A stretch of DNA of 64,000 nt, taken from contig CANLOU010000002.1 of assembly GCA_947492995.1 (NCBI GenBank), positions 744,001 through 808,000 on the forward strand, in the 5' to 3' direction. Source of the DNA: an uncultured Litoreibacter sp. Its GTDB lineage: Bacteria > Pseudomonadota > Alphaproteobacteria > Rhodobacterales > Rhodobacteraceae. Positions 1-64,000 of this stretch are shown piece by piece. The notes below the pieces were generated by a model that ran no database searches, was not told the origin of the DNA, and saw only the letters and a list, made by a program, of their open reading frames with translations. Numbering within the stretch: the first letter of the stretch is position 1; each line of letters starts with the position of its first letter. The position numbers were made by a program, and so were the translations under genes.

Positions 1-619
1 AGGCCAGAAAAGGGGACAGTAACAGGCCGGAAAGACCCACGCCCCAGGCCAGCACCGCGCCGCCGGGGTTGTCCTCGGACCACAGCTGGAAGCGCTCCTT
101 GAGGCTCAAGGTGCTGGCAGGTCTTGTGTCGATTTGCAGCCGTTGCAGGCTGGCGCGGGTGCCTTTGATGATGCCTTGCTCCATCCGTCCGGCCTTGAAT
201 TCGGGGACCATGATGCTGTCGATGATGCGCTTGGCGATGCCGTCATATCGTGCGCGGTAGCCCGATCCCAACGCAATGCGCATGTCGCGGTCCTGCACGG
301 CGACGACAAGCATCAATCCGTCGTTGCGCTCCGCGTTGCCGACGCCCCATTTGTTGAACAACCGTTTGGAAAAGGCGGCAATGTCGCGATGCGCGCCATG
401 GTCATGGCGGCTTTGGATGGTGACCACGGTCATCTCGTGATCGCGGTCATCCCGCGCGTCCTGAAGCATCTGGGTGATCTCGGCTTCGGCCTGCGGCGAC
501 AGGACATCTGCAAAGTCGTTTACAAAGACGTTGTCGTAATCCGGCAGGTCCTGCGCCATGGCCGAAAAGGCCGCCGACACAACAAAGGTGAGGCTCAAAA
601 TAAGGGTAAAAATTCGCAT
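1..619 (-). CDS. TPM-domain (YgcG-like) membrane/secreted protein, 3' part cut by window edge
   Basis: The minus-strand frame is open from an ATG at 619 to the window edge, so the C-terminus is missing. The first 20 or so residues form a signal peptide (MRIFTLILSLTFVVSAAFS), followed by a TPM-type domain with the usual N-terminal pattern VFVNDFADVLSP and later DGLMLVVAVQDRDMRIALG. After about residue 180 a hydrophobic stretch starts, as in YgcG proteins where TPM is followed by a membrane segment. TPM domains act in the periplasm or at the membrane; their biochemical role is poorly defined. GGAAAG lies 8 nt before the start and the preceding gene stops 2 nt upstream, so it is the third gene of a minus-strand operon. 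Confidence 0.75.
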   Translation of the reverse strand, partial: MRIFTLILSLTFVVSAAFSAMAQDLPDYDNVFVNDFADVLSPQAEAEITQMLQDARDDRDHEMTVVTIQSRHDHGAHRDIAAFSKRLFNKWGVGNAERNDGLMLVVAVQDRDMRIALGSGYRARYDGIAKRIIDSIMVPEFKAGRMEQGIIKGTRASLQRLQIDTRPASTLSLKERFQLWSEDNPGGAVLAWGVGLSGLLLSPFLA

Positions 620-621
620 CG

Positions 622-1419
622 TTAACTTTCCAATAATCTATCCGCGACATTGCCGGGCAAAGCGGAGCCTAACATGTTCAGGTCGCCCTCGCCAAACATG
701 GCCAGTGCGGCGTCATGGATCACCCGCTGCGTGGTCCGCGCCAGTGCCGAGCCAAGCGAGATACGCGCCAACCCCGCCGCCGCATAATCCGCGCGGCTGT
801 ACTTGGCATAAAGCCCCGCCGCTAGCACGTTCACGGGCTTCTTGGTGGCGGCAACAACCCGTTTCAAATCGTCAAAGCTCTTGGGCAGCGGCACGTACAG
901 CCCGTCGGCGCCCGCCGCGTCAAAGGCCTTGATCCGCCGGATGGCCTCGTCAATGTCGTAGCCACCGGTCATGACGCCGTCGGCCCGCGCAACGAAGAAA
1001 AAGTCGCCCGACACCGCCCGCGCGGCGGCGCTGGCGGCCTTCACGCGCTCGACGGCCAGCTCGAAGTCGTAGAATTTCTCGGACGCGCCAATGGTGTCTT
1101 CGATGCAGATGCCCGCCATGCCGACCTCGGCCGACAGGCGCACGCACTCCGCGCAGTCCTCCGGCGCGGGCCCGTACCCGTCCTCCATGTCTCCCGACAC
1201 CGGCACGCTGACGGCGGCCACCAAATCCTGCGCATGGGCCAAATGCTGGTCCATCGACACCTGTCCGCCATCCGGGACGCCCAGGGTGAAGGCGTATGCC
1301 GCCGAGGAGGTCGCGATGGCCTGCGCGCCCAACCCCGCCAGCATCTTGGCCGACCCCGCGTCCCACGCGTTGGCCATGATGAACGGGTCGCCGGGTGTGT
1401 GAAGTTCTCTGAAACTCAT
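622..1419 (-). CDS. isocitrate lyase / PEP mutase family protein
   Basis: A 265-residue member of the PEP mutase/isocitrate lyase superfamily, a single TIM barrel. The Mg-binding motif DMEDGYG is at residues 77-83 and GICIED at 103-108, with MANAWDAGSA near the N-terminus as in the COG2513-type subgroup (methylisocitrate lyase-like, phosphonopyruvate hydrolase-like and oxaloacetate decarboxylase-like enzymes). The isocitrate-lyase KKCGH catalytic motif is absent, so the substrate cannot be assigned; carbon-carbon bond cleavage of a small 2-oxo acid is the best guess. Its ATG overlaps the stop of the upstream aminotransferase gene by 4 bp (1416-1419), implying translational coupling. Confidence 0.85.
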   Translation of the reverse strand: MSFRELHTPGDPFIMANAWDAGSAKMLAGLGAQAIATSSAAYAFTLGVPDGGQVSMDQHLAHAQDLVAAVSVPVSGDMEDGYGPAPEDCAECVRLSAEVGMAGICIEDTIGASEKFYDFELAVERVKAASAAARAVSGDFFFVARADGVMTGGYDIDEAIRRIKAFDAAGADGLYVPLPKSFDDLKRVVAATKKPVNVLAAGLYAKYSRADYAAAGLARISLGSALARTTQRVIHDAALAMFGEGDLNMLGSALPGNVADRLLES

Positions 1420-2588
1420 GCCGCCAGGCCTCCTGCAAAATCCAAGACGGTGCCAAGGGCGGCCTCAAAGGCGCGGTCCTCCACCGTCATCGCGACGCGC
1501 ACATGTCCGGTCGCCGCCGCGCCGAAGCTTTCGCCCGGCATCACCGCAATCTTGTGGGTGTCCAGCAGGCGGTTGGCAAAGTCTTCGCCCGACAGCCCCG
1601 TGGCCCGCATGTCCAGCATCAGGTACATCGCCCCGCCCGAGGGCACCAGCTTGACTACGTTTTGCTGCGCAATCAGCGCCTGCGCCAGCTCCCGCCGCCG
1701 CTGGAAGGGCGCGCCAACCTTGGCCTCCAGCTCAGGTCCCGCGTTCAGCGCAAAAAGGGCCGCGTCCTGCACAAATCCGGCCACGCCATAGGTGGTGTGG
1801 GTGGCCAGGTTAATCATCTGCGCGATCACCTCCGCAGGCCCCACGACCCAGCCCACGCGGCTGCCCGTCATGGCGTGGCTTTTGGACATGGAGCCCACCA
1901 CCAATGTGCGCGCCGCCATCCCCTCGATCTCGCGCGGGGAGACATGCGCGCCCTCCCACACCTGCGTGTCATAGACCTCGTCCGACACGCACCACAGGTC
2001 GTATTCGCAACACGCCCGCGCGATTCCTTCAACCGTCGCGCGGCTATAAACCACGCCCGTCGGGTTGTTGGGGGAGTTCACCAGCAAGGACCGCGCCCCG
2101 CGGGCTTGCTTGGCAATGTCGGTAAATGACGGCTCGAAATTCTGCTCCGGCGTCGTCATGATCGCCCGAGGCACCGCGCCCACGCCGCGCAACGTGCCGG
2201 GGTAGGTGGTGTAATAGGGGTCGCAATAAAGCGCCACATCGCCCTCATCATTGGTCGCGTGATGCGCGGCAAACAGCGCCGCTTGGCCGCCCGGCGTAAT
2301 CAGCACGTTGTCGCGCGTCGTGGCCATGCCGGTGCGGGCTTGCACGCGCGCCGCAACCGCGTCGCGCAATGCAGTGATCCCCGGCACCATCGCATAGCCC
2401 GTATGCCCGCCCACAGCTGATGCGTCCATCGCCGCCAGAATTGACGGGTCGGTGCGGATGTCATGCTCTCCAATGGTCAGCTCGGTCACGGCCTCGCCCG
2501 CGGCCACCATGGCCCGCGCGCGGTAGAACACGTCCCACCCATCCGAGCCGCCGCCCGTTAGTCCCGAAATCCGCTGCGATGCCTGCAT
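1416..2588 (-). CDS. PLP-dependent class I/II aminotransferase
   Basis: A 390-residue fold-type I aminotransferase. Visible family landmarks are NSPNNPTG (171-178), SDEVY (202-206) and the PLP-binding lysine K236 in GSMSKSHAMTGSRVGW. It resembles aspartate/tyrosine-type aminotransferases of the AAT-I group; the amino donor cannot be read from sequence. The start at 2588 is supported by GGAGAGG 5-6 nt upstream. It is the first gene of an operon with the PEP-mutase-like and TPM genes and is divergent from cysS, so the 2589-2692 interval holds promoters for both directions. Confidence 0.88.
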   Translation of the reverse strand: MQASQRISGLTGGGSDGWDVFYRARAMVAAGEAVTELTIGEHDIRTDPSILAAMDASAVGGHTGYAMVPGITALRDAVAARVQARTGMATTRDNVLITPGGQAALFAAHHATNDEGDVALYCDPYYTTYPGTLRGVGAVPRAIMTTPEQNFEPSFTDIAKQARGARSLLVNSPNNPTGVVYSRATVEGIARACCEYDLWCVSDEVYDTQVWEGAHVSPREIEGMAARTLVVGSMSKSHAMTGSRVGWVVGPAEVIAQMINLATHTTYGVAGFVQDAALFALNAGPELEAKVGAPFQRRRELAQALIAQQNVVKLVPSGGAMYLMLDMRATGLSGEDFANRLLDTHKIAVMPGESFGAAATGHVRVAMTVEDRAFEAALGTVLDFAGGLAA

Positions 2589-2653
2589 GAAAGCCTCTCC
2601 ATCCCGTTGCGCGGATGGAGCCAGCGCATGGCGGCAAAGTCAAACCGCATTTC

Positions 2654-2670
2654 GTGATTGTTTCAATCAC
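2654..2670. promoter_or_regulatory. 7-bp perfect inverted repeat overlapping the leader promoter -35
   Basis: GTGATTG-TTT-CAATCAC: two perfect 7-bp arms around a 3-nt centre. It covers the -35 candidate at 2658-2663, the usual place for a repressor dimer site, in the divergent region between the aminotransferase and cysS. The regulator is unknown. Confidence 0.45.
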
Positions 2671-2686
2671 ACCCAGCCGCTACAGT
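2658..2686 (+). promoter_or_regulatory. candidate promoter of the cysS leader transcript
   Basis: TTGTTT (2658-2663), 17-bp spacer, TACAGT (2681-2686). Initiation about 7 nt further on falls at 2693, the A of the leader ATG, so the leader peptide may be made from a leaderless transcript. No Shine-Dalgarno sequence precedes 2693, which fits. The prediction rests on motif matching only. Confidence 0.4.
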
Positions 2687-2692
2687 CTGCAC

Positions 2693-2737
2693 ATGACCAA
2701 GACCTGCATCATTATCTGCTGCTGCATTACCATCTGA
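2693..2737 (+). CDS. Cys/Ile-rich 14-residue leader peptide upstream of cysS
   Basis: The short ORF reads MTKTCIIICCCITI followed by TGA. Of 14 residues four are Cys (all TGC, three consecutive at 9-11) and five are Ile. It ends 82 nt before the cysS start. Placing a run of Cys codons just ahead of cysteinyl-tRNA synthetase is the hallmark of ribosome-mediated attenuation, as with the Phe-rich leader of E. coli pheST. Hairpins follow at 2734-2746 and 2746-2793. No ribosome-binding site is evident; a leaderless start is possible. Translation and regulation are inferred, not shown. Confidence 0.6.
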   Translation: MTKTCIIICCCITI

Positions 2738-2795
2738 CATCGTCAGGCGGGTCTTAACCATTTTCTTACAGAGATAGAGTTGATAAGCCCGCCGC
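2734..2795 (+). promoter_or_regulatory. attenuator-like hairpins between leader ORF and cysS
   Basis: CTGAC-ATC-GTCAG (2734-2746) spans the leader stop codon. A second stem pairs GGCGGG(T)CTT (2746-2755) with AAGCCCGCC (2785-2793), with one bulged T and a loop of about 29 nt. The two share G2746 and so compete. No U-run follows the second stem, so it does not look like a simple intrinsic terminator; Rho or translational control would be alternatives. The cysS GAGG (2811-2814) lies outside both stems. Confidence 0.45.
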
Positions 2796-2819
2796 AACAA
2801 TTGCGCGCGTGAGGCCACT

Positions 2820-4232
2820 ATGACAATCACACTCTACAACACGGCGACCCGGTCCAAGCAGCCGCTTGAGCCAATCGAGAACGGCAAGGTCTCCATGTAT
2901 GTCTGCGGCCCCACGGTCTATGACCGCGCCCATATCGGCAACGCCCGCGCCGTGGTGGTCTTTGACATGCTCTACCGCCTGCTGCGCCATGAATATGGCG
3001 CGGATGCGGTGAGGTACGTGCGGAACTTCACCGATGTCGATGACAAGATCAACGCCCGCGCCGCCGAAGAAGGCCGCCCAATCTCGGAGATCACCGAGGA
3101 AACCACCCAATGGTTCCTCGACGACATGGCCGCCATCGGCGCGCTAGAGCCAAACGAGATGCCCCGCGCCACGGCCTACGTGCCGCATATGGTCAAGATG
3201 ATCGAAGGCCTGATCGAAAAGGGCCACGCCTATGCCGCCGAGGGCCACGTGCTCTTTAAAGTGCGCTCCTACGCTGACTACGGCAAACTCTCCGGTCGCT
3301 CCGTCGATGACATGATCGCAGGCGCCCGCGTCGAAGTCGCGCCTTACAAAGAGGACCCCATGGATTTCGTCCTGTGGAAACCCTCCGACGCGGATACTCC
3401 CGGTTGGGACAGTCCTTGGGGCAGGGGCCGCCCCGGCTGGCACATCGAATGCTCCGCCATGGCCTATGAATTGCTGGGCGCGCGTTTCGACATCCACGGC
3501 GGCGGCAACGACTTGACCTTCCCGCACCACGAAAACGAAATCGCCCAATCCAAATGCGCGGGCCACGGTTTCGCAAACATCTGGATGCATAACGAGATGC
3601 TACAGGTCGAGGGCAAGAAAATGTCCAAATCCTTGGGCAACTTCTTCACCGTCCGCGACCTGTTGGACCAAGGCGTCCCGGGCGAGGTCATCCGCTTCGT
3701 CATGCTCTCCACCCATTATCGCAAGCCAATGGACTGGACGGAACGCAAGGCAGGCGAGGCACGTGCTCATTTCAACCGGTGGCGGGCCACTCTTGCGGGA
3801 CGCAATGGTGGAGTGGTTGACCGCAAGGTGATTGATGCGCTGTCAAACGATCTAAACACACCCTTGGCCATTTCACGTCTCCACGAGTTGTGGAAATTAG
3901 GGACGCCTGAAGCACTTGATGCGCTCGCCGCATCACTGGACTTTCTTGGCATTGATCCGGCATTCGACTTCCTCGACGTGTGGAACGAAGAGGCAAATGC
4001 CGATTACGGCCTGACCAACACCGACCGACAGAATATCGGTGCCATCATCGATCACTGGACCGCGTTACGCGCAAATAAGGATTATGGTGATGCTGATATT
4101 CTCCGTAATAAGGCCCTCGCAATTGGTCTGGATTTGTCAAAATGGACTATGAGCGAGAGTGGTGAAGATTCGGTTGATGCGTCGCAGTTTTCTGGTGACG
4201 CGCTCTCCGACCTTTTGGAGGGCATAAAGTGA
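2820..4232 (+). CDS. cysS: cysteinyl-tRNA synthetase
   Basis: A class I aminoacyl-tRNA synthetase of 470 residues that charges tRNA-Cys in the cytoplasm. The HIGH-type motif is HIGN at 38-41 within [15 protein letters not shown]; zinc ligands include C29 and C211 (GWHIECS) and the [14 protein letters not shown] segment at 227-240; KMSKS is at 267-271. Length matches the family. GAGG at 2811-2814 supports the start. Behind a cysteine-codon leader ORF it is a plausible target of attenuation by charged tRNA-Cys level. The last 150 codons look less GC-biased than the first part, with no frameshift. Confidence 0.97.
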
Positions 4233-4307
4233 CGCGCCATCCCTCCAGTCTTGCGCCCCTCACGCGCGCCCCAACGCAACACTTTGTTAAGCATTCACCC
4301 CAAAAAG

Positions 4308-4360
4308 TTTTGTACAAAATGGGTTTTTGCCCCGCGAAATCTACCCCAATTTGTACAAAA
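4308..4360. promoter_or_regulatory. pair of TTTTGTACAAAA palindromes upstream of cimA
   Basis: A perfect 12-bp palindrome TTTTGTACAAAA (4308-4319) recurs as ATTTGTACAAAA (4349-4360, 11 of 12 matching). Their centres are 41 bp apart, about four helical turns, so two bound dimers would lie on the same DNA face. The second copy abuts the cimA ribosome-binding site (GGA at 4361). This looks like a cooperative operator pair or a looping site; I cannot name the regulator. Confidence 0.5.
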
Positions 4361-4370
4361 GGACGCTGAC

Positions 4371-5987
4371 ATGACCAAAGAGCGCCTCTATCTCTTCGAC
4401 ACCACGCTGCGCGACGGCCAGCAGACCCAAGGTGTGCAATTCTCAACCCCAGAGAAGATCCAGATCGCAGAGTTATTGGACCAAATAGGCATCGATTATA
4501 TCGAAGGTGGCTGGCCCGGCGCGAACCCAACCGACAGCGAATTCTTCGCACAACCCATTGATACCAAAGCAACAATGACGGCCTTCGGCATGACCAAACG
4601 GGCAGGACGCTCCGCTGACAATGACGACGTGCTGGCCGCCGTGGTCAACGCCAACACCCCCGCCGTCTGCCTTGTCGGCAAGACCCACGACTTCCACGTG
4701 GAAACCGCGCTGGGCATCAGTTTGGACGAAAATCTTGAGAATATATCTCAATCATTCAAGCACTTAGCGGCCAACAGCCGCGAAGCCATCTTCGATGCCG
4801 AACACTTCTTCGACGGCTACAAATCCAACCCCGACTATGCGCTGAAAGCCATCCACGCAGCCTTCGACGCGGGAACAAGATGGATCGCCCTTTGCGACAC
4901 CAATGGCGGTACCCTTCCAGCCGAAATATCTCATATAGTTCAACAGGTTATCGCCTCTGGCATCCCCGGGAAAAACCTCGGAATTCACACGCATAACGAC
5001 ACCGATAACGCCGTCGCAGGCTCCCTCGCCGCCATCGACGCAGGCGCCCGCCAAATCCAAGGCACACTGAACGGTCTTGGGGAGCGTTGCGGCAATGCAA
5101 ATCTTACATCACTTATCCCCACTATCGTGTTGAAAGATAAGTATAAAGAGAAGTTCGAAACTGGCGTCTCAGAAGGCAATCTGCCGCGTCTCAGCCTCGC
5201 ATCGCGCCAGCTGGACGACATCCTGAACCGCGTCCCCAACCGATCCGCGCCTTATGTCGGCGCCTCCGCCTTCGCCCACAAAGCGGGCCTTCATGCCTCA
5301 GCAATCCTAAAAGATCCAACGACTTACGAGCATATCGACCCCGCCAAAGTCGGCAACGCCCGCATCATCCCGATGTCAAATCAGGCGGGCCAATCCAACC
5401 TGCGCAAGCGCCTCGCGGAAATGGGCCTGACAGATATCGACAAAGCCGCCCTCCCGCGCATCCTCGACCGCATCAAGGACGCAGAAGATAAAGGCTACAG
5501 CTACGATACCGCGCAAGCCAGCTTCGAGCTCCTCGCCCGTGACGAGCTGGGCCTGATCCCCAACTTCTTCGAGGTCAAGCGCTACAAGGTCACCATCGAG
5601 CGACGAAAAAACAAGTATAATCAGATGGTTAGCTTGTCAGAAGCCATGGTCGTCGTCAAAGTTGGCGGCGAAAAGATGCTGTCGGTCAGCGAAAGCATGG
5701 ACGCCCAAGGCTCCGACCGTGGCCCCGTCAACGCGCTGTCCAAAGCGCTGGCGAAAGACCTCGGCCCCTACAGCAAAATCCTCGAAGACATGCACCTCGT
5801 CGACTTCAAGGTCCGCATCACCCAAGGCGGCACCGAGGCCGTAACCCGGGTTATCATTGATAGCGCCGACAGCGCCGGCCGCCGCTGGTCCACCGTGGGG
5901 GTCAGCCCCAACATCGTCGACGCCTCGTTCGAGGCGCTGCTGGATGCCATCAACTGGAAACTCATCCAAGAGGGCGCAAAAGCGTGA
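4371..5987 (+). CDS. cimA: (R)-citramalate synthase
   Basis: A 538-residue enzyme condensing pyruvate and acetyl-CoA to citramalate, the first step of threonine-independent isoleucine synthesis. The HMGL-like barrel carries DTTLRDGQQ (10-18) and HTHND (206-210) with GERCGNANL at 237-245, and a LeuA-type dimer/regulatory domain occupies the last 140 residues, as in the long CimA family. I chose ATG 4371, which has GGA 7 nt upstream, over the longer open frame from 4251. It follows cysS by 138 nt and overlaps the next gene by 4 bp (GTGA). Homocitrate or isopropylmalate synthase is less likely because of the length and the motif set. Confidence 0.9.
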   Translation: MTKERLYLFDTTLRDGQQTQGVQFSTPEKIQIAELLDQIGIDYIEGGWPGANPTDSEFFAQPIDTKATMTAFGMTKRAGRSADNDDVLAAVVNANTPAVCLVGKTHDFHVETALGISLDENLENISQSFKHLAANSREAIFDAEHFFDGYKSNPDYALKAIHAAFDAGTRWIALCDTNGGTLPAEISHIVQQVIASGIPGKNLGIHTHNDTDNAVAGSLAAIDAGARQIQGTLNGLGERCGNANLTSLIPTIVLKDKYKEKFETGVSEGNLPRLSLASRQLDDILNRVPNRSAPYVGASAFAHKAGLHASAILKDPTTYEHIDPAKVGNARIIPMSNQAGQSNLRKRLAEMGLTDIDKAALPRILDRIKDAEDKGYSYDTAQASFELLARDELGLIPNFFEVKRYKVTIERRKNKYNQMVSLSEAMVVVKVGGEKMLSVSESMDAQGSDRGPVNALSKALAKDLGPYSKILEDMHLVDFKVRITQGGTEAVTRVIIDSADSAGRRWSTVGVSPNIVDASFEALLDAINWKLIQEGAKA

Positions 5988-6754
5988 GCCTGCAGGCCTG
6001 CGCAGATCTGGTGCATTCCGCCGACCCCGACCGCTACGCGGTCACAATCACCGCGCCGATTGACACTCAGAAAATCCTCTGGCCCCTCTACGCGTTTAAC
6101 ATCGAGGTCAGCCGCGCCCCATGGGTGACCCAGGAACCCATGATCGCCGAGATCCGCTTGCAATGGTGGCGCGACGCGTTGGCAGAAATTCGCGAGGGCA
6201 GGCCTGTCCGCGCCCATTTCGTCACCCAGCCCTTGGCCGATATCTTGGATGCCGAGGGGGCGATGGTGCTCGACAAATTGGTCGAGGCCCGCGCATGGGA
6301 CATCTACGCCGATGCCTTCCCGAACCGCGAAAGCTTTGATGCCTATATCGAGACCACCTACGGCAACCTCCTCTGGACCGCTGCCCGCCTGATCGCACCT
6401 GAAACAGAAGAAAAACCGATCCGCAAATTCGCCTATGCCAACGGCGTCGCCGCGATGCTGCGCGCCACTGCGAAATTGAAGGCCGCTGGAAAAAACCCGC
6501 TTTTCGAGGACAGCGTCACAGCCTTCCACAAGCTCGCCAATCACGGCTTTTCCAACATGACCGACGCGATCCGCGCGCGCAAAACCCTGCCCAAGTCCCT
6601 GACCCCGCTGCTGATGACCGGCTGGAACGCACGCCCCACCTTCGCCGCCGTCCGCCACAACGCACAAGACATCTACACCAACGGCTTCACCCAAAGCGAA
6701 TTCGCCCGCCGCTACCGCCTGCTCAAACTCACCTTTCTTGGGTGGTGGCGCTGA
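5984..6754 (+). CDS. squalene/phytoene synthase family protein, NDUFAF6-like
   Basis: A 256-residue protein starting at GTG 5984 and coupled to cimA by a GTGA overlap. It has the helical squalene/phytoene-synthase fold signature (LYAFNIEVSR, EIRLQWWRDAL near residue 55), but both aspartate-rich catalytic motifs are missing: the usual DDIVD stretch reads SRAPW, and there is no NILRD motif in the second half. This pattern is known for the NDUFAF6 family, an assembly factor of respiratory complex I, which has alphaproteobacterial relatives. A role in complex I biogenesis is inferred from that; prenyl-transferase activity looks unlikely. Confidence 0.75.
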   Translation: MSLQACADLVHSADPDRYAVTITAPIDTQKILWPLYAFNIEVSRAPWVTQEPMIAEIRLQWWRDALAEIREGRPVRAHFVTQPLADILDAEGAMVLDKLVEARAWDIYADAFPNRESFDAYIETTYGNLLWTAARLIAPETEEKPIRKFAYANGVAAMLRATAKLKAAGKNPLFEDSVTAFHKLANHGFSNMTDAIRARKTLPKSLTPLLMTGWNARPTFAAVRHNAQDIYTNGFTQSEFARRYRLLKLTFLGWWR

Positions 6755-6755
6755 T

Positions 6756-6780
6756 CCCATCATTGTTCCAGCAATATCCC
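6756..6780 (-). repeat. dispersed 3'-end motif, copy 1
   Basis: On the minus strand this reads GGGATATTGCTGGAACAATG followed by ATGGG. It is one of six related stretches in the window (see 21424, 39852, 53751, 55483, 61305). It starts just 2 nt after the stop of the squalene/phytoene-synthase-like gene, between convergent genes, and is followed to 6853 by GC-rich inverted repeats such as GGGC-AGA-GCCC. Confidence 0.5.
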
Positions 6781-6853
6781 GGGGGAGGAGCGTAGCGACG
6801 TGGGCAGAGCCCCAGCCTGTCGGCGCGCGCCAGCGCGGCGAAACACATGATAC

Positions 6854-8086
6854 CTAAACTGCCCGCCGCCGATCCACGATCAACCACACCAACGCGCCGC
6901 CCGCCAAGGCCAGAAACGGCCCCATCGCGTAATTCACCGCATTCCAGCCCTCTACAGGCGTGCCGCCCGAGCAGTTCATCAACCCGCCCGACGCCAGAGA
7001 CGCCACTGTTACGCAGCCAAAGACCAGCGCGTCGTTCAACCCCTGAATGCGTCCGCGCTCATTGGGCGCATGCGAAGAGGCCAGCATCGTCGTGGCGCCG
7101 ATAAAGCCAAAATTCCAGCCTAGACCCAGCAGGATCAAGGCGCCGTAGAAATTGGGGAGCTCCACGCCTGACAGGCCCACGATGCCGGCAAAGGCCAGAA
7201 TGACCAGCCCCGCGCCAATGATTTTCTCGACCCCGAAACGCGCGATCAGGTGGCCCGTGAAAAACGACGGCGCGAACATCGCCAGCACATGGGCCGACAC
7301 GATGTCATTGGCGTTGTCATTGGTGAACCCGCAGCCCACCACGGCCAAAGGGGTGGAGGTCATGACGAGGTTCATCAGCGAGTAAGACACCATCGCGCAG
7401 ATGATCGCGACGATAATGCGCGGGTTCTTCAGCAGCTCCGCCTTGCTGCGCATCGCGGTTGCGGTGGTCGTGGCCCCATTGCTGACGGTTTTGGGCAGGT
7501 CCAGCGCAAAAAACAGGAACAGCCCTACAAGGTTCAACACGACAACGGCGGCGTAGGTTCCGAAGAACGGCACCATCCAGGCCTCCATCACGCCCTTGTT
7601 CAGCTGCGGCCCGATGATGGCCGATAGCAGCCCCCCCGCCATGACGTAGGAAATCGCCTTGGGCCGGAAATCGTCTGAGGCCATGTCGGCGGCAGCAAAG
7701 CGGTAAAAGCCCTGCGCGGACATATAAATGCCGGTCAGGTAGCTGCCCACCAGCAGGGTCATAAACGAGCCTATCCACAGCCCGTATGCCGCCAGCCCTG
7801 CGCCAGCAGCACCGCCCAACGCGCCAATGATAAAGCCGTTGCGCCGCCCATGCTTTTGCATGAACGGGCTGATCCAAGGCGCGGTGGTCATCGACCCGAA
7901 CACGATCATCGAAATGGGCAGCGTCGCCAGACAGGGGTTGGTCGACAACATGTTGCCCGCCAGCCCGCCGGTGACAAAAATCATCGGCATCTGCGCGCCC
8001 AGAATGGCTTGGGCGGCAACCAGCACCGCGACATTGCGTTTGGCGCGGGCGTCGTCGGTGATGTGGTCGCGGCTGGTATCGGTCAT
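6854..8086 (-). CDS. major facilitator superfamily transporter
   Basis: A 410-residue integral membrane protein with about 12 hydrophobic segments, with an MFS-style cytoplasmic loop (MQKHGRRNGFIIGAL) after helix 2. The best-conserved parts are FVTGGLAGNMLS in the first helix region and APNERGRIQGLNDA in the second half. The substrate cannot be predicted. It lies 27 nt downstream of cobB on the same strand, so it may be co-transcribed with cobA-cobB; a link to cobalt or corrinoid transport would be speculation from position only. Confidence 0.85.
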   Translation of the reverse strand: MTDTSRDHITDDARAKRNVAVLVAAQAILGAQMPMIFVTGGLAGNMLSTNPCLATLPISMIVFGSMTTAPWISPFMQKHGRRNGFIIGALGGAAGAGLAAYGLWIGSFMTLLVGSYLTGIYMSAQGFYRFAAADMASDDFRPKAISYVMAGGLLSAIIGPQLNKGVMEAWMVPFFGTYAAVVVLNLVGLFLFFALDLPKTVSNGATTTATAMRSKAELLKNPRIIVAIICAMVSYSLMNLVMTSTPLAVVGCGFTNDNANDIVSAHVLAMFAPSFFTGHLIARFGVEKIIGAGLVILAFAGIVGLSGVELPNFYGALILLGLGWNFGFIGATTMLASSHAPNERGRIQGLNDALVFGCVTVASLASGGLMNCSGGTPVEGWNAVNYAMGPFLALAGGALVWLIVDRRRAV

Positions 8087-8113
8087 AAGATGTGACCTAC
8101 GCCTGCACTGCGG

Positions 8114-9385
8114 TCATGGCAATACGCGCTCGATGATATGGGCAAATGAGCCTGCCACGCGCCCCTCGCGCAGACCCATCGGGGGCAGGGCGTTCCCCTC
8201 TGCGTCTAGCGCGTCGAACAAAGGCGTTCCCTCGGCCTTGATGGTCGAGGCGTAATGAAACTCGTGCCCGTTAAAAATGCCCGTCATAGGCCCGTGGGCC
8301 GCGGTCAACACGCGGTAGCCGAGATGCAACTTTCTTTGGGCAAAACTGGTTTGCAGGGGCAGCAGCCCCGCCATCTTGTGGCTTACGCCTGCCGTATCTG
8401 TCAGGCTTTCCCCCAACGCCATATATCCACCGCATTCACCATATATATCAGTATGTTGTGCGGCGTCTTTGATGCTTTCAAGAAACGTGGTCGCAGCGGC
8501 CAGCGTGTCAGCATGCAGCTCCGGGTAGCCACCGGGAAGATAAATCAGGTCCGCCGGTGGGACGGGATCGTTGGCGAGGGGCGAAAAGTACCGCACAGTG
8601 TCGCCATTGCGGATCATGTCACGGATCTGGTGAGGGTAGGTGAACCCAAACGCTATGTCCCGGGCGATCGCAATGTGACGCCGCGCAGGTGGGATCGGCG
8701 GCGCGGCAGCGGGCACGGGGCGTGGCGCGGCAAGGCTGGCCAGCAGCCCCAGCTCAACCTGCCCTCCGACAATCGAGGCCGCCTCGTCTAGATAGTGTTC
8801 CAGATCGGTACGCTCACCGGCCTGCACCAACCCAAGGTGACGCGAGGGGGTCGCGAGGCTGGCGGAGCGGTGCACAGCCCCCAGTATCGGCAATTTCATG
8901 TGGGCCAGAGCCGCGCGAAGCATGGCTTCGTGCCGCGCGCTGCGGACCTTGTTCAGAATGAGCCCTGCGATCTTGACGCGTGCATCATGCCACGCGAACC
9001 CTGCCACCAGGGGCGCGATGGATTGCGCCATATGCGACGCGTCCACGACCAACACAACCGGCAAATCCAATTGGCGGGCCAAATCGGCGACCGCACCGCG
9101 CCCGTCAGGCGGCGCGCCGTCGTACAACCCCATCGCGCCTTCGATAAGCAACAGATCCTCACCGGCGGCAAGCTCTTCGATCCGCTCGGCCGACATGGCC
9201 CAGGCGTCAAGGTTCAGGCAGGGCTGGCCGCAGGCGGCCTCGTGAAAGCGGGGGTCGATATAGTCGGGGCCAGATTTGGCCCCACGCACAGCAATGCCCT
9301 GGTCGCGAAGCGCCCTGAGCAGCCCCAATGTGATGGTTGTCTTGCCGCTGCCCGATGAGGGCGCTGCGATAATCAGTCCCGGCAT
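8114..9385 (-). CDS. cobB: cobyrinic acid a,c-diamide synthase
   Basis: A 423-residue ATP-dependent amidase that converts carboxyls a and c of (hydrogeno)byrinic acid to amides with glutamine as nitrogen donor. The N-terminal P-loop is SSGSGKTT (10-17), and the C-terminal class I glutamine amidotransferase domain shows IYGECGGYMALGES with the catalytic Cys. I start at ATG 9385 (MPGLIIAAPSSGSGKTT); the frame stays open 25 codons further upstream but that part runs through a hairpin and into cobA. No strong ribosome-binding site is seen, so coupling to cobA is likely. Confidence 0.93.
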   Translation of the reverse strand: MPGLIIAAPSSGSGKTTITLGLLRALRDQGIAVRGAKSGPDYIDPRFHEAACGQPCLNLDAWAMSAERIEELAAGEDLLLIEGAMGLYDGAPPDGRGAVADLARQLDLPVVLVVDASHMAQSIAPLVAGFAWHDARVKIAGLILNKVRSARHEAMLRAALAHMKLPILGAVHRSASLATPSRHLGLVQAGERTDLEHYLDEAASIVGGQVELGLLASLAAPRPVPAAAPPIPPARRHIAIARDIAFGFTYPHQIRDMIRNGDTVRYFSPLANDPVPPADLIYLPGGYPELHADTLAAATTFLESIKDAAQHTDIYGECGGYMALGESLTDTAGVSHKMAGLLPLQTSFAQRKLHLGYRVLTAAHGPMTGIFNGHEFHYASTIKAEGTPLFDALDAEGNALPPMGLREGRVAGSFAHIIERVLP

Positions 9386-9390
9386 TTCGA

Positions 9391-9432
9391 TTTTTCTACG
9401 AAAAATCCAGCGCAGAATTTTCGTAGAAAATT
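9391..9432. repeat. paired TTTTCTACGAAAA / TTTTCGTAGAAAA inverted repeats
   Basis: TTTTTCTACGAAAAAT (9391-9406) and AATTTTCGTAGAAAATT (9416-9432) are each self-complementary around TAC or GTA, and they also pair with one another over 13 bp to form a longer hairpin. They fill the cobA-cobB gap and end 5 nt before the cobB start codon. A third copy follows pgi at 21372-21390. Confidence 0.6.
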
Positions 9433-9434
9433 CG

Positions 9435-10286
9435 TCATGCGCTTTCAGCGGGGCGGCCACGTCCCAAAGGGTCCAGATCGCGTGCCGGGTGGCCCGCGCT
9501 CATGTTTTGCCAATCCAGCACCTGCCGCATCAGCACCGAGCGGCCAACGCAGATGATGGCCGGTGGCTCAAGCGCGGACGCGGCCACGTCCTCGACACAG
9601 GTCCCAAGTGTGGTTTCCAGCACCTGTTGGTCCTCGGTCGTGGCCGTGGTCACAAAGGCCATGGGTTCAGAGGCGGGGCGGCCAGCCTCCAGCAGTGCTG
9701 CCGCGATCCGGGCAATGTGTTTCATCCCCATATAGATCACGATCACCTGTGATCCCTTTGATATTGCTTGCCAATCCAGAGAAGACGTCACGTTGCCGGA
9801 CTGGTCATGGCCGGTCACGAAGGTCACCGACTGGTTTACGTCGCGATGGGTCACGGGGATGCCTGCATAGGCCAATCCGCCAATCCCGGCTGAGATGCCG
9901 GGGATGATCCGGATAGGAACCCCGTGCTGCACCAAGGTCTGCGCCTCCTCGCCGCCACGTCCAAACACAAATGGATCGCCGCCTTTCAGGCGCAACACCC
10001 GTTTTCCGGCGCGGGCCAGATCGACCAGCCTTAAGGATATGTCGCGTTGCTTGGCCGACGGTTTGCCGCCGCGTTTGCCCGCGTAGATCAGCTCGGCCTG
10101 TGGGGCCCATTCCAAAATCGCCTCTTGCACCAAAGCGTCGTAGATCACCACATCCGCTTGGCGCAGCGCGTTTAGCGCATGCAAGGTTAATAGGCCGGGG
10201 TCGCCCGGTCCCGCGCCGCACAACCACACCCAGCCTTTTTCCAAGGTGGGCCAGTTTTTGGCGGGAAGGGACAGCGAGTCGGTCAT
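9435..10286 (-). CDS. cobA: uroporphyrinogen-III C-methyltransferase
   Basis: A 283-residue SAM-dependent methyltransferase that adds methyl groups at C-2 and C-7 of uroporphyrinogen III to give precorrin-2, the branch to corrinoids and siroheme. Family motifs are VWLCGAGPGDPGLLTLHA near the N-terminus, RLKGGDPFVFGRGGEE in the middle and IIPGISAG just after. I chose ATG 10286 (MTDSLSLPAKNW) because homology starts there; 21 further codons are open upstream. It is divergent from cbiD and leads the cobA-cobB-MFS group. Confidence 0.94.
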   Translation of the reverse strand: MTDSLSLPAKNWPTLEKGWVWLCGAGPGDPGLLTLHALNALRQADVVIYDALVQEAILEWAPQAELIYAGKRGGKPSAKQRDISLRLVDLARAGKRVLRLKGGDPFVFGRGGEEAQTLVQHGVPIRIIPGISAGIGGLAYAGIPVTHRDVNQSVTFVTGHDQSGNVTSSLDWQAISKGSQVIVIYMGMKHIARIAAALLEAGRPASEPMAFVTTATTEDQQVLETTLGTCVEDVAASALEPPAIICVGRSVLMRQVLDWQNMSAGHPARDLDPLGRGRPAESA

Positions 10287-10348
10287 GACCCTTATTATGC
10301 CTCCTAACCCCGCAGCTGCAAAGCGAAAGAGCGACCTGCAATGCGTCA

Positions 10349-10376
10349 TTGGCGGCGCGAATTTCGACGTTATAGT
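10349..10376 (+). promoter_or_regulatory. cbiD promoter giving a leaderless mRNA
   Basis: TTGGCG (10349-10354), 16-bp spacer, TATAGT (10371-10376). The expected start point is within 1-2 nt of the cbiD ATG at 10385, and there is no Shine-Dalgarno sequence before that ATG, so cbiD is probably translated from a leaderless transcript. Confidence 0.5.
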
Positions 10377-10384
10377 CGGCGCTT

Positions 10385-11446
10385 ATGAGCGAGGACCCCT
10401 CAACCCGATTGCGCCGTGGCTGGACCACGGGCGCCTGCGCCACAGCCGCCACCAAGGCTGCGCTGCAGATGTTGTGGGGCGGCGAGACGCCAACAACGGT
10501 CGGGATCACCTTGCCAAAAGGGGAGCAGCCGGTTTTTGTCGTGCATAGTTCGGCCCGCGCCGAACTGTCCGCGACAGTCGAGATCGAAAAAGACGCGGGC
10601 GACGACCCTGATGTCACCCATGGCGCGATTATCGGCGCGACGGTTTCCGCGTCGCCACGTGGGGTCATATTCCAAGCGGGCGAGGGCGTGGGCATGGTCA
10701 CCAAACCGGGACTGCCCATCGCGGTGGGAGAACCCTCCATCAACCCCGTTCCGCGCGCCATGATGGAAGGCGTCGTGGCCGAGATGGCGGCGCTCTACGG
10801 CCAAAAGCCGAATGTCACCATCACGGTTCATGTGCAAAACGGGGCCGCATTGGCGTTGAAAACTTGGAACCCGCGCCTTGGTATCGAGGGCGGCATTTCC
10901 ATCCTCGGGACCACGGGCATCGTTCGCCCGTTTTCCTGTGCGGCGTGGATCGCCTCGATCCATCGTGGCATTGACGTGGCAATTGCAACGGATACGCGCC
11001 ATGTGGCGGGCTGCACCGGGTCAACCAGCGAGGCCACCGTTCAGAAGCTGTTCAATCTGCCGGATCATGCCATGCTGGATATGGGCGATTTTGCAGGCGG
11101 GCTGCTCAAGTATCTCAAGAAACACCCTGTTGATCGCATCACCATAGGCGGCGGCATTGGCAAGATCACCAAGTTGGCCCAAGGCGCGCGGGACCTGCAT
11201 TCCAAACGATCGCAGGTGGATTTCGACCTCTTGGGGGATTGGTCGGTTGAGGCCGGGTTGCCCGATGTCAGGGATGCAAACACCGCGCTGGAGGCATATG
11301 AGCGGGGCGGGTTCGCTTTGGCCGACATTGTTGCTCGCGAGGCTCTGGGCCAAGTTGAAGGGATGCTGGATGGCTCAGGCATCAAGGCAAATGTTGTGGT
11401 CATCGACCGTGCGGGCAGGGTCATCGCGCATGAGGGGCGGCAATGA
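10385..11446 (+). CDS. cbiD: cobalt-precorrin-5B (C1)-methyltransferase
   Basis: A 353-residue CbiD, which methylates C-1 of the corrin ring and is classically part of the oxygen-independent cobalamin route. The N-terminal signature LRRGWTTGACATAATKAAL is clear, and GDDPDVTHGAIIGATV and the GGGIGKITK segment are typical. CbiD is common in alphaproteobacterial clusters that otherwise use aerobic-type enzymes. It overlaps cobK by 4 bp (ATGA at 11443-11446) and is divergent from cobA. Confidence 0.95.
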   Translation: MSEDPSTRLRRGWTTGACATAATKAALQMLWGGETPTTVGITLPKGEQPVFVVHSSARAELSATVEIEKDAGDDPDVTHGAIIGATVSASPRGVIFQAGEGVGMVTKPGLPIAVGEPSINPVPRAMMEGVVAEMAALYGQKPNVTITVHVQNGAALALKTWNPRLGIEGGISILGTTGIVRPFSCAAWIASIHRGIDVAIATDTRHVAGCTGSTSEATVQKLFNLPDHAMLDMGDFAGGLLKYLKKHPVDRITIGGGIGKITKLAQGARDLHSKRSQVDFDLLGDWSVEAGLPDVRDANTALEAYERGGFALADIVAREALGQVEGMLDGSGIKANVVVIDRAGRVIAHEGRQ

Positions 11447-12180
11447 AGATTTTGTTGCTTGCAGGCACAGGGGAGGCGACCCAACTTGCAACGGCCCTAA
11501 GCGCGCTTGGCCACGACGTGATCGCCTCGCTGGCGGGCGCCACCCGAACGCCAAAAGGGATGGATTGCGAAACCCGCATAGGCGGGTTTGGCGGCGATGC
11601 CGGGTTCGAGGCGTGGCTGAACGAGCACCGCCCCGACATAGTGCTGGACGCCACGCACCCGTTCGCAAGCCGCATCTCGCATCGCACGGTGCGGGTCTGC
11701 GCGGACCGGCAGCTTGCGTATCTGCAGCTTTTGCGCCCGGAATGGCAGGCGGACCCAGCCAAAGGCATCCATGAAGTTCCTGATGTGGCGGCGGTCCAGG
11801 CGTTCCTGCCACCAGAGGCGCGGGTATTTTTGGCGACAGGGCGTCAAACCTTGCTGGATTTTGCGTCCCTCGAGGATTGCTACCTGATTTGCCGCCAAAT
11901 TGATACGCCGCAGCGGGACTTTCCGTTCAAGAACGGGATGTTTTTGGTTGGGCGTCCGCCATTTTCTGCGCCAGACGAAAAGGCCTTGTTTCAGCGGCTC
12001 GATGTCAATGTGCTGGTGGTCAAAAATGCAGGCGGGCAGGCGTCTTATTCCAAGGTGGAGGCCGCCGTCGAGCTGGGGGTGCCGGTTTTGATGCTTAGAC
12101 GCCCGCCGCAGCCCGACGCGCCGCGCGTCGCGACAGTTGAAGAGGCTTTGCGCTGGGTGGCTGATCTTGCGGATCATTGA
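11443..12180 (+). CDS. cobK: cobalt-precorrin-6A/precorrin-6A reductase
   Basis: A 245-residue NAD(P)H-dependent reductase of the corrin macrocycle (CobK/CbiJ). The N-terminal nucleotide-binding motif is LLLAGTGEATQLATAL, followed by DATHPFASRIS and, later, FLATGRQTLLDF and VKNAGGQASYSKVEAA, all standard for the family. It is coupled to cbiD by an ATGA overlap and its end overlaps the next gene slightly. Confidence 0.95.
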   Translation: MKILLLAGTGEATQLATALSALGHDVIASLAGATRTPKGMDCETRIGGFGGDAGFEAWLNEHRPDIVLDATHPFASRISHRTVRVCADRQLAYLQLLRPEWQADPAKGIHEVPDVAAVQAFLPPEARVFLATGRQTLLDFASLEDCYLICRQIDTPQRDFPFKNGMFLVGRPPFSAPDEKALFQRLDVNVLVVKNAGGQASYSKVEAAVELGVPVLMLRRPPQPDAPRVATVEEALRWVADLADH

Positions 12181-12793
12181 AACGGATGCAGATGTTGCCG
12201 CAGGGGCCGCTTGGCTTGCGGCACATGAGCCGCGCTTTGCCACTGTTTTGCCAGAGCTTGAGCCATTGCCGCTGCGGCGCCGACCGGACGGGTTTGGCCA
12301 ATTGCTGAACGCCATCATGGGCCAGCAGGTCAGCACGGCCTCCGCCGCGGCAATCAACAAACGCCTGCAAGAGGCTGGCTTGCTTGAGGAAACCGCCGTG
12401 GCCCGCGCAAGGGAGGAAGACCTGCGCGCCTGCGGCCTGTCGCGGCAAAAGATACGCTACGCCGGGGAATTGGCGCGGGCGCGGATTGACTACGAGGCGC
12501 TAAGAACCGCCGACAGCGACACAGTGATCGAAACCCTGACGGCGGTTCCGGGTATCGGCAAATGGACAGCCGAGGTCTACGCCATGTTCTCGCTGGGCCA
12601 CGCAGATGTCTTTGCGCCCGGCGATCTGGCTTTGCAAATTGCCGCGCAGCACCTGTTCGAGCTGGACGAGCGTCCCAAGGAAAGGGACCTGCGCGCGATG
12701 GCCGCGCAGTGGTCGCCTTGGCGGGCGGTTGCCGCCCGGCTGCTCTTTACCTACTACAGAACAATCAAAGGCCGTGAGGGGATCGGAACGTGA
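12167..12793 (+). CDS. DNA-3-methyladenine glycosylase II (AlkA-type, HhH-GPD)
   Basis: A base-excision repair glycosylase of about 208 residues. Helix-hairpin-helix TAVPGIGKWTAEVYAMF lies at about 125-141 with the catalytic aspartate D153 in DVFAPGDLALQ, and LNAIMGQQVS is at 48-57. No Cys cluster for an iron-sulfur centre is present, as expected for AlkA. The start is not certain: TTG 12167 gives MRIIETDAD and has GGGTGG 6-7 nt upstream, with only 14 bp overlap to cobK; TTG 12137 is possible too. It shares GTGA with the next gene. Confidence 0.88.
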   Translation: MRIIETDADVAAGAAWLAAHEPRFATVLPELEPLPLRRRPDGFGQLLNAIMGQQVSTASAAAINKRLQEAGLLEETAVARAREEDLRACGLSRQKIRYAGELARARIDYEALRTADSDTVIETLTAVPGIGKWTAEVYAMFSLGHADVFAPGDLALQIAAQHLFELDERPKERDLRAMAAQWSPWRAVAARLLFTYYRTIKGREGIGT

Positions 12794-13461
12794 CACGCGT
12801 ATTGGAAGGCGGGCGCAAGGCGTCCAAATCGGGCGAGACGGACTCGCTGGTGGTTTTTTTGCACGGCTACGGCGCGGATGGCGCGGACTTGTTGGGTCTG
12901 GCGGACCCTTTATCGGAGCATTTGCCTGATACGGTCTTCGTGGCCCCCAACGCGCCAGAGCGCTGCATTGGCAACCCGATGGGGTTCCAGTGGTTCCCGA
13001 TCCCATGGATCGACGGCTCGTCCGAGGAAGAGGCCGAAATCGGCATGAACGCCGCCGTTGAGGACCTGAACGCCTACCTCGATACGGTGATGGCCGAAGA
13101 AGACGTGCTGCCCGAACAGGTCGTGGTCATCGGCTTTTCACAAGGCACCATGATGGCCCTGCACGTGCTGCCCCGCCGCGAGGACGAGGTTGCGGGCATC
13201 GTCGGCATCTCAGGCCGCTTGCTGCGCCCCGAACTGCTGAAAGACGAGGCGATCAGCAAGCCGCCCGTGCTGCTGGTCCATGGCGACGAGGACGAGGTCG
13301 TGCCGCCGATTTCCATGCCTGAGGCGGGCGACGCGTTGCAGGACGCAGGCTTCGAGGTGTTCGGCCATGTTATGAAAGGCACCGGCCACGGCATCGCGCC
13401 GGACGGGCTTGGCGTGGCGCTCAGCTTTATCGGCAAGCAGTTGAATATGGATTTGGGATAG
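12790..13461 (+). CDS. alpha/beta hydrolase, phospholipase/carboxylesterase family
   Basis: A 223-residue cytosolic serine hydrolase with GTG start. The oxyanion region is FLHGYGADGADL (23-34), the nucleophile S118 is in GFSQGT, the acid is in LLVHGDEDEVV and the catalytic His in GTGHGIAP. This is the acyl-protein thioesterase/YpfH-type group; the substrate is unknown. It overlaps the glycosylase gene by 4 bp and is the last gene before the palindrome array. Confidence 0.9.
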   Translation: MTRVLEGGRKASKSGETDSLVVFLHGYGADGADLLGLADPLSEHLPDTVFVAPNAPERCIGNPMGFQWFPIPWIDGSSEEEAEIGMNAAVEDLNAYLDTVMAEEDVLPEQVVVIGFSQGTMMALHVLPRREDEVAGIVGISGRLLRPELLKDEAISKPPVLLVHGDEDEVVPPISMPEAGDALQDAGFEVFGHVMKGTGHGIAPDGLGVALSFIGKQLNMDLG

Positions 13462-13511
13462 GTGATATAACAGGCAAGGCGGGAACGTCTGTTTTGAGGC
13501 CGTAGCGGGAA

Positions 13512-13535
13512 AAGGCCGTTCGAACGGCCTTGTAC
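13512..13535 (-). terminator. minus-strand terminator from palindrome 1
   Basis: Read on the minus strand, the first palindrome is followed directly by TTTTCCC, giving a stem plus short U-run downstream of the gene at 13704-14210. The third palindrome behaves likewise (TTTTTGAG follows on minus). Confidence 0.4.
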
Positions 13536-13584
13536 GCACGAATTGCAATTCGTGCTCAAAAACGTCTTCGAAGACGTTTGCCCC

Positions 13585-13609
13585 AATCCGCTTCGAAGCG
13601 GATTTTTCC
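13585..13609 (+). terminator. plus-strand terminator from palindrome 4
   Basis: The 20-bp palindrome runs into TTTTTCC on the plus strand and could end the cbiD-to-esterase transcript. Confidence 0.45.
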
Positions 13610-13703
13610 AGATCCGAACGACCGCTTCGTCCCGCAAAGCTGCCGCTATCGGCTTGCTCCCAGTCTGTGGAACCTAACAATTCTTGCCTTTCAATAAAGT
13701 CTA

Positions 13704-14210
13704 TCACCCGCTCATAACCTTTAACCGCCTCACAGCCCCCTTCAGCAGCAGCTTGGAATAGAGGTCATGAAACCGCATCAGCGGTTTGACGAGGCGGGGT
13801 AGCTCTCCGGTCTCCGGGTTCGGCGTCACCACCGATCCGAACCGCAGGCGGGTGCTGTCGCCATCGAGGGGTTCGACCATGAACCACGACTTGGTTGATC
13901 CCGTCAGGTCATTCATCAGCAATTGGGTGTCCGTGCGGTGCTCCATGTCCCATGCCGCAAAGCTGGTGGCGTCGCCTTGCGCAATGGCGCGTGCCTGAGC
14001 GTCTGTGGAGGGGCGTTTGCCGGTGTATTTCAAGATGACGCGCTCGCATTTGAAAAGGCGGCCTGTGTAGAACGCCTCGACATATTGGGGCAGGGTGACC
14101 GCGCCTTCGACCTCCGTTTCGTAGCAATCGGTGTGGTGGCCCGGCAGGTCTGCGTATGTCGCATGCAATGCGCCTTGGGGCAGGGTGGTCTTGATAATGA
14201 GGATGGACAT
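13704..14210 (-). CDS. conserved hypothetical protein, 168 aa
   Basis: I do not recognise a family with certainty. The protein has no signal peptide or membrane segment, is mixed alpha/beta in appearance, and has conserved-looking aromatic and acidic positions (GHHTDCYETEVEG, MEHRTDTQLLMND, SWFMVEPL). The last part, LMRFHDLYSKLLLKGAVRRL, recalls the C-terminal helix of START/SRPBCC-type proteins, but that is only an impression. It faces the esterase gene across the palindrome array and is divergent from the HNH gene. Confidence 0.7.
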   Translation of the reverse strand: MSILIIKTTLPQGALHATYADLPGHHTDCYETEVEGAVTLPQYVEAFYTGRLFKCERVILKYTGKRPSTDAQARAIAQGDATSFAAWDMEHRTDTQLLMNDLTGSTKSWFMVEPLDGDSTRLRFGSVVTPNPETGELPRLVKPLMRFHDLYSKLLLKGAVRRLKVMSG

Positions 14211-14292
14211 GGTGCGGGCCCCCGTGTTGATCCGGCCAGCCTAGCGAAAGCGTGGCCCCTTGCAACCGGACAGCGCCGCGACATAGCGGGGG

Positions 14293-14320
14293 TTGTCAGA
14301 CCCGACCCACGAGATATAGT
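14293..14320 (+). promoter_or_regulatory. candidate promoter of the HNH-speB pair
   Basis: TTGTCA (14293-14298), 16-bp spacer, TATAGT (14315-14320): a good match with the same -10 as the cbiD promoter. The transcript would start near 14327 and include the hairpin over the ribosome-binding site. Confidence 0.5.
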
Positions 14321-14344
14321 CCAACAAGAAGCTGGGGCAGGGTG

Positions 14345-14382
14345 TCCTGCTCTGGTGCCATGGACGGCAGATCAGAGCAGGA
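14345..14382 (+). promoter_or_regulatory. hairpin that covers the HNH gene ribosome-binding site
   Basis: TCCTGCTCTG (14345-14354) pairs perfectly over 10 bp with CAGAGCAGGA (14373-14382), loop 18 nt. The 3' arm holds AGGA of the AGGAG (14379-14383) that precedes the ATG at 14396, so folding would block initiation. A thermometer, protein-binding or trans-RNA switch are all possible. Confidence 0.5.
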
Positions 14383-14395
14383 GACGTATCGTCCA

Positions 14396-14992
14396 ATGCA
14401 AGACCAAGCCTCGACAGAATTCCGGCACGACTTTGTGCGCGAACCCGGCAATTTGAAACACAATCCCGCGCTGGTGCTGAACGCGGATTACCGCCCGCTG
14501 TCTTACTACCCTTTGTCGCTGTGGACATGGCAGGAGGCCGTGAAAGCCGCGTTTCTGGATCGGGTCACAATTCTCAGCGAATATGAAGATGTGGTGCGTT
14601 CCCCCACGACGGAGATCAAGATCCCCTCGGTCGTGGTACTGAAAGACTATGTGCATCCTCAAAAGAAGGTGGCGTTCACGCGGTTCAACCTGTTCCTGCG
14701 CGACGAGTTTTGCTGCCAGTATTGCGGCTCGCGCGGGGACCTGACCTTTGACCACGTGCTGCCGCGCGCGCGGGGGGGGATCACCAGCTGGGAAAACGTG
14801 GTGGCGGCCTGTTCCAAGTGCAACCTGTCCAAGGGATCGAAGCTGCTGAAGCAGTCTGGGCTTTCCTTGCGCAAACCGCCACGCAAGCCCGCGTCAGAGC
14901 AGCTGCGCAACATGGGACGGAAGTTTCCGCCGAACCATTTGCACGAAAGCTGGATTGACTTTTTGTACTGGGATGCTGAACTGCAGGAATGA
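14396..14992 (+). CDS. HNH endonuclease family protein
   Basis: A 198-residue protein with a zinc-type HNH domain: CQYCGSRGDLTFDHVLPRAR and, later, VVAACSKCNLSKG, giving two CxxC pairs and the catalytic DH. The N-terminal part (LNADYRPLSYYPLSLWTWQEA) is characteristic of a widely conserved bacterial chromosomal group whose role is unknown; it is not obviously linked to restriction or mobile DNA here. The start ATG 14396 matches the homologous region; the upstream frame to 14252 is unlikely to be translated. The stop overlaps the speB-like ATG by 4 bp. Confidence 0.88.
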   Translation: MQDQASTEFRHDFVREPGNLKHNPALVLNADYRPLSYYPLSLWTWQEAVKAAFLDRVTILSEYEDVVRSPTTEIKIPSVVVLKDYVHPQKKVAFTRFNLFLRDEFCCQYCGSRGDLTFDHVLPRARGGITSWENVVAACSKCNLSKGSKLLKQSGLSLRKPPRKPASEQLRNMGRKFPPNHLHESWIDFLYWDAELQE

Positions 14993-15939
14993 GCCATTCC
15001 TTCTTTCAGCCGGTTCCCGGCACTGTCCTTCCGCGTTTTGCGGGCGTCCCCACTTTCATGCGGCTGCCATACCTGCCGCCGGACCACGAGCGTCTTGGCG
15101 AGGTCAATCTGGGCTTCTACGGCATGCCATGGGACGGGGGCACGTCAAACCGCCCCGGCGCACGGCACGGGCCTCGGGCGTTGCGCGATGCATCCACGAT
15201 GATCCGAGCGGAACATGCCGTCACCAATGTACGGCCGTTTGAGGGGATGAATTGCGCCGATTTGGGCGATGTCCAGATCAATCCGGTGGAACAGGACAGC
15301 TCGCTGGCGGCGATGACCAAATTTGTGGGTGATATGCTGGCGCGTGGCACGCGGCCCTTCGGGGTCGCGGGGGACCATTTGTGTACCTTGCCTGTCCTGC
15401 GCGCAATTGCTCAGAGCGGCACGAAGCCCGCCTTGCTGCTTTATGACAGCCATACCGACCTGTTCCCGGCCTATTTCGGCAGCCCGGTGCTGACGCATGG
15501 CAACCCGTTCCGCATGGCGGTGGAGGAGGGGCTGATAGATTGCGAACGCTCCGTGATGATTGGGATGCGCGGCACGATGTATGACGACAGCGACCGCGTC
15601 TTCGGGGCCGAGCACGGGATCACCATCATCCCGATGCATGAGGCGTTTGAGGCGGGGCTGGTCAAAACTGTTGAGCGGGCCAAGGCCATCATCGGCGACG
15701 TGCCGACTTACTTTAGCTTCGACATCGACTTCATTGACCCGGCTTTTGCGCCCGGCACCGGCACGCCCGAAATTGGTGGGCCGACCTCGGCTCAGACGCT
15801 TGAGATGATCCGCGCGGCAAACGGGCTGAACTTCATCGGAGCCGATCTTGTGGAGGTGTCACCGCCCTTTGACAATGGCGGCATCACGTCATGGCTGGGG
15901 GCGTCGGTGATGTTCGAGATGCTGTGCCTGATGGCGTGA
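14989..15939 (+). CDS. speB: agmatinase-like ureohydrolase
   Basis: A 316-residue arginase-family enzyme with the binuclear Mn site: GVAGDH, LLYDSHTDLFP (DxHxD) and FDIDFIDPAFAPGTGTPE. Agmatinase (agmatine to putrescine plus urea) is the usual annotation, but guanidinobutyrase and guanidinopropionase share these motifs, so the guanidino substrate is open. The product is cytosolic. It is translationally coupled to the HNH gene by an ATGA overlap. Confidence 0.85.
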   Translation: MSHSFFQPVPGTVLPRFAGVPTFMRLPYLPPDHERLGEVNLGFYGMPWDGGTSNRPGARHGPRALRDASTMIRAEHAVTNVRPFEGMNCADLGDVQINPVEQDSSLAAMTKFVGDMLARGTRPFGVAGDHLCTLPVLRAIAQSGTKPALLLYDSHTDLFPAYFGSPVLTHGNPFRMAVEEGLIDCERSVMIGMRGTMYDDSDRVFGAEHGITIIPMHEAFEAGLVKTVERAKAIIGDVPTYFSFDIDFIDPAFAPGTGTPEIGGPTSAQTLEMIRAANGLNFIGADLVEVSPPFDNGGITSWLGASVMFEMLCLMA

Positions 15940-15945
15940 GGCCGC

Positions 15946-16416
15946 TTACCAGCCGATGAAATCGGTAAATTCCTCGATCGCCTGATCCCAGCGGAACACC
16001 AGCCGCTCGAAGCTATCGCGCGACATGTCTTTCACGCCGGCCACGAAATGTTCGATATTCGGGTCACCGTCGTCATCGACGAAGGCCGCCCCTGTCAGCT
16101 TGGTGGCGTTCCACGAATTCATGGCCTCCATGGTCGGGGCTTTGTCCATCTCGAATCCAGCGGTCAGGATGATGTCCTCGCATCTGGTGCCGTCATCTTC
16201 ACATCCATAAAAGAAGATTGTGAAATTGACGCCCTGCGTGGCCGACATGATTTTTGGGTCGCCTTCACTGTCAACGTCCAGCTGAGCTTTGTAGCCCATG
16301 TCTTGAAGCGCCAGGACGATGGTGTCTGGAACGGCGGCGGAAACGGACTGCGCGGCGGCTGTCACGCTGCTTGCAGCCAACATAAGGCCTGCGATCATGG
16401 GAAGGCGGATGAACAT
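15946..16416 (-). CDS. YbjN domain-containing secreted protein
   Basis: A 156-residue protein with a signal peptide (MFIRLPMIAGLMLAASSVTA) and a YbjN-like domain: VLALQDMGYKAQLDVDSEGD followed by FTIFFYGCEDDGTRCEDIIL and NSWNATKLTGAAFVDDDGDP. YbjN proteins are thought to be chaperone-like or sensory; function here is unknown, and the signal peptide places it in the periplasm. Start 16416 is supported by GAGGAG about 8 nt upstream. It is convergent with speB. Confidence 0.82.
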   Translation of the reverse strand: MFIRLPMIAGLMLAASSVTAAAQSVSAAVPDTIVLALQDMGYKAQLDVDSEGDPKIMSATQGVNFTIFFYGCEDDGTRCEDIILTAGFEMDKAPTMEAMNSWNATKLTGAAFVDDDGDPNIEHFVAGVKDMSRDSFERLVFRWDQAIEEFTDFIGW

Positions 16417-16488
16417 TTGACTAACTCCTCTCAGCACATAGGGGGAGTTAACAGTCTCAGCAGTGAGGGCGTCAACGGCAGAATTTAA

Positions 16489-17454
16489 CTAACCTGAACA
16501 ACTGGCCCCGCCGAGAACGCAGAATTTCGCGCAATGCGGGTGGTTGAGCTGCACATCGGTCTCCGCCTGTTCGAGCGTTTCGCCCAATTCAAATTCAGCG
16601 GAGTAGGGCAGAAGCGTACAGGCCAAAACGGCAGGTTTGCCAGCGCCGCGGCGCTTGACCACCATGCGCGACGAAGCGCACATCATCGCATCAGGGGATT
16701 TGTCCAGAATGCCCCAACAGGCCGTGGTGATTTCGGGCACCTCGACCGTTTCGTCCATTTCAGGAAATATAACGGTCATTGCAGGGTTTTGCGCGTCGAT
16801 CTTAAAGCCATGATCGTCAAACAGTCTGGCGTAGCCCGCGCGAGCCTCGTCTTGCGTCTCATCCCACATCGAGCGTCCGGCGATGGCCAGCTTTGCGCCT
16901 TGGTCGCGCAGCCATTGCATGCCGGTCATGGTCTTCTCAAACGCGCCCTTGCCGCGTTCCTCGTCATGCAATGTCTCGGACCAATGATCGACGGAGACGC
17001 GGAAGGTGATCTTGTCGCCATATTCCGAGATCAGCGCGCTTAGCCCTTCGCGCACAGATTTGCGCATCATGGGCCGCATGGCATTGGTAAGGATCAGCAC
17101 GTCGTAGCCACGCTCCAATGCGCGGCGCGTCATAGTGTTCATGTCGGGGTTCATGTAGGGTTCGCCGCCGGTGAAGGCGATTTCCGACACGCCCCATTTG
17201 CGCTGCTCAAGTTGGTCCAGGTAGTCGCTGACCTCGTCGGCGGTGATGTAGACCAGCGCGTCATTGGTGGGCGAGGACAGGATGTAGCAATTGGCACATT
17301 CGATGTTGCACAGCGTGCCGGTGTTGAACCAAAGCGTCTTTGGGTTGCTGAGAGCGACCTGAGCGCGCGCCTCGCCTTTGGCGGTGACGAAGCTGTCTTG
17401 AAATTTGCCCAGATTGGCCGTTGGGCCTTGGGTCAACTGGTCTTTCATAGTCAC
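16489..17454 (-). CDS. radical SAM protein
   Basis: A 321-residue radical SAM enzyme. The cluster motif is CNIECANC (CX3CX2C) near residue 48, then AFTGGEPYMN, and the C-terminal part contains further cysteines (CWGILD, CASSRM, CTLLPY, CAKFCVLGGASC) that could hold an auxiliary iron-sulfur cluster as in SPASM-like enzymes. The C-terminal SCSG end is notable. No peptide substrate gene is recognisable next to it. It is divergent from zwf. Confidence 0.85.
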   Translation of the reverse strand: MTMKDQLTQGPTANLGKFQDSFVTAKGEARAQVALSNPKTLWFNTGTLCNIECANCYILSSPTNDALVYITADEVSDYLDQLEQRKWGVSEIAFTGGEPYMNPDMNTMTRRALERGYDVLILTNAMRPMMRKSVREGLSALISEYGDKITFRVSVDHWSETLHDEERGKGAFEKTMTGMQWLRDQGAKLAIAGRSMWDETQDEARAGYARLFDDHGFKIDAQNPAMTVIFPEMDETVEVPEITTACWGILDKSPDAMMCASSRMVVKRRGAGKPAVLACTLLPYSAEFELGETLEQAETDVQLNHPHCAKFCVLGGASCSG

Positions 17455-17540
17455 GCTCCATCTTGTCGGTTTGCATGTGTTAGTGCGTCACGCGCCGAAA
17501 CGAAAGTGGGCGCTTTTTACACTGACAAGGTTGTGAAGCC

Positions 17541-17568
17541 TTGTTGCCATGTCTGGGCGTGCTAGACA
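17541..17568 (+). promoter_or_regulatory. candidate zwf promoter
   Basis: TTGTTG (17541-17546), 16-bp spacer, TAGACA (17563-17568). Transcription would start near 17575, about 22 bp before the palindromic operator. Confidence 0.35.
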
Positions 17569-17596
17569 TTCCCCGCAAGCGGGACTAATGAGCCAC

Positions 17597-17610
17597 TGTT
17601 ACCGCTAACA
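17597..17610. promoter_or_regulatory. LacI-family-type operator upstream of zwf
   Basis: TGTTACCGCTAACA is a 14-bp near-palindrome with a central CG, the shape expected for a LacI-family dimer. In Rhodobacter sphaeroides the LacI-family regulator CceR controls zwf and other central carbon genes from CG-centred palindromes, so a CceR-like protein is the leading candidate. The site is 40 bp before the zwf ATG. Confidence 0.5.
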
Positions 17611-17649
17611 TGAGCGCCACTAGGTGCCAAAACGACAGGACATCGACAC

Positions 17650-19104
17650 ATGGTTTCACGCGTTATTCCGGTCGAAAGTTTCGATCTGGTTATCTTTGGT
17701 GGCACCGGCGATTTGGCGCGGCGCAAAATTTTGCCGGGCCTTTACCGCCGCTTCTGCGCGGGCCAGATGCCAGCGGACGCACGCATTATCGGCGCGGCGC
17801 GTGGCGATTTGGATGACGCGTCTTATCAAACGCTGATCGGTGACGCGATTGCGGAATTTGTGTCCAAGGACCGCCAAGACAAGAAGAAAATCACGGCTTT
17901 CCTAAAGCGGCTGCATTTTGTCCCGATTGATGCACGCGGCGAAAAAGGCTGGCCGGAACTGGCCAAGCTGGTACGCAAGGATGTTGTGCAGGCTTTCTAC
18001 TTCTCGGTAGGTCCGGGTCTGTTCGGTGACATTGCAACCCGCTTGCACGACCACAAAATTGCAGGCCCTGATGCGCGTATTGTCGTCGAAAAACCTTTTG
18101 GCCGCGATCTGCAGACCGCAAAGGCGTTGAACGCGGTCTTGGCCGACAGTTTCGACGAGAGCCAGATTTACCGCATTGACCATTACTTAGGCAAAGAAAC
18201 CGTCCAAAATCTGATGGCCGTGCGCTTTGCCAACGTGCTGTTCGAGCCGCTTTGGAACGCGCAATATATTGACCATGTGCAGATCACCGTGTCCGAGACC
18301 GTCAGCGTCGACGGGCGCGGGGCTTATTACGACAAATCGGGCGCGATGCGGGATATGGTGCAAAACCACCTGATGCAGCTTTTGTGTCTGACGGCGATGG
18401 AGCCTCCGTCGAAGTTTGACCCTGACGCGGTGCGCGACGAAAAGTTGAAGGTGATCCGCGCCCTTGACCCGGTGCAGAGCGAAGACATTGTGCGCGGCCA
18501 ATACGCAGCCGCTGGCGACGAGGCGGGCTATGTCGAGCATTCGGAAAACCCCGAAAGCAAGACCGAAAGTTTTATCGCGATGAAAGTCGACATCTCGAAC
18601 TGGCGCTGGAAGGGGACTCCGTTCTACCTGCGCACCGGCAAGCGGCTGAAAGCCCGCATGTCCGAGATCATTGTGTATTTCAAAGAGACCCCGCATTCCA
18701 TCTTTGAAGAGGATGCCGGGTCGCATGCCAACGTGCTGACCATCCGCTTGCAACCCGACGAGGGCATGGATTTGCGGGTGACCATCAAAGAGCCCGGACC
18801 GGGCGGCATGCGCCTGATCGATGTGCCGCTTGATATGACCTTTGCCGACGCGCTGGGCCCGCATGCCGAAGACGTGCCGGACGCCTATGAGCGGCTGATT
18901 ATGGATGTCATCCGTGGCAACCAGACCTTGTTCATGCGCGGCGACGAGGTGGAAGCGGCCTGGAAATGGACCGACCCCATCATTGAAAGCTGGCAGACCC
19001 GGGGGGATAAACCACAGCCCTATGAGCCGGGCTCGTCCGGACCAGAGGACGCTTTGATGCTGCTGCACCGTGACGGGCGCAGATGGCGGGAGATACGCAA
19101 ATGA
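17650..19104 (+). CDS. zwf: glucose-6-phosphate 1-dehydrogenase
   Basis: A 484-residue NADP-dependent enzyme oxidising glucose-6-phosphate to 6-phosphogluconolactone, entry to the Entner-Doudoroff and pentose-phosphate routes. The Rossmann motif is FGGTGDLARRK (16-26) and the active-site signature RIDHYLGKE at 175-183. It overlaps pgl by 4 bp and heads zwf-pgl-pgi, with a LacI-type operator upstream suggesting sugar-dependent control. Confidence 0.97.
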   Translation: MVSRVIPVESFDLVIFGGTGDLARRKILPGLYRRFCAGQMPADARIIGAARGDLDDASYQTLIGDAIAEFVSKDRQDKKKITAFLKRLHFVPIDARGEKGWPELAKLVRKDVVQAFYFSVGPGLFGDIATRLHDHKIAGPDARIVVEKPFGRDLQTAKALNAVLADSFDESQIYRIDHYLGKETVQNLMAVRFANVLFEPLWNAQYIDHVQITVSETVSVDGRGAYYDKSGAMRDMVQNHLMQLLCLTAMEPPSKFDPDAVRDEKLKVIRALDPVQSEDIVRGQYAAAGDEAGYVEHSENPESKTESFIAMKVDISNWRWKGTPFYLRTGKRLKARMSEIIVYFKETPHSIFEEDAGSHANVLTIRLQPDEGMDLRVTIKEPGPGGMRLIDVPLDMTFADALGPHAEDVPDAYERLIMDVIRGNQTLFMRGDEVEAAWKWTDPIIESWQTRGDKPQPYEPGSSGPEDALMLLHRDGRRWREIRK

Positions 19105-19766
19105 ACCTTATCGAATACCCCGATCAGGACATGATGATGATTGATCTGGCCCAGAACTTGGCCGGAGAACTCAAAGAGTGCTTGATGGTCCATGAGCACG
19201 CCTCTTTTGCGGTGCCGGGCGGCACCACGCCGGGTCCGGTATTCGACGCGCTATGCGCGGCTGATCTGGATTGGGGGCGTGTTCACGTCATGCCGACAGA
19301 CGAGCGCTGGGTGGATGAAACATCACAGCGCTCCAATGCGCGGCTTATCAAGTCCCGCCTGCTGACAGACCGCGCGGCGGATGCGGTGTTTGTGCCATTC
19401 TACCGCGACGGCGTGTCGGCGGAGGACGCGATGGTGGGACTATCGCAGGACCTAGACGCAGAATTTCCAATCTCGGTGCTGTTGTTGGGGATGGGGGCGG
19501 ATATGCATACTGCCTCGTTATTTCCGGGGGCCGCCGAATTGCCCGCCGCCTTGAGCGCCGCCGCGCCGGTCATGGCCATCCACCCCGAGGGGCAGGAAAC
19601 CCGCGTGACGCTTACGGGGCCGGCCCTGTCAGGCGCAATGAGCACGCATGTGCTGATTTCGGGGGAGGCCAAGCGCGAGGCGCTGGAGCGCGCAAAGGGA
19701 TTGAGCGTCGAGCAGGCCCCGATCAACACCGTCCTGTCAAACGCAACCGTACATTGGGCACCATGA
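19101..19766 (+). CDS. pgl: 6-phosphogluconolactonase
   Basis: A 221-residue DevB-type lactonase that hydrolyses 6-phosphogluconolactone. Motifs seen are AVPGGTTPGPVFDAL, VMPTDERWV and LLLGMGADMHTASLFPGA. The ATG at 19101 overlaps the zwf stop (ATGA), which I prefer over an upstream in-frame start at 19083. It overlaps pgi the same way. Confidence 0.94.
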   Translation: MNLIEYPDQDMMMIDLAQNLAGELKECLMVHEHASFAVPGGTTPGPVFDALCAADLDWGRVHVMPTDERWVDETSQRSNARLIKSRLLTDRAADAVFVPFYRDGVSAEDAMVGLSQDLDAEFPISVLLLGMGADMHTASLFPGAAELPAALSAAAPVMAIHPEGQETRVTLTGPALSGAMSTHVLISGEAKREALERAKGLSVEQAPINTVLSNATVHWAP

Positions 19767-21370
19767 TGGAAAAAGCACGCTGGGATGAATTGGCACGCGC
19801 CGCCGCAACGCGGCCCTCGATTGCCTCACTGTTTGACGCAGATAATGACCGGGCAACAAAATTCTCAGCCAGCATGGGCGACATGTTGTTTGACTATTCC
19901 AAGACCCAATTGTCGGAGAGCTCACTGGGGCTTTTGCTGGATATGGCCCGCGACGTTGATCTGGCTGGAAAGCGGGCGGCAATGTTTGCAGGTGCCCCCA
20001 TCAACGAGACGGAAGGCCGCGCAGTTCTGCACACCGCATTGCGGGCACCGGAATCCGCAAAGCCCGTGCAACTGAGTGCAGCCGAATTTGGCGAGGTCCA
20101 CAAGACACGGGCCCGAATGGCCGCGTTTGCCACATCAGTGCGCAACGGCAGCTTTGTGGGGCAGGGCGGCAAGATCACGGATGTTATCAATATCGGCATT
20201 GGCGGCTCGGACCTTGGTCCGGCCATGGCCGTGCTGGCGCTGGCCCCCTATCACGACGGGCCACGCACCCATTTTGTGTCCAACATTGACGGCGCGGATA
20301 TTGCCGAGGTGATGGCGGCGCTGGACCCTGCCACGACGCTGGTGATCGTAGCCTCCAAGACCTTCACAACCATCGAGACCATGACCAATGCAGCGACCGC
20401 ATTCGAATGGATCAAGACCAAGGTTGCCAACCCCGCTGCGCAATTTGCGGCGCTGTCCACATCCGAGGAAAAGACATCGGCATTTGGGATCGCGGCAGAG
20501 CGCGTCTTTGGATTTGAGGATTGGGTCGGCGGGCGCTATTCCATGTGGGGCCCGATTGGGTTGTCGCTGATGCTGGCCGTGGGTCCTGAGAATTTCGACG
20601 CGTTCTTGCAAGGCGGTCACGAGATGGACCGCCATTTCGCGGAAACCGATTTTTCAGAGAACCTGCCGGTGTTGCTGGCCTTGGTGGGCGTGTGGCACAA
20701 CCAGGGATGCGGCCACGCGACGCGCGCCGTGCTGCCCTATGACAACCGGTTGTCGCGGCTGCCTGCCTATTTGCAGCAGCTGGAAATGGAGTCGAACGGC
20801 AAGTCGGTGGCGATGGATGGGTCCTCGTTGGAGGTGGCATCCGGTCCCGTGGTCTGGGGCGAGCCAGGCACCAACGGGCAGCATGCATTTTACCAGCTGA
20901 TCCATCAAGGCACCCGTGTGGTGCCTTGCGAATTTATGGTGGCCAAAGAGGGGCATGAACCGGAGCTGGCACATCATCATGCATTGCTTGTGGCCAATTG
21001 CCTGGCGCAATCCGAAGCGTTGATGGTGGGGCGCTCGCTGGACGAGGCCAGGGCCATCATGGCTGCGAAAGGATTGGAAGGCAGCGAGTTGGAGCGACAG
21101 GCGCGCCACCGGGTGTTTTCGGGCAACCGTCCATCGACCACGTTGGTGTATCCGAAGCTGGCGCCCTACGTTTTGGGGCAGATCATCGCTTTGTACGAAC
21201 ACCGGGTGTTTGTGGAGGGGGTGATGCTGGGCATCAACTCCTATGACCAATGGGGGGTTGAACTGGGCAAGGAACTTGCCACGGCGTTGTCGCCTATTCT
21301 GGCGGGCGAGCAAAGCGATGCCGGCAAGGACGGCTCGACGCGGATGCTGTTGGGATATTTGCGGGGGTAG
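19763..21370 (+). CDS. pgi: glucose-6-phosphate isomerase
   Basis: A 535-residue phosphoglucose isomerase interconverting glucose-6-phosphate and fructose-6-phosphate. Signatures are VINIGIGGSDLGPAMAV, VGGRYSMWGPIGL and the active-site GTNGQHAFYQLIHQG; the C-terminal SYDQWGVELGKELA is also typical. The start at 19763 (MMEKARW) is coupled to pgl by ATGA; the adjacent ATG at 19766 is equally possible. It lets fructose-phosphates feed the oxidative branch encoded upstream. Confidence 0.96.
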   Translation: MMEKARWDELARAAATRPSIASLFDADNDRATKFSASMGDMLFDYSKTQLSESSLGLLLDMARDVDLAGKRAAMFAGAPINETEGRAVLHTALRAPESAKPVQLSAAEFGEVHKTRARMAAFATSVRNGSFVGQGGKITDVINIGIGGSDLGPAMAVLALAPYHDGPRTHFVSNIDGADIAEVMAALDPATTLVIVASKTFTTIETMTNAATAFEWIKTKVANPAAQFAALSTSEEKTSAFGIAAERVFGFEDWVGGRYSMWGPIGLSLMLAVGPENFDAFLQGGHEMDRHFAETDFSENLPVLLALVGVWHNQGCGHATRAVLPYDNRLSRLPAYLQQLEMESNGKSVAMDGSSLEVASGPVVWGEPGTNGQHAFYQLIHQGTRVVPCEFMVAKEGHEPELAHHHALLVANCLAQSEALMVGRSLDEARAIMAAKGLEGSELERQARHRVFSGNRPSTTLVYPKLAPYVLGQIIALYEHRVFVEGVMLGINSYDQWGVELGKELATALSPILAGEQSDAGKDGSTRMLLGYLRG

Positions 21371-21371
21371 C

Positions 21372-21390
21372 AATTTTTCGTAGAAAAATT
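21372..21390. repeat. third copy of TTTTCGTAGAAAA inverted repeat
   Basis: AATTTTTCGTAGAAAAATT has 8-bp perfect arms around GTA. It shares its core with the two copies between cobA and cobB. It starts right after the pgi stop codon. Confidence 0.55.
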
Positions 21391-21393
21391 GGG

Positions 21394-21414
21394 AAGGCTT
21401 TTTAAAAGCCTTTT
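21394..21414 (+). terminator. intrinsic terminator of zwf-pgl-pgi
   Basis: AAGGCTTTT and AAAAGCCTT (21394-21402 and 21404-21412) form an A/T-rich stem followed by TT, downstream of pgi. Confidence 0.55.
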
Positions 21415-21423
21415 GCCTCCGGC

Positions 21424-21448
21424 GGGGATATTTTTGGAACAATGATGG
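21424..21448 (+). repeat. dispersed 3'-end motif, copy 2
   Basis: GGGGATATTTTTGGAACAAT followed by GATGG, downstream of pgi; the best-preserved copy of the family and my reference for the others. Confidence 0.55.
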
Positions 21449-21822
21449 AGAGCCGGTGCGCTTTGCAGGGCGTCCGGTTGGTTGAGGTTTCCTTGTTGCG
21501 ACGTCAGGTGGGCCCACCCTTGGCAGGGAGTGAGACCTGTCTGTGTTCACGGCATTTGGTGCCGCTTCTTCCTGTGTTTCACCGGTGAAACCTTGGACCC
21601 CTGCGCTTTGATATCACGTTGGGGGTGAGGTCTCTGGTTCGTCTGGGTCGATCAACCGTGTGCAGGGTTCTAGCGTGGCTTCGTTAAGCAAAATTTACCC
21701 CAGCGCGCGCCGCCAGGGGTCCAGCGGCAACAAGGGCTTGCGGGGCAGGGGGAACTGGTCTAAACGGCGCTTACTTCGCAGGCGGGGTCGGGTCGATTGG
21801 GGGAGACATCCCATGACATCCA

Positions 21823-21868
21823 CCGGTTGAAGCATCTGCTTCTCACACCCCGCTGAGGCATAAACCGG
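21823..21868 (+). promoter_or_regulatory. structured rpsB leader element
   Basis: CCGGTT (21823-21828) pairs with AACCGG (21863-21868), enclosing GAAGCA-TC-TGCTTC (21829-21842). It stops 14 nt before the rpsB ATG, just ahead of AAAGGAAA. Leader RNA of rpsB is a site of S2 autoregulation in other proteobacteria; this element is a candidate for it here. Confidence 0.4.
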
Positions 21869-21882
21869 AAAGGAAAACGGAC

Positions 21883-22677
21883 ATGGCTTTGCCAGAATTT
21901 TCGCTCCGTCAGCTCTTGGAAGCTGGCGTTCACTTTGGTCACCAGACCGCACGTTGGAACCCACGTATGGACCCGTATATCTACGGCTCCAAGAACGGGA
22001 TTCACATCATGGACCTTACACAAACTGTACCAATGCTGGACCAAGCATTGCAGGTTGTGCGTGACACCACCGCCAAGGGCGGCCGCGTGTTGTTCGTCGG
22101 CACCAAGCGTCAGGCGCAGCGCCCGATTGCGGAAGCTGCCGAGAAATGTGCGCAGTATTACATGAACCACCGTTGGCTGGGCGGCACGCTGACCAACTGG
22201 AAGACCGTGTCGAATTCGATCTCGCGTCTGAAGAAAATTGACGAGGCGTTCGAGGGCGGCTTCACCGGCCTGACCAAGAAAGAGCGTCTGGGCATGGAGC
22301 GCGACCAGGGCAAGCTGCAAGCGTCTTTGGGCGGCATCCGCGAGATGGGCGGCACACCTGACCTGCTGTTCGTCATCGATGTCAACAAAGAAGACTTGGC
22401 CATTGCCGAAGCCAAGAAGCTAGGCATTCCGGTTATTGCTGTGGTTGACACCAACTGCTCGCCAGACGGCATCGACTACTTGATCCCGGGCAATGACGAC
22501 GCATCGCGCGCGATTGCCTTGTATTGCGATCTGGTGGCCCGTGCGGCTTTGGACGGCATGCAGGCGCAAATGGGCGCGGCTGGTGTTGATCTGGGCGCGG
22601 CTGAGGAAGCCCCGGTTGAGGAAGCTGTTGCGACTGAAGCCCCTGCGGAGGCGCCTGCTGCAGAAGCAAAAGCCTAA
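21883..22677 (+). CDS. rpsB: 30S ribosomal protein S2
   Basis: A 264-residue S2 protein of the small subunit. The N-terminus [20 protein letters not shown] and [12 protein letters not shown] are diagnostic, with an internal [16 protein letters not shown]. The C-terminus carries an Ala/Glu-rich tail of about 30 residues, common in alphaproteobacterial S2. AAAGGAAAAC lies before the ATG. It is followed by tsf, the normal arrangement. Confidence 0.98.
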
Positions 22678-22686
22678 GTTAGACAA

Positions 22687-22713
22687 TCCGAGGGCAGGGC
22701 GCCTGCCTTCGGA
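22687..22713 (+). terminator. hairpin between rpsB and tsf
   Basis: TCCGAGGGCAGG and CCTGCCTTCGGA pair over 12 positions (one G-T) with loop GCG. No U-run follows, so it more likely tunes or processes the rpsB-tsf message than ends it. Confidence 0.4.
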
Positions 22714-22745
22714 CACTCCCACTTTAGTTACAGGAGATCCATGAG

Positions 22746-23621
22746 ATGGCGATTACTGCTGCGATGGTGAAAGAACTGCGCGATTCCACAGGCGCAGGCA
22801 TGATGGACGCCAAGAAGGCGTTGACCGAGAATGATGGCGACATGGAAGCGGCCGTTGACTGGCTGCGCACCAAGGGTCTGGCAAAAGCTGCCAAGAAATC
22901 CGGCCGCACCGCGGCTGAAGGCCTTGTGGCCGTGAAAACCGATGGCGGCGTTGGCGTTGCTGTTGAGGTGAACTCGGAAACTGACTTTGTCGGCAAGAAC
23001 GCCGAATTCCAAGAGATGGTGGCTGGCATTGCCGGTGTTGCTTTGGGCCAGTCCGATGTGGACGGTCTGAAAGCTGCCGACATGGGCGGCAAAACGGTTG
23101 AGGCCGTTGTGACCGAGAAGGTTGGCACCATTGGCGAAAACATGTCGGTCCGCCGCATGGCCCGTTTGGAAGGCTCCACCGTTGTGTCCTACGTGCATAA
23201 TGCGGCGACAGATGGCATGGGCAAAATCGGCGTGCTGGTTGCGCTGTCGGGCGACAATGAAGGCTTTGGCAAACAGGTTGCGATGCATGTCGCGGCTGTG
23301 AACCCTGCGTCCTTGTCTGAGGATGATCTGGACCCGGCGATCGTCGAAAAAGAGAAGCAGGTTCAAATCGACATTGCCCGCGAAAGCGGCAAGCCGGACG
23401 CTGTGATCGAAAAGATGATCGTGGGCCGCATGAAGAAATACATGGCGGAAGTTACGCTGCTGAACCAATCCTTTGTGGTGAACCCTGACCTGACGGTCGG
23501 CGCTGCTGCGAAAGAGGCGGGTGTTGAAATCACCGGCTTCACACGTTTGGAAGTTGGCGAAGGCATCGAGAAAAAAGAAGAGAACTTCGCTGAAGAAGTT
23601 GCGGCTGCACTGAAAGGCTAA
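22746..23621 (+). CDS. tsf: elongation factor Ts
   Basis: A 291-residue guanine-nucleotide exchange factor for EF-Tu. The N-terminal UBA-like domain has [16 protein letters not shown] (10-25), then [14 protein letters not shown], and the dimerisation domain has [20 protein letters not shown] 22732-22736 supports the start; an out-of-frame ATG at 22741 is not used. It ends before a strong terminator. Confidence 0.98.
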
Positions 23622-23675
23622 GCCTCGACAGTGATCCCCTTCGAACCAGCCTGGTTTGGAGGGGCCCAAAACATA

Positions 23676-23710
23676 AAAACGGCGTTGAGAGGGCATCTCA
23701 ACGCCGTTTT
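23676..23710 (+). terminator. strong terminator after rpsB-tsf
   Basis: AAAACGGCGTTGAGA and TCTCAACGCCGTTTT form a perfect 15-bp stem with loop GGGCA and a terminal T-run. Confidence 0.9.
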
Positions 23711-23994
23711 CCATTTCAAAGCCCCCATACGTGCTGGGGAGCCGGGTAGAGGGCTTCTTAAGAAATGATGTCGGCTGTTATATGAACTATACACATAACA
23801 GCCGACGAACCGGATAACCGGATCGAAGGCTAATCCCTTGTAAACTCAAGGTATTCATCCCCCGATGTAAGTCCCATGGCAAAAGCCACCACTCACGGAA
23901 CTTGGCGAAAATGCCAAGTAATGCTGCAAATGCAAAGTAAGGGAAACCTTACCTTTTCGGTTAACGCTTTGTTACGAAACCTTAAAAATCGAAG
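23711..23994. other. structured intergenic region between tsf and luxR-type gene
   Basis: I see no protein gene. It holds four hairpins: GTCGGCTGTTAT/ATAACAGCCGAC (23770-23806, 12 bp), CCTTG/CAAGG near 23836-23851, CTTGGC-GAAAAT-GCCAAG, and GTAAGG-GAAA-CCTTAC just before the luxR-type stop. Their density suggests a small RNA or a set of 3'-end structures, but no promoter-terminator pair is clear. Confidence 0.4.
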
Positions 23995-24753
23995 CTATGA
24001 CCGCTCGATCAGGAAGAACTGGTTCTGCGAGGCAGCCTTCAAGATGGCTTGCGCGGTAGTATCTACGTCCAGTGCTTCACGCGCAAGGCGTAGGTGTTTC
24101 TCGATGGTGGCCGGGTTGAGGCCCATGATGGTTGCCGTGTCCTGGATGGTTTTGCCGTCAGCGACCCATTCCAAAACCTCCCGCTGGCGCGCGGTCAGCT
24201 GACGCCGCTGGCCCGTGGTATGGGGCAATTGCACCACCTTGAGATGTAGAATTTTGTTGAACAGCTCGATGTCGGACCCGTGCTCTGCCCAAATGGCGTC
24301 GACTTCAGGCTGATCCATGCCGCGCTTTGCGGTTAACGCAATGGCGCCCTTTGCCCTGAGGGACACCTCGTGAAAGCTGATCGTGTAGCCGGCGAGCACA
24401 TCCATCCGCTGATTGATCGCGAGCAATTCCATATTGTCTGGCGTGACCTTGCCGGCCATGACCTGATCGCGCACCCATTGCCAGCTGCACGCGCCCGTGT
24501 TTTCTGTAGCCCAATCGACCATCGGGCTTTTGGCATACATGCCGTTGCCCAGGAATATCTCGACATAGGCCGGGTCATGATTGGTCAGGATCAAAGCGTC
24601 CTGCAGGTCCCCAACAGAGCGTGTGTTGCCATAGCGGGTATAGGCATAGAGCAGGCGATCAAAGCCATACTCGTCCATCTTGGCCGTATGGACTTCCCAT
24701 GCGTCCTGAATGGTGTTGGCATCCGTCATTTGATGCAGGTAATTGTCGGTCAT
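23995..24753 (-). CDS. LuxR-family regulator with autoinducer-binding-type domain (LuxR solo)
   Basis: A 252-residue protein with an N-terminal autoinducer-binding-like domain (YGFDRLLYAYTRYG, WVRDQVMAGKVTPDN) and a C-terminal GerE helix-turn-helix (LTARQREVLEWVADGKTIQDTATIMGLN, about 185-212; ATIEKHLRLAREAL). No luxI gene is present nearby, so it is a solo or responds to a signal made elsewhere. It sits downstream of aroQ with an ATGA overlap, so it shares the aroQ transcript. Confidence 0.87.
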   Translation of the reverse strand: MTDNYLHQMTDANTIQDAWEVHTAKMDEYGFDRLLYAYTRYGNTRSVGDLQDALILTNHDPAYVEIFLGNGMYAKSPMVDWATENTGACSWQWVRDQVMAGKVTPDNMELLAINQRMDVLAGYTISFHEVSLRAKGAIALTAKRGMDQPEVDAIWAEHGSDIELFNKILHLKVVQLPHTTGQRRQLTARQREVLEWVADGKTIQDTATIMGLNPATIEKHLRLAREALDVDTTAQAILKAASQNQFFLIERS

Positions 24754-25193
24754 GCCCCATGGTCCAGATGGCTGACAGCGGCGTCCATGGCCAGCGTGTA
24801 GCCGCGCGCGCCAAAGCCGCAGATTTGTCCCAAGGCGACGGGGGCGATGTAGGATTTATGGCGGAAGGCCTCGCGGGCGTGGATGTTGGACAGGTGGAGT
24901 TCGATCACTGGCAATTCAACCGAGCTGATCGCGTCCATCAGCGCCACTGAGGTGTGCGTGTAAGCGCCCGCGTTCAGGATCACCGCGTCATGAATGCCTT
25001 TGGCGCCATGGAGAAGGTCAACAAGCTCCCCCTCGTGGTTGGACTGATGGAAGCTCAGTTCAATTTGCAGGGTCTTTGCGTGTGCAACACACATGTCTTC
25101 GATATCGGCAAGCGTGACCGACCCGTAAACTTCGGGTTGGCGTGCGCCAAGCAGATTCAAATTGGGTCCGTTCAGGACAAGCAAAGAAGACAT
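24750..25193 (-). CDS. aroQ: 3-dehydroquinate dehydratase, type II
   Basis: A 147-residue dodecameric shikimate-pathway enzyme converting 3-dehydroquinate to 3-dehydroshikimate. The N-terminus VLNGPNLNLLGARQPEVYG is diagnostic, with QSNHEGELVD, LNAGAYTHTSVAL and the IHAREAFRHKS active-site segment. It is coupled by a 4-bp overlap to the LuxR-type gene downstream, an unusual pairing. Confidence 0.97.
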   Translation of the reverse strand: MSSLLVLNGPNLNLLGARQPEVYGSVTLADIEDMCVAHAKTLQIELSFHQSNHEGELVDLLHGAKGIHDAVILNAGAYTHTSVALMDAISSVELPVIELHLSNIHAREAFRHKSYIAPVALGQICGFGARGYTLAMDAAVSHLDHGA

Positions 25194-25266
25194 TGGGGGC
25201 TTTCGTTTTCAGGCAGGTAAAACCCTACTCCTGCATCACCACTTTGTCGAGCTTTTTGCAAGTTTC

Positions 25267-25301
25267 GTTAACCAATTCCAAGCCAATTTTGTTAACCAAT
25301 T
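25267..25301 (-). promoter_or_regulatory. direct repeats upstream of aroQ
   Basis: GTTAACCAATT occurs at 25267-25277 and again at 25291-25301, a 24-bp period, in the AT-rich region before aroQ. Such tandem spacing fits a regulator-binding site. The regulator is unknown. Confidence 0.35.
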
Positions 25302-25456
25302 TAGCGCACTCAGTTGAGCGGATAGATATTTTTTAACGCCGCATGAATATCTTACGCGAAGTTTTTAATCTTTGCTAACGTATGCATTATGCTGAGGGTG
25401 GTCGAGATACCCCCAAAAGGCGTCTCCTGCGGGCCGACTACGCGGCACGGCTGCTG

Positions 25457-26482
25457 CTAGACGTCAGAGCGCTTCGGATCGTCATAGACAACACCGCTGA
25501 TAAGGTTCTCAGACATGAGCCGTTGCATCAAATTCCCCCGCGCCGCGCTGATGTCGGACAAATAGGTTTTGACCTTTGCGGCGTAGTCACGTGCCATGTC
25601 GATGGCTTGCCGAGGTGTCACCTGGACAAAGCGCAGCGTATCGCGGGATCGCATCTGAGCCACGGCATTGAGATCGCAAGACACCACCGTTGCGATTTTC
25701 GGATAGCCGCCAGTTGTTTGATGATCCGCGAGCAGAACTGTGGGAACCCCATCGCCCGACACCTGAACAGAGCCCCGCACAATTGGTTCTGACGGAATGG
25801 AAAGTGCTTCATCAAGGGGCAGGGCGGGCCCGTCTAAGCGAACCCCCATCCGGTCATACGCGTCGGTGAGTGTGTAAGGGCACGCAAAAAAGAGGTCCGT
25901 CGCCCCTTCTTTGAAATGATGATCCTGCGGGCCGAGTGTGACGTGGCACCGACCAGTGGGCACCGCGAAATCAGGTTGCGCGATGTCGCCTTCACGCGCG
26001 TCGCGGGTTTCTGCGTCGCTTATTTCAAGCCGCGCACCAGTGTGCAGTGCGCCGCCACCAAATCCAGACTGAGAATGTGTTGCAGAGGATACAAGCCATT
26101 GATTACATTGGATTGTTCCTGCCACGGCAAGGTAAGCCCAGCTGCCCCAACTGCCAGGCCGAATGTTTAACTTCTGACCGGGGCGCAGCGTGGTAACGGT
26201 CCATGGCGCCAGCATCGCCCCGGCATGATCGACCGAAAACCCTCCGCCAGCGATCGCGACCGTGAGCGGTCCTTCGCCGCATTCCAGAACTGCGCCGCCC
26301 ATCGAAATCTCGACTGTGGTTGCCCCGGGTGCATTTCCCAGCGCGATATTTGCTGCGGCCATGGCCAGCCTGTCCATCGGTCCGGATGCAGGCACGCCGT
26401 ACCGCAGATGGCCGGTGCGGCCATTGTCTTGCACTGTGACCAAGGGGCCCGCGAAACGAACATGAAGCGTGGCGCGCGTCAT
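25457..26482 (-). CDS. pxpC: biotin-dependent carboxyltransferase family / 5-oxoprolinase subunit C
   Basis: A 341-residue KipA/PxpC protein. Characteristic are VQDNGRTGHLRYGVPASGPMD (start about residue 17), the glycine-rich AIAGGGFSVDHAG, and YKIATVV-type end segment GGYPKIATVVSCDL. PxpC with PxpB and PxpA hydrolyses 5-oxoproline to glutamate using ATP. It overlaps pxpB by 4 bp. pxpA is not in the vicinity. Confidence 0.85.
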   Translation of the reverse strand: MTRATLHVRFAGPLVTVQDNGRTGHLRYGVPASGPMDRLAMAAANIALGNAPGATTVEISMGGAVLECGEGPLTVAIAGGGFSVDHAGAMLAPWTVTTLRPGQKLNIRPGSWGSWAYLAVAGTIQCNQWLVSSATHSQSGFGGGALHTGARLEISDAETRDAREGDIAQPDFAVPTGRCHVTLGPQDHHFKEGATDLFFACPYTLTDAYDRMGVRLDGPALPLDEALSIPSEPIVRGSVQVSGDGVPTVLLADHQTTGGYPKIATVVSCDLNAVAQMRSRDTLRFVQVTPRQAIDMARDYAAKVKTYLSDISAARGNLMQRLMSENLISGVVYDDPKRSDV

Positions 26483-27162
26483 CTAGGTGTCGCCGATTGT
26501 GCGTGGAATTCGTCGCGCGACATGCGGGTGAACCTTACTGTGTCCGCAGTATCAAAGAGGAACGGCTTGTCAGGATCGTCGCGCAATACCTGTGCTGGTG
26601 AACGCCCTATGACGGACCAGCCGGTCGGCATGGTGAGCGTGGTTATCAGGCATTGCGGGCCTGCGATGACAACGCTGCCGGCAGGCACGTCGCGCACCGC
26701 TGCCGGTTTGCGTGGCACTTGCAAGGCCTCTGGTACACCTCTGAGATATGCGTAGCCCGGCGCAAAGCCGTACATCAGCACGCTGTATTCACCGCCGAGA
26801 TGCGCATTTATGACGGCATCCTCGCTTAGACCAGTCGCAGCTGCCACTGCGGCCAGATCTGTCGCGAAGGCAGGGTCGTAGCAGATACCAACGCTGTGCT
26901 GCGTTGAATTCCGTGTCACGTTGGAGCGCTCGGACAGACAGGTCTTAGCCGCGGCGGTGATTTTGTCATGGTCTGTGCGTAACGGGTCGAAGCTGACGAG
27001 CAAGTTCACAATTGCGGGCACGGTTTCGATCAGGCCGTCTATCTGTGCGTTACCGAGCGCCAGATCCAAAGACGCGACCGCTTGAGTGACCGTATCGCTC
27101 GCGGGGGCGTCGAATTCGATCAGAAGGGCGTGGTCAGCAATCGGCACAAAGCGCATATCCAT
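26479..27162 (-). CDS. pxpB: 5-oxoprolinase subunit B / allophanate hydrolase subunit 1 family
   Basis: A KipI/PxpB-type protein of about 227 residues. The N-terminus FVPIADHALLIEFD and the segment EYSVLMYGFAPGYAYLRGVPEAL followed by VPRKPAAVRDVPAGSVVIAG are typical. The start is uncertain: ATG 27162 or 27156; a longer frame begins at 27201. It is the first of the two Pxp genes, coupled to pxpC. 5-oxoproline cleavage is the family role. Confidence 0.84.
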   Translation of the reverse strand: MDMRFVPIADHALLIEFDAPASDTVTQAVASLDLALGNAQIDGLIETVPAIVNLLVSFDPLRTDHDKITAAAKTCLSERSNVTRNSTQHSVGICYDPAFATDLAAVAAATGLSEDAVINAHLGGEYSVLMYGFAPGYAYLRGVPEALQVPRKPAAVRDVPAGSVVIAGPQCLITTLTMPTGWSVIGRSPAQVLRDDPDKPFLFDTADTVRFTRMSRDEFHAQSATPR

Positions 27163-27262
27163 GGAAGCTATGTTTCCTAAGCTATTGTATCTGCGTGGCA
27201 ATCAGATATTTACATAATACTGATTACAGGAAGTAAGTATCATTCGGGGACGGGCCGCCCTT

Positions 27263-27664
27263 TTAGGCGGATTTTGGTTTCGGGACCTCTACGGGACCGC
27301 CTTGTGTCTCCCATGTAGAGAAACCTTCTTTAAGATGGGCTGCATCAAACCCCATGTCCTGCAGCGTCGCGACCGACAGCGCGGAGCGCCACCCAGAGGC
27401 GCAGTGAAAGACGAACTGCTTGTCCTGCGAAAAGACGTCTTTGAAATACGGACTGTCCGGGTCAATCCAAAATTCTAACATGCCGCGCGGACAATGCACG
27501 CTGCCGGGGATATGGCCGCGCTGGCGTTCACGTATGTCGCGTATGTCCACGATCACCACGTCCGGATCATCGACCATCGCGATGGCATCCTTGGTTTCGA
27601 CCTCGGTGATGCGCGCACGGGCATCGGCGACCATTTGAGCGGAGGTGAGTTTGAGCTTGGGCAT
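27263..27664 (-). CDS. rhodanese-like domain protein
   Basis: A single-domain rhodanese of 133 residues. The active-site cysteine is C88 in FHCASGWRSA, with VVIVDIRDIRERQRGHIPGSVHCPRG earlier (split around residues 37-61). It is likely a cytosolic sulfur carrier; partners are not identified. It is 100 nt downstream of the SnoaL-like gene stop on the same strand. Confidence 0.9.
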   Translation of the reverse strand: MPKLKLTSAQMVADARARITEVETKDAIAMVDDPDVVIVDIRDIRERQRGHIPGSVHCPRGMLEFWIDPDSPYFKDVFSQDKQFVFHCASGWRSALSVATLQDMGFDAAHLKEGFSTWETQGGPVEVPKPKSA

Positions 27665-27773
27665 GTCGCGTGGTCCGATCTTGTTTCAGGCGTGATGCTT
27701 GCATGAAGCACCGCGTCGCTCAAGCAGCTGCATCATGGGGCCATGCATAACGGGTTAGGGCGCGCCCTGCCCT

Positions 27774-28301
27774 TTACGCGGGTTTGGGCGGTTGTTTGGT
27801 CCCGTTGTCGAATGCCTCCCAGCCTTCGCCGTTGAAAACATCGACGCCGAGCTGCGCCAGCACATGTGGGAAATCGACCATCACCCAATTGTCCACGATT
27901 TTGCCGTCAACGACTTTCCAGAAATCCATATAGCGGATTTCGATGCGCTTGCCGGTGGGCTCAACGCCCATAAATGTACCACCATGCGTGGCTTCCTGAC
28001 GGCCGAAGGCCGCGGCCCATTCGCCCATGTAAAGCCGCGCCTCGTCGATACAGGTTTTGTCATGAAACGCCGCTTGAAACGGTTTTTGCCAATTGTCCTG
28101 AAATTCGCGGAGGCCCTCTTTCGAGCCGCAGCCCGTATTGCCCATCCAGCGGAAGGTTTCCGAGAAGAAGTCACCGATGTCGGCAATGCGATGGTCGTTC
28201 AACCCGTCCACCATGCCTTCGATCACGGCACGCGTTTCGGCGGTCTTTGACATGTCGGTATCACGGCTAAGTGCCGCCTGCTGGGGTCTGGAGCCTTTCA
28301 T
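27774..28301 (-). CDS. SnoaL-like / NTF2-fold ester cyclase family protein
   Basis: A 175-residue small-cone-shaped domain protein; MVDGLNDHRIADIGDFFSETF, GGTFMGVEPTGKRIEIRYMDFWKVVDGKIVDNW (spread over 105-140) match the SnoaL-like polyketide cyclase/ester cyclase group. Such folds bind small hydrophobic ligands; function here is unknown. An internal ATG at residue 17 (28253) is an alternative start. Confidence 0.82.
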   Translation of the reverse strand: MKGSRPQQAALSRDTDMSKTAETRAVIEGMVDGLNDHRIADIGDFFSETFRWMGNTGCGSKEGLREFQDNWQKPFQAAFHDKTCIDEARLYMGEWAAAFGRQEATHGGTFMGVEPTGKRIEIRYMDFWKVVDGKIVDNWVMVDFPHVLAQLGVDVFNGEGWEAFDNGTKQPPKPA

Positions 28302-28346
28302 TTCTGCGCCTTCTTTAGTGCTGTCAGGCCTTATGAAATGAGGCGT

Positions 28347-29612
28347 TCACCCCTGCTTGGCAAGCTGTTTTGCGATGAGCGTCCAGATCCCGCCACGCAG
28401 CCCAAAATATTCCGGCGGGCCGGTGACCGACTTTTCGAACATCTGTTGCAAGAACTGGGTCAACTGGGCGTTGAAAGCATCCTGGGACAGCCCGTCAGTA
28501 GCGACTGGCCCCTTTTCAAAGAGGATCGTTCCATCTTGTTTGTCGGGGTCGGCGCGGCAAAAGAATGTGGCAGCACCGGTCTTGCGGCCCACCAGATAGG
28601 GCAGATTTGAAATGGGGAGATTAAGATCGAATACGCGGACCTGGGCCCCTGCTTTGGCAACAGGTACATCCGCCGCAAGCCCGATCATTTGTTTTGGATT
28701 GACCCGAATATCCTTAATCAAAGCAAGCAAGCCGCGCGCAAAGTTATCGCGGACCGAAAGGTTCCTCATCAATGGCTTTGAGGGGGCTACGCCGTCAGTG
28801 GAATTGGTGATTTTGGTGGAAGGCACATTTGGATCCAAATACCGATCAATCGTCAGCTTTGCCGTGTGCAAGACGATCATCAACACCGGGTGCTTGTCTT
28901 CATATGCTTGGACAAGCTCTGAATCATCGAAATATGGTCCATCTTCGGCCCTTAACTCTGTCGGGTGCTGTTCCTTTGGAACGGTTCTGAGCCAGTCTGA
29001 CTGATAGCGTCGGCGCAAATTCCCGAGTTCGACACGACGCACAAACTTTTCCCAACTGTCCTGCCGGTCGCTGCGATGTTGAAACAACCACATCAGCAGC
29101 TGTAAATTGAGTTTCGTTTCGACGTTGAACTTGGCAATTTGGGCAATAGCTACGTGAGGCTCCATTAAGGGCGGTTGGCCCCATAGGGCCTCGAATTCCT
29201 CGGCGGTCGTGGGTTTGGGGTCTGAATTTCTTTCGAAGTTGCGTTGCGCGTCATCACAGATACGAAGTTGTCCATGCGCGAAGGAACGCCGAAACCGGTT
29301 GTCCAGTGTGTCGGCGAAACCAGCCCAGCGCCGCACCATTTCTGTCCGCTTTACAGCTGCGCTCAGTGACCAGACATCGTAAATACGGTCCGCCGGGACC
29401 GCGCGCGCCAGCAGCAGCTTCCGCGTCTCTCTGATGGCCCTGAAGAGTTGCCGGCCCTGATGTAACGTGCCTGACTGCGCCGCCTTGAAAGGTTCCGTTG
29501 CGACGAGGGTTGCGCAGTCTTCTTCGCAAGGAAAATACGGCTGATCTTCGATGCGTCCGGTCGGATGATTGCGGAAATACGCCCTGAACGCAGTCTCGCG
29601 GCATGAGGTCAT
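28347..29612 (-). CDS. divergent LpxL/HtrB-like acyltransferase (tentative)
   Basis: A 421-residue protein. Residues 240-400 resemble the lysophospholipid/lipid A acyltransferase fold: VLMIVLHT with H249, MIGLAADVP (309-317) followed by VRVFDLNLPISNLPYLVGRKTGAATFFCRAD in pieces from 325, and YFGLRGGIW near the end. The canonical HX4D/E is not exact, because after H249 the next acidic residue is D256. The first 230 residues are not recognised. Its base composition looks lower in GC than its neighbours, and the 120-nt region upstream is AT-rich, hinting at transfer. Acyl transfer is inferred only. Confidence 0.55.
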   Translation of the reverse strand: MTSCRETAFRAYFRNHPTGRIEDQPYFPCEEDCATLVATEPFKAAQSGTLHQGRQLFRAIRETRKLLLARAVPADRIYDVWSLSAAVKRTEMVRRWAGFADTLDNRFRRSFAHGQLRICDDAQRNFERNSDPKPTTAEEFEALWGQPPLMEPHVAIAQIAKFNVETKLNLQLLMWLFQHRSDRQDSWEKFVRRVELGNLRRRYQSDWLRTVPKEQHPTELRAEDGPYFDDSELVQAYEDKHPVLMIVLHTAKLTIDRYLDPNVPSTKITNSTDGVAPSKPLMRNLSVRDNFARGLLALIKDIRVNPKQMIGLAADVPVAKAGAQVRVFDLNLPISNLPYLVGRKTGAATFFCRADPDKQDGTILFEKGPVATDGLSQDAFNAQLTQFLQQMFEKSVTGPPEYFGLRGGIWTLIAKQLAKQG

Positions 29613-29648
29613 TTCAAGATAACTCGCTAAAGCAATTGCAGGACACTG

Positions 29649-29663
29649 AACACAACTTGTGTT
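29649..29663. promoter_or_regulatory. 15-bp palindrome upstream of the LpxL-like gene
   Basis: AACACAACTTGTGTT has perfect 7-bp arms around a central C, 37 bp before the gene's start on the minus strand. This is a candidate operator. Confidence 0.4.
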
Positions 29664-29734
29664 GGTTAAACACTACTATAACACCGCAACATTCGACAAG
29701 CCGCACCAAATGGCGCCACCCATTGGTTTCGGGT

Positions 29735-30421
29735 TTATCCCAAAGCGTACCCTGCCCCACGCACGGTGCGCAGCGGATCGTCGCCGCCTACGCTTGTCAG
29801 CACCTTCCGAAGGCGCCCGACATGGACGTCCACAGTGCGGGTGTCGACATAGATGTCTCGTCCCCAGACCCGGTCAAGCAGCTGTTCGCGCGACCATACC
29901 CGGCCGGGGCGTTCCATGAATGTTGACAGCAACCGGTATTCGGTGGGGCCAAGTTTCAGGGGCTTGTTATTGCGTGTGACGCGGTGCTCTTCGATATCCA
30001 TGACAATGTCGCCATATTGCAGCCTCTCCCCCATCGCGGCGGGTCTGGTGCGTCTGAGCTGGGTACGGATGCGCGCCAGCAGTTCGGCCACTGAATAGGG
30101 TTTGACGATGTAATCGTCGGCCCCGGTTTCCAGCCCGCGCACGCGATCATCTTCTTCAGACCGCGCGGACAGCATGATGACGGGCGTCTTGGCCAGCATG
30201 GCATCCTTTTTGATCTGTCTGCAGACCTCGATGCCGGACACATTGGGCAGCATCCAATCCAGCACCACCAAATCGGGCTGGTCGTCGCGGACCGAGATCA
30301 ACGCATCGTCGCCATTTGCGGCAGTCACCACATTGTAGCCTTCGGCACGGATGTTATAGGCCAGAACCTCGCGCTGCGAAGGATCATCTTCCACGACCAA
30401 AACAACGGGCTCTGCAGCCAT
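29735..30421 (-). CDS. phoB: phosphate regulon response regulator PhoB
   Basis: A 228-residue OmpR-family regulator. The receiver has the phosphoacceptor D55 in VVLDWMLP and EDDP at 11-14; the C-terminal winged helix contains LKLGPTEYRLLSTFMERPGRVW and YVDTRTVDVHVGRLRKVL. It is the last gene of metZ-phoR-pstSCAB-phoU-phoB; its ATG overlaps the phoU end region (30421 against 30423). It would bind the Pho box before pstS. Confidence 0.96.
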   Translation of the reverse strand: MAAEPVVLVVEDDPSQREVLAYNIRAEGYNVVTAANGDDALISVRDDQPDLVVLDWMLPNVSGIEVCRQIKKDAMLAKTPVIMLSARSEEDDRVRGLETGADDYIVKPYSVAELLARIRTQLRRTRPAAMGERLQYGDIVMDIEEHRVTRNNKPLKLGPTEYRLLSTFMERPGRVWSREQLLDRVWGRDIYVDTRTVDVHVGRLRKVLTSVGGDDPLRTVRGAGYALG

Positions 30422-30422
30422 G

Positions 30423-31142
30423 CTAACTTTCCTTTGGGGCAGCTACGTAAGAGGTCCGGTCAGCCTTGTCGCGATCTTCATCGGGGATTTCACCGGTGAC
30501 AAGATAAATGACCTGCTCGGAGATGGAGGTCACATGGTCGCCCATGCGTTCGATATTCTTGGCGATGAAATGCAGGTGCATACAAGCCGTTATATTGCGC
30601 GGGTCTTCCATCATGTGGGTCAGAAACTCGCGGAACAGCGCGTTATACATCTGATCCACTTCAGTGTCGCGGGCGCGGACATCGGCGGCCAGATCGGCGT
30701 CACGCTGAATATAGGCGTCTAACGCGTCTTTAAGCATCACCGAGACCAGCTTGGCCATCCTACGAATGGATGCCCCGGTGCCGTTCACCGGTTGCATCTC
30801 GGACAGAACGGAGGTGCGTTTGGCGAGGTTCTTGGCGTAGTCCCCTACCCGCTCCAAATTGCCTGAAATTTTTAGAACCGAAAGGACGGTGCGCAAATCG
30901 CCCGCTGTGGGTGAGCGCATGGCGATGACCCGCGCGACCTCTGTGGCAACCTCTTCTTCCAGCGCGTCAATCAACTTGTCATTCTTGCGCACGATTTGGG
31001 CCATGTCGGTGTCACGCAGCTCCAGCGCCTTTGAGGCGTCGGAGATAGCTGTTTCAACCAAGCCACCCATCTTCATGATAAGCGCCTGAATACTATCAAG
31101 GTCGCGATCAAAGGCGGAGGCGATGTGGTTTGTATCATTCAT
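30423..31142 (-). CDS. phoU: phosphate transport system regulator PhoU
   Basis: A 239-residue helical protein with two PhoU repeats: HIASAFDRDLDSIQALIMKMGGL, then ERVGDYAKNLAKRTS and, in the second repeat, NIERMGDHVTSISEQVIYLVTG. PhoU links PstB to PhoR and dampens signalling when phosphate is sufficient. It lies 12 nt downstream of pstB. Confidence 0.96.
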   Translation of the reverse strand: MNDTNHIASAFDRDLDSIQALIMKMGGLVETAISDASKALELRDTDMAQIVRKNDKLIDALEEEVATEVARVIAMRSPTAGDLRTVLSVLKISGNLERVGDYAKNLAKRTSVLSEMQPVNGTGASIRRMAKLVSVMLKDALDAYIQRDADLAADVRARDTEVDQMYNALFREFLTHMMEDPRNITACMHLHFIAKNIERMGDHVTSISEQVIYLVTGEIPDEDRDKADRTSYVAAPKES

Positions 31143-31154
31143 ATCTAAGGTCCC

Positions 31155-31955
31155 CTACCCGATCCGCCCGGTGATGTAGCTTTCCGTGCGGGGATCGACT
31201 GGATTGGTGAAGATTTTGTCGGTCTCGCCGTATTCCACCAGATCGCCGAGATGGAAAAAGGCAGTTTTCTGGCTGACGCGCGCGGCCTGCTGCATGGAGT
31301 GCGTGACGATTACTACGGTAAAATCCTGACGCAGCTCGTCGATCAGTTCCTCGACCTGCGCCGTGGCAATGGGGTCGAGTGCAGAACACGGCTCATCCAT
31401 CAGCAGGACCTCAGGCGCGGTTGCGATGGCGCGACCAATGCAAAGGCGCTGCTGCTGCCCGCCAGAGAGCGACGTGCCAGGCGCATCAAGACGGTCTTTG
31501 ACCTCGTTCCAGATCGCCGCGCGGGTCAGGGATTTCTCAACGATCTCATCCAGCTCGGCCTTGTTCTTGGCCAGCCCGTGAATTTTGGGGCCGTAGGCGA
31601 CATTGTCATAGATCGACTTTGGAAACGGGTTTGGTTTTTGGAACACCATGCCCACGCGGGCCCGCAGTTGCACGGGGTCGACGTCTTTGGCGTAGATGTC
31701 ATTTCCATCAAGGTGAATGTCGCCGGTTACGCGGCAAATGTCGATCGTATCGTTCATTCGGTTGAGACAGCGCAGGAAGGTGGACTTGCCGCAGCCAGAT
31801 GGGCCGATAAAGGCGGTTACGGCGCGGTTTTGAATGTCGACATCGACATTCTTGATGGCATGCGTCTTGTCGTAGAACACGTCCACACCTTTGGCCGTTA
31901 TCTTGATGTCGTCGTCAGCCATTACGCGCTCCGTTGATTTTGTGTCGTCAAACAT
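31155..31955 (-). CDS. pstB: phosphate ABC transporter ATP-binding protein
   Basis: A 266-residue ABC ATPase. Walker A is GPSGCGKST (51-59), the Q-loop [13 protein letters not shown] and LSGGQQQRL signature are present, and Walker B is [13 protein letters not shown] start at ATG 31955 ([15 protein letters not shown]), with AGGAG 9 nt upstream; 31922 is an alternative. It energises phosphate uptake through PstC and PstA. Confidence 0.96.
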
Positions 31956-31966
31956 AGTGTTCGCTC

Positions 31967-33745
31967 CTACCAGCGCCGCTCGAAGCGTTTGCGCAGGAAT
32001 ACGGCGATTGCGTTCATTACCACCAGGAACAGCAGTAGCACACAAATCGCGGCGGCGGTGCGCGCCTCAAAGGCGCGTTCGGGGAAGTCGGACCAGCGGA
32101 ACACCTGTACCGGCAAAACGCTGGCGCTGTCAGTGATGCCTTGCGGGATGTCCACGATGAAGGCAACCATGCCGATCATGATAAGTGGCGCGGTTTCGCC
32201 CAAGGCCTGCGCCATGCCGATGATGGTGCCCGTCAAGATGCCAGGCATCGCCAGCGGCAGGACATGATGGAAACTCGCCTGCAGCGGGCTGGCACCAAGG
32301 CCAACGGCCGCGTCCCGGATCGAGGGAGGCACCGCGCGGATTGCGGCACGCGATGCGATGATGATTGTGGGCAGCGTCATAAGCGCCAGCACGATACCGC
32401 CTGCCAGTGGCGCCGACCGCGGTACCCCGAAGACACCTAGAAACAGCGACAGGCCCAACAGGCCGAAGACGATAGACGGCACCGCTGCGAGGTTGTTGAT
32501 ATTCACCTCGATGAAGTCGGTGATTTTGTTCTTGGGCGCGAATTCCTCAAGGTAGATCGCGGCGGCCACCCCGATTGGGAAGGCAAGCAGAAACGTCACC
32601 AACATGGTCCAGAACGACCCCACGGCAGCGCCAAGGATACCGGCCAATTCTGGTTCGCGACTGTCGCCTGCTGTGAACAGTCGTTGGTTGAAGACAGTGT
32701 CGATTTGGCCGCGCGATTTGAGTTGCTCGATCCAGACGATCTGGTTGTCGGAGACTTTGCGCGATGCCTCTGGCAGGTCGGTGACGTAAAGGCCCCACGT
32801 GTTCGATGCGGCAACCTCTGTTTCTAAAGGCTCGATTGGTTCGGCAATGCCGCCCGTGGGCGTGATCCGTGTCATTTTGAGCCAGCCGCCAGCCACGTTT
32901 ATGAAAACGCTGCGGTTGTCTTCGTCCAAAGCCTCATCTCCGCCCTCGGCAACGGCGCGGGCATCAAGTGCATCGGCATCCGCCAGCAGCCCGTCGCGTT
33001 TCGCCGCGCGCTGTTCGGCCAATTTGAGGTTCTTTTCACGTGTCGCGTCATCCTCGGCGGCCTCGGCGCGGCGCGTAAATTCGATGACGCCGTTGTCTTG
33101 CAGCGCGGCTTGCGCCCGCAGCGCATCGGCTTGGTCGGTCAAGCCTTCCTTAACCCGCTCCAGCGCCGCCAAAAAGTCGTCGTCGGAGGAGGAGACCAGA
33201 TAGGCGTCATCCTCCGCCATCAGGGTCAGGTTGCCGTCAGTTTCCTTTTGAGCAAGGTCGCCGAATGAACCTTTGAGATAGAGATCGGTGACATCAGACG
33301 CCAGAAACCGAAAATCAATGGTTTCTCCGACAAGTGTGGGATTTGCCGCAACATAATCGGCCAGCTCGAACGCCGCGCCGACTGATGTCAGATCATACAA
33401 GTCCCGTCTGGTCTGACGCCCCTTTGCGTTCGGGAACGTCTCTTTCAGCAGATCTTTGGTCAGCCCCTCGAAGTCGCCACGCCGGATGATCGCGGGATCA
33501 TTTGTTCCATCGGGGTCAACCTCCGATGCTTCGATGGTGATCGGCATCGTGATGTAGGTTTCCGTCATCGCCCCGGCAGCTTTGCCGACAACGGACCAAA
33601 GAAGGGAAAGCAACGCCAACCCCGCAAGCGAGATCGCAAGGATGCCGTAGAGCTTCAATCGCATCTCGGCAGTGCGACGTTTGGAAGTGCGTTTGCGCGC
33701 CGCCTCCCCGGAATGCATTCCCGTCAGTGCAGTCATATCAACCAT
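31967..33745 (-). CDS. pstA: phosphate ABC transporter permease with large periplasmic insert
   Basis: A permease of about 592 residues, twice the E. coli PstA length. After the first membrane helix comes a region of about 310 residues that is predicted periplasmic and includes a charged, Ala-rich probable coiled coil ([20 protein letters not shown]). The permease core follows, with [22 protein letters not shown] and the cytoplasmic EAA loop ([21 protein letters not shown]). Alphaproteobacterial PstA carries a DUF3333-type N-terminal region, here apparently enlarged. Start 33745 lies 13 nt after pstC. Confidence 0.9.
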
Positions 33746-33758
33746 TGTACCGAGCCCC

Positions 33759-35135
33759 CTATTCGTAGGTTTCGCGGTATTTGCGCACAATGCGTTGCGC
33801 GACCACGTTCATCAAAAGGGTGATAAGGAACAGCGTGAAGCCGAGTGTGAAGGCGGGGCCAGCGGCGGTCGACGCCTCGGTGTCGCCCGTGATAAGCATG
33901 ACAATCTGCACGGTGACGGTCGTGACGGCCTCCAGCGGGTTGGCGGTCAGATTGGCCCCCTGCCCAGCGGCCATGACCACGATCATAGTCTCGCCGACCG
34001 CGCGGGAAATCCCCAGCAAAACGGCAGACACGATGCCTGGAAGCGCCGCAGGAAGCACGACTTGGCGAATGGTTTCGGCCTTGGTCGCGCCCAGCCCGTA
34101 GGAGCCATCGCGCAGCGATTGCGGCACTGCGTTGATAACGTCATCTGACAGCGAAGAGATAAACGGGATAATCATGATCCCCATCACGATGCCAGCTGCC
34201 AGAGCGGATTCCGATGCAATGGACAGGCCTACCGCTTCGCCAGAATTTCGCAAAAACGGGGCCAACGTGATGGCTGCGAAGAAGCCGTAGACGACGGTTG
34301 GAATGCCCGCGAGAATTTCGAGCATTGGCTTGGCCCATGCGCGTACCCGCGCCGATGCAAAGTCAGACAGATAGATCGCGGCGAACAGCCCGATGGGCGT
34401 TGCGACCAGCATCGCGATAATGGTTATCAACAGCGTCCCGGCAAAGAGTGGGATCGCGCCGACTTTCTCTGGGTCCAGTTTGCCTGCCTGCACCCCAGAC
34501 AGCGGCGACCACGTGGTGCCAAACAGGAACTTGTGGATTTGCCAGTCGATGTTGTTGAAGAAATTGAGCGTCTCAAAGATCAGCGACAGCACGATGCCTG
34601 CCGTGGTGGCAACGGCAATTGCCGCCATAAGCAGCAACAAACGGCGCACGACGGTTTCGGACCTATTGCGTGCCCGCCAGCCCAGATGGGCGGATTTCAG
34701 GCACCACAGCCCGCCGAGCGCTGCCGCAAGCAGCGCCAGCGCCATCGTGCCGTAGTGATGCAGCTGGGTTTGGCTGCCGATCTCGGTGGCGATCTGCGTG
34801 CGCAACGCGTCCGTGCGCGACGCAATACCACCCTCAGCAATGGCGCGGGCATCGTTCAAGACCAACTCTACTTCGATCGGGCTTAGCTCTGGCTGGGCTT
34901 CCAGGATATGAGCGATGAACCGGCTTTCGATGAAGCTGCCCCAAGCGGTCCAAACAACGACCAACACAGCCACGCCAGCCAAGATCGAAACAAGGAAAGC
35001 CAAAAAGCCATGGTAATTTGGACGGGAATGAAGCGCCTGTTGGTTGTCGCCAGCAAGGCTGACAGCGCGGCTGCGGGCGCTTGCGTAGAACACGATCCCA
35101 AGTGCCGCGACCGCAATCAAAGTTAAACCGAACAT
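33759..35135 (-). CDS. pstC: phosphate ABC transporter permease
   Basis: A 458-residue inner-membrane permease. The first 160 residues form an alphaproteobacterial N-terminal extension with three hydrophobic segments; the core has TPIGLFAAIYLSDFAS, GIPTVVYGFFAA and the EAA loop GLGATKAETIRQVVLPAALPGI. I chose ATG 35135 (MFGLTLIAVA). It forms the phosphate pore with PstA. Confidence 0.95.
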   Translation of the reverse strand: MFGLTLIAVAALGIVFYASARSRAVSLAGDNQQALHSRPNYHGFLAFLVSILAGVAVLVVVWTAWGSFIESRFIAHILEAQPELSPIEVELVLNDARAIAEGGIASRTDALRTQIATEIGSQTQLHHYGTMALALLAAALGGLWCLKSAHLGWRARNRSETVVRRLLLLMAAIAVATTAGIVLSLIFETLNFFNNIDWQIHKFLFGTTWSPLSGVQAGKLDPEKVGAIPLFAGTLLITIIAMLVATPIGLFAAIYLSDFASARVRAWAKPMLEILAGIPTVVYGFFAAITLAPFLRNSGEAVGLSIASESALAAGIVMGIMIIPFISSLSDDVINAVPQSLRDGSYGLGATKAETIRQVVLPAALPGIVSAVLLGISRAVGETMIVVMAAGQGANLTANPLEAVTTVTVQIVMLITGDTEASTAAGPAFTLGFTLFLITLLMNVVAQRIVRKYRETYE

Positions 35136-35231
35136 CGGGCCCCCAAGGCGCTTTTCATTACCTGCTGTTAAGCAGAAGTTGCGCGAGGCAGCAAGAACCG
35201 CCTCGCGCAAATTTCGTACGTTACGGCGGAC

Positions 35232-36215
35232 TTATTTCCACTCGTCGCCGGTCATTTTGGTCAACGACGCAACGTTGCCGGAGATCGTCTCGAACATATC
35301 TTCAGGCAGCGGGATCAGGCCTTTGTCGATCAGGTAGCCTTCCTCGCCCGCCGCGTCCTCGGACATGAATTCGACCGCAAATTCTTGCAGGCCAGGGATG
35401 ACGCCGACATGTGCATTCTTGATGTAGAAATACAGCGAGCGAGAGATCGGGTAGTCACCATCTGCGATGGCGTCAAACTCGGGCTCTACCCCGTCGATGG
35501 TGGCGCCTTGCAGCGCGTCAGAGTTTTGATCGAGGAAGGAGAAACCGAACACGCCCAAGGCGTTTGGGTTGGCTTCCAGTTTGGAAACGATCAGGTTGTC
35601 ATTCTCACCTGCTTCGATGAACGCACCGTCTTCGCGGATGGTGATGCCTTCGCATTCGATGCCTGCGCCTTCGCAGCCCTCATGCATGACCAGCTCTTCA
35701 AACGCGTCGCGGGTGCCCGACGATGGTGGCGGGCCAAGAACTTCAATTTTTATGACGGGCAGCGATGGGTCAACTTCGTCCCATGTGGTTGGCAGTGGGC
35801 CTTGTGCCGCCAGCGCGGTTACGATTTGCTCGCGGGTCAATTCAAACAATGGGCCACCTTTGGCGTTGGCCACGACGATGCCGTCATAGCCGATGATGGC
35901 TTCCGTGATGTCGGTCACACCATTGTCCTGGCAGAGCTTGAACTCATTTTCCTTCATGCGGCGGGACGCGTTGGTGATGTCAGGGTTGTCGGTCCCGACA
36001 CCGGCACAAAACAGCTTCAGCCCGCCGCCCGAACCGGTTGATTCAACCACGGGCGTTTGAAAGTCGGTAGACCGGCCAAATTGCTCAGCCACGGCGGTCG
36101 AGAATGGAAAAACGGTCGAGGAGCCAACGACGCGGATTTGGTCGCGGGCAGTTGCGACAGAAGAGGCAGCAGCAATCAGGATAGCAGCGGAGGCAGCGGT
36201 TTTTACGAACGACAT
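35232..36215 (-). CDS. pstS: phosphate ABC transporter substrate-binding protein
   Basis: A 327-residue periplasmic phosphate-binding protein with signal peptide (MSFVKTAASAAILIAAASSV). The ligand-binding segments VVGSSTVFPFSTAVAE, ESTGSGGGLKLFCAG and PPSSGTRDAFEELV are clear. AAAGGAG lies 8 nt before ATG. Two Cys pairs in the middle (KLCQ, HEGCEGAGIECEG) suggest a disulfide. A Pho box lies about 90 nt upstream. Confidence 0.96.
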   Translation of the reverse strand: MSFVKTAASAAILIAAASSVATARDQIRVVGSSTVFPFSTAVAEQFGRSTDFQTPVVESTGSGGGLKLFCAGVGTDNPDITNASRRMKENEFKLCQDNGVTDITEAIIGYDGIVVANAKGGPLFELTREQIVTALAAQGPLPTTWDEVDPSLPVIKIEVLGPPPSSGTRDAFEELVMHEGCEGAGIECEGITIREDGAFIEAGENDNLIVSKLEANPNALGVFGFSFLDQNSDALQGATIDGVEPEFDAIADGDYPISRSLYFYIKNAHVGVIPGLQEFAVEFMSEDAAGEEGYLIDKGLIPLPEDMFETISGNVASLTKMTGDEWK

Positions 36216-36303
36216 TTCGTCACTCCTTTGAGTTATTAGTCATCCAGCGCACCCGTTTGGCGCCCTGTGTAGCGGCTTGCTACGCCGCTGTTGCTGGCGT
36301 TTT

Positions 36304-36332
36304 GTGACAGATTTGTAAGAGTTTTATGACAG
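36304..36332 (-). promoter_or_regulatory. Pho box upstream of pstS
   Basis: On the minus strand the site reads CTGTCAT-AAAA-CTCTTAC-AAAT-CTGTCAC: three 7-bp PhoB half-sites separated by 4-bp A/T spacers, two matching the consensus exactly. It lies between phoR and pstS, so PhoB should boost pstSCAB-phoUB separately from the upstream metZ-phoR transcript. Confidence 0.88.
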
Positions 36333-36347
36333 CGGGTTGAGGCGTTT

Positions 36348-37379
36348 TCAGCCCGTCGGGATTATAGTTGAAAAACAGCTTCCAACACCCGGTTTAGACG
36401 TTATTTTTAGGCGTCCACGGTGCCTGTTCACAATATGCTTCACAATGGCCAACCCCAGCCCCGTGCCACCCATTTCGCGGCTTCTGTGGTCATCTACGCG
36501 GTAGAACCGTTCTGTGAGGCGGGGCAGATGCAACATATCGATTCCTTCCCCCTCGTCGCGTATGTCGATTCTGAAAGCCGAGGCGCGTAACGCGCGGTCC
36601 TGGTCTACGCGTATCAGGTCAACATGGATGGTCCGGTCTTTGCCGCCATATTTGATAGCATTTTCAATCAGGTTCAAAAAAAGCTGGATCAGTTGATCGC
36701 GGTCGCCCAACACAATGGCCCGGTCTTGCAGCCCGCTGGTTTGCACGGTCACATTGCTATCTTTCAATTTGCCTTCAAGCGTGGCGATGACCGACCGGAT
36801 CACGCCTGCGATGTTGACCTTATTGCGTGGGCGGACCCGTTCATCACCCTGCACCCGGCTCAGCGAGAGCAAATCCGACACCATGCGGCTCATGCGTTGG
36901 GCTTCCGTCTCCATGATTTCAAGGAAGCGATCACGGGCGTCCGGATCGTTGCGCGCTGTGGTGCGCAGCGTTTCAATGAAACCAGTGAGGCCTGTCAGCG
37001 GCGTGCGCAATTCATGACTGATATTTGCAACGAAGTCGCGGCGGATGATCTCTGATTCCTCCGCTTGCGATTTGTCCTCAAAGCTCAGAATTGCCCCACC
37101 TTCGGGCATGGGAGACGCGCGGAACTGGTAGCTTACTTCACCTGATAAGCCATTGAAAACAAAACGTGCATTACCCTCGCGCCCGTCGCGCATTGCGACA
37201 TCCATCGCTGCCAAAACAGGCGCTTGGCGCAGCAGCGTCACCGCGTTCATATCGCTGGGGTCATGGCCGAACAGTTCAACCAAGGGCCGGTTGGCCAAGA
37301 TGATACGACAGCCGGCGTCGATCAGCATCACCGGCATTGGGATGCCTGCCAAAATCGACTTTGCATCCTCGTGGTTCAC
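36348..37379 (-). CDS. phoR: phosphate regulon sensor histidine kinase PhoR
   Basis: A 343-residue histidine kinase: PAS domain (about 5-100), DHp with H122 in FVANISHELRTPLTG, and an ATPase domain (LIENAIKYGGKD, DEGEGIDMLHLPRLTERFYR, GGTGLGLAIVKHI). No N-terminal membrane helix is present, unlike E. coli PhoR, so it would depend on the Pst complex and PhoU for localisation. Its ATG overlaps the metZ stop by 4 bp. Confidence 0.93.
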   Translation of the reverse strand: MNHEDAKSILAGIPMPVMLIDAGCRIILANRPLVELFGHDPSDMNAVTLLRQAPVLAAMDVAMRDGREGNARFVFNGLSGEVSYQFRASPMPEGGAILSFEDKSQAEESEIIRRDFVANISHELRTPLTGLTGFIETLRTTARNDPDARDRFLEIMETEAQRMSRMVSDLLSLSRVQGDERVRPRNKVNIAGVIRSVIATLEGKLKDSNVTVQTSGLQDRAIVLGDRDQLIQLFLNLIENAIKYGGKDRTIHVDLIRVDQDRALRASAFRIDIRDEGEGIDMLHLPRLTERFYRVDDHRSREMGGTGLGLAIVKHIVNRHRGRLKITSKPGVGSCFSTIIPTG

Positions 37380-38551
37380 AGCGCGGCAAACCCCTTGGTG
37401 AATTCCGCCTTGAGCAAGGCGATGTCTTCAACGCCCACTGAGACCCTGAAAAAGCCTTCGCTCATGCCAAGCGCAGTGCGACCCTCTGGGGTCAATCCAC
37501 GGTGCGACGAGGATGCGGCGTGGCTGACGGTTGTGCCAATGTCACCCAATGTGGGTGCAAAGGCCATGTCAGGCATGGCGCGGGTCAGGGTGTTGGCCGC
37601 TTTGCGCCCGCCGTCGATCTCGAAGCTGACCATGTTGCCAAAGCGTGGCCCAAGCAGCGCCCCTGCCCGGTTGTGATCCGGATGATCGGGGCGGCCTGGG
37701 TACAGGACTTTCTTTGCGCCCAGTTCGGCCAGATGATCGGCCAGCTCGGCCGCATTTTCTTCGGCGCGGTCATAGCGCAGGTGGAACGACATCAGCCCGC
37801 GCTCGGCCATCCAGCAATCATAGGGGCTACCGGTAAGTCCGAGGGTTACAATGGTGCCTTCGATAGCAGCACGATGGTCCGCTGATTTGGCCGCGACGTA
37901 TCCAAGCATCACGTCGGAATGGCCGGCCAGCAGCTTGGTGATCGAATGGATAACAACGTCCGCGCCATGCGCGAACGGCCGATACGCACGAGGCGTCGTG
38001 AAGGTGTTGTCGACAACAAGGATAAGGTTGTGACGCTTCGCAAGTGCTGCGATCCCCTCCATATCAGCCACGCGAAGCGTGGGGTTTGAGACGACCTCGA
38101 CCAAGATCATTTTGGTCTTGGGAGTGATTGCGGCCTCAATGGCCTTGGCGTCGGTTGGATCAGCCAGTGAATGGGAGATCCCATATCGCGGCAATTCTTG
38201 GCTGAGCATCCGCAGGGAACGGCCATACAGCTGGTTGCCGCCAATGACATGATCGCCGTTTTTCAGCAGCCCAAACATGGTAGCCGTCACCGCTGACATG
38301 CCGGTGTTGGTGATGAAGCCGCCGGTGACGCCTTCTAACGCGTCTAATTTCTGGGCCAGTACCGTCGCGTTGGGATGGCCTTCACGGGAATAGGTATAGC
38401 CGAAGGCCGTGCCGTCATATTGACTGTCGAGCGTGTCCGGGTCTGGTGAGGCATAGACCACTGACGGTTGCAGCGGCGTGACCACAGCGCGGCTGACACT
38501 GTCAGGATAGGCTGTGCGGCGGATCAGATTGTCGGGGATGTCTTTGGTCAT
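37376..38551 (-). CDS. metZ: O-succinylhomoserine sulfhydrylase / Cys-Met metabolism PLP enzyme
   Basis: A 391-residue PLP enzyme. The PLP lysine is K206 in [31 protein letters not shown] and [14 protein letters not shown] are family motifs. MetZ makes homocysteine directly from O-succinylhomoserine and sulfide; cystathionine gamma-synthase or beta-lyase cannot be excluded from motifs alone. Overlaps of 4 bp link it to proA upstream and phoR downstream. Confidence 0.85.
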
Positions 38552-39813
38552 GCGCGTATCGTCCCGTCGCCTGTGACGATATATTTGAAACTGGTCAGCT
38601 GCTCCGCGCCCACGGGGCCGCGAGCGTGCATTTTGCCTGTGGCAATACCGATCTCAGCCCCCATGCCGAACTCCCCACCATCGGCGAACTGGGTGGAGGC
38701 GTTGACCATCAAGATCGCGCTGTCCAGCTCATGCGTGAAACGGTCAGCTGCGGCTTTGTCCTCGGTCATGATGCAATCCGTATGGTTAGATCCGTAGGTG
38801 CGGATGTGATCCATCGCCTCATCAAGACCACTTACGGTCTTGGCGGCAATCGCCATATCCAGATATTCATGCCCCCAGCTGTCATCCGTTGCTTTCGCCG
38901 TGCCATCAATGAAATCGAGCTTCATGTCGGCATCGACGGTGACACCTTTGTCGAGCAGCGCGCGGATGACGCTCTGCCCGATCGTGTCGACCACATCTTC
39001 ATGGATGAGCAAACACTCCGCAGCGCCGCAGATACCCGTGCGCCGGGTCTTGGCATTCATCACCACATTCAGCGTCTTTTCTGGGTCGGCGGCCTTGTCG
39101 ATGTAGATGTGAACAATGCCTTCGAGATGCGCAAAGACGGGTACCCGGGCCTCGCGTTGAACGAGACCGACCAGCCCCTTGCCGCCACGGGGCACGATCA
39201 CGTCGATATATTGCGTCGCTTTGAGCATTTCGCTGACCGCCTCGCGGTCGCGGGTCGGGATCAATTGAACGGCATCTTCTGGTAAGTTCGCGTCCCTCAG
39301 GCCTTGTTGCAGACACGCATGGATCGACTGCGAGCTGTTGAACCCTTCAGAGCCGCCGCGCAGGATCACAGCGTTGCCAGATTTCAAACAAAGCGCCCCC
39401 GCATCCGCCGTCACGTTGGGTCGGCTTTCATAAATGACCCCGATCACACCAAGCGGCGTGCGAATACGTCTGATATTGAGACCAGTGGGCCGGTCCCATT
39501 CTGTCATCACCTCGCCGACAGGGTCTGCTTGTTCGGCCACGGCCCGCAGGCCATCAACAATTGACCTGACGCGGTCTTCGTCCAACATCAGCCGGTCCAT
39601 CATCGCTGGGCTCAGCCCTTTGTCGCGGCCATAGATCATATCCTTGGCATTTGCGTCGATGATGGTGGCGCGGTTCTTCCAGACGGCTTCAGCGGCCCCA
39701 ATCAGCGCGGCATGTTTGCGCTCCGCCGATGCGATGGCCAGTTTTGCGGCTGCGGCTTTGGCGCGCGCGCCGATCTCGGCCATCAATGCGGGGATGTTGT
39801 CAAGGTCTTTCAT
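38548..39813 (-). CDS. proA: glutamate-5-semialdehyde dehydrogenase (gamma-glutamyl phosphate reductase)
   Basis: A 421-residue NADPH-dependent enzyme, second step of proline synthesis. The catalytic Cys lies in [47 protein letters not shown] (in parts) is diagnostic. I start at ATG 39813 ([10 protein letters not shown]); the open frame further upstream to 40119 runs through proB. It lies 64 nt downstream of proB. Confidence 0.96.
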
Positions 39814-39851
39814 GATGTCGGGCCTTTGGGCGGTTTGGAACGTGGGATCGA

Positions 39852-39872
39852 GTATTTTGGAACATTGATGGG
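39852..39872 (+). repeat. dispersed 3'-end motif, copy 3
   Basis: GTATTTTGGAACATTGATGG lies in the 64-nt gap between proB and proA. It is a diverged copy; unlike most it is inside an operon. Confidence 0.4.
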
Positions 39873-39877
39873 AAAGG

Positions 39878-42018
<2,141 letters not shown>

Positions 42019-42041
42019 TTAGCACAGGCAGACATGCCTGC

Positions 42042-42578
42042 TTAATCGAGTTTCTTGATATAGGTCCAAGTGGGGACCGTCACCCCACGGGCGACCGAAA
42101 AACTTTCCGCCTCGCCGATATAATTGAAACCTGCGTTGGTCAGCACACGGGCGGAGGCCGGATTGTCTTGAAAGACGGACCCAAACAGTGTGCGACAGGC
42201 TTGCGGGTTGGCCGCGACGATTGCCTCGACGGCCGCGGAGGCCAAACCGTTGTTCCACAACGCAGGCGCCACCCAATAGCCAATCTCGGATTGATTTCGG
42301 TCCATACGCTCCATTCCAATGGCACCCAGCACCTCAGAGCCGTCGTCAGATGTGTCGATCACCCACACGTCTTGCTTGCGATCTGGTGCCATGCTGCGTT
42401 CGATAAAGGCCTTGGTCAGCCCGGGCGGGATCGGATGCGGGATGGTCGTGGTGTTTTCGGCCACGCGTTTGTCGCCCGCATAAAGTTCGATCTGACCTGC
42501 ATCGGCAGGCGCCAGAGGGCGCAACGACAACCGGTCCGTCTTGATGACCGGTTGGGTGATGATCTTGGTTTCGGTCAT
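42042..42578 (-). CDS. GNAT family N-acetyltransferase (RimJ/RimL-like)
   Basis: A 178-residue acetyltransferase: IKTDRLSLRPLAPADAGQIE at the start, ALWNNGLASAAVEAIVA as the acetyl-CoA loop region, and FQDNPASARVLTNAGFNYIGE. This resembles ribosomal-protein or small-molecule N-acetyltransferases, substrate unknown. ATG 42578 overlaps the LysE-type stop by 4 bp. Confidence 0.88.
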   Translation of the reverse strand: MTETKIITQPVIKTDRLSLRPLAPADAGQIELYAGDKRVAENTTTIPHPIPPGLTKAFIERSMAPDRKQDVWVIDTSDDGSEVLGAIGMERMDRNQSEIGYWVAPALWNNGLASAAVEAIVAANPQACRTLFGSVFQDNPASARVLTNAGFNYIGEAESFSVARGVTVPTWTYIKKLD

Positions 42579-43177
42579 TTTGTTGCTCCTCCAAACAACA
42601 CGAAGAGGACAGACGCCACGGTCAGCCCGGCCAGGGTCCACATCAGGTAGCGCTCACTGGCAGTGCCAGCGACCGTTTGCGCGATCCATGCGCCCCAGGA
42701 TGTCCAGATCGGATGCAAGATGACCTGAACCGCCAAGAACCCCGCCGCAATCGTGAAGGTGGTTTCAAAAACCGAACCGCCGGGCACCGCAAATGCTGTG
42801 AAGGCTGACGTCACCATTGCCCACGCCTTTGGGTTGAGCGGATGCACGATAAGGCCAGCCATAAAACCGGGAGCCTTCGCCTCTGCACTGGTATTCAACC
42901 GCATATTGGCGACACGCCACGCCAGCCAGATGATATAGGCCGCTGATATGTATTTTAGAGCGCCAAAGACCCAAGGGGCACTGTCCGCCAGCTGCATCAG
43001 GCCAAAGCCCACGGGCCAGATGACCAGCTGCTTGCCCAACGCCACGCCTGCCACGAACGGAAGGGCCGCACGCAGACCGTAGCGCGCACCGGTGGCCAGC
43101 AACACCATATTGGCGGGACCCGGGGTCCCGACCTGACTGGCGGCAAAGACCGCGAAACTGGCAATGGCGACGCTCAT
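42575..43177 (-). CDS. LysE/RhtB family exporter
   Basis: A 200-residue membrane protein with about six helices and the family N-terminus SQVGTPGPANMVLLATGARYGLR (in 15-37), then GVALGKQLV, and HPLNPKAWAMVTSAF in the second half. LysE/RhtB proteins export amino acids; the substrate is not predictable. It is coupled to the GNAT gene. Confidence 0.88.
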   Translation of the reverse strand: MSVAIASFAVFAASQVGTPGPANMVLLATGARYGLRAALPFVAGVALGKQLVIWPVGFGLMQLADSAPWVFGALKYISAAYIIWLAWRVANMRLNTSAEAKAPGFMAGLIVHPLNPKAWAMVTSAFTAFAVPGGSVFETTFTIAAGFLAVQVILHPIWTSWGAWIAQTVAGTASERYLMWTLAGLTVASVLFVLFGGATK

Positions 43178-43201
43178 GGCAGTGCGTCCTTCATGGAAAC
43201 G

Positions 43202-43231
43202 AAAAAGGGGACCGGCTTGTCACCGATCCCC
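43202..43231 (-). terminator. terminator downstream of rpmA
   Basis: On the minus strand GGGGATCGG pairs with CCGGTCCCC (one mismatch) and is followed by TTTTT, 25 nt after the rpmA stop. Confidence 0.65.
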
Positions 43232-43255
43232 TAAAATTTGCTTTGGAAGCTCGGT

Positions 43256-43525
43256 TTACTCAGCGGCCTCTGCTGCTGGCAGGACCGATACAAACATGCG
43301 GCCCTTCAGGCCTTTGTGGAAGGTCACGTGGCCTTCGACAGTTGCGAAGATTGTGTGGTCTTTGCCCATGCCAACACCATTGCCCGGCCATTTGACCGTG
43401 CCGCGCTGACGCACGATGATGTTGCCAGGGATCACGGCTTCGCCGCCGAACTTTTTGACGCCAAGGCGGCGACCTGCGGAGTCGCGACCGTTACGGGACG
43501 AACCACCTGCTTTTTTATGTGCCAT
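43256..43525 (-). CDS. rpmA: 50S ribosomal protein L27
   Basis: An 89-residue L27, a large-subunit protein near the peptidyl-transferase centre. The N-terminus [20 protein letters not shown] and [21 protein letters not shown] (in 24-45) are diagnostic. It is 12 nt downstream of rplU and ends before a terminator. Confidence 0.98.
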
Positions 43526-43537
43526 CTGTAATTCTCC

Positions 43538-44242
43538 TTAGCCTTTAGCCAGCTCTTTGGCTTGCTTGAGCCATTCATCACGGTCGATGCGGCCTTTGAA
43601 GTTCAGTTTGTCGTCCATATCAGCGATATCGTCTTTTGACCATGCCGCGATTTGAGCGAATGTGGTGACGCCAAGCGCGTGAAGCTTCTTCACGATAACC
43701 GGACCAACGCCGCTGATTTGTGTCAGGTCATCGCCGTCAGATTTGGCGGCGGCCTTTTTCGGAGCGGCCTTTTTGGGCGCAGCTTCTTTTTTCTCAGCTT
43801 TAGGGGCTGCGGCTTTTTCAGCTTTCGGTTCTGGTTTGGCTGCGGCCTTCTTGGCTTTCTTCGGGGCTGCTGCGTCAAGGGCTGCAACGGAAACACCTGC
43901 CCCGCCGATTGCGGCTTTAACGCCCGACTTGTCGGCGCCCTTGGCAAGGATGTCTGTCACGCGCAGGAGCGTCAGTTGCTGACGGTGACCCTTGGTGCGC
44001 TTGGACGAGTGCTTACGGCGACGTTTCACGAAGTTGATCGTCTTTACGCCTTTGATCTGGTCGATGACTTCGGCTTGAACGCCTGCATCCTTAACGAAAG
44101 GTGCACCCACTTCGCCGTCAACCATCAGAATTTCGTTGAATTGGACTTTGTCGCCAGCGGCGGCGTCCAGTTTTTCGACGCGCAAAACGTCGCCCGAGGC
44201 GACTTTATATTGCTTGCCGCCGGTTTTCAGAACCGCGAACAT
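43538..44242 (-). CDS. rplU: 50S ribosomal protein L21 with C-terminal helix-hairpin-helix extension
   Basis: A 234-residue protein. Residues 1-103 are a normal L21 ([38 protein letters not shown]). A Lys/Ala-rich linker of about 50 residues follows, then a compact domain [20 protein letters not shown]...FAQIAAWS with a HhH motif, of the kind also found at the end of alphaproteobacterial NuoE. E. coli L21 has 103 residues, so the extension more than doubles it. ATG 44242 is chosen. Confidence 0.95.
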
Positions 44243-44377
44243 ATCGCATACCCTTTTGCTTCCGCGTCCTGTGGCCCCGTTTATCACGGCGTTTTCAAGG
44301 CCTTAGCCTTACCTCGGACAGCGCGCCTCCAGATTGAGGCGTCTGTTTCAAAATTCCAGCGTGATGCCAGAGACGCG

Positions 44378-44406
44378 CATATGCGTTACACCCATGGCCA
44401 AGTCAA
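44378..44406 (-). promoter_or_regulatory. candidate rplU-rpmA promoter
   Basis: On the minus strand TTGACT (44406-44401), 17-bp spacer, CATATG (44383-44378). TTGACT is a strong -35 match; the -10 is weaker. A leader of about 125 nt would follow before rplU. Confidence 0.4.
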
Positions 44407-44410
44407 GCGC

Positions 44411-45232
44411 CTAAGTGTCGTCGCCTACCATGAATTCTGCCATTGCGCGGCCCAGCTCGAAGCTTTGCAGTTGGAACACTTTGTCGAAACCCGCGAAAAG
44501 CGCGGTATTGAGCAGCCGACCAGCCTGCGTGTCTGAGACCTCAATATACTGTTCCACCTCTTCATCGGTCAGGATGGAATAGGCCAACACGGAAAAATTC
44601 ATGGTCCAGTCTTCCATGCCTTCGCGGATCTCGGTTTCCTGACCATAGACCTGCGCAAGCATGGACCGCTCATCCATTCCGCCAAACAATGGGTTCGACC
44701 CAAACCCCTGATAAAAGGCCAAATTCGCGTTCAACGCACCCGTTACATTGCTGTCGATCAAATCGTTCACCGCAATGAATTGGTTATAGAGCGCAAGCCG
44801 GTCCGGGTCCTCCTCGCGCATGGTCTCGGCCTTTTCGCGCGCTGCGTCTTCGATGGCGTCATCATCCAGCGCCCGGCGCGCGCTCAATTCAATGTCGACG
44901 ATGCGGCTTCCAAGGTCGCCTTCAAAAAAGGCAATGGCCTTTTCAGAGGCTTCGATGCTGCGCGATTGCGTCAATCCCGACCGGAAAGCCGCGTCCATTT
45001 TGTCGATGGCATAAATAGATTCAACGCGGGATGTCCACGCGGGTGACAGGCTGATCCCCTCGTCCTCTTGCGCCATTTCAATGGCCGAGGCGACGCCTTC
45101 ATCGTGCAAAATCTCGAAAACCTCGTTCATATTCAAGGCTTTGTAGTAGCGATCAATCAATGCGTCGGTATCGGCAGCAGCAGGGGCGGCTGCGATGATC
45201 GTGGCGGAAATGACGATTGCTGCGTGGTGCAT
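44411..45232 (-). CDS. secreted helical protein, DUF2059-like (tentative)
   Basis: A 273-residue protein with signal peptide (MHHAAIVISATIIAAAPAAA). The rest is almost entirely helical and acidic, with an end segment DEEVEQYIEVSDTQAGRLLN that matches the kind of helix seen in DUF2059 proteins. Function unknown; periplasmic. ATG 45232 is chosen with AGGAAGG upstream. A longer frame to 45292 exists. Confidence 0.7.
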   Translation of the reverse strand: MHHAAIVISATIIAAAPAAADTDALIDRYYKALNMNEVFEILHDEGVASAIEMAQEDEGISLSPAWTSRVESIYAIDKMDAAFRSGLTQSRSIEASEKAIAFFEGDLGSRIVDIELSARRALDDDAIEDAAREKAETMREEDPDRLALYNQFIAVNDLIDSNVTGALNANLAFYQGFGSNPLFGGMDERSMLAQVYGQETEIREGMEDWTMNFSVLAYSILTDEEVEQYIEVSDTQAGRLLNTALFAGFDKVFQLQSFELGRAMAEFMVGDDT

Positions 45233-45404
45233 GGGGTAGGCCTTCCTGTTAAACCATGCCTTCAAGATAGGTCGGCACGGGGAGTACGGCAATCATAGTG
45301 GAATGTTTTCTCCAAATACTGCGTAGAGGGACGCACAGAAATAGTCTTGCGCCACATCATACGCTTCGCTACACCCCGCGCACCTGATCACATATCAGCG
45401 GTGC

Positions 45405-45494
45405 GGAGAGGTGCCGGAGTGGTCGAACGGGACGGTTTCGAAAACCGTTGAGCTCGAGAGGGTTCCCAGGGTTCGAATCCCTGTCTCTCCGCCA
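45405..45494 (+). tRNA. tRNA-Ser (CGA anticodon)
   Basis: The acceptor GGAGAGG pairs with TCTCTCC (one G-T), discriminator G and encoded CCA at 45492-45494. The anticodon stem ACGGT/ACCGT encloses loop TTCGAAA with anticodon CGA at 45439-45441; a long variable arm (GAGCTCGAGAGGGTTC) and T-arm CAGGG-TTCGAAT-CCCTG follow. The long variable arm and anticodon both say serine, reading UCG. Confidence 0.97.
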
Positions 45495-45687
45495 TAACTT
45501 TCCAGCACCATTGAATAATCCGCCCTGCTGACTGTTTCTGTTCTTGGAAACAATGCGGCGTTAAGCTTCCTTATTGTTTCCATTTTGGGCAAATACATTT
45601 GATTTCTATGGCTATTCGGCGCTGGCAAAGACGCCAAAAAACCCTCAATATATGGGAGGTTGATTATCAAAGTTCTTGGGGGTTCTT

Positions 45688-46008
45688 ATGAAAAAACTAA
45701 CCGGGCTCGCCGTTGCGGGCATGCTGCTGGCCGTTCCGGCCTTTGCGCACGAATCGCACACTCATCGTCACGCGACTGTTCAAACAACCAAGCAGGTTGT
45801 GGTGGCATGTTACCGTGGCCCATGGGAGCAAGTGTACTGGGATCGGGCGCTGCCTGCATTCTACGACAGCTTGATTGCCATTGGGTATTCGCCTGAAACA
45901 GCCGACGCTATTGGCAACCGTATTTGTCGCGATCAGGCGTTGGTGGGTAACGAAAGTGCGCTGCGCCAAGAAGCGATGCGGGTCATTTCGTCGACGCCAA
46001 TCCGCTAA
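45688..46008 (+). CDS. small secreted hypothetical protein
   Basis: A 106-residue protein with signal peptide (MKKLTGLAVAGMLLAVPAFA) then a His-rich start HESHTHRHATVQTT, and two Cys (VVACYRG, NRICRDQ) likely forming a disulfide. The His cluster could bind metal. I do not recognise a family. GGGGG lies 6 nt before ATG 45688. It stands alone between the tRNA and the convergent oppF. Confidence 0.7.
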   Translation: MKKLTGLAVAGMLLAVPAFAHESHTHRHATVQTTKQVVVACYRGPWEQVYWDRALPAFYDSLIAIGYSPETADAIGNRICRDQALVGNESALRQEAMRVISSTPIR

Positions 46009-46062
46009 GGTTTGCAGCCAATTCTACTTTTGGTATCAAAGACCTAACGTATTTTGTGCTTC

Positions 46063-47034
46063 TTAGACGTCGCCTGCCCTAAAGCAGGCGACGCGACCAT
46101 TTCCACGGGCCTCTAGCTGCGGCCGTTCGGCGCTGCAATTGGCGATTGCCAAGGGGCAGCGGGGGTGGAAGGCGCAGCCGGTCGGGGGATTGATCGGATC
46201 CGGGATTTCACCTTCGGGCGGATCGATCTCGCGGCCGAACCCGTCCATGCGGGGTGCGGCCTCCAAAAGCATTTGGGTGTAGGGGTGTTGCGGATTTTCG
46301 AACAGGTCTTTCGGTGCGGCCTCTTCCACCAAGCGGCCCAGATAGAGCACGCCGATCTTGTCGGCCATGTGCTGAATGACTGTTAAGTCATGGGAAATAA
46401 ACAAATAAGTCAGTCCGAACTCGTCCTTAAGGTCGGACATCAGGTTCAGCACCTGTGCCTGTACGGAGACGTCCAAAGCGGATGTGGGTTCGTCGCAGAC
46501 GATCAGCTTCGGCTCAGACGCCAGCGCCCGCGCAACGCAGATGCGTTGGCGTTGTCCGCCAGAGAACTCGTGCGGAAATTTGCTTGCGTCAGAGGCGCTT
46601 AGGCCGACTTGTTCAAGTAGTTTTTCGCTCAGCCCATCGGTGGATTCGCCTTGAGCGGCAGCGGGTTCGGCGATGATGTCACCGACTTTCCAGCGGGGGT
46701 TGAGCGACGCGTAAGGGTCTTGAAACACCATTTGGATATCGGACCTGACGACATCAATTTTGCCTTGATCCGTTTCGGTCGCGAGGTTAACGCCTTCGAT
46801 CTCTACCGTGCCGCTGGATGGATTAAGAAGACCCACTATCATCTTGCCAATAGTAGATTTTCCTGAGCCAGACTCCCCCACCAACGCGTAAACGGTGTTC
46901 TCTTCAACCTCAAATGACACGTCCGAAACGGCTGTCAGATTGCGTTTGGGGAGGCGCTCGATGACGCGGTTCAACCACGGTTTGGAGACGTCAAAATTGC
47001 GGGTTAGATTTTTGACGGAGACGATTATCGACAT
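46063..47034 (-). CDS. oppF: peptide ABC transporter ATP-binding protein, OppF type
   Basis: A 323-residue ABC ATPase with Walker A GESGSGKST (about 53-61), LSGGQRQRICVARAL-type signature (here FSGGQRQRI) and Walker B LIVCDEPTSALD. The C-terminal oligopeptide-family extension shows NPPTGCAFHPRCPLAIANC with cysteines. It couples with oppD to drive peptide uptake. It is 64 nt downstream of oppD. Confidence 0.9.
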   Translation of the reverse strand: MSIIVSVKNLTRNFDVSKPWLNRVIERLPKRNLTAVSDVSFEVEENTVYALVGESGSGKSTIGKMIVGLLNPSSGTVEIEGVNLATETDQGKIDVVRSDIQMVFQDPYASLNPRWKVGDIIAEPAAAQGESTDGLSEKLLEQVGLSASDASKFPHEFSGGQRQRICVARALASEPKLIVCDEPTSALDVSVQAQVLNLMSDLKDEFGLTYLFISHDLTVIQHMADKIGVLYLGRLVEEAAPKDLFENPQHPYTQMLLEAAPRMDGFGREIDPPEGEIPDPINPPTGCAFHPRCPLAIANCSAERPQLEARGNGRVACFRAGDV

Positions 47035-47098
47035 CCAAAATACCCCAATTTTCGAAATGTGTATTTCATGTGTATTTCATATGGTTTTGATGCGCACA

Positions 47099-48091
47099 TC
47101 AGGCGACCCCTTTTGCGGCCTGTGGGCCATCCAGCGGGAACCAGCATGCGGCGCGGCCATCGGTGGTCTTGAGACGTGGGCCAGGGTCGTCCTTGCATTT
47201 GCCTTGAGTGTAGGGGCAACGCGGGTGGAAGGCGCATCCGCTTGGCAGTTTGCCAAGGCGGGGCATGTTGCCCGGGATCTGGTGCAGGCGATCCTTGCCT
47301 TTGGACGCCAGCGGCGTGCTGCCCATCAAACCGTCCGTATAGGGATGGCGCGGGCTGCCAATGACATCGCGCACGGGGCCAAGTTCGGCCAGCTTGCCGG
47401 CATACATCACCGCCACGCGGTCGGCGGTCTCAGCAATTACGCCCATATCATGCGTCACCAGCATCACGGCCATCCCGCGTTCGCGGCAGAGGCGTTTGAG
47501 AAGCGCGGTGATCTGGGCCTGCACCGAGACGTCCAGCGCGGTTGTGGGCTCATCTGCGATAACAAGCGAGGGTTCGGCGCAAAGCGCCAAGGCGATGACG
47601 ACGCGCTGGCGCATGCCGCCTGAAAACTCATGTGGGTAGCTGCCGATGCGTTCCTTGGCTGCGGGAATGCCGACCTCTTCAAGGGCTGCGACCGCCCTGC
47701 CCTCGGCCTCGGATTTGGAGACGTTGAGATGTTCTTGGATCGTCTCCGTCAGCTGGTCGCCAATGGGCAATAGCGGGTTGAGCGAGGTCAGCGGGTCCTG
47801 AAACACCATGCCGATCTGTTTGCCGCGATATTTGCGCAGCTCGCGCAGGGACAGATTGTCGATGCGTTCACCATTGAGGTGAATTTCGCCCTCCGCGATC
47901 CGCGCGGGTCGGTCCAGAAGGCCGATGACCGCGTTGCCGGTCATGGATTTGCCCGCGCCGGACTCGCCCACCACGCCAAGGATTTCGCCGGGTGCTATGT
48001 CATAGCTGACGCCGTCCACCGGCTTCAGCAGCCCGTGGCGCGTCGGGATTTCCACGACGAGGTCGCGGACAGAGAGGACGGGTTGGATCAT
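47099..48091 (-). CDS. oppD: peptide ABC transporter ATP-binding protein, OppD type
   Basis: A 330-residue ABC ATPase. Walker A is GESGAGKSM (about 38-46), an unusual final M in place of S/T; signature FSGGMRQRV and Walker B LVIADEPTTALD follow. The C-terminal KLPSGCAFHPRCPYTQGKC segment is typical of the family. It precedes oppF. Confidence 0.9.
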   Translation of the reverse strand: MIQPVLSVRDLVVEIPTRHGLLKPVDGVSYDIAPGEILGVVGESGAGKSMTGNAVIGLLDRPARIAEGEIHLNGERIDNLSLRELRKYRGKQIGMVFQDPLTSLNPLLPIGDQLTETIQEHLNVSKSEAEGRAVAALEEVGIPAAKERIGSYPHEFSGGMRQRVVIALALCAEPSLVIADEPTTALDVSVQAQITALLKRLCRERGMAVMLVTHDMGVIAETADRVAVMYAGKLAELGPVRDVIGSPRHPYTDGLMGSTPLASKGKDRLHQIPGNMPRLGKLPSGCAFHPRCPYTQGKCKDDPGPRLKTTDGRAACWFPLDGPQAAKGVA

Positions 48092-48197
48092 AGCGCCCTC
48101 ATACCATCAATATTGACATTTGGGCCCTGACTTGCGATATAAAACGCATCAGCAACAAGATGTCGCGTGGTTCTGACAATGACATTACGTCCCGTCC

Positions 48198-48953
48198 TCA
48201 TCGTTTAAGTCCTCGCACCGGCATAGCAGGTGCATTGAGGGTCATTTTGGGTTCATCGCCCAGGTGATCGGAGAGATCTTTGCGCAGGTCTTCTTCATCG
48301 AAGCTGAACACAATCGGATCATCTGACAGTTGGGCGTTCACCTCGTCATAGGCAGTGAATGCACTAGCGAGCGTATCTGTTCCAAAAGAGTAGAAGATCG
48401 CCAACGCGGCCTCTTTGCGCGCGGGAGGCAGGCCTTCGAACTTTCCTTCTGAAAAAGACCTCAGCGTCTCATTCACATTTCGGTCGTTGAAGTAATAGCG
48501 AATGACCGGTCCGATTGTGCGGTCCGGCAAATTGGAAACCTCATCTTTCAGGCTATCGAAGACCGTATTTTCATCCACCGTGACCGCCATCGGCATGGAA
48601 TGCTCGCCCTTCGATGCAGCGGCCATGTTCTTTTTTGCCGCCGCGAGTAGCAGCTTCGATGTTTCAGGAGCAAACAACCTTGCGAGCCCCTCGATGTTCA
48701 GCGCCAGCTCCGAGCGGAGTGCCACCAGCATGCGTTCGCGTCGTTTCCGCGCGCGTTCATCATCTTGGCGGCGATCCGACGACTTCTTCAGCAGCCATAA
48801 CCCAACCCCCCCGATGACGCTGACAATTGTGCCGGCGACCCGGATGAGATCGGATGTGTGCGTCTCAAGCCAAGTCGACGGGACCGCCGACGCGAGCCCA
48901 AGGCCCAGCGCTGCCACTGCGCACAGCCAAAAGAAGACCGATGATCCCGTCAT
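48198..48953 (-). CDS. membrane hypothetical protein in the opp cluster
   Basis: A protein of about 251 residues with two N-terminal membrane helices (VFFWLCAVAALGLGLASAV and AGTIVSVIGGVGLWLL), then a basic stretch (DRRQDDERARKRRERM) and a soluble C-terminal part. I do not recognise it. Start 48953 is likely; a TTG at 48971 is also open. It lies between oppC/DUF2059 and oppD, an odd place for it. Confidence 0.6.
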   Translation of the reverse strand: MTGSSVFFWLCAVAALGLGLASAVPSTWLETHTSDLIRVAGTIVSVIGGVGLWLLKKSSDRRQDDERARKRRERMLVALRSELALNIEGLARLFAPETSKLLLAAAKKNMAAASKGEHSMPMAVTVDENTVFDSLKDEVSNLPDRTIGPVIRYYFNDRNVNETLRSFSEGKFEGLPPARKEAALAIFYSFGTDTLASAFTAYDEVNAQLSDDPIVFSFDEEDLRKDLSDHLGDEPKMTLNAPAMPVRGLKR

Positions 48954-48971
48954 GTAGGGTGTGGCCGTCAA

Positions 48972-49421
48972 TTACTGCAGTTCCGTCTGCACGCGCTGCA
49001 CGATGCGGCCCTGCATTTGTTGCATCGACGGGCCCAGAGCGCCCATGGTTTGCTGCATGTAGGGTGTCATCTTGCCCATGGCGGACGCGCCTACGGGGGA
49101 GTTGTAGAACTCGGTCAGGGCGTTGATTTCCTCGATGGTGAAGGACTGCGCCGCGCCGGCGATCATGGCGGTTTCCATTTCGGGGCGGATGGTGCCGAGT
49201 TCTTCGGTGACGATTTTGACGAGGATGTCGACCTTGTCAGCTGGCAATTGCGAGGAGACGGCCTGCATCTGGGTCAGCACCATTTCGGGGCTGAGCATGT
49301 CGTCGAGCAGCTTTTGCTGCACGGGGGACTGGATGAAGGCGGTTGCGGCATCCGTGGCCTCGTCCGCTGTGGCGGGGAGCGCGAGCATCAGGGCCGTGGC
49401 AATGGGGATAAAGCGTTTCAT
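48972..49421 (-). CDS. DUF2059 domain secreted protein
   Basis: A 149-residue protein with signal peptide (MKRFIPIATALMLALPATA) and a helical DUF2059 domain: ITEELGTIRP-type region, FTIEEINALTEFYNSPVGASAMGKM, and a C-terminal MQQMQGRIVQRVQTEL helix. Such proteins are exported and of unknown role. It starts 11 nt after the oppC stop and so is likely co-transcribed. Confidence 0.82.
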   Translation of the reverse strand: MKRFIPIATALMLALPATADEATDAATAFIQSPVQQKLLDDMLSPEMVLTQMQAVSSQLPADKVDILVKIVTEELGTIRPEMETAMIAGAAQSFTIEEINALTEFYNSPVGASAMGKMTPYMQQTMGALGPSMQQMQGRIVQRVQTELQ

Positions 49422-49432
49422 GTAAATGTCCT

Positions 49433-50365
49433 TTAGCGAAGTTTGGGATTGAGAGCGTCGCGCAGCCAGTCGCCCAGCAAGTTGACCGCTAGCGCGAGCG
49501 CGAGAAGCGTGATGGAGGGGAAGAGCAGGATCCACCATTCCCCCGAATAGAGGTAGCCCTGCCCGATGCGGATCAGCGTGCCGAGGCTTGGTTGCGTGGG
49601 TGGTGCGCCGACGCCCAGGAAACTGAGCGTGGCCTCCGCGATGATGGCCAGCGCGAGGGAGATCGTGGCGATCACCAGCACCGGGCTAAGCACATTGGGC
49701 AAGATGTGCTTGAGCATGATGAAATACGGCTTGCGCCCGATCAGCTTGGCGGCCTGCACATATTCCTTGTTCTTCTCCACCAGCGTGGAGCCGCGCACAA
49801 CGCGGGCGAACTGCACCCAGTCGCTGAGCCCGATGGCCACAATCAGCACGATGATGGCCATGGAGTCGCGGTATTCCACCGGCGTGAACCCCTTGGCGAC
49901 ACCGGTGATAAGCATCGCCACCAGAATGGAGGGGAAGGTCAGCTGCACATCCGCGATGCGCATGATGAACGTCTCGGTCCAGCCGCCGACATAGCCCGCG
50001 ACCAGCCCCAGCGTGATGCCCAGCACCATTGCGAAGGCCACGGCCGAAAAGCCCACAAACAGCGAGATGCGCATGCCGTAGAGGATGGTGGAGAACACGT
50101 CCCTGCCCTGATCGTCCGTGCCCAGCAGAAACTGGTCCTGCGTGAACTGGTTGGGCGTCGAGGGCGGCGTGAAGCCGTTCATCAGGTTCAGGCTGCCCGG
50201 GTCGAACGGGTTGTAGGGCGCGATCAGCGGCGCGAAGACCGCGGACAGCACCAAGATGAGCGTGACGGCGGCCGATATGATAGCGACCGGCGACGTGCGG
50301 AACTGCCACGCGAAGTCGCTGTCCCACATCTTGGCAAGGCGGGAAGGTTCAGGGGCCATGCTCAT
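49433..50365 (-). CDS. oppC: peptide ABC transporter permease, OppC type
   Basis: A 310-residue permease with an N-terminal OppC-N segment and five or six helices; FLLGTDDQGRDVFSTILYG and the loop EYVQAAKLIGRKPYFIMLKHILPN are family motifs. It is coupled to oppB by a 4-bp overlap. Confidence 0.92.
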   Translation of the reverse strand: MSMAPEPSRLAKMWDSDFAWQFRTSPVAIISAAVTLILVLSAVFAPLIAPYNPFDPGSLNLMNGFTPPSTPNQFTQDQFLLGTDDQGRDVFSTILYGMRISLFVGFSAVAFAMVLGITLGLVAGYVGGWTETFIMRIADVQLTFPSILVAMLITGVAKGFTPVEYRDSMAIIVLIVAIGLSDWVQFARVVRGSTLVEKNKEYVQAAKLIGRKPYFIMLKHILPNVLSPVLVIATISLALAIIAEATLSFLGVGAPPTQPSLGTLIRIGQGYLYSGEWWILLFPSITLLALALAVNLLGDWLRDALNPKLR

Positions 50366-51339
50366 GCGTGCCGTCCGTCAATTCTGAGGCGCGGGTCGAT
50401 GGCGAAATACAACAGGTCCACGATCAGGTTGATGCCCACGAACATGACCGAGATCAGCATCAGGTAGGCCGCCATCACGGGGATGTCGACGAACTGGATG
50501 GCGTTGATGAACAACAGCCCCACGCCGGGCCACTGAAAGACAGTTTCGGTGATGATCGCGAAGGCGATGATGGCGCCAAGCTGCAGCCCAACCACCGTAA
50601 TGACCGGCACCATCGTGTTTTTAAGGGCATGGCGGAAGTTCACGGACCGCTCGCGCAGGCCCCGGGCGCGGGCGAAGCGGATATAATCCTGGCGCAGAAC
50701 CTCCAGCATCTCGGAGCGCACTAGCCGCATGATAAGCGTCATCTGATAGAGACCCAGCGTAATTGACGGCAATATCAGCGCCTTAAGGCCCGAAGCTGTC
50801 AGAAAACCGGTAGACCACCACCCCAGATCGACAACATCCCCGCGCCCAAAAGTGGGCAGCCATTTCAGCGTGACCCCAAACAGGTAGATCAGCAAAATCC
50901 CGATGAGGAATGTCGGCAGCGACACCCCAATCAGCGAGGTCGACATGATGACGTTCGACGCAATGCCATTGCGTCGGATCGCGGTGAACACCCCTAGCCC
51001 AATCCCGAAAACCAGCGCCAATGTTCCCGACACAAAGGCCAGTTCCAACGTGGCGGGCGCGCGTTCCGCGATGATCGTGGCCACGGGCCGTCCCTGCCGG
51101 TAGCTGACCCCGAAATTGCCCTGCGCGGCACTGACGATGAATTTTGCGTATTGCACCGGGAAAGGCTGATCCAATCCCAGCGTCGCGCGCAGCCGGTCGA
51201 TGTCTTCCTGCGTGCGTTCCTGCCCCAACATGTTGTCGATCGGATCACCCACGAAGCGAAACATCGAAAACGCCACCAGCCCCACGACCAGCAGGACGAG
51301 AAGTGACTGAAATACGCGGCGGATAATATAGGCGAGCAT
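50362..51339 (-). CDS. oppB: peptide ABC transporter permease, OppB type
   Basis: A 325-residue permease, N-terminus MLAYIIRRVFQSLLVLLVVG, with the binding-protein-dependent loop QDYIRFARARGLRERSVNFRHALKN. I chose ATG 51339. It is the first gene of the part of the opp cluster downstream of the two plus-strand genes, so it must have its own promoter in 51340-51585 or rely on distal readthrough. Confidence 0.92.
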   Translation of the reverse strand: MLAYIIRRVFQSLLVLLVVGLVAFSMFRFVGDPIDNMLGQERTQEDIDRLRATLGLDQPFPVQYAKFIVSAAQGNFGVSYRQGRPVATIIAERAPATLELAFVSGTLALVFGIGLGVFTAIRRNGIASNVIMSTSLIGVSLPTFLIGILLIYLFGVTLKWLPTFGRGDVVDLGWWSTGFLTASGLKALILPSITLGLYQMTLIMRLVRSEMLEVLRQDYIRFARARGLRERSVNFRHALKNTMVPVITVVGLQLGAIIAFAIITETVFQWPGVGLLFINAIQFVDIPVMAAYLMLISVMFVGINLIVDLLYFAIDPRLRIDGRHA

Positions 51340-51585
51340 TGGGCAACTGTCGCGGGGAAGCGGCGGAGCGTCAAGAGACGCTATGCAGGATATATTAAGA
51401 AATTTCGGCGGGTTAGCGCACGCGGCGGTCTCAGTATACCCCATGGAAACGCACTGTTTCCACCCGTGACCTCACAACGTTCGCCCAAATATGCCATTAC
51501 GGTGTTGAAACTAAGGTATTTCGAAGGCGTCACGGCATCTGAGCAAAGGGGCCGATGGCCCTTTGAAGGGTAAGGAAGCCGTGTC
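51340..51585. promoter_or_regulatory. divergent control region between oppB and the DUF4259-like gene
   Basis: 246 nt with no gene. It must carry both promoters. One hairpin AGGGGCC-GAT-GGCCCTT (about 51547-51563) stands before the plus-strand gene. No regulator site is recognisable. Confidence 0.35.
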
Positions 51586-52533
51586 ATGGGCGCACAATTT
51601 ACAGACTGGGGGAACGGGCTTTACCAGAACGACTATGCGGCTGGTCTGAAGGCTGACTTTGGCGATTGGATGGCCGTTTCCAGCGATCTGGACAAGACCA
51701 TTGACGGGTTGGCCCGGCGCTATGGCGTGGAGACCTGCCCTCAAAGCGCGGAGGCCTCGGCCTTCTGGTTGGCATTGGCTGATTTGCTGCATCAGTTTGG
51801 TCTGGAACACCCCCCGACCCTGGAGCGCGCAACGGCCCTGATTGACAGCGGCGCGGACCTGCAACTGCGCAGCGCCTTGGCGTTCAACGACACTGACCTC
51901 AGAGACCGCGCCCGTGTCCTGAAGCGGCTGAAAAGCAAATGGGCCGCGCCCCCGAAACGCGTGCGCAAAGTGCCCAAGCTGCGCCCAGAGCCCTACCTGA
52001 TGCAGACCGGCGACGTTTTTTGTTACGACACGATGGCCGGGAACCCGCGCTACACCGAACAGGCTGACGCCTTCCCGATGCCCGCGCTGCGGTTCAAGGC
52101 CGATGGGCGCAACGCTTTTGTCTGCATCGCAACGGCGCGTGTATTTTTTGACACGGAGGCGCGCTATTTCGTGGTGCCTTTGGCGCTGTTTGGCGCAGAG
52201 CGCCCTATGATGGCAGATTGCCTGCGGGCCCGTCTGGTGTGCCACTGCGATCTGGAAGCGCAGAAATTCCAACCCGTTGGCGGCTGGATGTCATGGGACA
52301 AGGCCTCACTCACGACGGTCAACCCACGCCGCATCGGGACGGTGGACGTCAACACGGACGCATTGACGGGCGTTTTCGGCCAATCCGTCCGGGCGCCCCT
52401 GTCGCGTCATGACGGGCCGCCCTACCCGCTTTGGATGAATTTTGGCCCCCTGTCGCCAATGTCGCGCGGCCATGTCTGGGGCGGGCCGGATGACCGGCTG
52501 GAGCGGTTCGTAAAAGCCTGGCGCGCGGTTTAA
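51586..52533 (+). CDS. hypothetical protein with DUF4259-like N-terminus
   Basis: A 315-residue protein without signal or membrane segments. The first 30 residues (FTDWGNGLYQNDYAAGLKAD) recall the start of DUF4259 proteins, which are small and sometimes immunity-like, but the rest is not recognised. A Lys/Arg/Pro linker (KSKWAAPPKRVRKVPKLRPE) splits N- and C-terminal parts. It is co-oriented with the Fe-alcohol dehydrogenase and may form an operon with it. Confidence 0.6.
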   Translation: MGAQFTDWGNGLYQNDYAAGLKADFGDWMAVSSDLDKTIDGLARRYGVETCPQSAEASAFWLALADLLHQFGLEHPPTLERATALIDSGADLQLRSALAFNDTDLRDRARVLKRLKSKWAAPPKRVRKVPKLRPEPYLMQTGDVFCYDTMAGNPRYTEQADAFPMPALRFKADGRNAFVCIATARVFFDTEARYFVVPLALFGAERPMMADCLRARLVCHCDLEAQKFQPVGGWMSWDKASLTTVNPRRIGTVDVNTDALTGVFGQSVRAPLSRHDGPPYPLWMNFGPLSPMSRGHVWGGPDDRLERFVKAWRAV

Positions 52534-52570
52534 CCTTGCGGGAAGGCCGTGGCTGGCTCACGGTCATGAC

Positions 52571-53734
52571 ATGACACTGACCACAATTGGACGGGTGCAA
52601 AGCCCGCGCATCATTCGCATCGGCGGCGGCGCTGCATTGGAGGTCGCGCAGGTGCTGGCGCAGCTTGGTTTGTCCCGCCCGTTGATCGTCACCGACAAGG
52701 GGCTGGTAGAGATCGGGCATCTGGCGTGCATCACGGATGTGCTGGACGCTGCGGGAATGGGTTGGGCCGTGTTTGACGCGGTTATGCCCGACCCGACGGA
52801 TGCCTGCGTCGACGCCGGTCTGGCCGCGTTTCAGGGCGGCAATTACGATTGCATCATTGGCTTTGGGGGCGGCTCGCCCATGGACACGGCCAAGGCAGTG
52901 TCCTTCATGGCCGTAAATCCGGGCCATGTGCGCGACTACAAGGCGCCCGCGCAGATTGACCGGTGCGGGGTGCCGGTGATCTGCATCCCGACGACAGGCG
53001 GCACGGGGTCAGAGCTGACGCGTTGGTGCGTCATTACCGACACGAAAAGCCCCGAGAAATACAACCTGTCGGGGCTGGCCTGCGTGGCGACGGCGGCGTT
53101 GATCGACTGGACCTTCACCACCACCCTGCCCGCGCGGATCACGGCAGACACCGCCGTTGACAGCCTAACCCACGCGATCGAGGCCTATGTCTCGCGCCGC
53201 GCCTTCCCCTATACCGACGGCTTTGCGCTGTCCGCCATGCCGCTGATCGCCCATAACGTGCGCCGCGCCTATGCGGACCCCGAAGATGGTGACGCGCGGC
53301 AGGCGTTGATGCTGGCCGCATCTCAGGCGGGTATGGCCTTTTCAAATGCCTCCGTTGCGCTGGTGCATGGCATGAGCCGCCCTATTGGTGCGCATTTTCA
53401 TGTGGCGCATGGCTTGTCGAATGCGATGCTGTTGCCCACGGTGACGGGCTTCTCGGTGCAGGCCGCGCCCGCCCGCTACGCGGACTGCGCCCGCGCCATG
53501 AAACTGGCCACGCAAGCCGACAGCGACACTTTGGCCTGCGCGAAATTGGTGGAGGGCCTGACGTGTCTCAACGCCGATCTGGCGGTGCCGACCCCGTCCT
53601 CGCTTGGCCATATGGCAGATGAAAAGATGCTCCGCCTTATGGCCAGACAAGCGTTGGCCTCCGGCTCCCCGCAAAACAACCCCCGCAGTCCTACGGAGGC
53701 TGAAATTGTCGCGCTCTACAAAGAGATGTGGTGA
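52571..53734 (+). CDS. iron-containing alcohol dehydrogenase
   Basis: A 387-residue type III ADH. The NAD-binding GFGGGSPMDTAKAVSFMAV, the metal ligands in DSLTHAIEAY and HGMSRPIGAHFHVAHGLSNAMLLP, and TGGTGSELT are clear. Substrate unknown (alcohols, lactaldehyde or similar). It is convergent with the second peptide-binding protein gene. Confidence 0.9.
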   Translation: MTLTTIGRVQSPRIIRIGGGAALEVAQVLAQLGLSRPLIVTDKGLVEIGHLACITDVLDAAGMGWAVFDAVMPDPTDACVDAGLAAFQGGNYDCIIGFGGGSPMDTAKAVSFMAVNPGHVRDYKAPAQIDRCGVPVICIPTTGGTGSELTRWCVITDTKSPEKYNLSGLACVATAALIDWTFTTTLPARITADTAVDSLTHAIEAYVSRRAFPYTDGFALSAMPLIAHNVRRAYADPEDGDARQALMLAASQAGMAFSNASVALVHGMSRPIGAHFHVAHGLSNAMLLPTVTGFSVQAAPARYADCARAMKLATQADSDTLACAKLVEGLTCLNADLAVPTPSSLGHMADEKMLRLMARQALASGSPQNNPRSPTEAEIVALYKEMW

Positions 53735-53750
53735 GGTCCAGCTCTTCCTT

Positions 53751-53768
53751 CGTTCATAAATATCCCGG
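53751..53768 (-). repeat. dispersed 3'-end motif, copy 4
   Basis: On minus this reads CCGGGATATTTATGAACG. It is between convergent genes, just before the GC hairpin. Confidence 0.4.
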
Positions 53769-53774
53769 TGGGGT

Positions 53775-53797
53775 CTGGGGAGGCAGAGCCTCCCCAG
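53775..53797. terminator. bidirectional terminator-like hairpin
   Basis: CTGGGGAGGC-AGA-GCCTCCCCAG: perfect 10-bp stem, 3-nt loop, between the convergent ADH and SBP genes, followed by a GCGTAGCGACGCCGACAGGCGGCGC-like GC-rich tract. No U-run. Confidence 0.5.
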
Positions 53798-53843
53798 CGT
53801 AGCGACGCCGACAGGCGGCGCAAAACCGGATCCGCTCCCGCCG

Positions 53844-55406
53844 TTAGTTCACTGTCACCCACCGCAGGATGAAGAAGTTATCGGGACGCTGCGTCAGCTC
53901 GATATTCGCGCCCGTGCCCCAAACCAGCGGCTGGATATACATCGGCACATAGGCATGCTCGTCCTGAATGATCTTTGTGGCCTCATCAATATAGGCCTGA
54001 CGCTTGGTGTCATCGACTTCCGACTGCATCAGCGGCAGCAGCTCGTCCACGCGGGCATTTGAGAAATCGCCGAAGTTCCATGAGCCCAGCTTTTTCTCCG
54101 CATTGGGTGTGGAGGCAAGGAAGCGGATCGGATGCTCGGCATCAAACGTGCCCGGCGACCAGCCCAGAAGGTACATGTCGTAATTGTCCTCGCGCAGCTC
54201 GGGCCAGTAGTTTTGCACGGGCATGGCGTCCAGCTCGGCTTTCAGACCAATTTGGGCAAGCATGCCGGTGACCGCCTGACAGACGGCCTCGTCGTTGAGA
54301 TACCGGTCATTGGGGCATTTCAGGCCGAAGGAGAACCCGTCGGCATAGCCCGCCTCAGCCAAAAGCGCCTTGGCGCCTTCGACGTCAAATGCGGGGCGGT
54401 CCCCCAAATCACGGGCGTATCCGCGCATGGCGGGGCTGACCAGCTGCGAGGCCGGTTCGGCATTGCCACGCATGATGGTTTGCAGGATTGCGGGGACATT
54501 GACGGCCTTTGCAACGGCTTCGCGGACCCTGACGTCCTTGAACGGATTGGGCTTGCCGGCATCGGCTGTGTATTTCAGCGTGTCTGCCTGATGGGGGAAG
54601 CCAAGCATGATGACGCGGGCCTCGATGCCCTTGATGACTTTGACATTGCCTGCCGCGGCCATCCGTTCGGCATCCTGAATGGGCACCGGGTTAATCATGT
54701 CGACATCGCCCGACAACAACGCGGCCACAGCTGTGGCGGGGTTTTGGATCGGGGTGAACTCGGCGCGGGTAACATTGTGTTCTGCCTCCCCCCACCAGCC
54801 GTCAAAGGGCTCCAACACGGTTTTGAGACCGGGCTGGCGTTCAACCAATTGGAAGGCGGCCGTCCCGTTTGCATTCAATGTGGCGTGGTTTTCAGCGTCC
54901 TTGGCAGGCCGCTCGGCCCCGTTGGCCGCGGCCCAGCCGCTGTCCATTATCATCCAGTTGGCGATGCTGTCGGGAAAGATCGGGTTGGGTGCGCTTGTCA
55001 GGATGTCGATTGTGAAATCATCCACCACCCTCACCTCGGAGACCGGTGCAAACCAGCTGGCCGTATCTGATTGTTCAGACGATGCCCGCTCGTAGGAGAA
55101 CATCACGTCCTCGGCCGTGAAATCGGCGCCATCATGAAACTTGACGCCTTGGCGCAATGTAAAGCGCCAGCCCTCGCCCGCGCCGATGGGCTCCCAGCTG
55201 GTGGCAAGTGCAGGCTCAACGGCCATGTCCTTGCCGCGGCGCACAAGGCCCTCATAGACATTGTTGAGGAACCCCAGGACGGGTGCGGAGTTCACCGCAT
55301 GCGGGTCCATGGTTTGCGGGTCAGTGGTGCCGGCCCATTTGAATTCAGCGGCCTGCGCGGCCGAGAGGCTGAGCGCAAGGGCTGCGGTGGTGGCGAGAAA
55401 GCGCAT
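53844..55406 (-). CDS. peptide ABC transporter substrate-binding protein (second paralogue)
   Basis: A 520-residue periplasmic SBP of family 5 with signal peptide (MRFLATTAALALSLSAAQA). SBP5 signatures are DPQTMDPHAVNSAPVLGFLNNVYEGL-type region near residue 30 and RQGVKFHDGADFTAEDVMFSYERA (in 90-115). I chose ATG 55406. Its gene is separated from oppBC by two plus-strand genes. Confidence 0.9.
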   Translation of the reverse strand: MRFLATTAALALSLSAAQAAEFKWAGTTDPQTMDPHAVNSAPVLGFLNNVYEGLVRRGKDMAVEPALATSWEPIGAGEGWRFTLRQGVKFHDGADFTAEDVMFSYERASSEQSDTASWFAPVSEVRVVDDFTIDILTSAPNPIFPDSIANWMIMDSGWAAANGAERPAKDAENHATLNANGTAAFQLVERQPGLKTVLEPFDGWWGEAEHNVTRAEFTPIQNPATAVAALLSGDVDMINPVPIQDAERMAAAGNVKVIKGIEARVIMLGFPHQADTLKYTADAGKPNPFKDVRVREAVAKAVNVPAILQTIMRGNAEPASQLVSPAMRGYARDLGDRPAFDVEGAKALLAEAGYADGFSFGLKCPNDRYLNDEAVCQAVTGMLAQIGLKAELDAMPVQNYWPELREDNYDMYLLGWSPGTFDAEHPIRFLASTPNAEKKLGSWNFGDFSNARVDELLPLMQSEVDDTKRQAYIDEATKIIQDEHAYVPMYIQPLVWGTGANIELTQRPDNFFILRWVTVN

Positions 55407-55482
55407 GGTGTTTCCTTCTGGATGCGTGATCAAAATGGGCGGCTGCGCCGCATTCCATTTCTGATTGGGGCTCTGCCCCAAA

Positions 55483-55512
55483 CCCCGAGATATTTCCCGA
55501 ACAATGATGGGG
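55483..55512 (+). repeat. dispersed 3'-end motif, copy 5
   Basis: CCCCGAGATATTTCCCGAAC then AATGATGGGG, between the two SBP genes. It differs from the reference by a few positions but keeps GAACAATGATGG intact. Confidence 0.5.
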
Positions 55513-55533
55513 CAGAGCGTGGGTTTGTTTGCC

Positions 55534-57111
55534 TTATTTCAGCGTGAAGTATTTGACCTTGGGTTGGTCTTCGGGATCGACCTCGATGCCCATTTTATCG
55601 GCCATACCCCAGTTCAGCACCTGGTGGTGGATCGGGATGTAGAGCTGCTCATCCTGCACCACCCGCCAGATTGCGGCGATGTCGGCATCGCGGGCGGCCA
55701 GATCAGTGTTGGAGGCCAGCGATTTGATCTTGGCATCCAAATCCGCATTCGAGAAGCCCGTGCCGTTCCATGTGCCGATGTCGGAGCCACGTGTGTGGGT
55801 CAGGAAGTTGAAGATATATTCCGAGTCGTATGTCGGCACACCCCAGCCCAGCATGTAGAAATCGGTCTTGCCATCCGTGATGAGCGGGAAGTGCTGCGCC
55901 TTTGGCTTGGCGTCCAAGTTTACCGTGATGCCGATCTGCGCCATCATGCCCACGGCGGCCTGACAGATGCCTTCGTCGTTGACATAGCGGTCATTGGGGC
56001 AATCCAGCCGGATGGAAAACCCGTCTGCATAGCCTGCATCCGCCATCAGCGCCTTGGCCGCCTCGATATCGGTGGAGCTTTCCGCGTCCATCTCTGCCGT
56101 CCAGCCATTGACAAATGGAGGGGCAATCATGCCCGCCGGCTCGGACTGGCCGCGCATCACGATTTGCTGGATGGCGTCACGGTTGATGGCTTTCGACATC
56201 GCTTGGCGCACCCGCACATCTGCCAGCGGGTTTTTGCCGTCGATATTGTCGGCCTCGATATCATCTGCGCCCTGGTTCATGCCAAAGAAGATCACCCGGT
56301 TCTGCGGGGCTTTCTTGACGACCATGCCGTCGGCCGCGTTGACCTGTTCAAGGTCTTGCACCGGCATGTCTTGCAGAAAATCAATTTCTCCCGACAGCAG
56401 GGCTGCGACGCGGGTCGCGGCGTTCTGGATCGGGGTGTAGACGATTTCGGAAACTTCCAACGGGAATTGGTCACGGCCCCAATAGTCTTCGTTGCGGGTC
56501 ATGACAGTTTTCACGTCAGGCTCGCGGCTGGTCAGCACATATGGACCGGTGCCGTTGGCATTGGTGGTGGCGTAAGTGATCTCGCCCCCCTCAAAATCCT
56601 GAACGTTGACGGTGTTGTTCGCCTCCGACCAGCCTTTGTCCATCATGAACAGATTGGTCAGGTTTGATGGCAGGATTGGGTTTGGCCCGTCGGTGACAAT
56701 TTCGACCTGGTAGTCCCCTGTCGCGCGAACCTCGGTGATGGAGCCGATAAGTTCCTTCATATCGGAATTGGGCTGCTTGGCGCGTTCAAAGCTGAAAACC
56801 ACGTCCTCGGCATTGAAGTCGGCCCCATCGTGGAATTTGACCCCTTCGCGCAGGTTGAAGACCCAGACATTCGGATCGCCGTCTTTCGGTGCCCAGTCCG
56901 TCGCAAGTGCTGCCTCGAACGCGCCGGTGACGTCGCGGATGATGAGCGGCTCATACATTTGGTGGCGGACGGTATGGGTCGGACCCTCGTTTTGTGCATG
57001 TGGATCAAGGGTCAGCGCGTCCCCAGACCGTGCCCATCGCATGGTTTCAGCAGAGGCCGACAGTGTCGTCGTGGCCATCAATACAGCCGCAAGAGCGGTA
57101 AGGCTTTTCAT
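55534..57111 (-). CDS. peptide ABC transporter substrate-binding protein (first paralogue)
   Basis: A 525-residue family 5 SBP with signal peptide (MKSLTALAAVLMATTTLSA) followed by DALTLDPHAQNEGPTHTVRH and LREGVKFHDGADFNAEDVVF. I chose ATG 57111. It shares layout and many positions with the gene at 53844-55406, so they arose by duplication and may offer different peptide specificity to the same permease. Confidence 0.9.
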   Translation of the reverse strand: MKSLTALAAVLMATTTLSASAETMRWARSGDALTLDPHAQNEGPTHTVRHQMYEPLIIRDVTGAFEAALATDWAPKDGDPNVWVFNLREGVKFHDGADFNAEDVVFSFERAKQPNSDMKELIGSITEVRATGDYQVEIVTDGPNPILPSNLTNLFMMDKGWSEANNTVNVQDFEGGEITYATTNANGTGPYVLTSREPDVKTVMTRNEDYWGRDQFPLEVSEIVYTPIQNAATRVAALLSGEIDFLQDMPVQDLEQVNAADGMVVKKAPQNRVIFFGMNQGADDIEADNIDGKNPLADVRVRQAMSKAINRDAIQQIVMRGQSEPAGMIAPPFVNGWTAEMDAESSTDIEAAKALMADAGYADGFSIRLDCPNDRYVNDEGICQAAVGMMAQIGITVNLDAKPKAQHFPLITDGKTDFYMLGWGVPTYDSEYIFNFLTHTRGSDIGTWNGTGFSNADLDAKIKSLASNTDLAARDADIAAIWRVVQDEQLYIPIHHQVLNWGMADKMGIEVDPEDQPKVKYFTLK

Positions 57112-57177
57112 CAGAAGTTCTCCCAAGATTTTGTGATTGAGGGAGTATGATCGCGGCGATTGGCGATTTGCAAGCAA

Positions 57178-57933
57178 TTAGAATCGATCTTTTCTGGCCC
57201 GAATTTCAGTGAAGACGGCGGCATCGGTGTCATCGGGCATGCCCAGTTGGGCGCGGATGCCAGGATCATCTGGCCGGAGGAAGGGATTGGTTTTGCGCTC
57301 CATGGCCAATGAGGTTGGCGATGTCGGCGCATCCGCCGCGCGCATCATCTGCACCCGTTCCGATTGAGCCTGCAGATCGGTGTTTTCGGGATCAATGCTG
57401 AGCGCGAAAGCGGCATTTGCCAGCGTGTATTCATGGGCGCAATAAATCCGGGTGTCATCGGGCAGGACCAGAAGTTTCTGCAAGGAGGACCACATCATCG
57501 GCCCGTCACCTTCAAAGAGGCGGCCACACCCCATCGGGAACAAAGTATCGCCCGGAAAAAGCAATTTGGCAGAGGGGATATGGTAGTTCAGCATATCCAG
57601 CGTGTGGCCGGGCGTGTGCAGCACGGTGACCCCGTGGCCTTCGAAATCGAAGCTGTCGCCACCTTGCAAGACCTCATCAACACCGGTGATGCCCTCTGGG
57701 CCCACGACTTTTGCCCCGGTTGACTGCTTGAGCTGGGCCAAACCATCAGTGTGGTCCCAATGGTGATGGGTGATCCAGATGTCGGTGATGGCCCAGCCCG
57801 TTTTTGCGGCGGCGGCATGCGCTTCATCCGCATCGCCGGCGTCAATGCAGATGGTGCGACCGGATGCCGGGTCATGCACCAGCTGGCCGTAATTGTCGGA
57901 GTTATAGGCGAATTGGTGGACTTCCAAAGACAT
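57178..57933 (-). CDS. gloB: hydroxyacylglutathione hydrolase (glyoxalase II)
   Basis: A 251-residue metallo-beta-lactamase-fold enzyme that hydrolyses S-lactoylglutathione. The metal motif is THHHWDHTDG (about 55-64), with HTPGHTLDM and FPGDTLFPMGCGRLFEGD later. I chose ATG 57933 (MSLEVHQFAYNSDNYG). It is upstream of the first SBP gene on the same strand, 66 nt apart. Confidence 0.94.
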   Translation of the reverse strand: MSLEVHQFAYNSDNYGQLVHDPASGRTICIDAGDADEAHAAAAKTGWAITDIWITHHHWDHTDGLAQLKQSTGAKVVGPEGITGVDEVLQGGDSFDFEGHGVTVLHTPGHTLDMLNYHIPSAKLLFPGDTLFPMGCGRLFEGDGPMMWSSLQKLLVLPDDTRIYCAHEYTLANAAFALSIDPENTDLQAQSERVQMMRAADAPTSPTSLAMERKTNPFLRPDDPGIRAQLGMPDDTDAAVFTEIRARKDRF

Positions 57934-58188
57934 GGGGGCAGGCTTTCGATCAGAGCATTTCAGATGAGGTTGGCACGGGTTGCAGGCCAAGACAACGGCC
58001 GGGCTTGTGCGAATTTACGCACATCGCAATTGGCAAGGCGTCTCGCTTGCGGGCTTGGCACTATACATTTCAATGACTTAGCCAAATTCAGCAAAAAAAC
58101 ATTTTTGCCCTGTTGCGCTATGTCGCTGCTGGGGGAAAACTTCGCCCATGAAGCGCCTGCGACCTGGCGCATGTCTGGGAGGACTCCG
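57934..58188. other. divergent region between gloB and the TRAP operon
   Basis: 255 nt without a gene. It holds GCAAAAA-AACA-TTTTTGC (58091-58108), a 7-bp A/T hairpin, and a GGGAGGA ribosome-binding site before 58189. No convincing promoter is chosen. Confidence 0.4.
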
Positions 58189-59202
58189 ATGAAGAAATTA
58201 ATGACCACCGCTTGCGGTGTGGCGCTGAGCGCTACGATTGTGGCTGAGGCTGCTGCGACCGAATGGAACGTCTCCGTATGGGGCAAACGCCGTGCCTTTA
58301 CCGAGCATGTTGAGAAACTGGCCGAGCTGGTGTCTGAGAAGACGGGCGGCGAGTTCACCATGAACATCTCGTATGGCGGGCTGTCGAAGAACCGTGAGAA
58401 CCTTGATGGTATCTCTATTGGCGCGTTTGAGATGGCGCAGTTCTGCGCGGGCTACCACCGCGACAAGAACCGGGTTGTGACCGTGCTGGAGCTGCCATTT
58501 CTTGGGGTCGAAAATCTGGAGCAGGAAGTTGCCGTGTCTTCGGCCGTTTACGCCCACCCTGCTGCGACTGAGGAAATGGCGCAGTGGAACGCGAAACTGC
58601 TGATGACCTCGCCTATGCCGCAATACAATCTGGTAGGCACTGGCGATCCGCGTGACACGCTGGCCAAAATGGAAGGCATGCGCGTGCGCGCAACCGGTGG
58701 TTTGGGCAAAGCCTTTGAAGCTGTGGGCGCCGTGCCGACATCTGTGACCGCGACCGAAGCCTACCAAGCAATGGAATCCGGCGTTGTGGACACCGTGGCG
58801 TTTGCGCAGCACGCGCATCTGTCCTTTGGCACGATCAACCAAGCTGACTGGTGGACCGCTAACCTGAACCCCGGCACCGTGAACTGCCCCGTTGTGGCCA
58901 ATATCGACGCCTATGAAGCATTGAGCGATGCGGAGCGCGAAGCGCTGGACAGCTCAATCCCCGAGGCGCTGGAGCACTACCTGTCCAACTACGGCGAGCT
59001 GCTGCAGAAATGGGACAGCGTGCTTGAGGAAAAAGGCGTGGCCAAGGTCGAGATCGACTCGGCCGTGATCGAAGAGTTCCGCGCCAAGGCCGCAGCGCCT
59101 GCACGTGACGCCTGGATCGCCGACATGGAAGCCCAAGGGCTGCCGGGCCAAGAACTGTATGACCTGGTGGTCAGCACATTGGCCGAAGCAAAAGGCAGCT
59201 AA
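58189..59202 (+). CDS. TRAP transporter substrate-binding protein (DctP family)
   Basis: A 337-residue periplasmic binding protein with signal peptide (MKKLMTTACGVALSATIVA). EWNVSVWGKRRAFTEHVEKLAELV, GGLSKNRENLDGISIGAFEMA (in 60-80) and GMRVRATGGLGKAFEAVGAVPTSVTATEAY are DctP landmarks. GGGAGGA precedes ATG 58189. It supplies the DctQ/DctM pair that follows; the ligand, probably a carboxylate, is unknown. Confidence 0.92.
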   Translation: MKKLMTTACGVALSATIVAEAAATEWNVSVWGKRRAFTEHVEKLAELVSEKTGGEFTMNISYGGLSKNRENLDGISIGAFEMAQFCAGYHRDKNRVVTVLELPFLGVENLEQEVAVSSAVYAHPAATEEMAQWNAKLLMTSPMPQYNLVGTGDPRDTLAKMEGMRVRATGGLGKAFEAVGAVPTSVTATEAYQAMESGVVDTVAFAQHAHLSFGTINQADWWTANLNPGTVNCPVVANIDAYEALSDAEREALDSSIPEALEHYLSNYGELLQKWDSVLEEKGVAKVEIDSAVIEEFRAKAAAPARDAWIADMEAQGLPGQELYDLVVSTLAEAKGS

Positions 59203-59210
59203 GCCTTACA

Positions 59211-59246
59211 AGGGCCGCCCGTTAGATCGGGCGGCCCTCTCTTTTT
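59211..59246 (+). terminator. attenuating terminator inside the TRAP operon
   Basis: AGGGCCGCCCG-TTAGAT-CGGGCGGCCCT is a perfect 11-bp stem followed by CTCTTTTT, between the SBP and DctQ genes. Partial termination here would give more SBP than permease. Confidence 0.75.
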
Positions 59247-59261
59247 CGGGGGACTACCGCT

Positions 59262-59891
59262 ATGGCCGGCTCTAACGCTGTGCTGGAAGATTCCAGCCTA
59301 CTCTCGCGGCTTGACCGCCTCTTGCTGCCGCTGGAACGCGTCATGGCGTTGATCTCTGGGTTGGCGGTGTTCTCCCTTATGTTCCTGGCGGCTTATTCCG
59401 TGACGGGGCGCAAATTCTTCGCCTCGCCGATGATGGGGTATGTCGACTATATCGAGGCAGCGATGCCGATCATCGCGATCATGGGCGTGTCCTATGTGCA
59501 GCGAGACGGCAGCCACATTCGCATGGATATGTTGGTATCGGCCCTGAAGGGCCGCGTGCTGTGGTTTTTTGAGCTGGTGTCGGTGCTGCTGATTATCTTG
59601 CTGATTGTCGCACTTATCTGGGGCGGTTGGGCGCATTTTGACCGGTCTTTTGACATGGGCAAGCCGCTTTGGAGCAGAGACAGCTCCATCGACGTTGGCA
59701 TCCCGATCTGGCCCAGTAAATTGATCGTGCCGCTGGCCTTTGGGGTGCTGTTGGCGCGGCTCCTCTTGCAGGTTTGGGGGTACGGGCGCGCATTGGTTTT
59801 GGGGTTAGAGAACCCCGTCGCCGTCCCGCTGACCTTGAGCGTTGCCGAACAAGCGATGCTTGAGGCTGAAGCCTTGGAAGGGTCCGACTGA
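59262..59891 (+). CDS. TRAP transporter small permease (DctQ)
   Basis: A 209-residue four-helix membrane protein; VTGRKFFASPMMGYVDYIEAAMPI and SYVQRDGSHIRMDMLV match DctQ. It overlaps dctM by one base (TGATG). Confidence 0.9.
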   Translation: MAGSNAVLEDSSLLSRLDRLLLPLERVMALISGLAVFSLMFLAAYSVTGRKFFASPMMGYVDYIEAAMPIIAIMGVSYVQRDGSHIRMDMLVSALKGRVLWFFELVSVLLIILLIVALIWGGWAHFDRSFDMGKPLWSRDSSIDVGIPIWPSKLIVPLAFGVLLARLLLQVWGYGRALVLGLENPVAVPLTLSVAEQAMLEAEALEGSD

Positions 59892-61288
59892 TGGAACCAA
59901 TTGAGATAGGTCTATGGGTTTCCGGCGGGATGCTGGTTTTTGTCATCTTGGGTATGCGCGTGGCATTTGCCGCCGGATTGGCTGGCTTTGTCGGGTTGGT
60001 CTGGCTGCGGTGGAACGGGTTTGACTACGACCCCGAGCGGTTCTGGAAGGCCGTGGAGATCAGCGTGAAGATCGCTGGGCTGACGCCGCATTCGAAAGTG
60101 TCAGCACATGTGCTGAGCCTGATCCCCGTCTTCATCATGATCGGTTATCTGGCCTATCACGCCAAGCTGACCACCGCCCTGTTCGAGGCCTGCAAACGCT
60201 GGTTTGCATGGGTGCCGGGCGGGTTGGCCGTGTCCACGGTCTTTGCAACGGCCGGCTTTGCGGCCGTATCCGGCGCATCTGTTGCGACGGCGGCGGTGTT
60301 TGCCCGCATCGCCATCCCTGAGATGTTGAAAGTTGGGTATAATAAGCAATTCGCAGCGGGTGTCGTTGCGGCTGGCGGGACATTGGCGTCACTGATCCCG
60401 CCCTCCGCAATTTTGGTGATCTACGCGATTATCGTGGAACAGGATGTGGGCAAGCTGTTGCTGGCCGGGTTTATTCCGGGTGCGTTCTCGGCCATTGTTT
60501 ATGCGGGGCTGATTATCGGGATTGCGGTGATATTCAAATCCGTAGGCCCGCCCGTGAGCGGTTTCACCTGGAAAGAGCGCTTCGAGTCCCTTCCGCCTGC
60601 CCTGCCAATCGTTGCTGTCGTCGTGATTATCATTTTCTTCGTCTACAACCCGTTTGGCGACGCTTGGGGAACGCCCACTGAGGGCGGCGCCGTGGGCGCG
60701 TTCATCGTGTTCCTGATGGCCCTTTACAAGGGCATGCGTTGGGCCAAGCTGAAAGAGGCGCTTTTGGAGACGGCCAAACTGACCGTGATGATCTTTTCGA
60801 TCATTTGGGGCGTGTTGATCTATGTGCGCTTTCTTGGGTTCGCCGAATTGCCAGACGCGTTTTCGACGTGGATCACGTCGCTTGAGATGTCGCCCATGCT
60901 GATCCTGATCTGCATCTTGCTGGCCTATGCCGTGCTGGGGATGTTCATGGACGCCATTGGGATGTTGTTGCTGACATTGCCGGTCGTCTACCCGGCGGTG
61001 ATGGCGCTAAATGGCGGCGAGACAGTCGCGGCCGCTGACAGCGCCTTCGGGATGTCCGGCACGATGTGCGCGATCTGGTTCGGGATATTGGTGGTGAAGA
61101 TGGCGGAGTTTTGTTTGATTACGCCCCCTATCGGATTGAACTGCTTTGTGGTTGCGGGCGTGCGTGACGATTTGACTGTTCAGGACGTGTTCAAGGGCGT
61201 GACACCGTTCTTCATTGCCGACGGGATCACCATTGCGCTGTTGGTGGCCTTTCCGGGCATTGTGTTATGGCTGCCGTCGCTTGTGTAG
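59891..61288 (+). CDS. TRAP transporter large permease (DctM)
   Basis: A 465-residue membrane protein with many helices: IGYLAYHAKLTTALFEACKRW, GFAAVSGASVATAAVFARIAIPEML and GGTLASLIPPSAILVIYAIIVE (in part) are DctM/SiaT-type landmarks. It is a Na-driven symport subunit. It completes the P-Q-M set and ends convergent to the aldose dehydrogenase gene. Confidence 0.94.
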   Translation: MEPIEIGLWVSGGMLVFVILGMRVAFAAGLAGFVGLVWLRWNGFDYDPERFWKAVEISVKIAGLTPHSKVSAHVLSLIPVFIMIGYLAYHAKLTTALFEACKRWFAWVPGGLAVSTVFATAGFAAVSGASVATAAVFARIAIPEMLKVGYNKQFAAGVVAAGGTLASLIPPSAILVIYAIIVEQDVGKLLLAGFIPGAFSAIVYAGLIIGIAVIFKSVGPPVSGFTWKERFESLPPALPIVAVVVIIIFFVYNPFGDAWGTPTEGGAVGAFIVFLMALYKGMRWAKLKEALLETAKLTVMIFSIIWGVLIYVRFLGFAELPDAFSTWITSLEMSPMLILICILLAYAVLGMFMDAIGMLLLTLPVVYPAVMALNGGETVAAADSAFGMSGTMCAIWFGILVVKMAEFCLITPPIGLNCFVVAGVRDDLTVQDVFKGVTPFFIADGITIALLVAFPGIVLWLPSLV

Positions 61289-61304
61289 GGCGACTTGGCG
61301 ATTA

Positions 61305-61330
61305 GGTATTTTTGCCAAGATGAAACGGGG
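61305..61330 (+). repeat. dispersed 3'-end motif, copy 6 (diverged)
   Basis: GGTATTTTTGCCAAGATGAA then ACGGGG, between convergent dctM and the dehydrogenase gene. It keeps only the ATTTTT and ATGA parts, so membership is tentative. Confidence 0.35.
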
Positions 61331-61365
61331 ACGGAGCGCGTCACTTTTGGGCCCGCGCGTTAACC

Positions 61366-62460
61366 TTAATTGGGGGTTAATTTGTAGAGCGCGCCCTTGT
61401 TGATGGACAGAAACCAGATCGCCCCGTCTGGCCCTTCGACCACATCGCGGACCCGGCCTGTGGTTGTGTCTTGCAACTGCTCGACCTCTTTGAGTGCACT
61501 GCCCGACAGGCGGGAAATATAGTCGAATTTCAAAGACCCCACAAAGATATTGCCCTTCCAGTCCGGCCAAAGCTTGCCGGAATAGACCATCATGCCCGAT
61601 GGCGCTATGGACGGGTCCCAATAATGTTCCGGCTGCTGCATCCCGGCCTTAGATGTCCCTTCCCCGATCTTTTCGCCTGAATAGTGGACGCCATAGCTTA
61701 TCACTGGCCAGCCATAATTCGCGCCAGATTGGATGCGGTTCACCTCGTCGCCGCCCTTGGCACCATGTTCCGCCACCCAAAGATTTCCCTGGAGATCAAG
61801 CGCTGCGCCTTGTGGATTGCGATGGCCGTAGGAATAGGTTTCCGGCGCGATGCCCTCGCGTCCGATGAAGGGGTTATCGGCGGGGATTTCGCCCGAGCGG
61901 CTTAAGCGCACGACGGACCCATTATGGTTGCGCAGATCCTGCGCTGAGGGGCGGTCGCCGCGGTCGCCAATGGTCAAAAACACCGTCCCGTCGCGTGCCT
62001 CGACGATGCGAGATCCGAAATGCCTGCCAGAGTTTGTCGGTTTCACCATTTGCCAGATGCGTTGGAACCCCTCAAGGCGTGTGCCGTCCTCGCTGAGCCG
62101 ACCCTTCCCCAGCGCGGTGCCAACCATTCCGTCATGCCGCGCCGCGTAGCTGAGAAAGACCTCCCTTGACTGGGCGAAGTCGCGGGGGATCATCACGTCA
62201 AGCAGACCGCCCTGCCCTTCATCGACGACCGCCGGCACGCCTTGCACGTCAATCTTGGAGCCATCGGGGCGCAGATGCACCAGTGTGCCGCTGCGTTCCG
62301 TGATAAGAACGCCGCCACCCGGCACATGGCCAATAGCCCATGGTTGGTCCAAATTTGTAGCCATCCGCGTGACCGTCAAATCACCCTGTGAGCTTTCGAA
62401 GGCATGGGCTGCAAAAGGTAACGTTACGGCAAGTATGACTGGCAAGGTTTGGCGACGCAT
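61366..62460 (-). CDS. PQQ-dependent aldose sugar dehydrogenase family protein
   Basis: A 364-residue periplasmic beta-propeller with signal peptide (MRRQTLPVILAVTLPFAAHA). Landmarks are VTRMATNLDQPWAIGHVPGG, EGQGGLLDVMIPRDFA, SYGHRNPQGAALD and VAEHGAKGGDEVNRIQSGANYGWP, as in the Asd/YliI group of soluble glucose dehydrogenase relatives. PQQ binding is inferred from the family. It is convergent with dctM. Confidence 0.92.
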   Translation of the reverse strand: MRRQTLPVILAVTLPFAAHAFESSQGDLTVTRMATNLDQPWAIGHVPGGGVLITERSGTLVHLRPDGSKIDVQGVPAVVDEGQGGLLDVMIPRDFAQSREVFLSYAARHDGMVGTALGKGRLSEDGTRLEGFQRIWQMVKPTNSGRHFGSRIVEARDGTVFLTIGDRGDRPSAQDLRNHNGSVVRLSRSGEIPADNPFIGREGIAPETYSYGHRNPQGAALDLQGNLWVAEHGAKGGDEVNRIQSGANYGWPVISYGVHYSGEKIGEGTSKAGMQQPEHYWDPSIAPSGMMVYSGKLWPDWKGNIFVGSLKFDYISRLSGSALKEVEQLQDTTTGRVRDVVEGPDGAIWFLSINKGALYKLTPN

Positions 62461-62648
62461 GTATCGGTCCTTTCACGCTGATTGGTTCAAACATAGTGGG
62501 AACGCCCCGTCTCGCCAGCACTGTCACCGCGATGTGAACAGTGAATTTCACCAAGAACTGCCTCAAGGTTGGGCTTTTCAAGGTCGCAGGTTCCGCTTAG
62601 GGTTTGGCGCACTAAGAACCAAAAATGGTCTAACTGGGAGAGAACACT

Positions 62649-63842
62649 ATGAAAAAGCTGCTACTTGCGACAACCGCAACGGCGATGATGGCAGGCGGCG
62701 CGTTCGCGGACGGTCATGCTGCAGAAATCAAAATCGGCGTTATCCTTGGCTTCACAGGCCCGATTGAATCCATCACCCCGATGATGGCTGACGGCGCCGA
62801 GCTGGCGATGAAAGAAGTCACCGACAGCGGCATGCTGTTGGACGGCGCAAAAGTGACCTCGGTCCGTGCGGATTCGACATGCATCGACGCCGCGGCGGCA
62901 ACGGCTGCTGCTGAGCGTTTAATCACGTCGGACGGCGTCAAAGGCATCATGGGTGCCGATTGTTCCGGCGTCACTGGCGCGATCTTGGCCAACGTGGCCT
63001 TGGCCAATGGTGTTGTCATGGTCTCGCCTTCCGCCACGTCGCCCGGTCTGTCGACCGCTGAAGATGACGGCCTGTTCTTCCGCACAGCACCATCTGATGC
63101 GCGTCAAGGCGTGGTGATGACCGAAGTGCTGATGGATCAGGGCATCAAATCGGTTGCGCTGACATACACCAACAACGACTATGGCAAGGGTCTTGCTGAC
63201 GCGTTCCAGGCTTCCTTTGAAGCAGCTGGCGGCGAAGTGACCATTAACGCAGCGCATGAAGACGGCAAAGCCGACTATTCGGCTGAAATCGGCGCGCTGG
63301 CTGCGGCTGGCGGCGACCGTCTGGTTGTTGCGGGCTATGTGGACCAAGGCGGTTCCGGCATCGTGCGTGCGGCATTGGACGCAGGTGCGTTTGACACGTT
63401 CCACTTCCCTGACGGCATGATCTCCGCCAAATTGGTAGAGAACTTTGGCTCGGAAATCGACGGCTCGTCCGGCCAGCACCCTGGCACAGACAGCCCCGGT
63501 GCTGCGAAATATGCTGAAATGGCAGGCGACGCGTTTGACGCAACATCGCCTTTCTCGCCGGAAAGCTATGACGCTGCCGCGCTGATTATGCTGGCCATGC
63601 AAGCCGCAGGGTCCATGGAGCCGGGCGACTACAAAGACAAGATCATGGATGTGGCCAATGCACCGGGCACCGAGATCTTCCCGGGCGAGTTGGGCAAAGC
63701 GCTTGAGCTCATCAAAGCGGGTGAAGACGTGGACTATGTCGGCGCCTCGGCTGTTGAGCTGATCGGTGGCGGCGAGTCTGCTGGCAACTACCGTGAAGTG
63801 ACGTACGAAGGCGGCGAAGAGAAAACTGCCAAGTACCGCTAA
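62649..63842 (+). CDS. branched-chain amino-acid-type ABC substrate-binding protein
   Basis: A 397-residue type I periplasmic binding protein with signal peptide (MKKLLLATTATAMMAGGAFA). KIGVILGFTGPIESITPMMADGAELAMKE and IMGADCSGVTGAILANVALANGVVMVSPSATSP (in parts) are LivJ-like. The ligand could be a branched-chain amino acid, an amide or a related compound. It is followed by an attenuator and a LivG-type gene. Confidence 0.92.
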   Translation: MKKLLLATTATAMMAGGAFADGHAAEIKIGVILGFTGPIESITPMMADGAELAMKEVTDSGMLLDGAKVTSVRADSTCIDAAAATAAAERLITSDGVKGIMGADCSGVTGAILANVALANGVVMVSPSATSPGLSTAEDDGLFFRTAPSDARQGVVMTEVLMDQGIKSVALTYTNNDYGKGLADAFQASFEAAGGEVTINAAHEDGKADYSAEIGALAAAGGDRLVVAGYVDQGGSGIVRAALDAGAFDTFHFPDGMISAKLVENFGSEIDGSSGQHPGTDSPGAAKYAEMAGDAFDATSPFSPESYDAAALIMLAMQAAGSMEPGDYKDKIMDVANAPGTEIFPGELGKALELIKAGEDVDYVGASAVELIGGGESAGNYREVTYEGGEEKTAKYR

Positions 63843-63862
63843 AATCATCTGATAACGTATTG

Positions 63863-63896
63863 AAACAGCCCGAAGTTCTTGCTTCGGGCTGTTTTG
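63863..63896 (+). terminator. attenuating terminator after the SBP gene
   Basis: AAACAGCCCGAAG and CTTCGGGCTGTTT (63863-63875, 63882-63894) form a 13-bp perfect stem with loop TTCTTG, then T and GC. It lies between SBP and ATPase genes and could limit readthrough. Confidence 0.75.
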
Positions 63897-63913
63897 CAAG
63901 GGGACAATGCGAG

Positions 63914-64000
63914 ATGATCGAAGTACACGATCTGCACAAGCATTTCGGCGGGTTTCATGCCGTGGACGGGGCGACGCTCCGTATCGAAACGGGCTCTATC
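63914..64000 (+). CDS. ABC transporter ATP-binding protein (LivG-type), cut by window edge
   Basis: Only 29 codons are in the window: MIEVHDLHKHFGGFHAVDGA then TLRIETGSI. HFGGFHAVDG is the usual LivG/LivF opening ahead of Walker A. ATG 63914 is the likely start although the ribosome-binding site is weak. Confidence 0.75.
   Translation, partial: MIEVHDLHKHFGGFHAVDGATLRIETGSI

Follow-up and report, generated by a model that had tools for sequence, protein, structure and literature searches.

Dispersed hairpin arrays at gene ends in a Litoreibacter genome and its relatives keep Watson-Crick pairing while their arms change

Between two convergent genes of an uncultured Litoreibacter sp., four perfect palindromes of 20 bp follow one another at an almost constant distance, each with different arms. 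What kind of element is built in this way, and do its arms pair for the sake of an RNA or of the DNA itself? We examined the array within the window, by which we mean the whole stretch of 64,000 nucleotides that was analysed, and followed it through its own genome (G000), its genus and its family.

The array and its near-identical copies

The array is bordered on the plus strand by a gene of the Abhydrolase_2 (phospholipase/carboxylesterase) family (12790..13461), which stops 50 bases before hairpin 1, and on the minus strand by a convergent reading frame with no Pfam or NCBIfam match (13704..14210), which stops 99 bases after hairpin 4. The hairpins, to which no strand is assigned, lie at 13512..13531 (hairpin 1, AAGGCCGT arms, TCGA loop), 13536..13555 (hairpin 2, GCACGAAT arms, TGCA loop), 13560..13579 (hairpin 3, AAACGTCT arms, TCGA loop) and 13585..13604 (hairpin 4, AATCCGCT arms, TCGA loop). 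Each is a perfect palindrome of 20 bp, and their starts are 24, 24 and 25 bp apart. The window contains four palindromes of at least 20 bp, whereas 50 first-order shuffles average 0.1, and the fold of 13490-13665 has a z of -4.2. Both the coordinates and the excess over shuffles thus bear out the regular array with 24-25 bp spacing that an earlier note on this DNA had described. The T-runs to which that note drew attention are present (five and four T, with palindrome 4 running into the five), but they consist in part of the palindromes' own TT ends. A terminator scan of 13300-13800 found none, and an Rfam scan of the 64-kb window returned a single tRNA and nothing at the array.

A DNA search revealed that the window array is one of 17 near-identical copies in its own genome, with 92-98% identity over 127-159 aligned bases. 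A 25-base pattern recovered 17 places, split 10 to 7 between the strands, and the top group of a covariance model (below) in this genome consisted of the same 17 copies. From their alignment by eye and the variability of their flanks, the common repeat extends approximately over 13498..13630 (plus strand), and similarity tapers over about 25 further bases on each side. Hairpins 1 and 2 are invariant in the 17 aligned copies; hairpin 3 has its central base altered in one copy (L035), and hairpin 4 has its first base altered in L032 and lacks its 3'-end T in L034. Base differences number 2 in the 1359 cells of the 80 palindrome columns and 18 in the 221 cells of the 13 spacer columns (Fisher P = 3e-14), which indicates that the palindromes are constrained even within this young group. 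Since the palindromes are so nearly invariant, the window copy alone shows no covariation. By our own ORF calls, the young copies occupy 8 convergent and 9 co-directional gaps and no divergent one (P = 0.012 against an expected 23%); the nearer gene is 43 to 285 bases away, a greater distance than for most of the older arrays described below.

The young copies also allowed us to examine the outer stem of 10 bp (13499..13508 with 13643-13653, no strand assigned) with which the earlier note closed the array. It pairs in the window copy, with one bulge, and the 3' arm is absent in all 16 of the other copies. The same is seen in more diverged arrays: in the 22-base flanks of 75 arrays with at least two units, the longest exact stem averages 3.73 with the array's own partner flank vs 3.67 with swapped partners. 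Beyond G-rich and C-rich flanks, neither the 17 young copies nor the 75 diverged arrays support a conserved outer stem or a closed multi-hairpin junction, and we therefore reject it. Some single arrays, for example L037, L068 and L125, do have a good closing stem.

Several further sequences were seen around the young copies. Outside the array, where a MITE would carry conserved terminal inverted repeats and a target duplication, a poorly conserved AATGTCYGCT..AGCGGACATT pair can be recognized by eye. On either side of the copies (in the window at about 13489-13498 and 13625-13652) runs a second sequence that is less well conserved, AATGTCYGCTYTGAGCCC .. CGACCGCTTCGTCCGCATAGCGGACATT. Part of this flank sequence is present without an array in G012 (L005), so an older repeat may have served as carrier or target. 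Next to two of the young copies there is a different dispersed intergenic repeat (around GGGCATCGCCAGACCGCCCGACAGGGCTGGCGATTTGG), which is present in G006 too (L021, about 1800-1900; L035, about 2230-2330; L182, 10050-10300).

Diverged relatives and paired change of the arms

The covariance model, R1, was built from the window copy and five arrays of the genus genome G017. Run on 21 genus genomes with E up to 0.01, it gave raw matches on both strands in four, namely 67 in G000, 72 in G017, 18 in G007 and one (E = 0.004) in G008, and none in the other 17. Merging and fetching the sites among the matches listed (150 candidates scored per genome, E up to 0.004) yielded at least 58 older, diverged sites, at least 10 of them in G000 in addition to the young copies, at least 39 in G017 and at least 9 in G007; the weakest, such as L114, hold one unit. 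Of 394 genomes sampled from the family, at least 33 have a match at E up to 1e-6, and three of these reach 86 to 93 raw matches on both strands. In the class, under strict filters, at least one of 385 genomes matches, which is the own genome only. Family and class counts are lower bounds, as nine candidates were scored per genome. The earlier note had made its reading depend on other copies that keep the palindromes; such copies exist, they keep them, and this favours its finding.

The window repeat had no match in the plasmids or phages searched, and its exact pattern none in the viral contigs searched; a plasmid, phage or viral origin is accordingly rejected. Comparing five array loci with Rfam at E up to 1 gave one ctRNA match, below threshold and away from the array, and we found no matching family in Rfam or named in the open-licence literature searched. 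Guide-RNA (TIGR) arrays were dropped as candidates because the sites are scattered singly after ordinary genes.

At 85 diverged sites, where only the largest cluster per site was retained, we counted 262 hairpins: 40 sites have four, 10 three, 21 two, 10 one and 4 five. Unit intervals measure 23-25 nt in 155 of 177 cases. These type I units share the consensus AAGSSNNT-TNNA-ANNSSCTT, with 8-bp arms and a TNNA loop, and include 123 distinct 8-nt arms. Their loops are mostly strand-symmetric (TCGA in 149 and TGCA in 35 of the 262). Pairing extends through the arms to the T..A of the loop, but the two bases at the centre are free to depart from symmetry, which fits a hairpin and not a duplex operator. 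Under the filter used to collect them, which demands at least 7 of 8 Watson-Crick pairs (6 beside another unit) and is thereby biased against G-U, 44 of 2096 pairs are non-Watson-Crick (11 G-T, 13 A-C and 20 others).

The covariance-model alignments are less biased than this filter; they include the model-building sequences, derive from loci known beforehand to carry arrays and show many sites on both strands. In 98 aligned type I matches, 99.1% of cells are paired, and 789 both-sided changes stand against 12 one-sided ones. As controls, shuffled 3' letters pair at 68% and slid structures at 47% at most. Covariation among copies, which the earlier note had proposed as a check, is therefore present between diverged copies. 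The note's further suggestion that base pairing rather than sequence is selected agrees with this paired change; it does not extend to the 17 young copies, which are near-invariant in sequence.

G-U pairs are rare in the same alignments, with 16 of 3037 type I cells (about 0.5%) by our own count of the alignment table. Hairpins found generally after stop codons in G001, G006 and G017, a control that includes chance hairpins and was not cleared of arrays, contain 9-11% G-U, or 18-26% under a looser rule. That wobble is rare even where only one strand is sense is the strangest of our results and speaks for a process at the DNA level. Asymmetric loops at co-directional sites show no clear strand preference (TGGA 6 and TCCA 3; TCAA 5 and TTGA 4; TGAA 2 and TTCA 1).

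A second kind of hairpin, type II, has arms of 9-10 bp and a 3-nt loop and can occupy a type I slot (rpoB-rpoC, before trpB). A sequence-blind scan for clustered perfect hairpins found six clusters in 400 kb of G006 (two clear type II, four AT-rich and less regular), eight, divided equally between types I and II, in 200 kb of G017 and three in the window; there were none in 200 kb of G001 and none in one shuffle of each stretch. The type II model, R2, matches in 13 of the 21 genus genomes (E up to 0.001) and in 56 of the 394 family genomes (E up to 1e-5). Its 39 aligned matches (37 distinct) hold 150 both-sided and 0 one-sided changes in 664 cells. Within the window, two type II-like hairpins (8-bp arms, 3-nt loop) lie on the minus strand at 9389..9433, between a minus-strand tetrapyrrole methylase gene (stop at 9435) and cobB, a placement that assumes a cobB start at about 9385, where the family match begins, while the listed ORF (8114-9460) starts farther upstream. 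On the plus strand, two AT-richer hairpins, a small type II-like pair, occupy 21371..21412 from the base after the stop of phosphoglucose isomerase (19754-21370).

Gene ends and shared slots

With gene calls from our own ORF heuristic, 63 of the 75 arrays with at least two units have both neighbours called; 10 are overlapped by a called ORF and 2 are unclassed. Among the 63, 33 are co-directional, of which 26 lie within 20 nt of the upstream stop or overlap it, with a median of 51 nt to the next start, and 27 are convergent, of which 25 lie within 20 nt of a stop or overlap it. Three are divergent, and two of these (L146 and L147) represent the trpB slot and are hence really co-directional. 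In the stretches examined of three genus genomes, 21-27% of the intergenic bases belong to divergent gaps, so that arrays are depleted there (P = 9e-5). Array ends, taken as 10 bases each (2 of the arm and 8 beyond), have a longest T-run of at most three at 132 of 150 ends; at least five T in 10 nt occur at 24 of the 150, a minority that could pass as terminators.

The gap before trpB, which follows trpF and a small reading frame (identities taken from G000), could be read in 30 of 35 genomes searched, all of them chosen for holding arrays somewhere. Type I units under the 7-of-8 rule are present in 20 of the 30, with two or more units in 18. By eye, G007 and G123 carry type II units, G355 has type I units farther upstream and the other seven have none, which brings the genomes with two or more units to 21 of these 30 array bearers (18 with type I, 2 with type II and G355). 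Among ten arrays of four units, each from a different genome, both sides have changed in 48 cells, no pair is G-U and 2 of 320 cells are unpaired. The 504 pairs from 19 genomes, collected with the 7/8 Watson-Crick filter, include 4 mismatches, and neither G-T nor A-C is among them; the twentieth genome, G175, has three units with one G-T in 24 pairs. The gap of G007 (L217) holds the longest array by eye, five clear type II hairpins and a weaker sixth. Upstream of trpB in L214, a reading frame of about 76 aa after trpF has no NCBIfam match, and its 3' end recurs by eye upstream of trpB arrays in many genomes.

The gap between rpoB and rpoC carries two type I hairpins in G000 and G017 and two type II hairpins in G006, within almost the same flanks. 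A comparison of G000 with G017 shows 9 differences in the 40 bases of the two units and about 3 in 80 bases of the adjoining flanks. A tree of the region places G006 as sister of G000 and G017 outside that pair; since the flanks are near-identical in all three though G017 does not group with the others, transfer of the region is possible. Another 13 species have rpoB upstream, and there the stop is followed by no more than one clear short hairpin; in this comparison G011 was left out because its contig is short upstream, G013 and G019 gave no match, and G005 and G007 have no rpoB before rpoC.

Two of six arrays compared with G001 or G006 (L075 and L113) look like clean additions, and the other four (L069, L086, L087 and L103) are too diverged from their relatives to judge. 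In G000, an ATGA stop-start overlap that is intact in G006 is split by about 88 bases with two hairpins, and each end of the insertion shows ATGA. In G001, two convergent genes adjoin end to end; in G017, they have an array between them.

Known repeats and competing explanations

The REP, BIME and REPIN repeats of E. coli and Pseudomonas resemble the arrays in being clustered short palindromic hairpins that are non-coding, dispersed and extragenic, at 3' ends and within operons; the arrays are likewise dispersed, short, palindromic and extragenic, apart from the 10 of 75 that a heuristic ORF overlaps. Unlike REP, they share little beyond the AAG..CTT ends and the TNNA loop, and their arms are rewritten between copies. 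REP super-families are named by a GTAG or CGTC tag (PMC3733652). Such a tag stands beside the first or last unit in none of the 75 arrays and on 26 of 504 unit sides, against a background of 5.8%. PF01797, the REP-associated tyrosine transposase (Y1/RAYT), was found in none of the 21 genus genomes, while a control search was positive in 5 of 14. With neither tag nor PF01797, we rejected membership in the REP/REPIN-RAYT system. BOX elements of Streptococcus are also modular, with a variable number of internal units; their modules share sequence and an outer boxA-boxC stem, whereas the arrays have no supported outer stem and arms that differ. Intrinsic terminators and the arrays both present GC-rich hairpins after stop codons, and the arrays differ in having several per site, mostly no T-tract, positions inside operons as well and a patchy occurrence between species; the window array was not assigned to the class of a GC hairpin followed by a T-tract.

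The formation and upkeep of hairpins by replication template switching has been reported (PMC8794818), in a treatment of ribosomal and microRNA stems that calls its own strongest evidence for the maintenance of short stems circumstantial. The hairpins described there and ours have in common both-arm change, perfect pairing and four-nucleotide loops; in the arrays, the paired change runs across a whole dispersed family.

Our data show dispersed elements with near-identical copies in the genome of the window, a 3'-end position of the older copies, and arms that change without losing Watson-Crick pairing. The reading we favour, to which we give nearly an even chance, is that they form a structure-defined relative of REP/BIME repeats that serves as a 3'-end or intercistronic mRNA barrier, with arms kept perfect by selection together with arm-copying in DNA. 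E. coli BIMEs have been reported as mRNA stabilisers and attenuators (PMC2267715). Transcription from either side would give mostly two to four strong short hairpins soon after the stop codon. These may bar the way to 3'-to-5' exonucleases, defining where the upstream message ends and shielding that 3' end; such a barrier would be usable in both directions, inside operons and between convergent genes, with no need for a full terminator. Selection would weed out mismatched arms and arm-copying (intrastrand template switching) would mend them; both arms would then change together, and G-U intermediates would rarely be seen. Template switching by itself leaves unexplained why other hairpins after stop codons lack such perfection, so selection on pairing, or copying during the spread of the element, is needed too. 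Several observations count against this reading: the rarity of G-U, seen also before trpB, where only one strand is sense, is odd for a structure working only as RNA; asymmetric loops show no clear strand preference; the young copies keep a greater distance from genes than the older arrays do; and the search for PF01797, the one mobiliser family covered, identified no mobilising enzyme.

We also consider, tentatively, that the arrays make up a class of element defined mainly by its architecture, perfect hairpins in a 23-25-nt rhythm after stops. Their arms would be rewritten as pairs by arm-copying, either in place by template switching or during copying of the element, and whole units, even type I for type II, would be exchangeable in a fixed slot with flanks near-identical.

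How far can the same facts be explained without a role in mRNA? The arrays might instead act as DNA: extruded as cruciforms, or folded as hairpins in single strands, they could be recognized by a structure-specific protein or provide the substrate for self-copying of the element. Each copying step would make one arm from the other, so that units are born perfect, in keeping with Watson-Crick pairs on both strands, little wobble, the ratios of both-sided to one-sided change (150 vs 0 of 664 cells in type II, 789 vs 12 of 3037 in type I), mostly strand-symmetric loops, the 17 near-identical copies and the two clean insertions relative to relatives. We consider this rather unlikely, as transcripts are suggested by the strong preference for 3' ends and the scarcity in divergent gaps, the 21 genus genomes contain no Y1/RAYT transposase, and the window repeat is unmatched in the plasmids and phages searched. 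A less probable view holds the repeats to be largely neutral or selfish, without host function, their arms seeming to covary because template switching repeatedly makes imperfect hairpins perfect, and their place at gene ends reflecting tolerated insertion. The patchy distribution (at least 33 of 394 family genomes; 4 of 21 in the genus, one weakly) would suit it, as would the report that template switching creates and maintains hairpins (PMC8794818) and the insertions relative to relatives. It sits poorly with the general post-stop hairpins of the same genomes, which are less perfect (the higher G-U above, chance hairpins included), with palindromes constrained relative to spacers in the young copies, and with the repeated occupation of the trpB region by two or more units.

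The earlier note thought bidirectional termination between the convergent genes the simplest partial explanation; the arrays would then be ordinary intrinsic terminators in double form. Strong hairpins after stops, and a window copy between convergent genes whose last palindrome enters five T, would suit it. Few ends with a T-tract and arrays inside operons fit plain terminators poorly, and arrays stand in rpoB-rpoC and before trpB, the scan of the window array finds no terminator, and 17 of 21 genus genomes lack any match. We thus regard termination as improbable and side with the note's own view that the array is no ordinary terminator. Least probable by far are double-stranded binding sites for a dimeric regulator, which the note had also offered. 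The perfect symmetric 20-bp palindromes with conserved AAG..CTT ends and a T-N-N-A centre look the part, yet such sites do not explain covarying arms (123 distinct among 262 units, complementarity kept at variable positions), and the arrays lie at 3' ends and rarely in divergent gaps.

Whether compensatory change in a stem proceeds in two steps via G-U or at once via template switching is an open question. With pairing near-perfect and sequence rewritten, the arrays provide a good natural test of how paired structures evolve. Several genomes carry dozens of short perfect hairpins each, some in orthologous slots, and both-sided changes far outnumber one-sided ones, which makes the question directly measurable. 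For the organisms themselves, the arrays may help to fix, across a large bacterial family, where mRNAs end and in what stoichiometry the genes of an operon are expressed; the rpoB-rpoC gap and the region upstream of trpB are examples.
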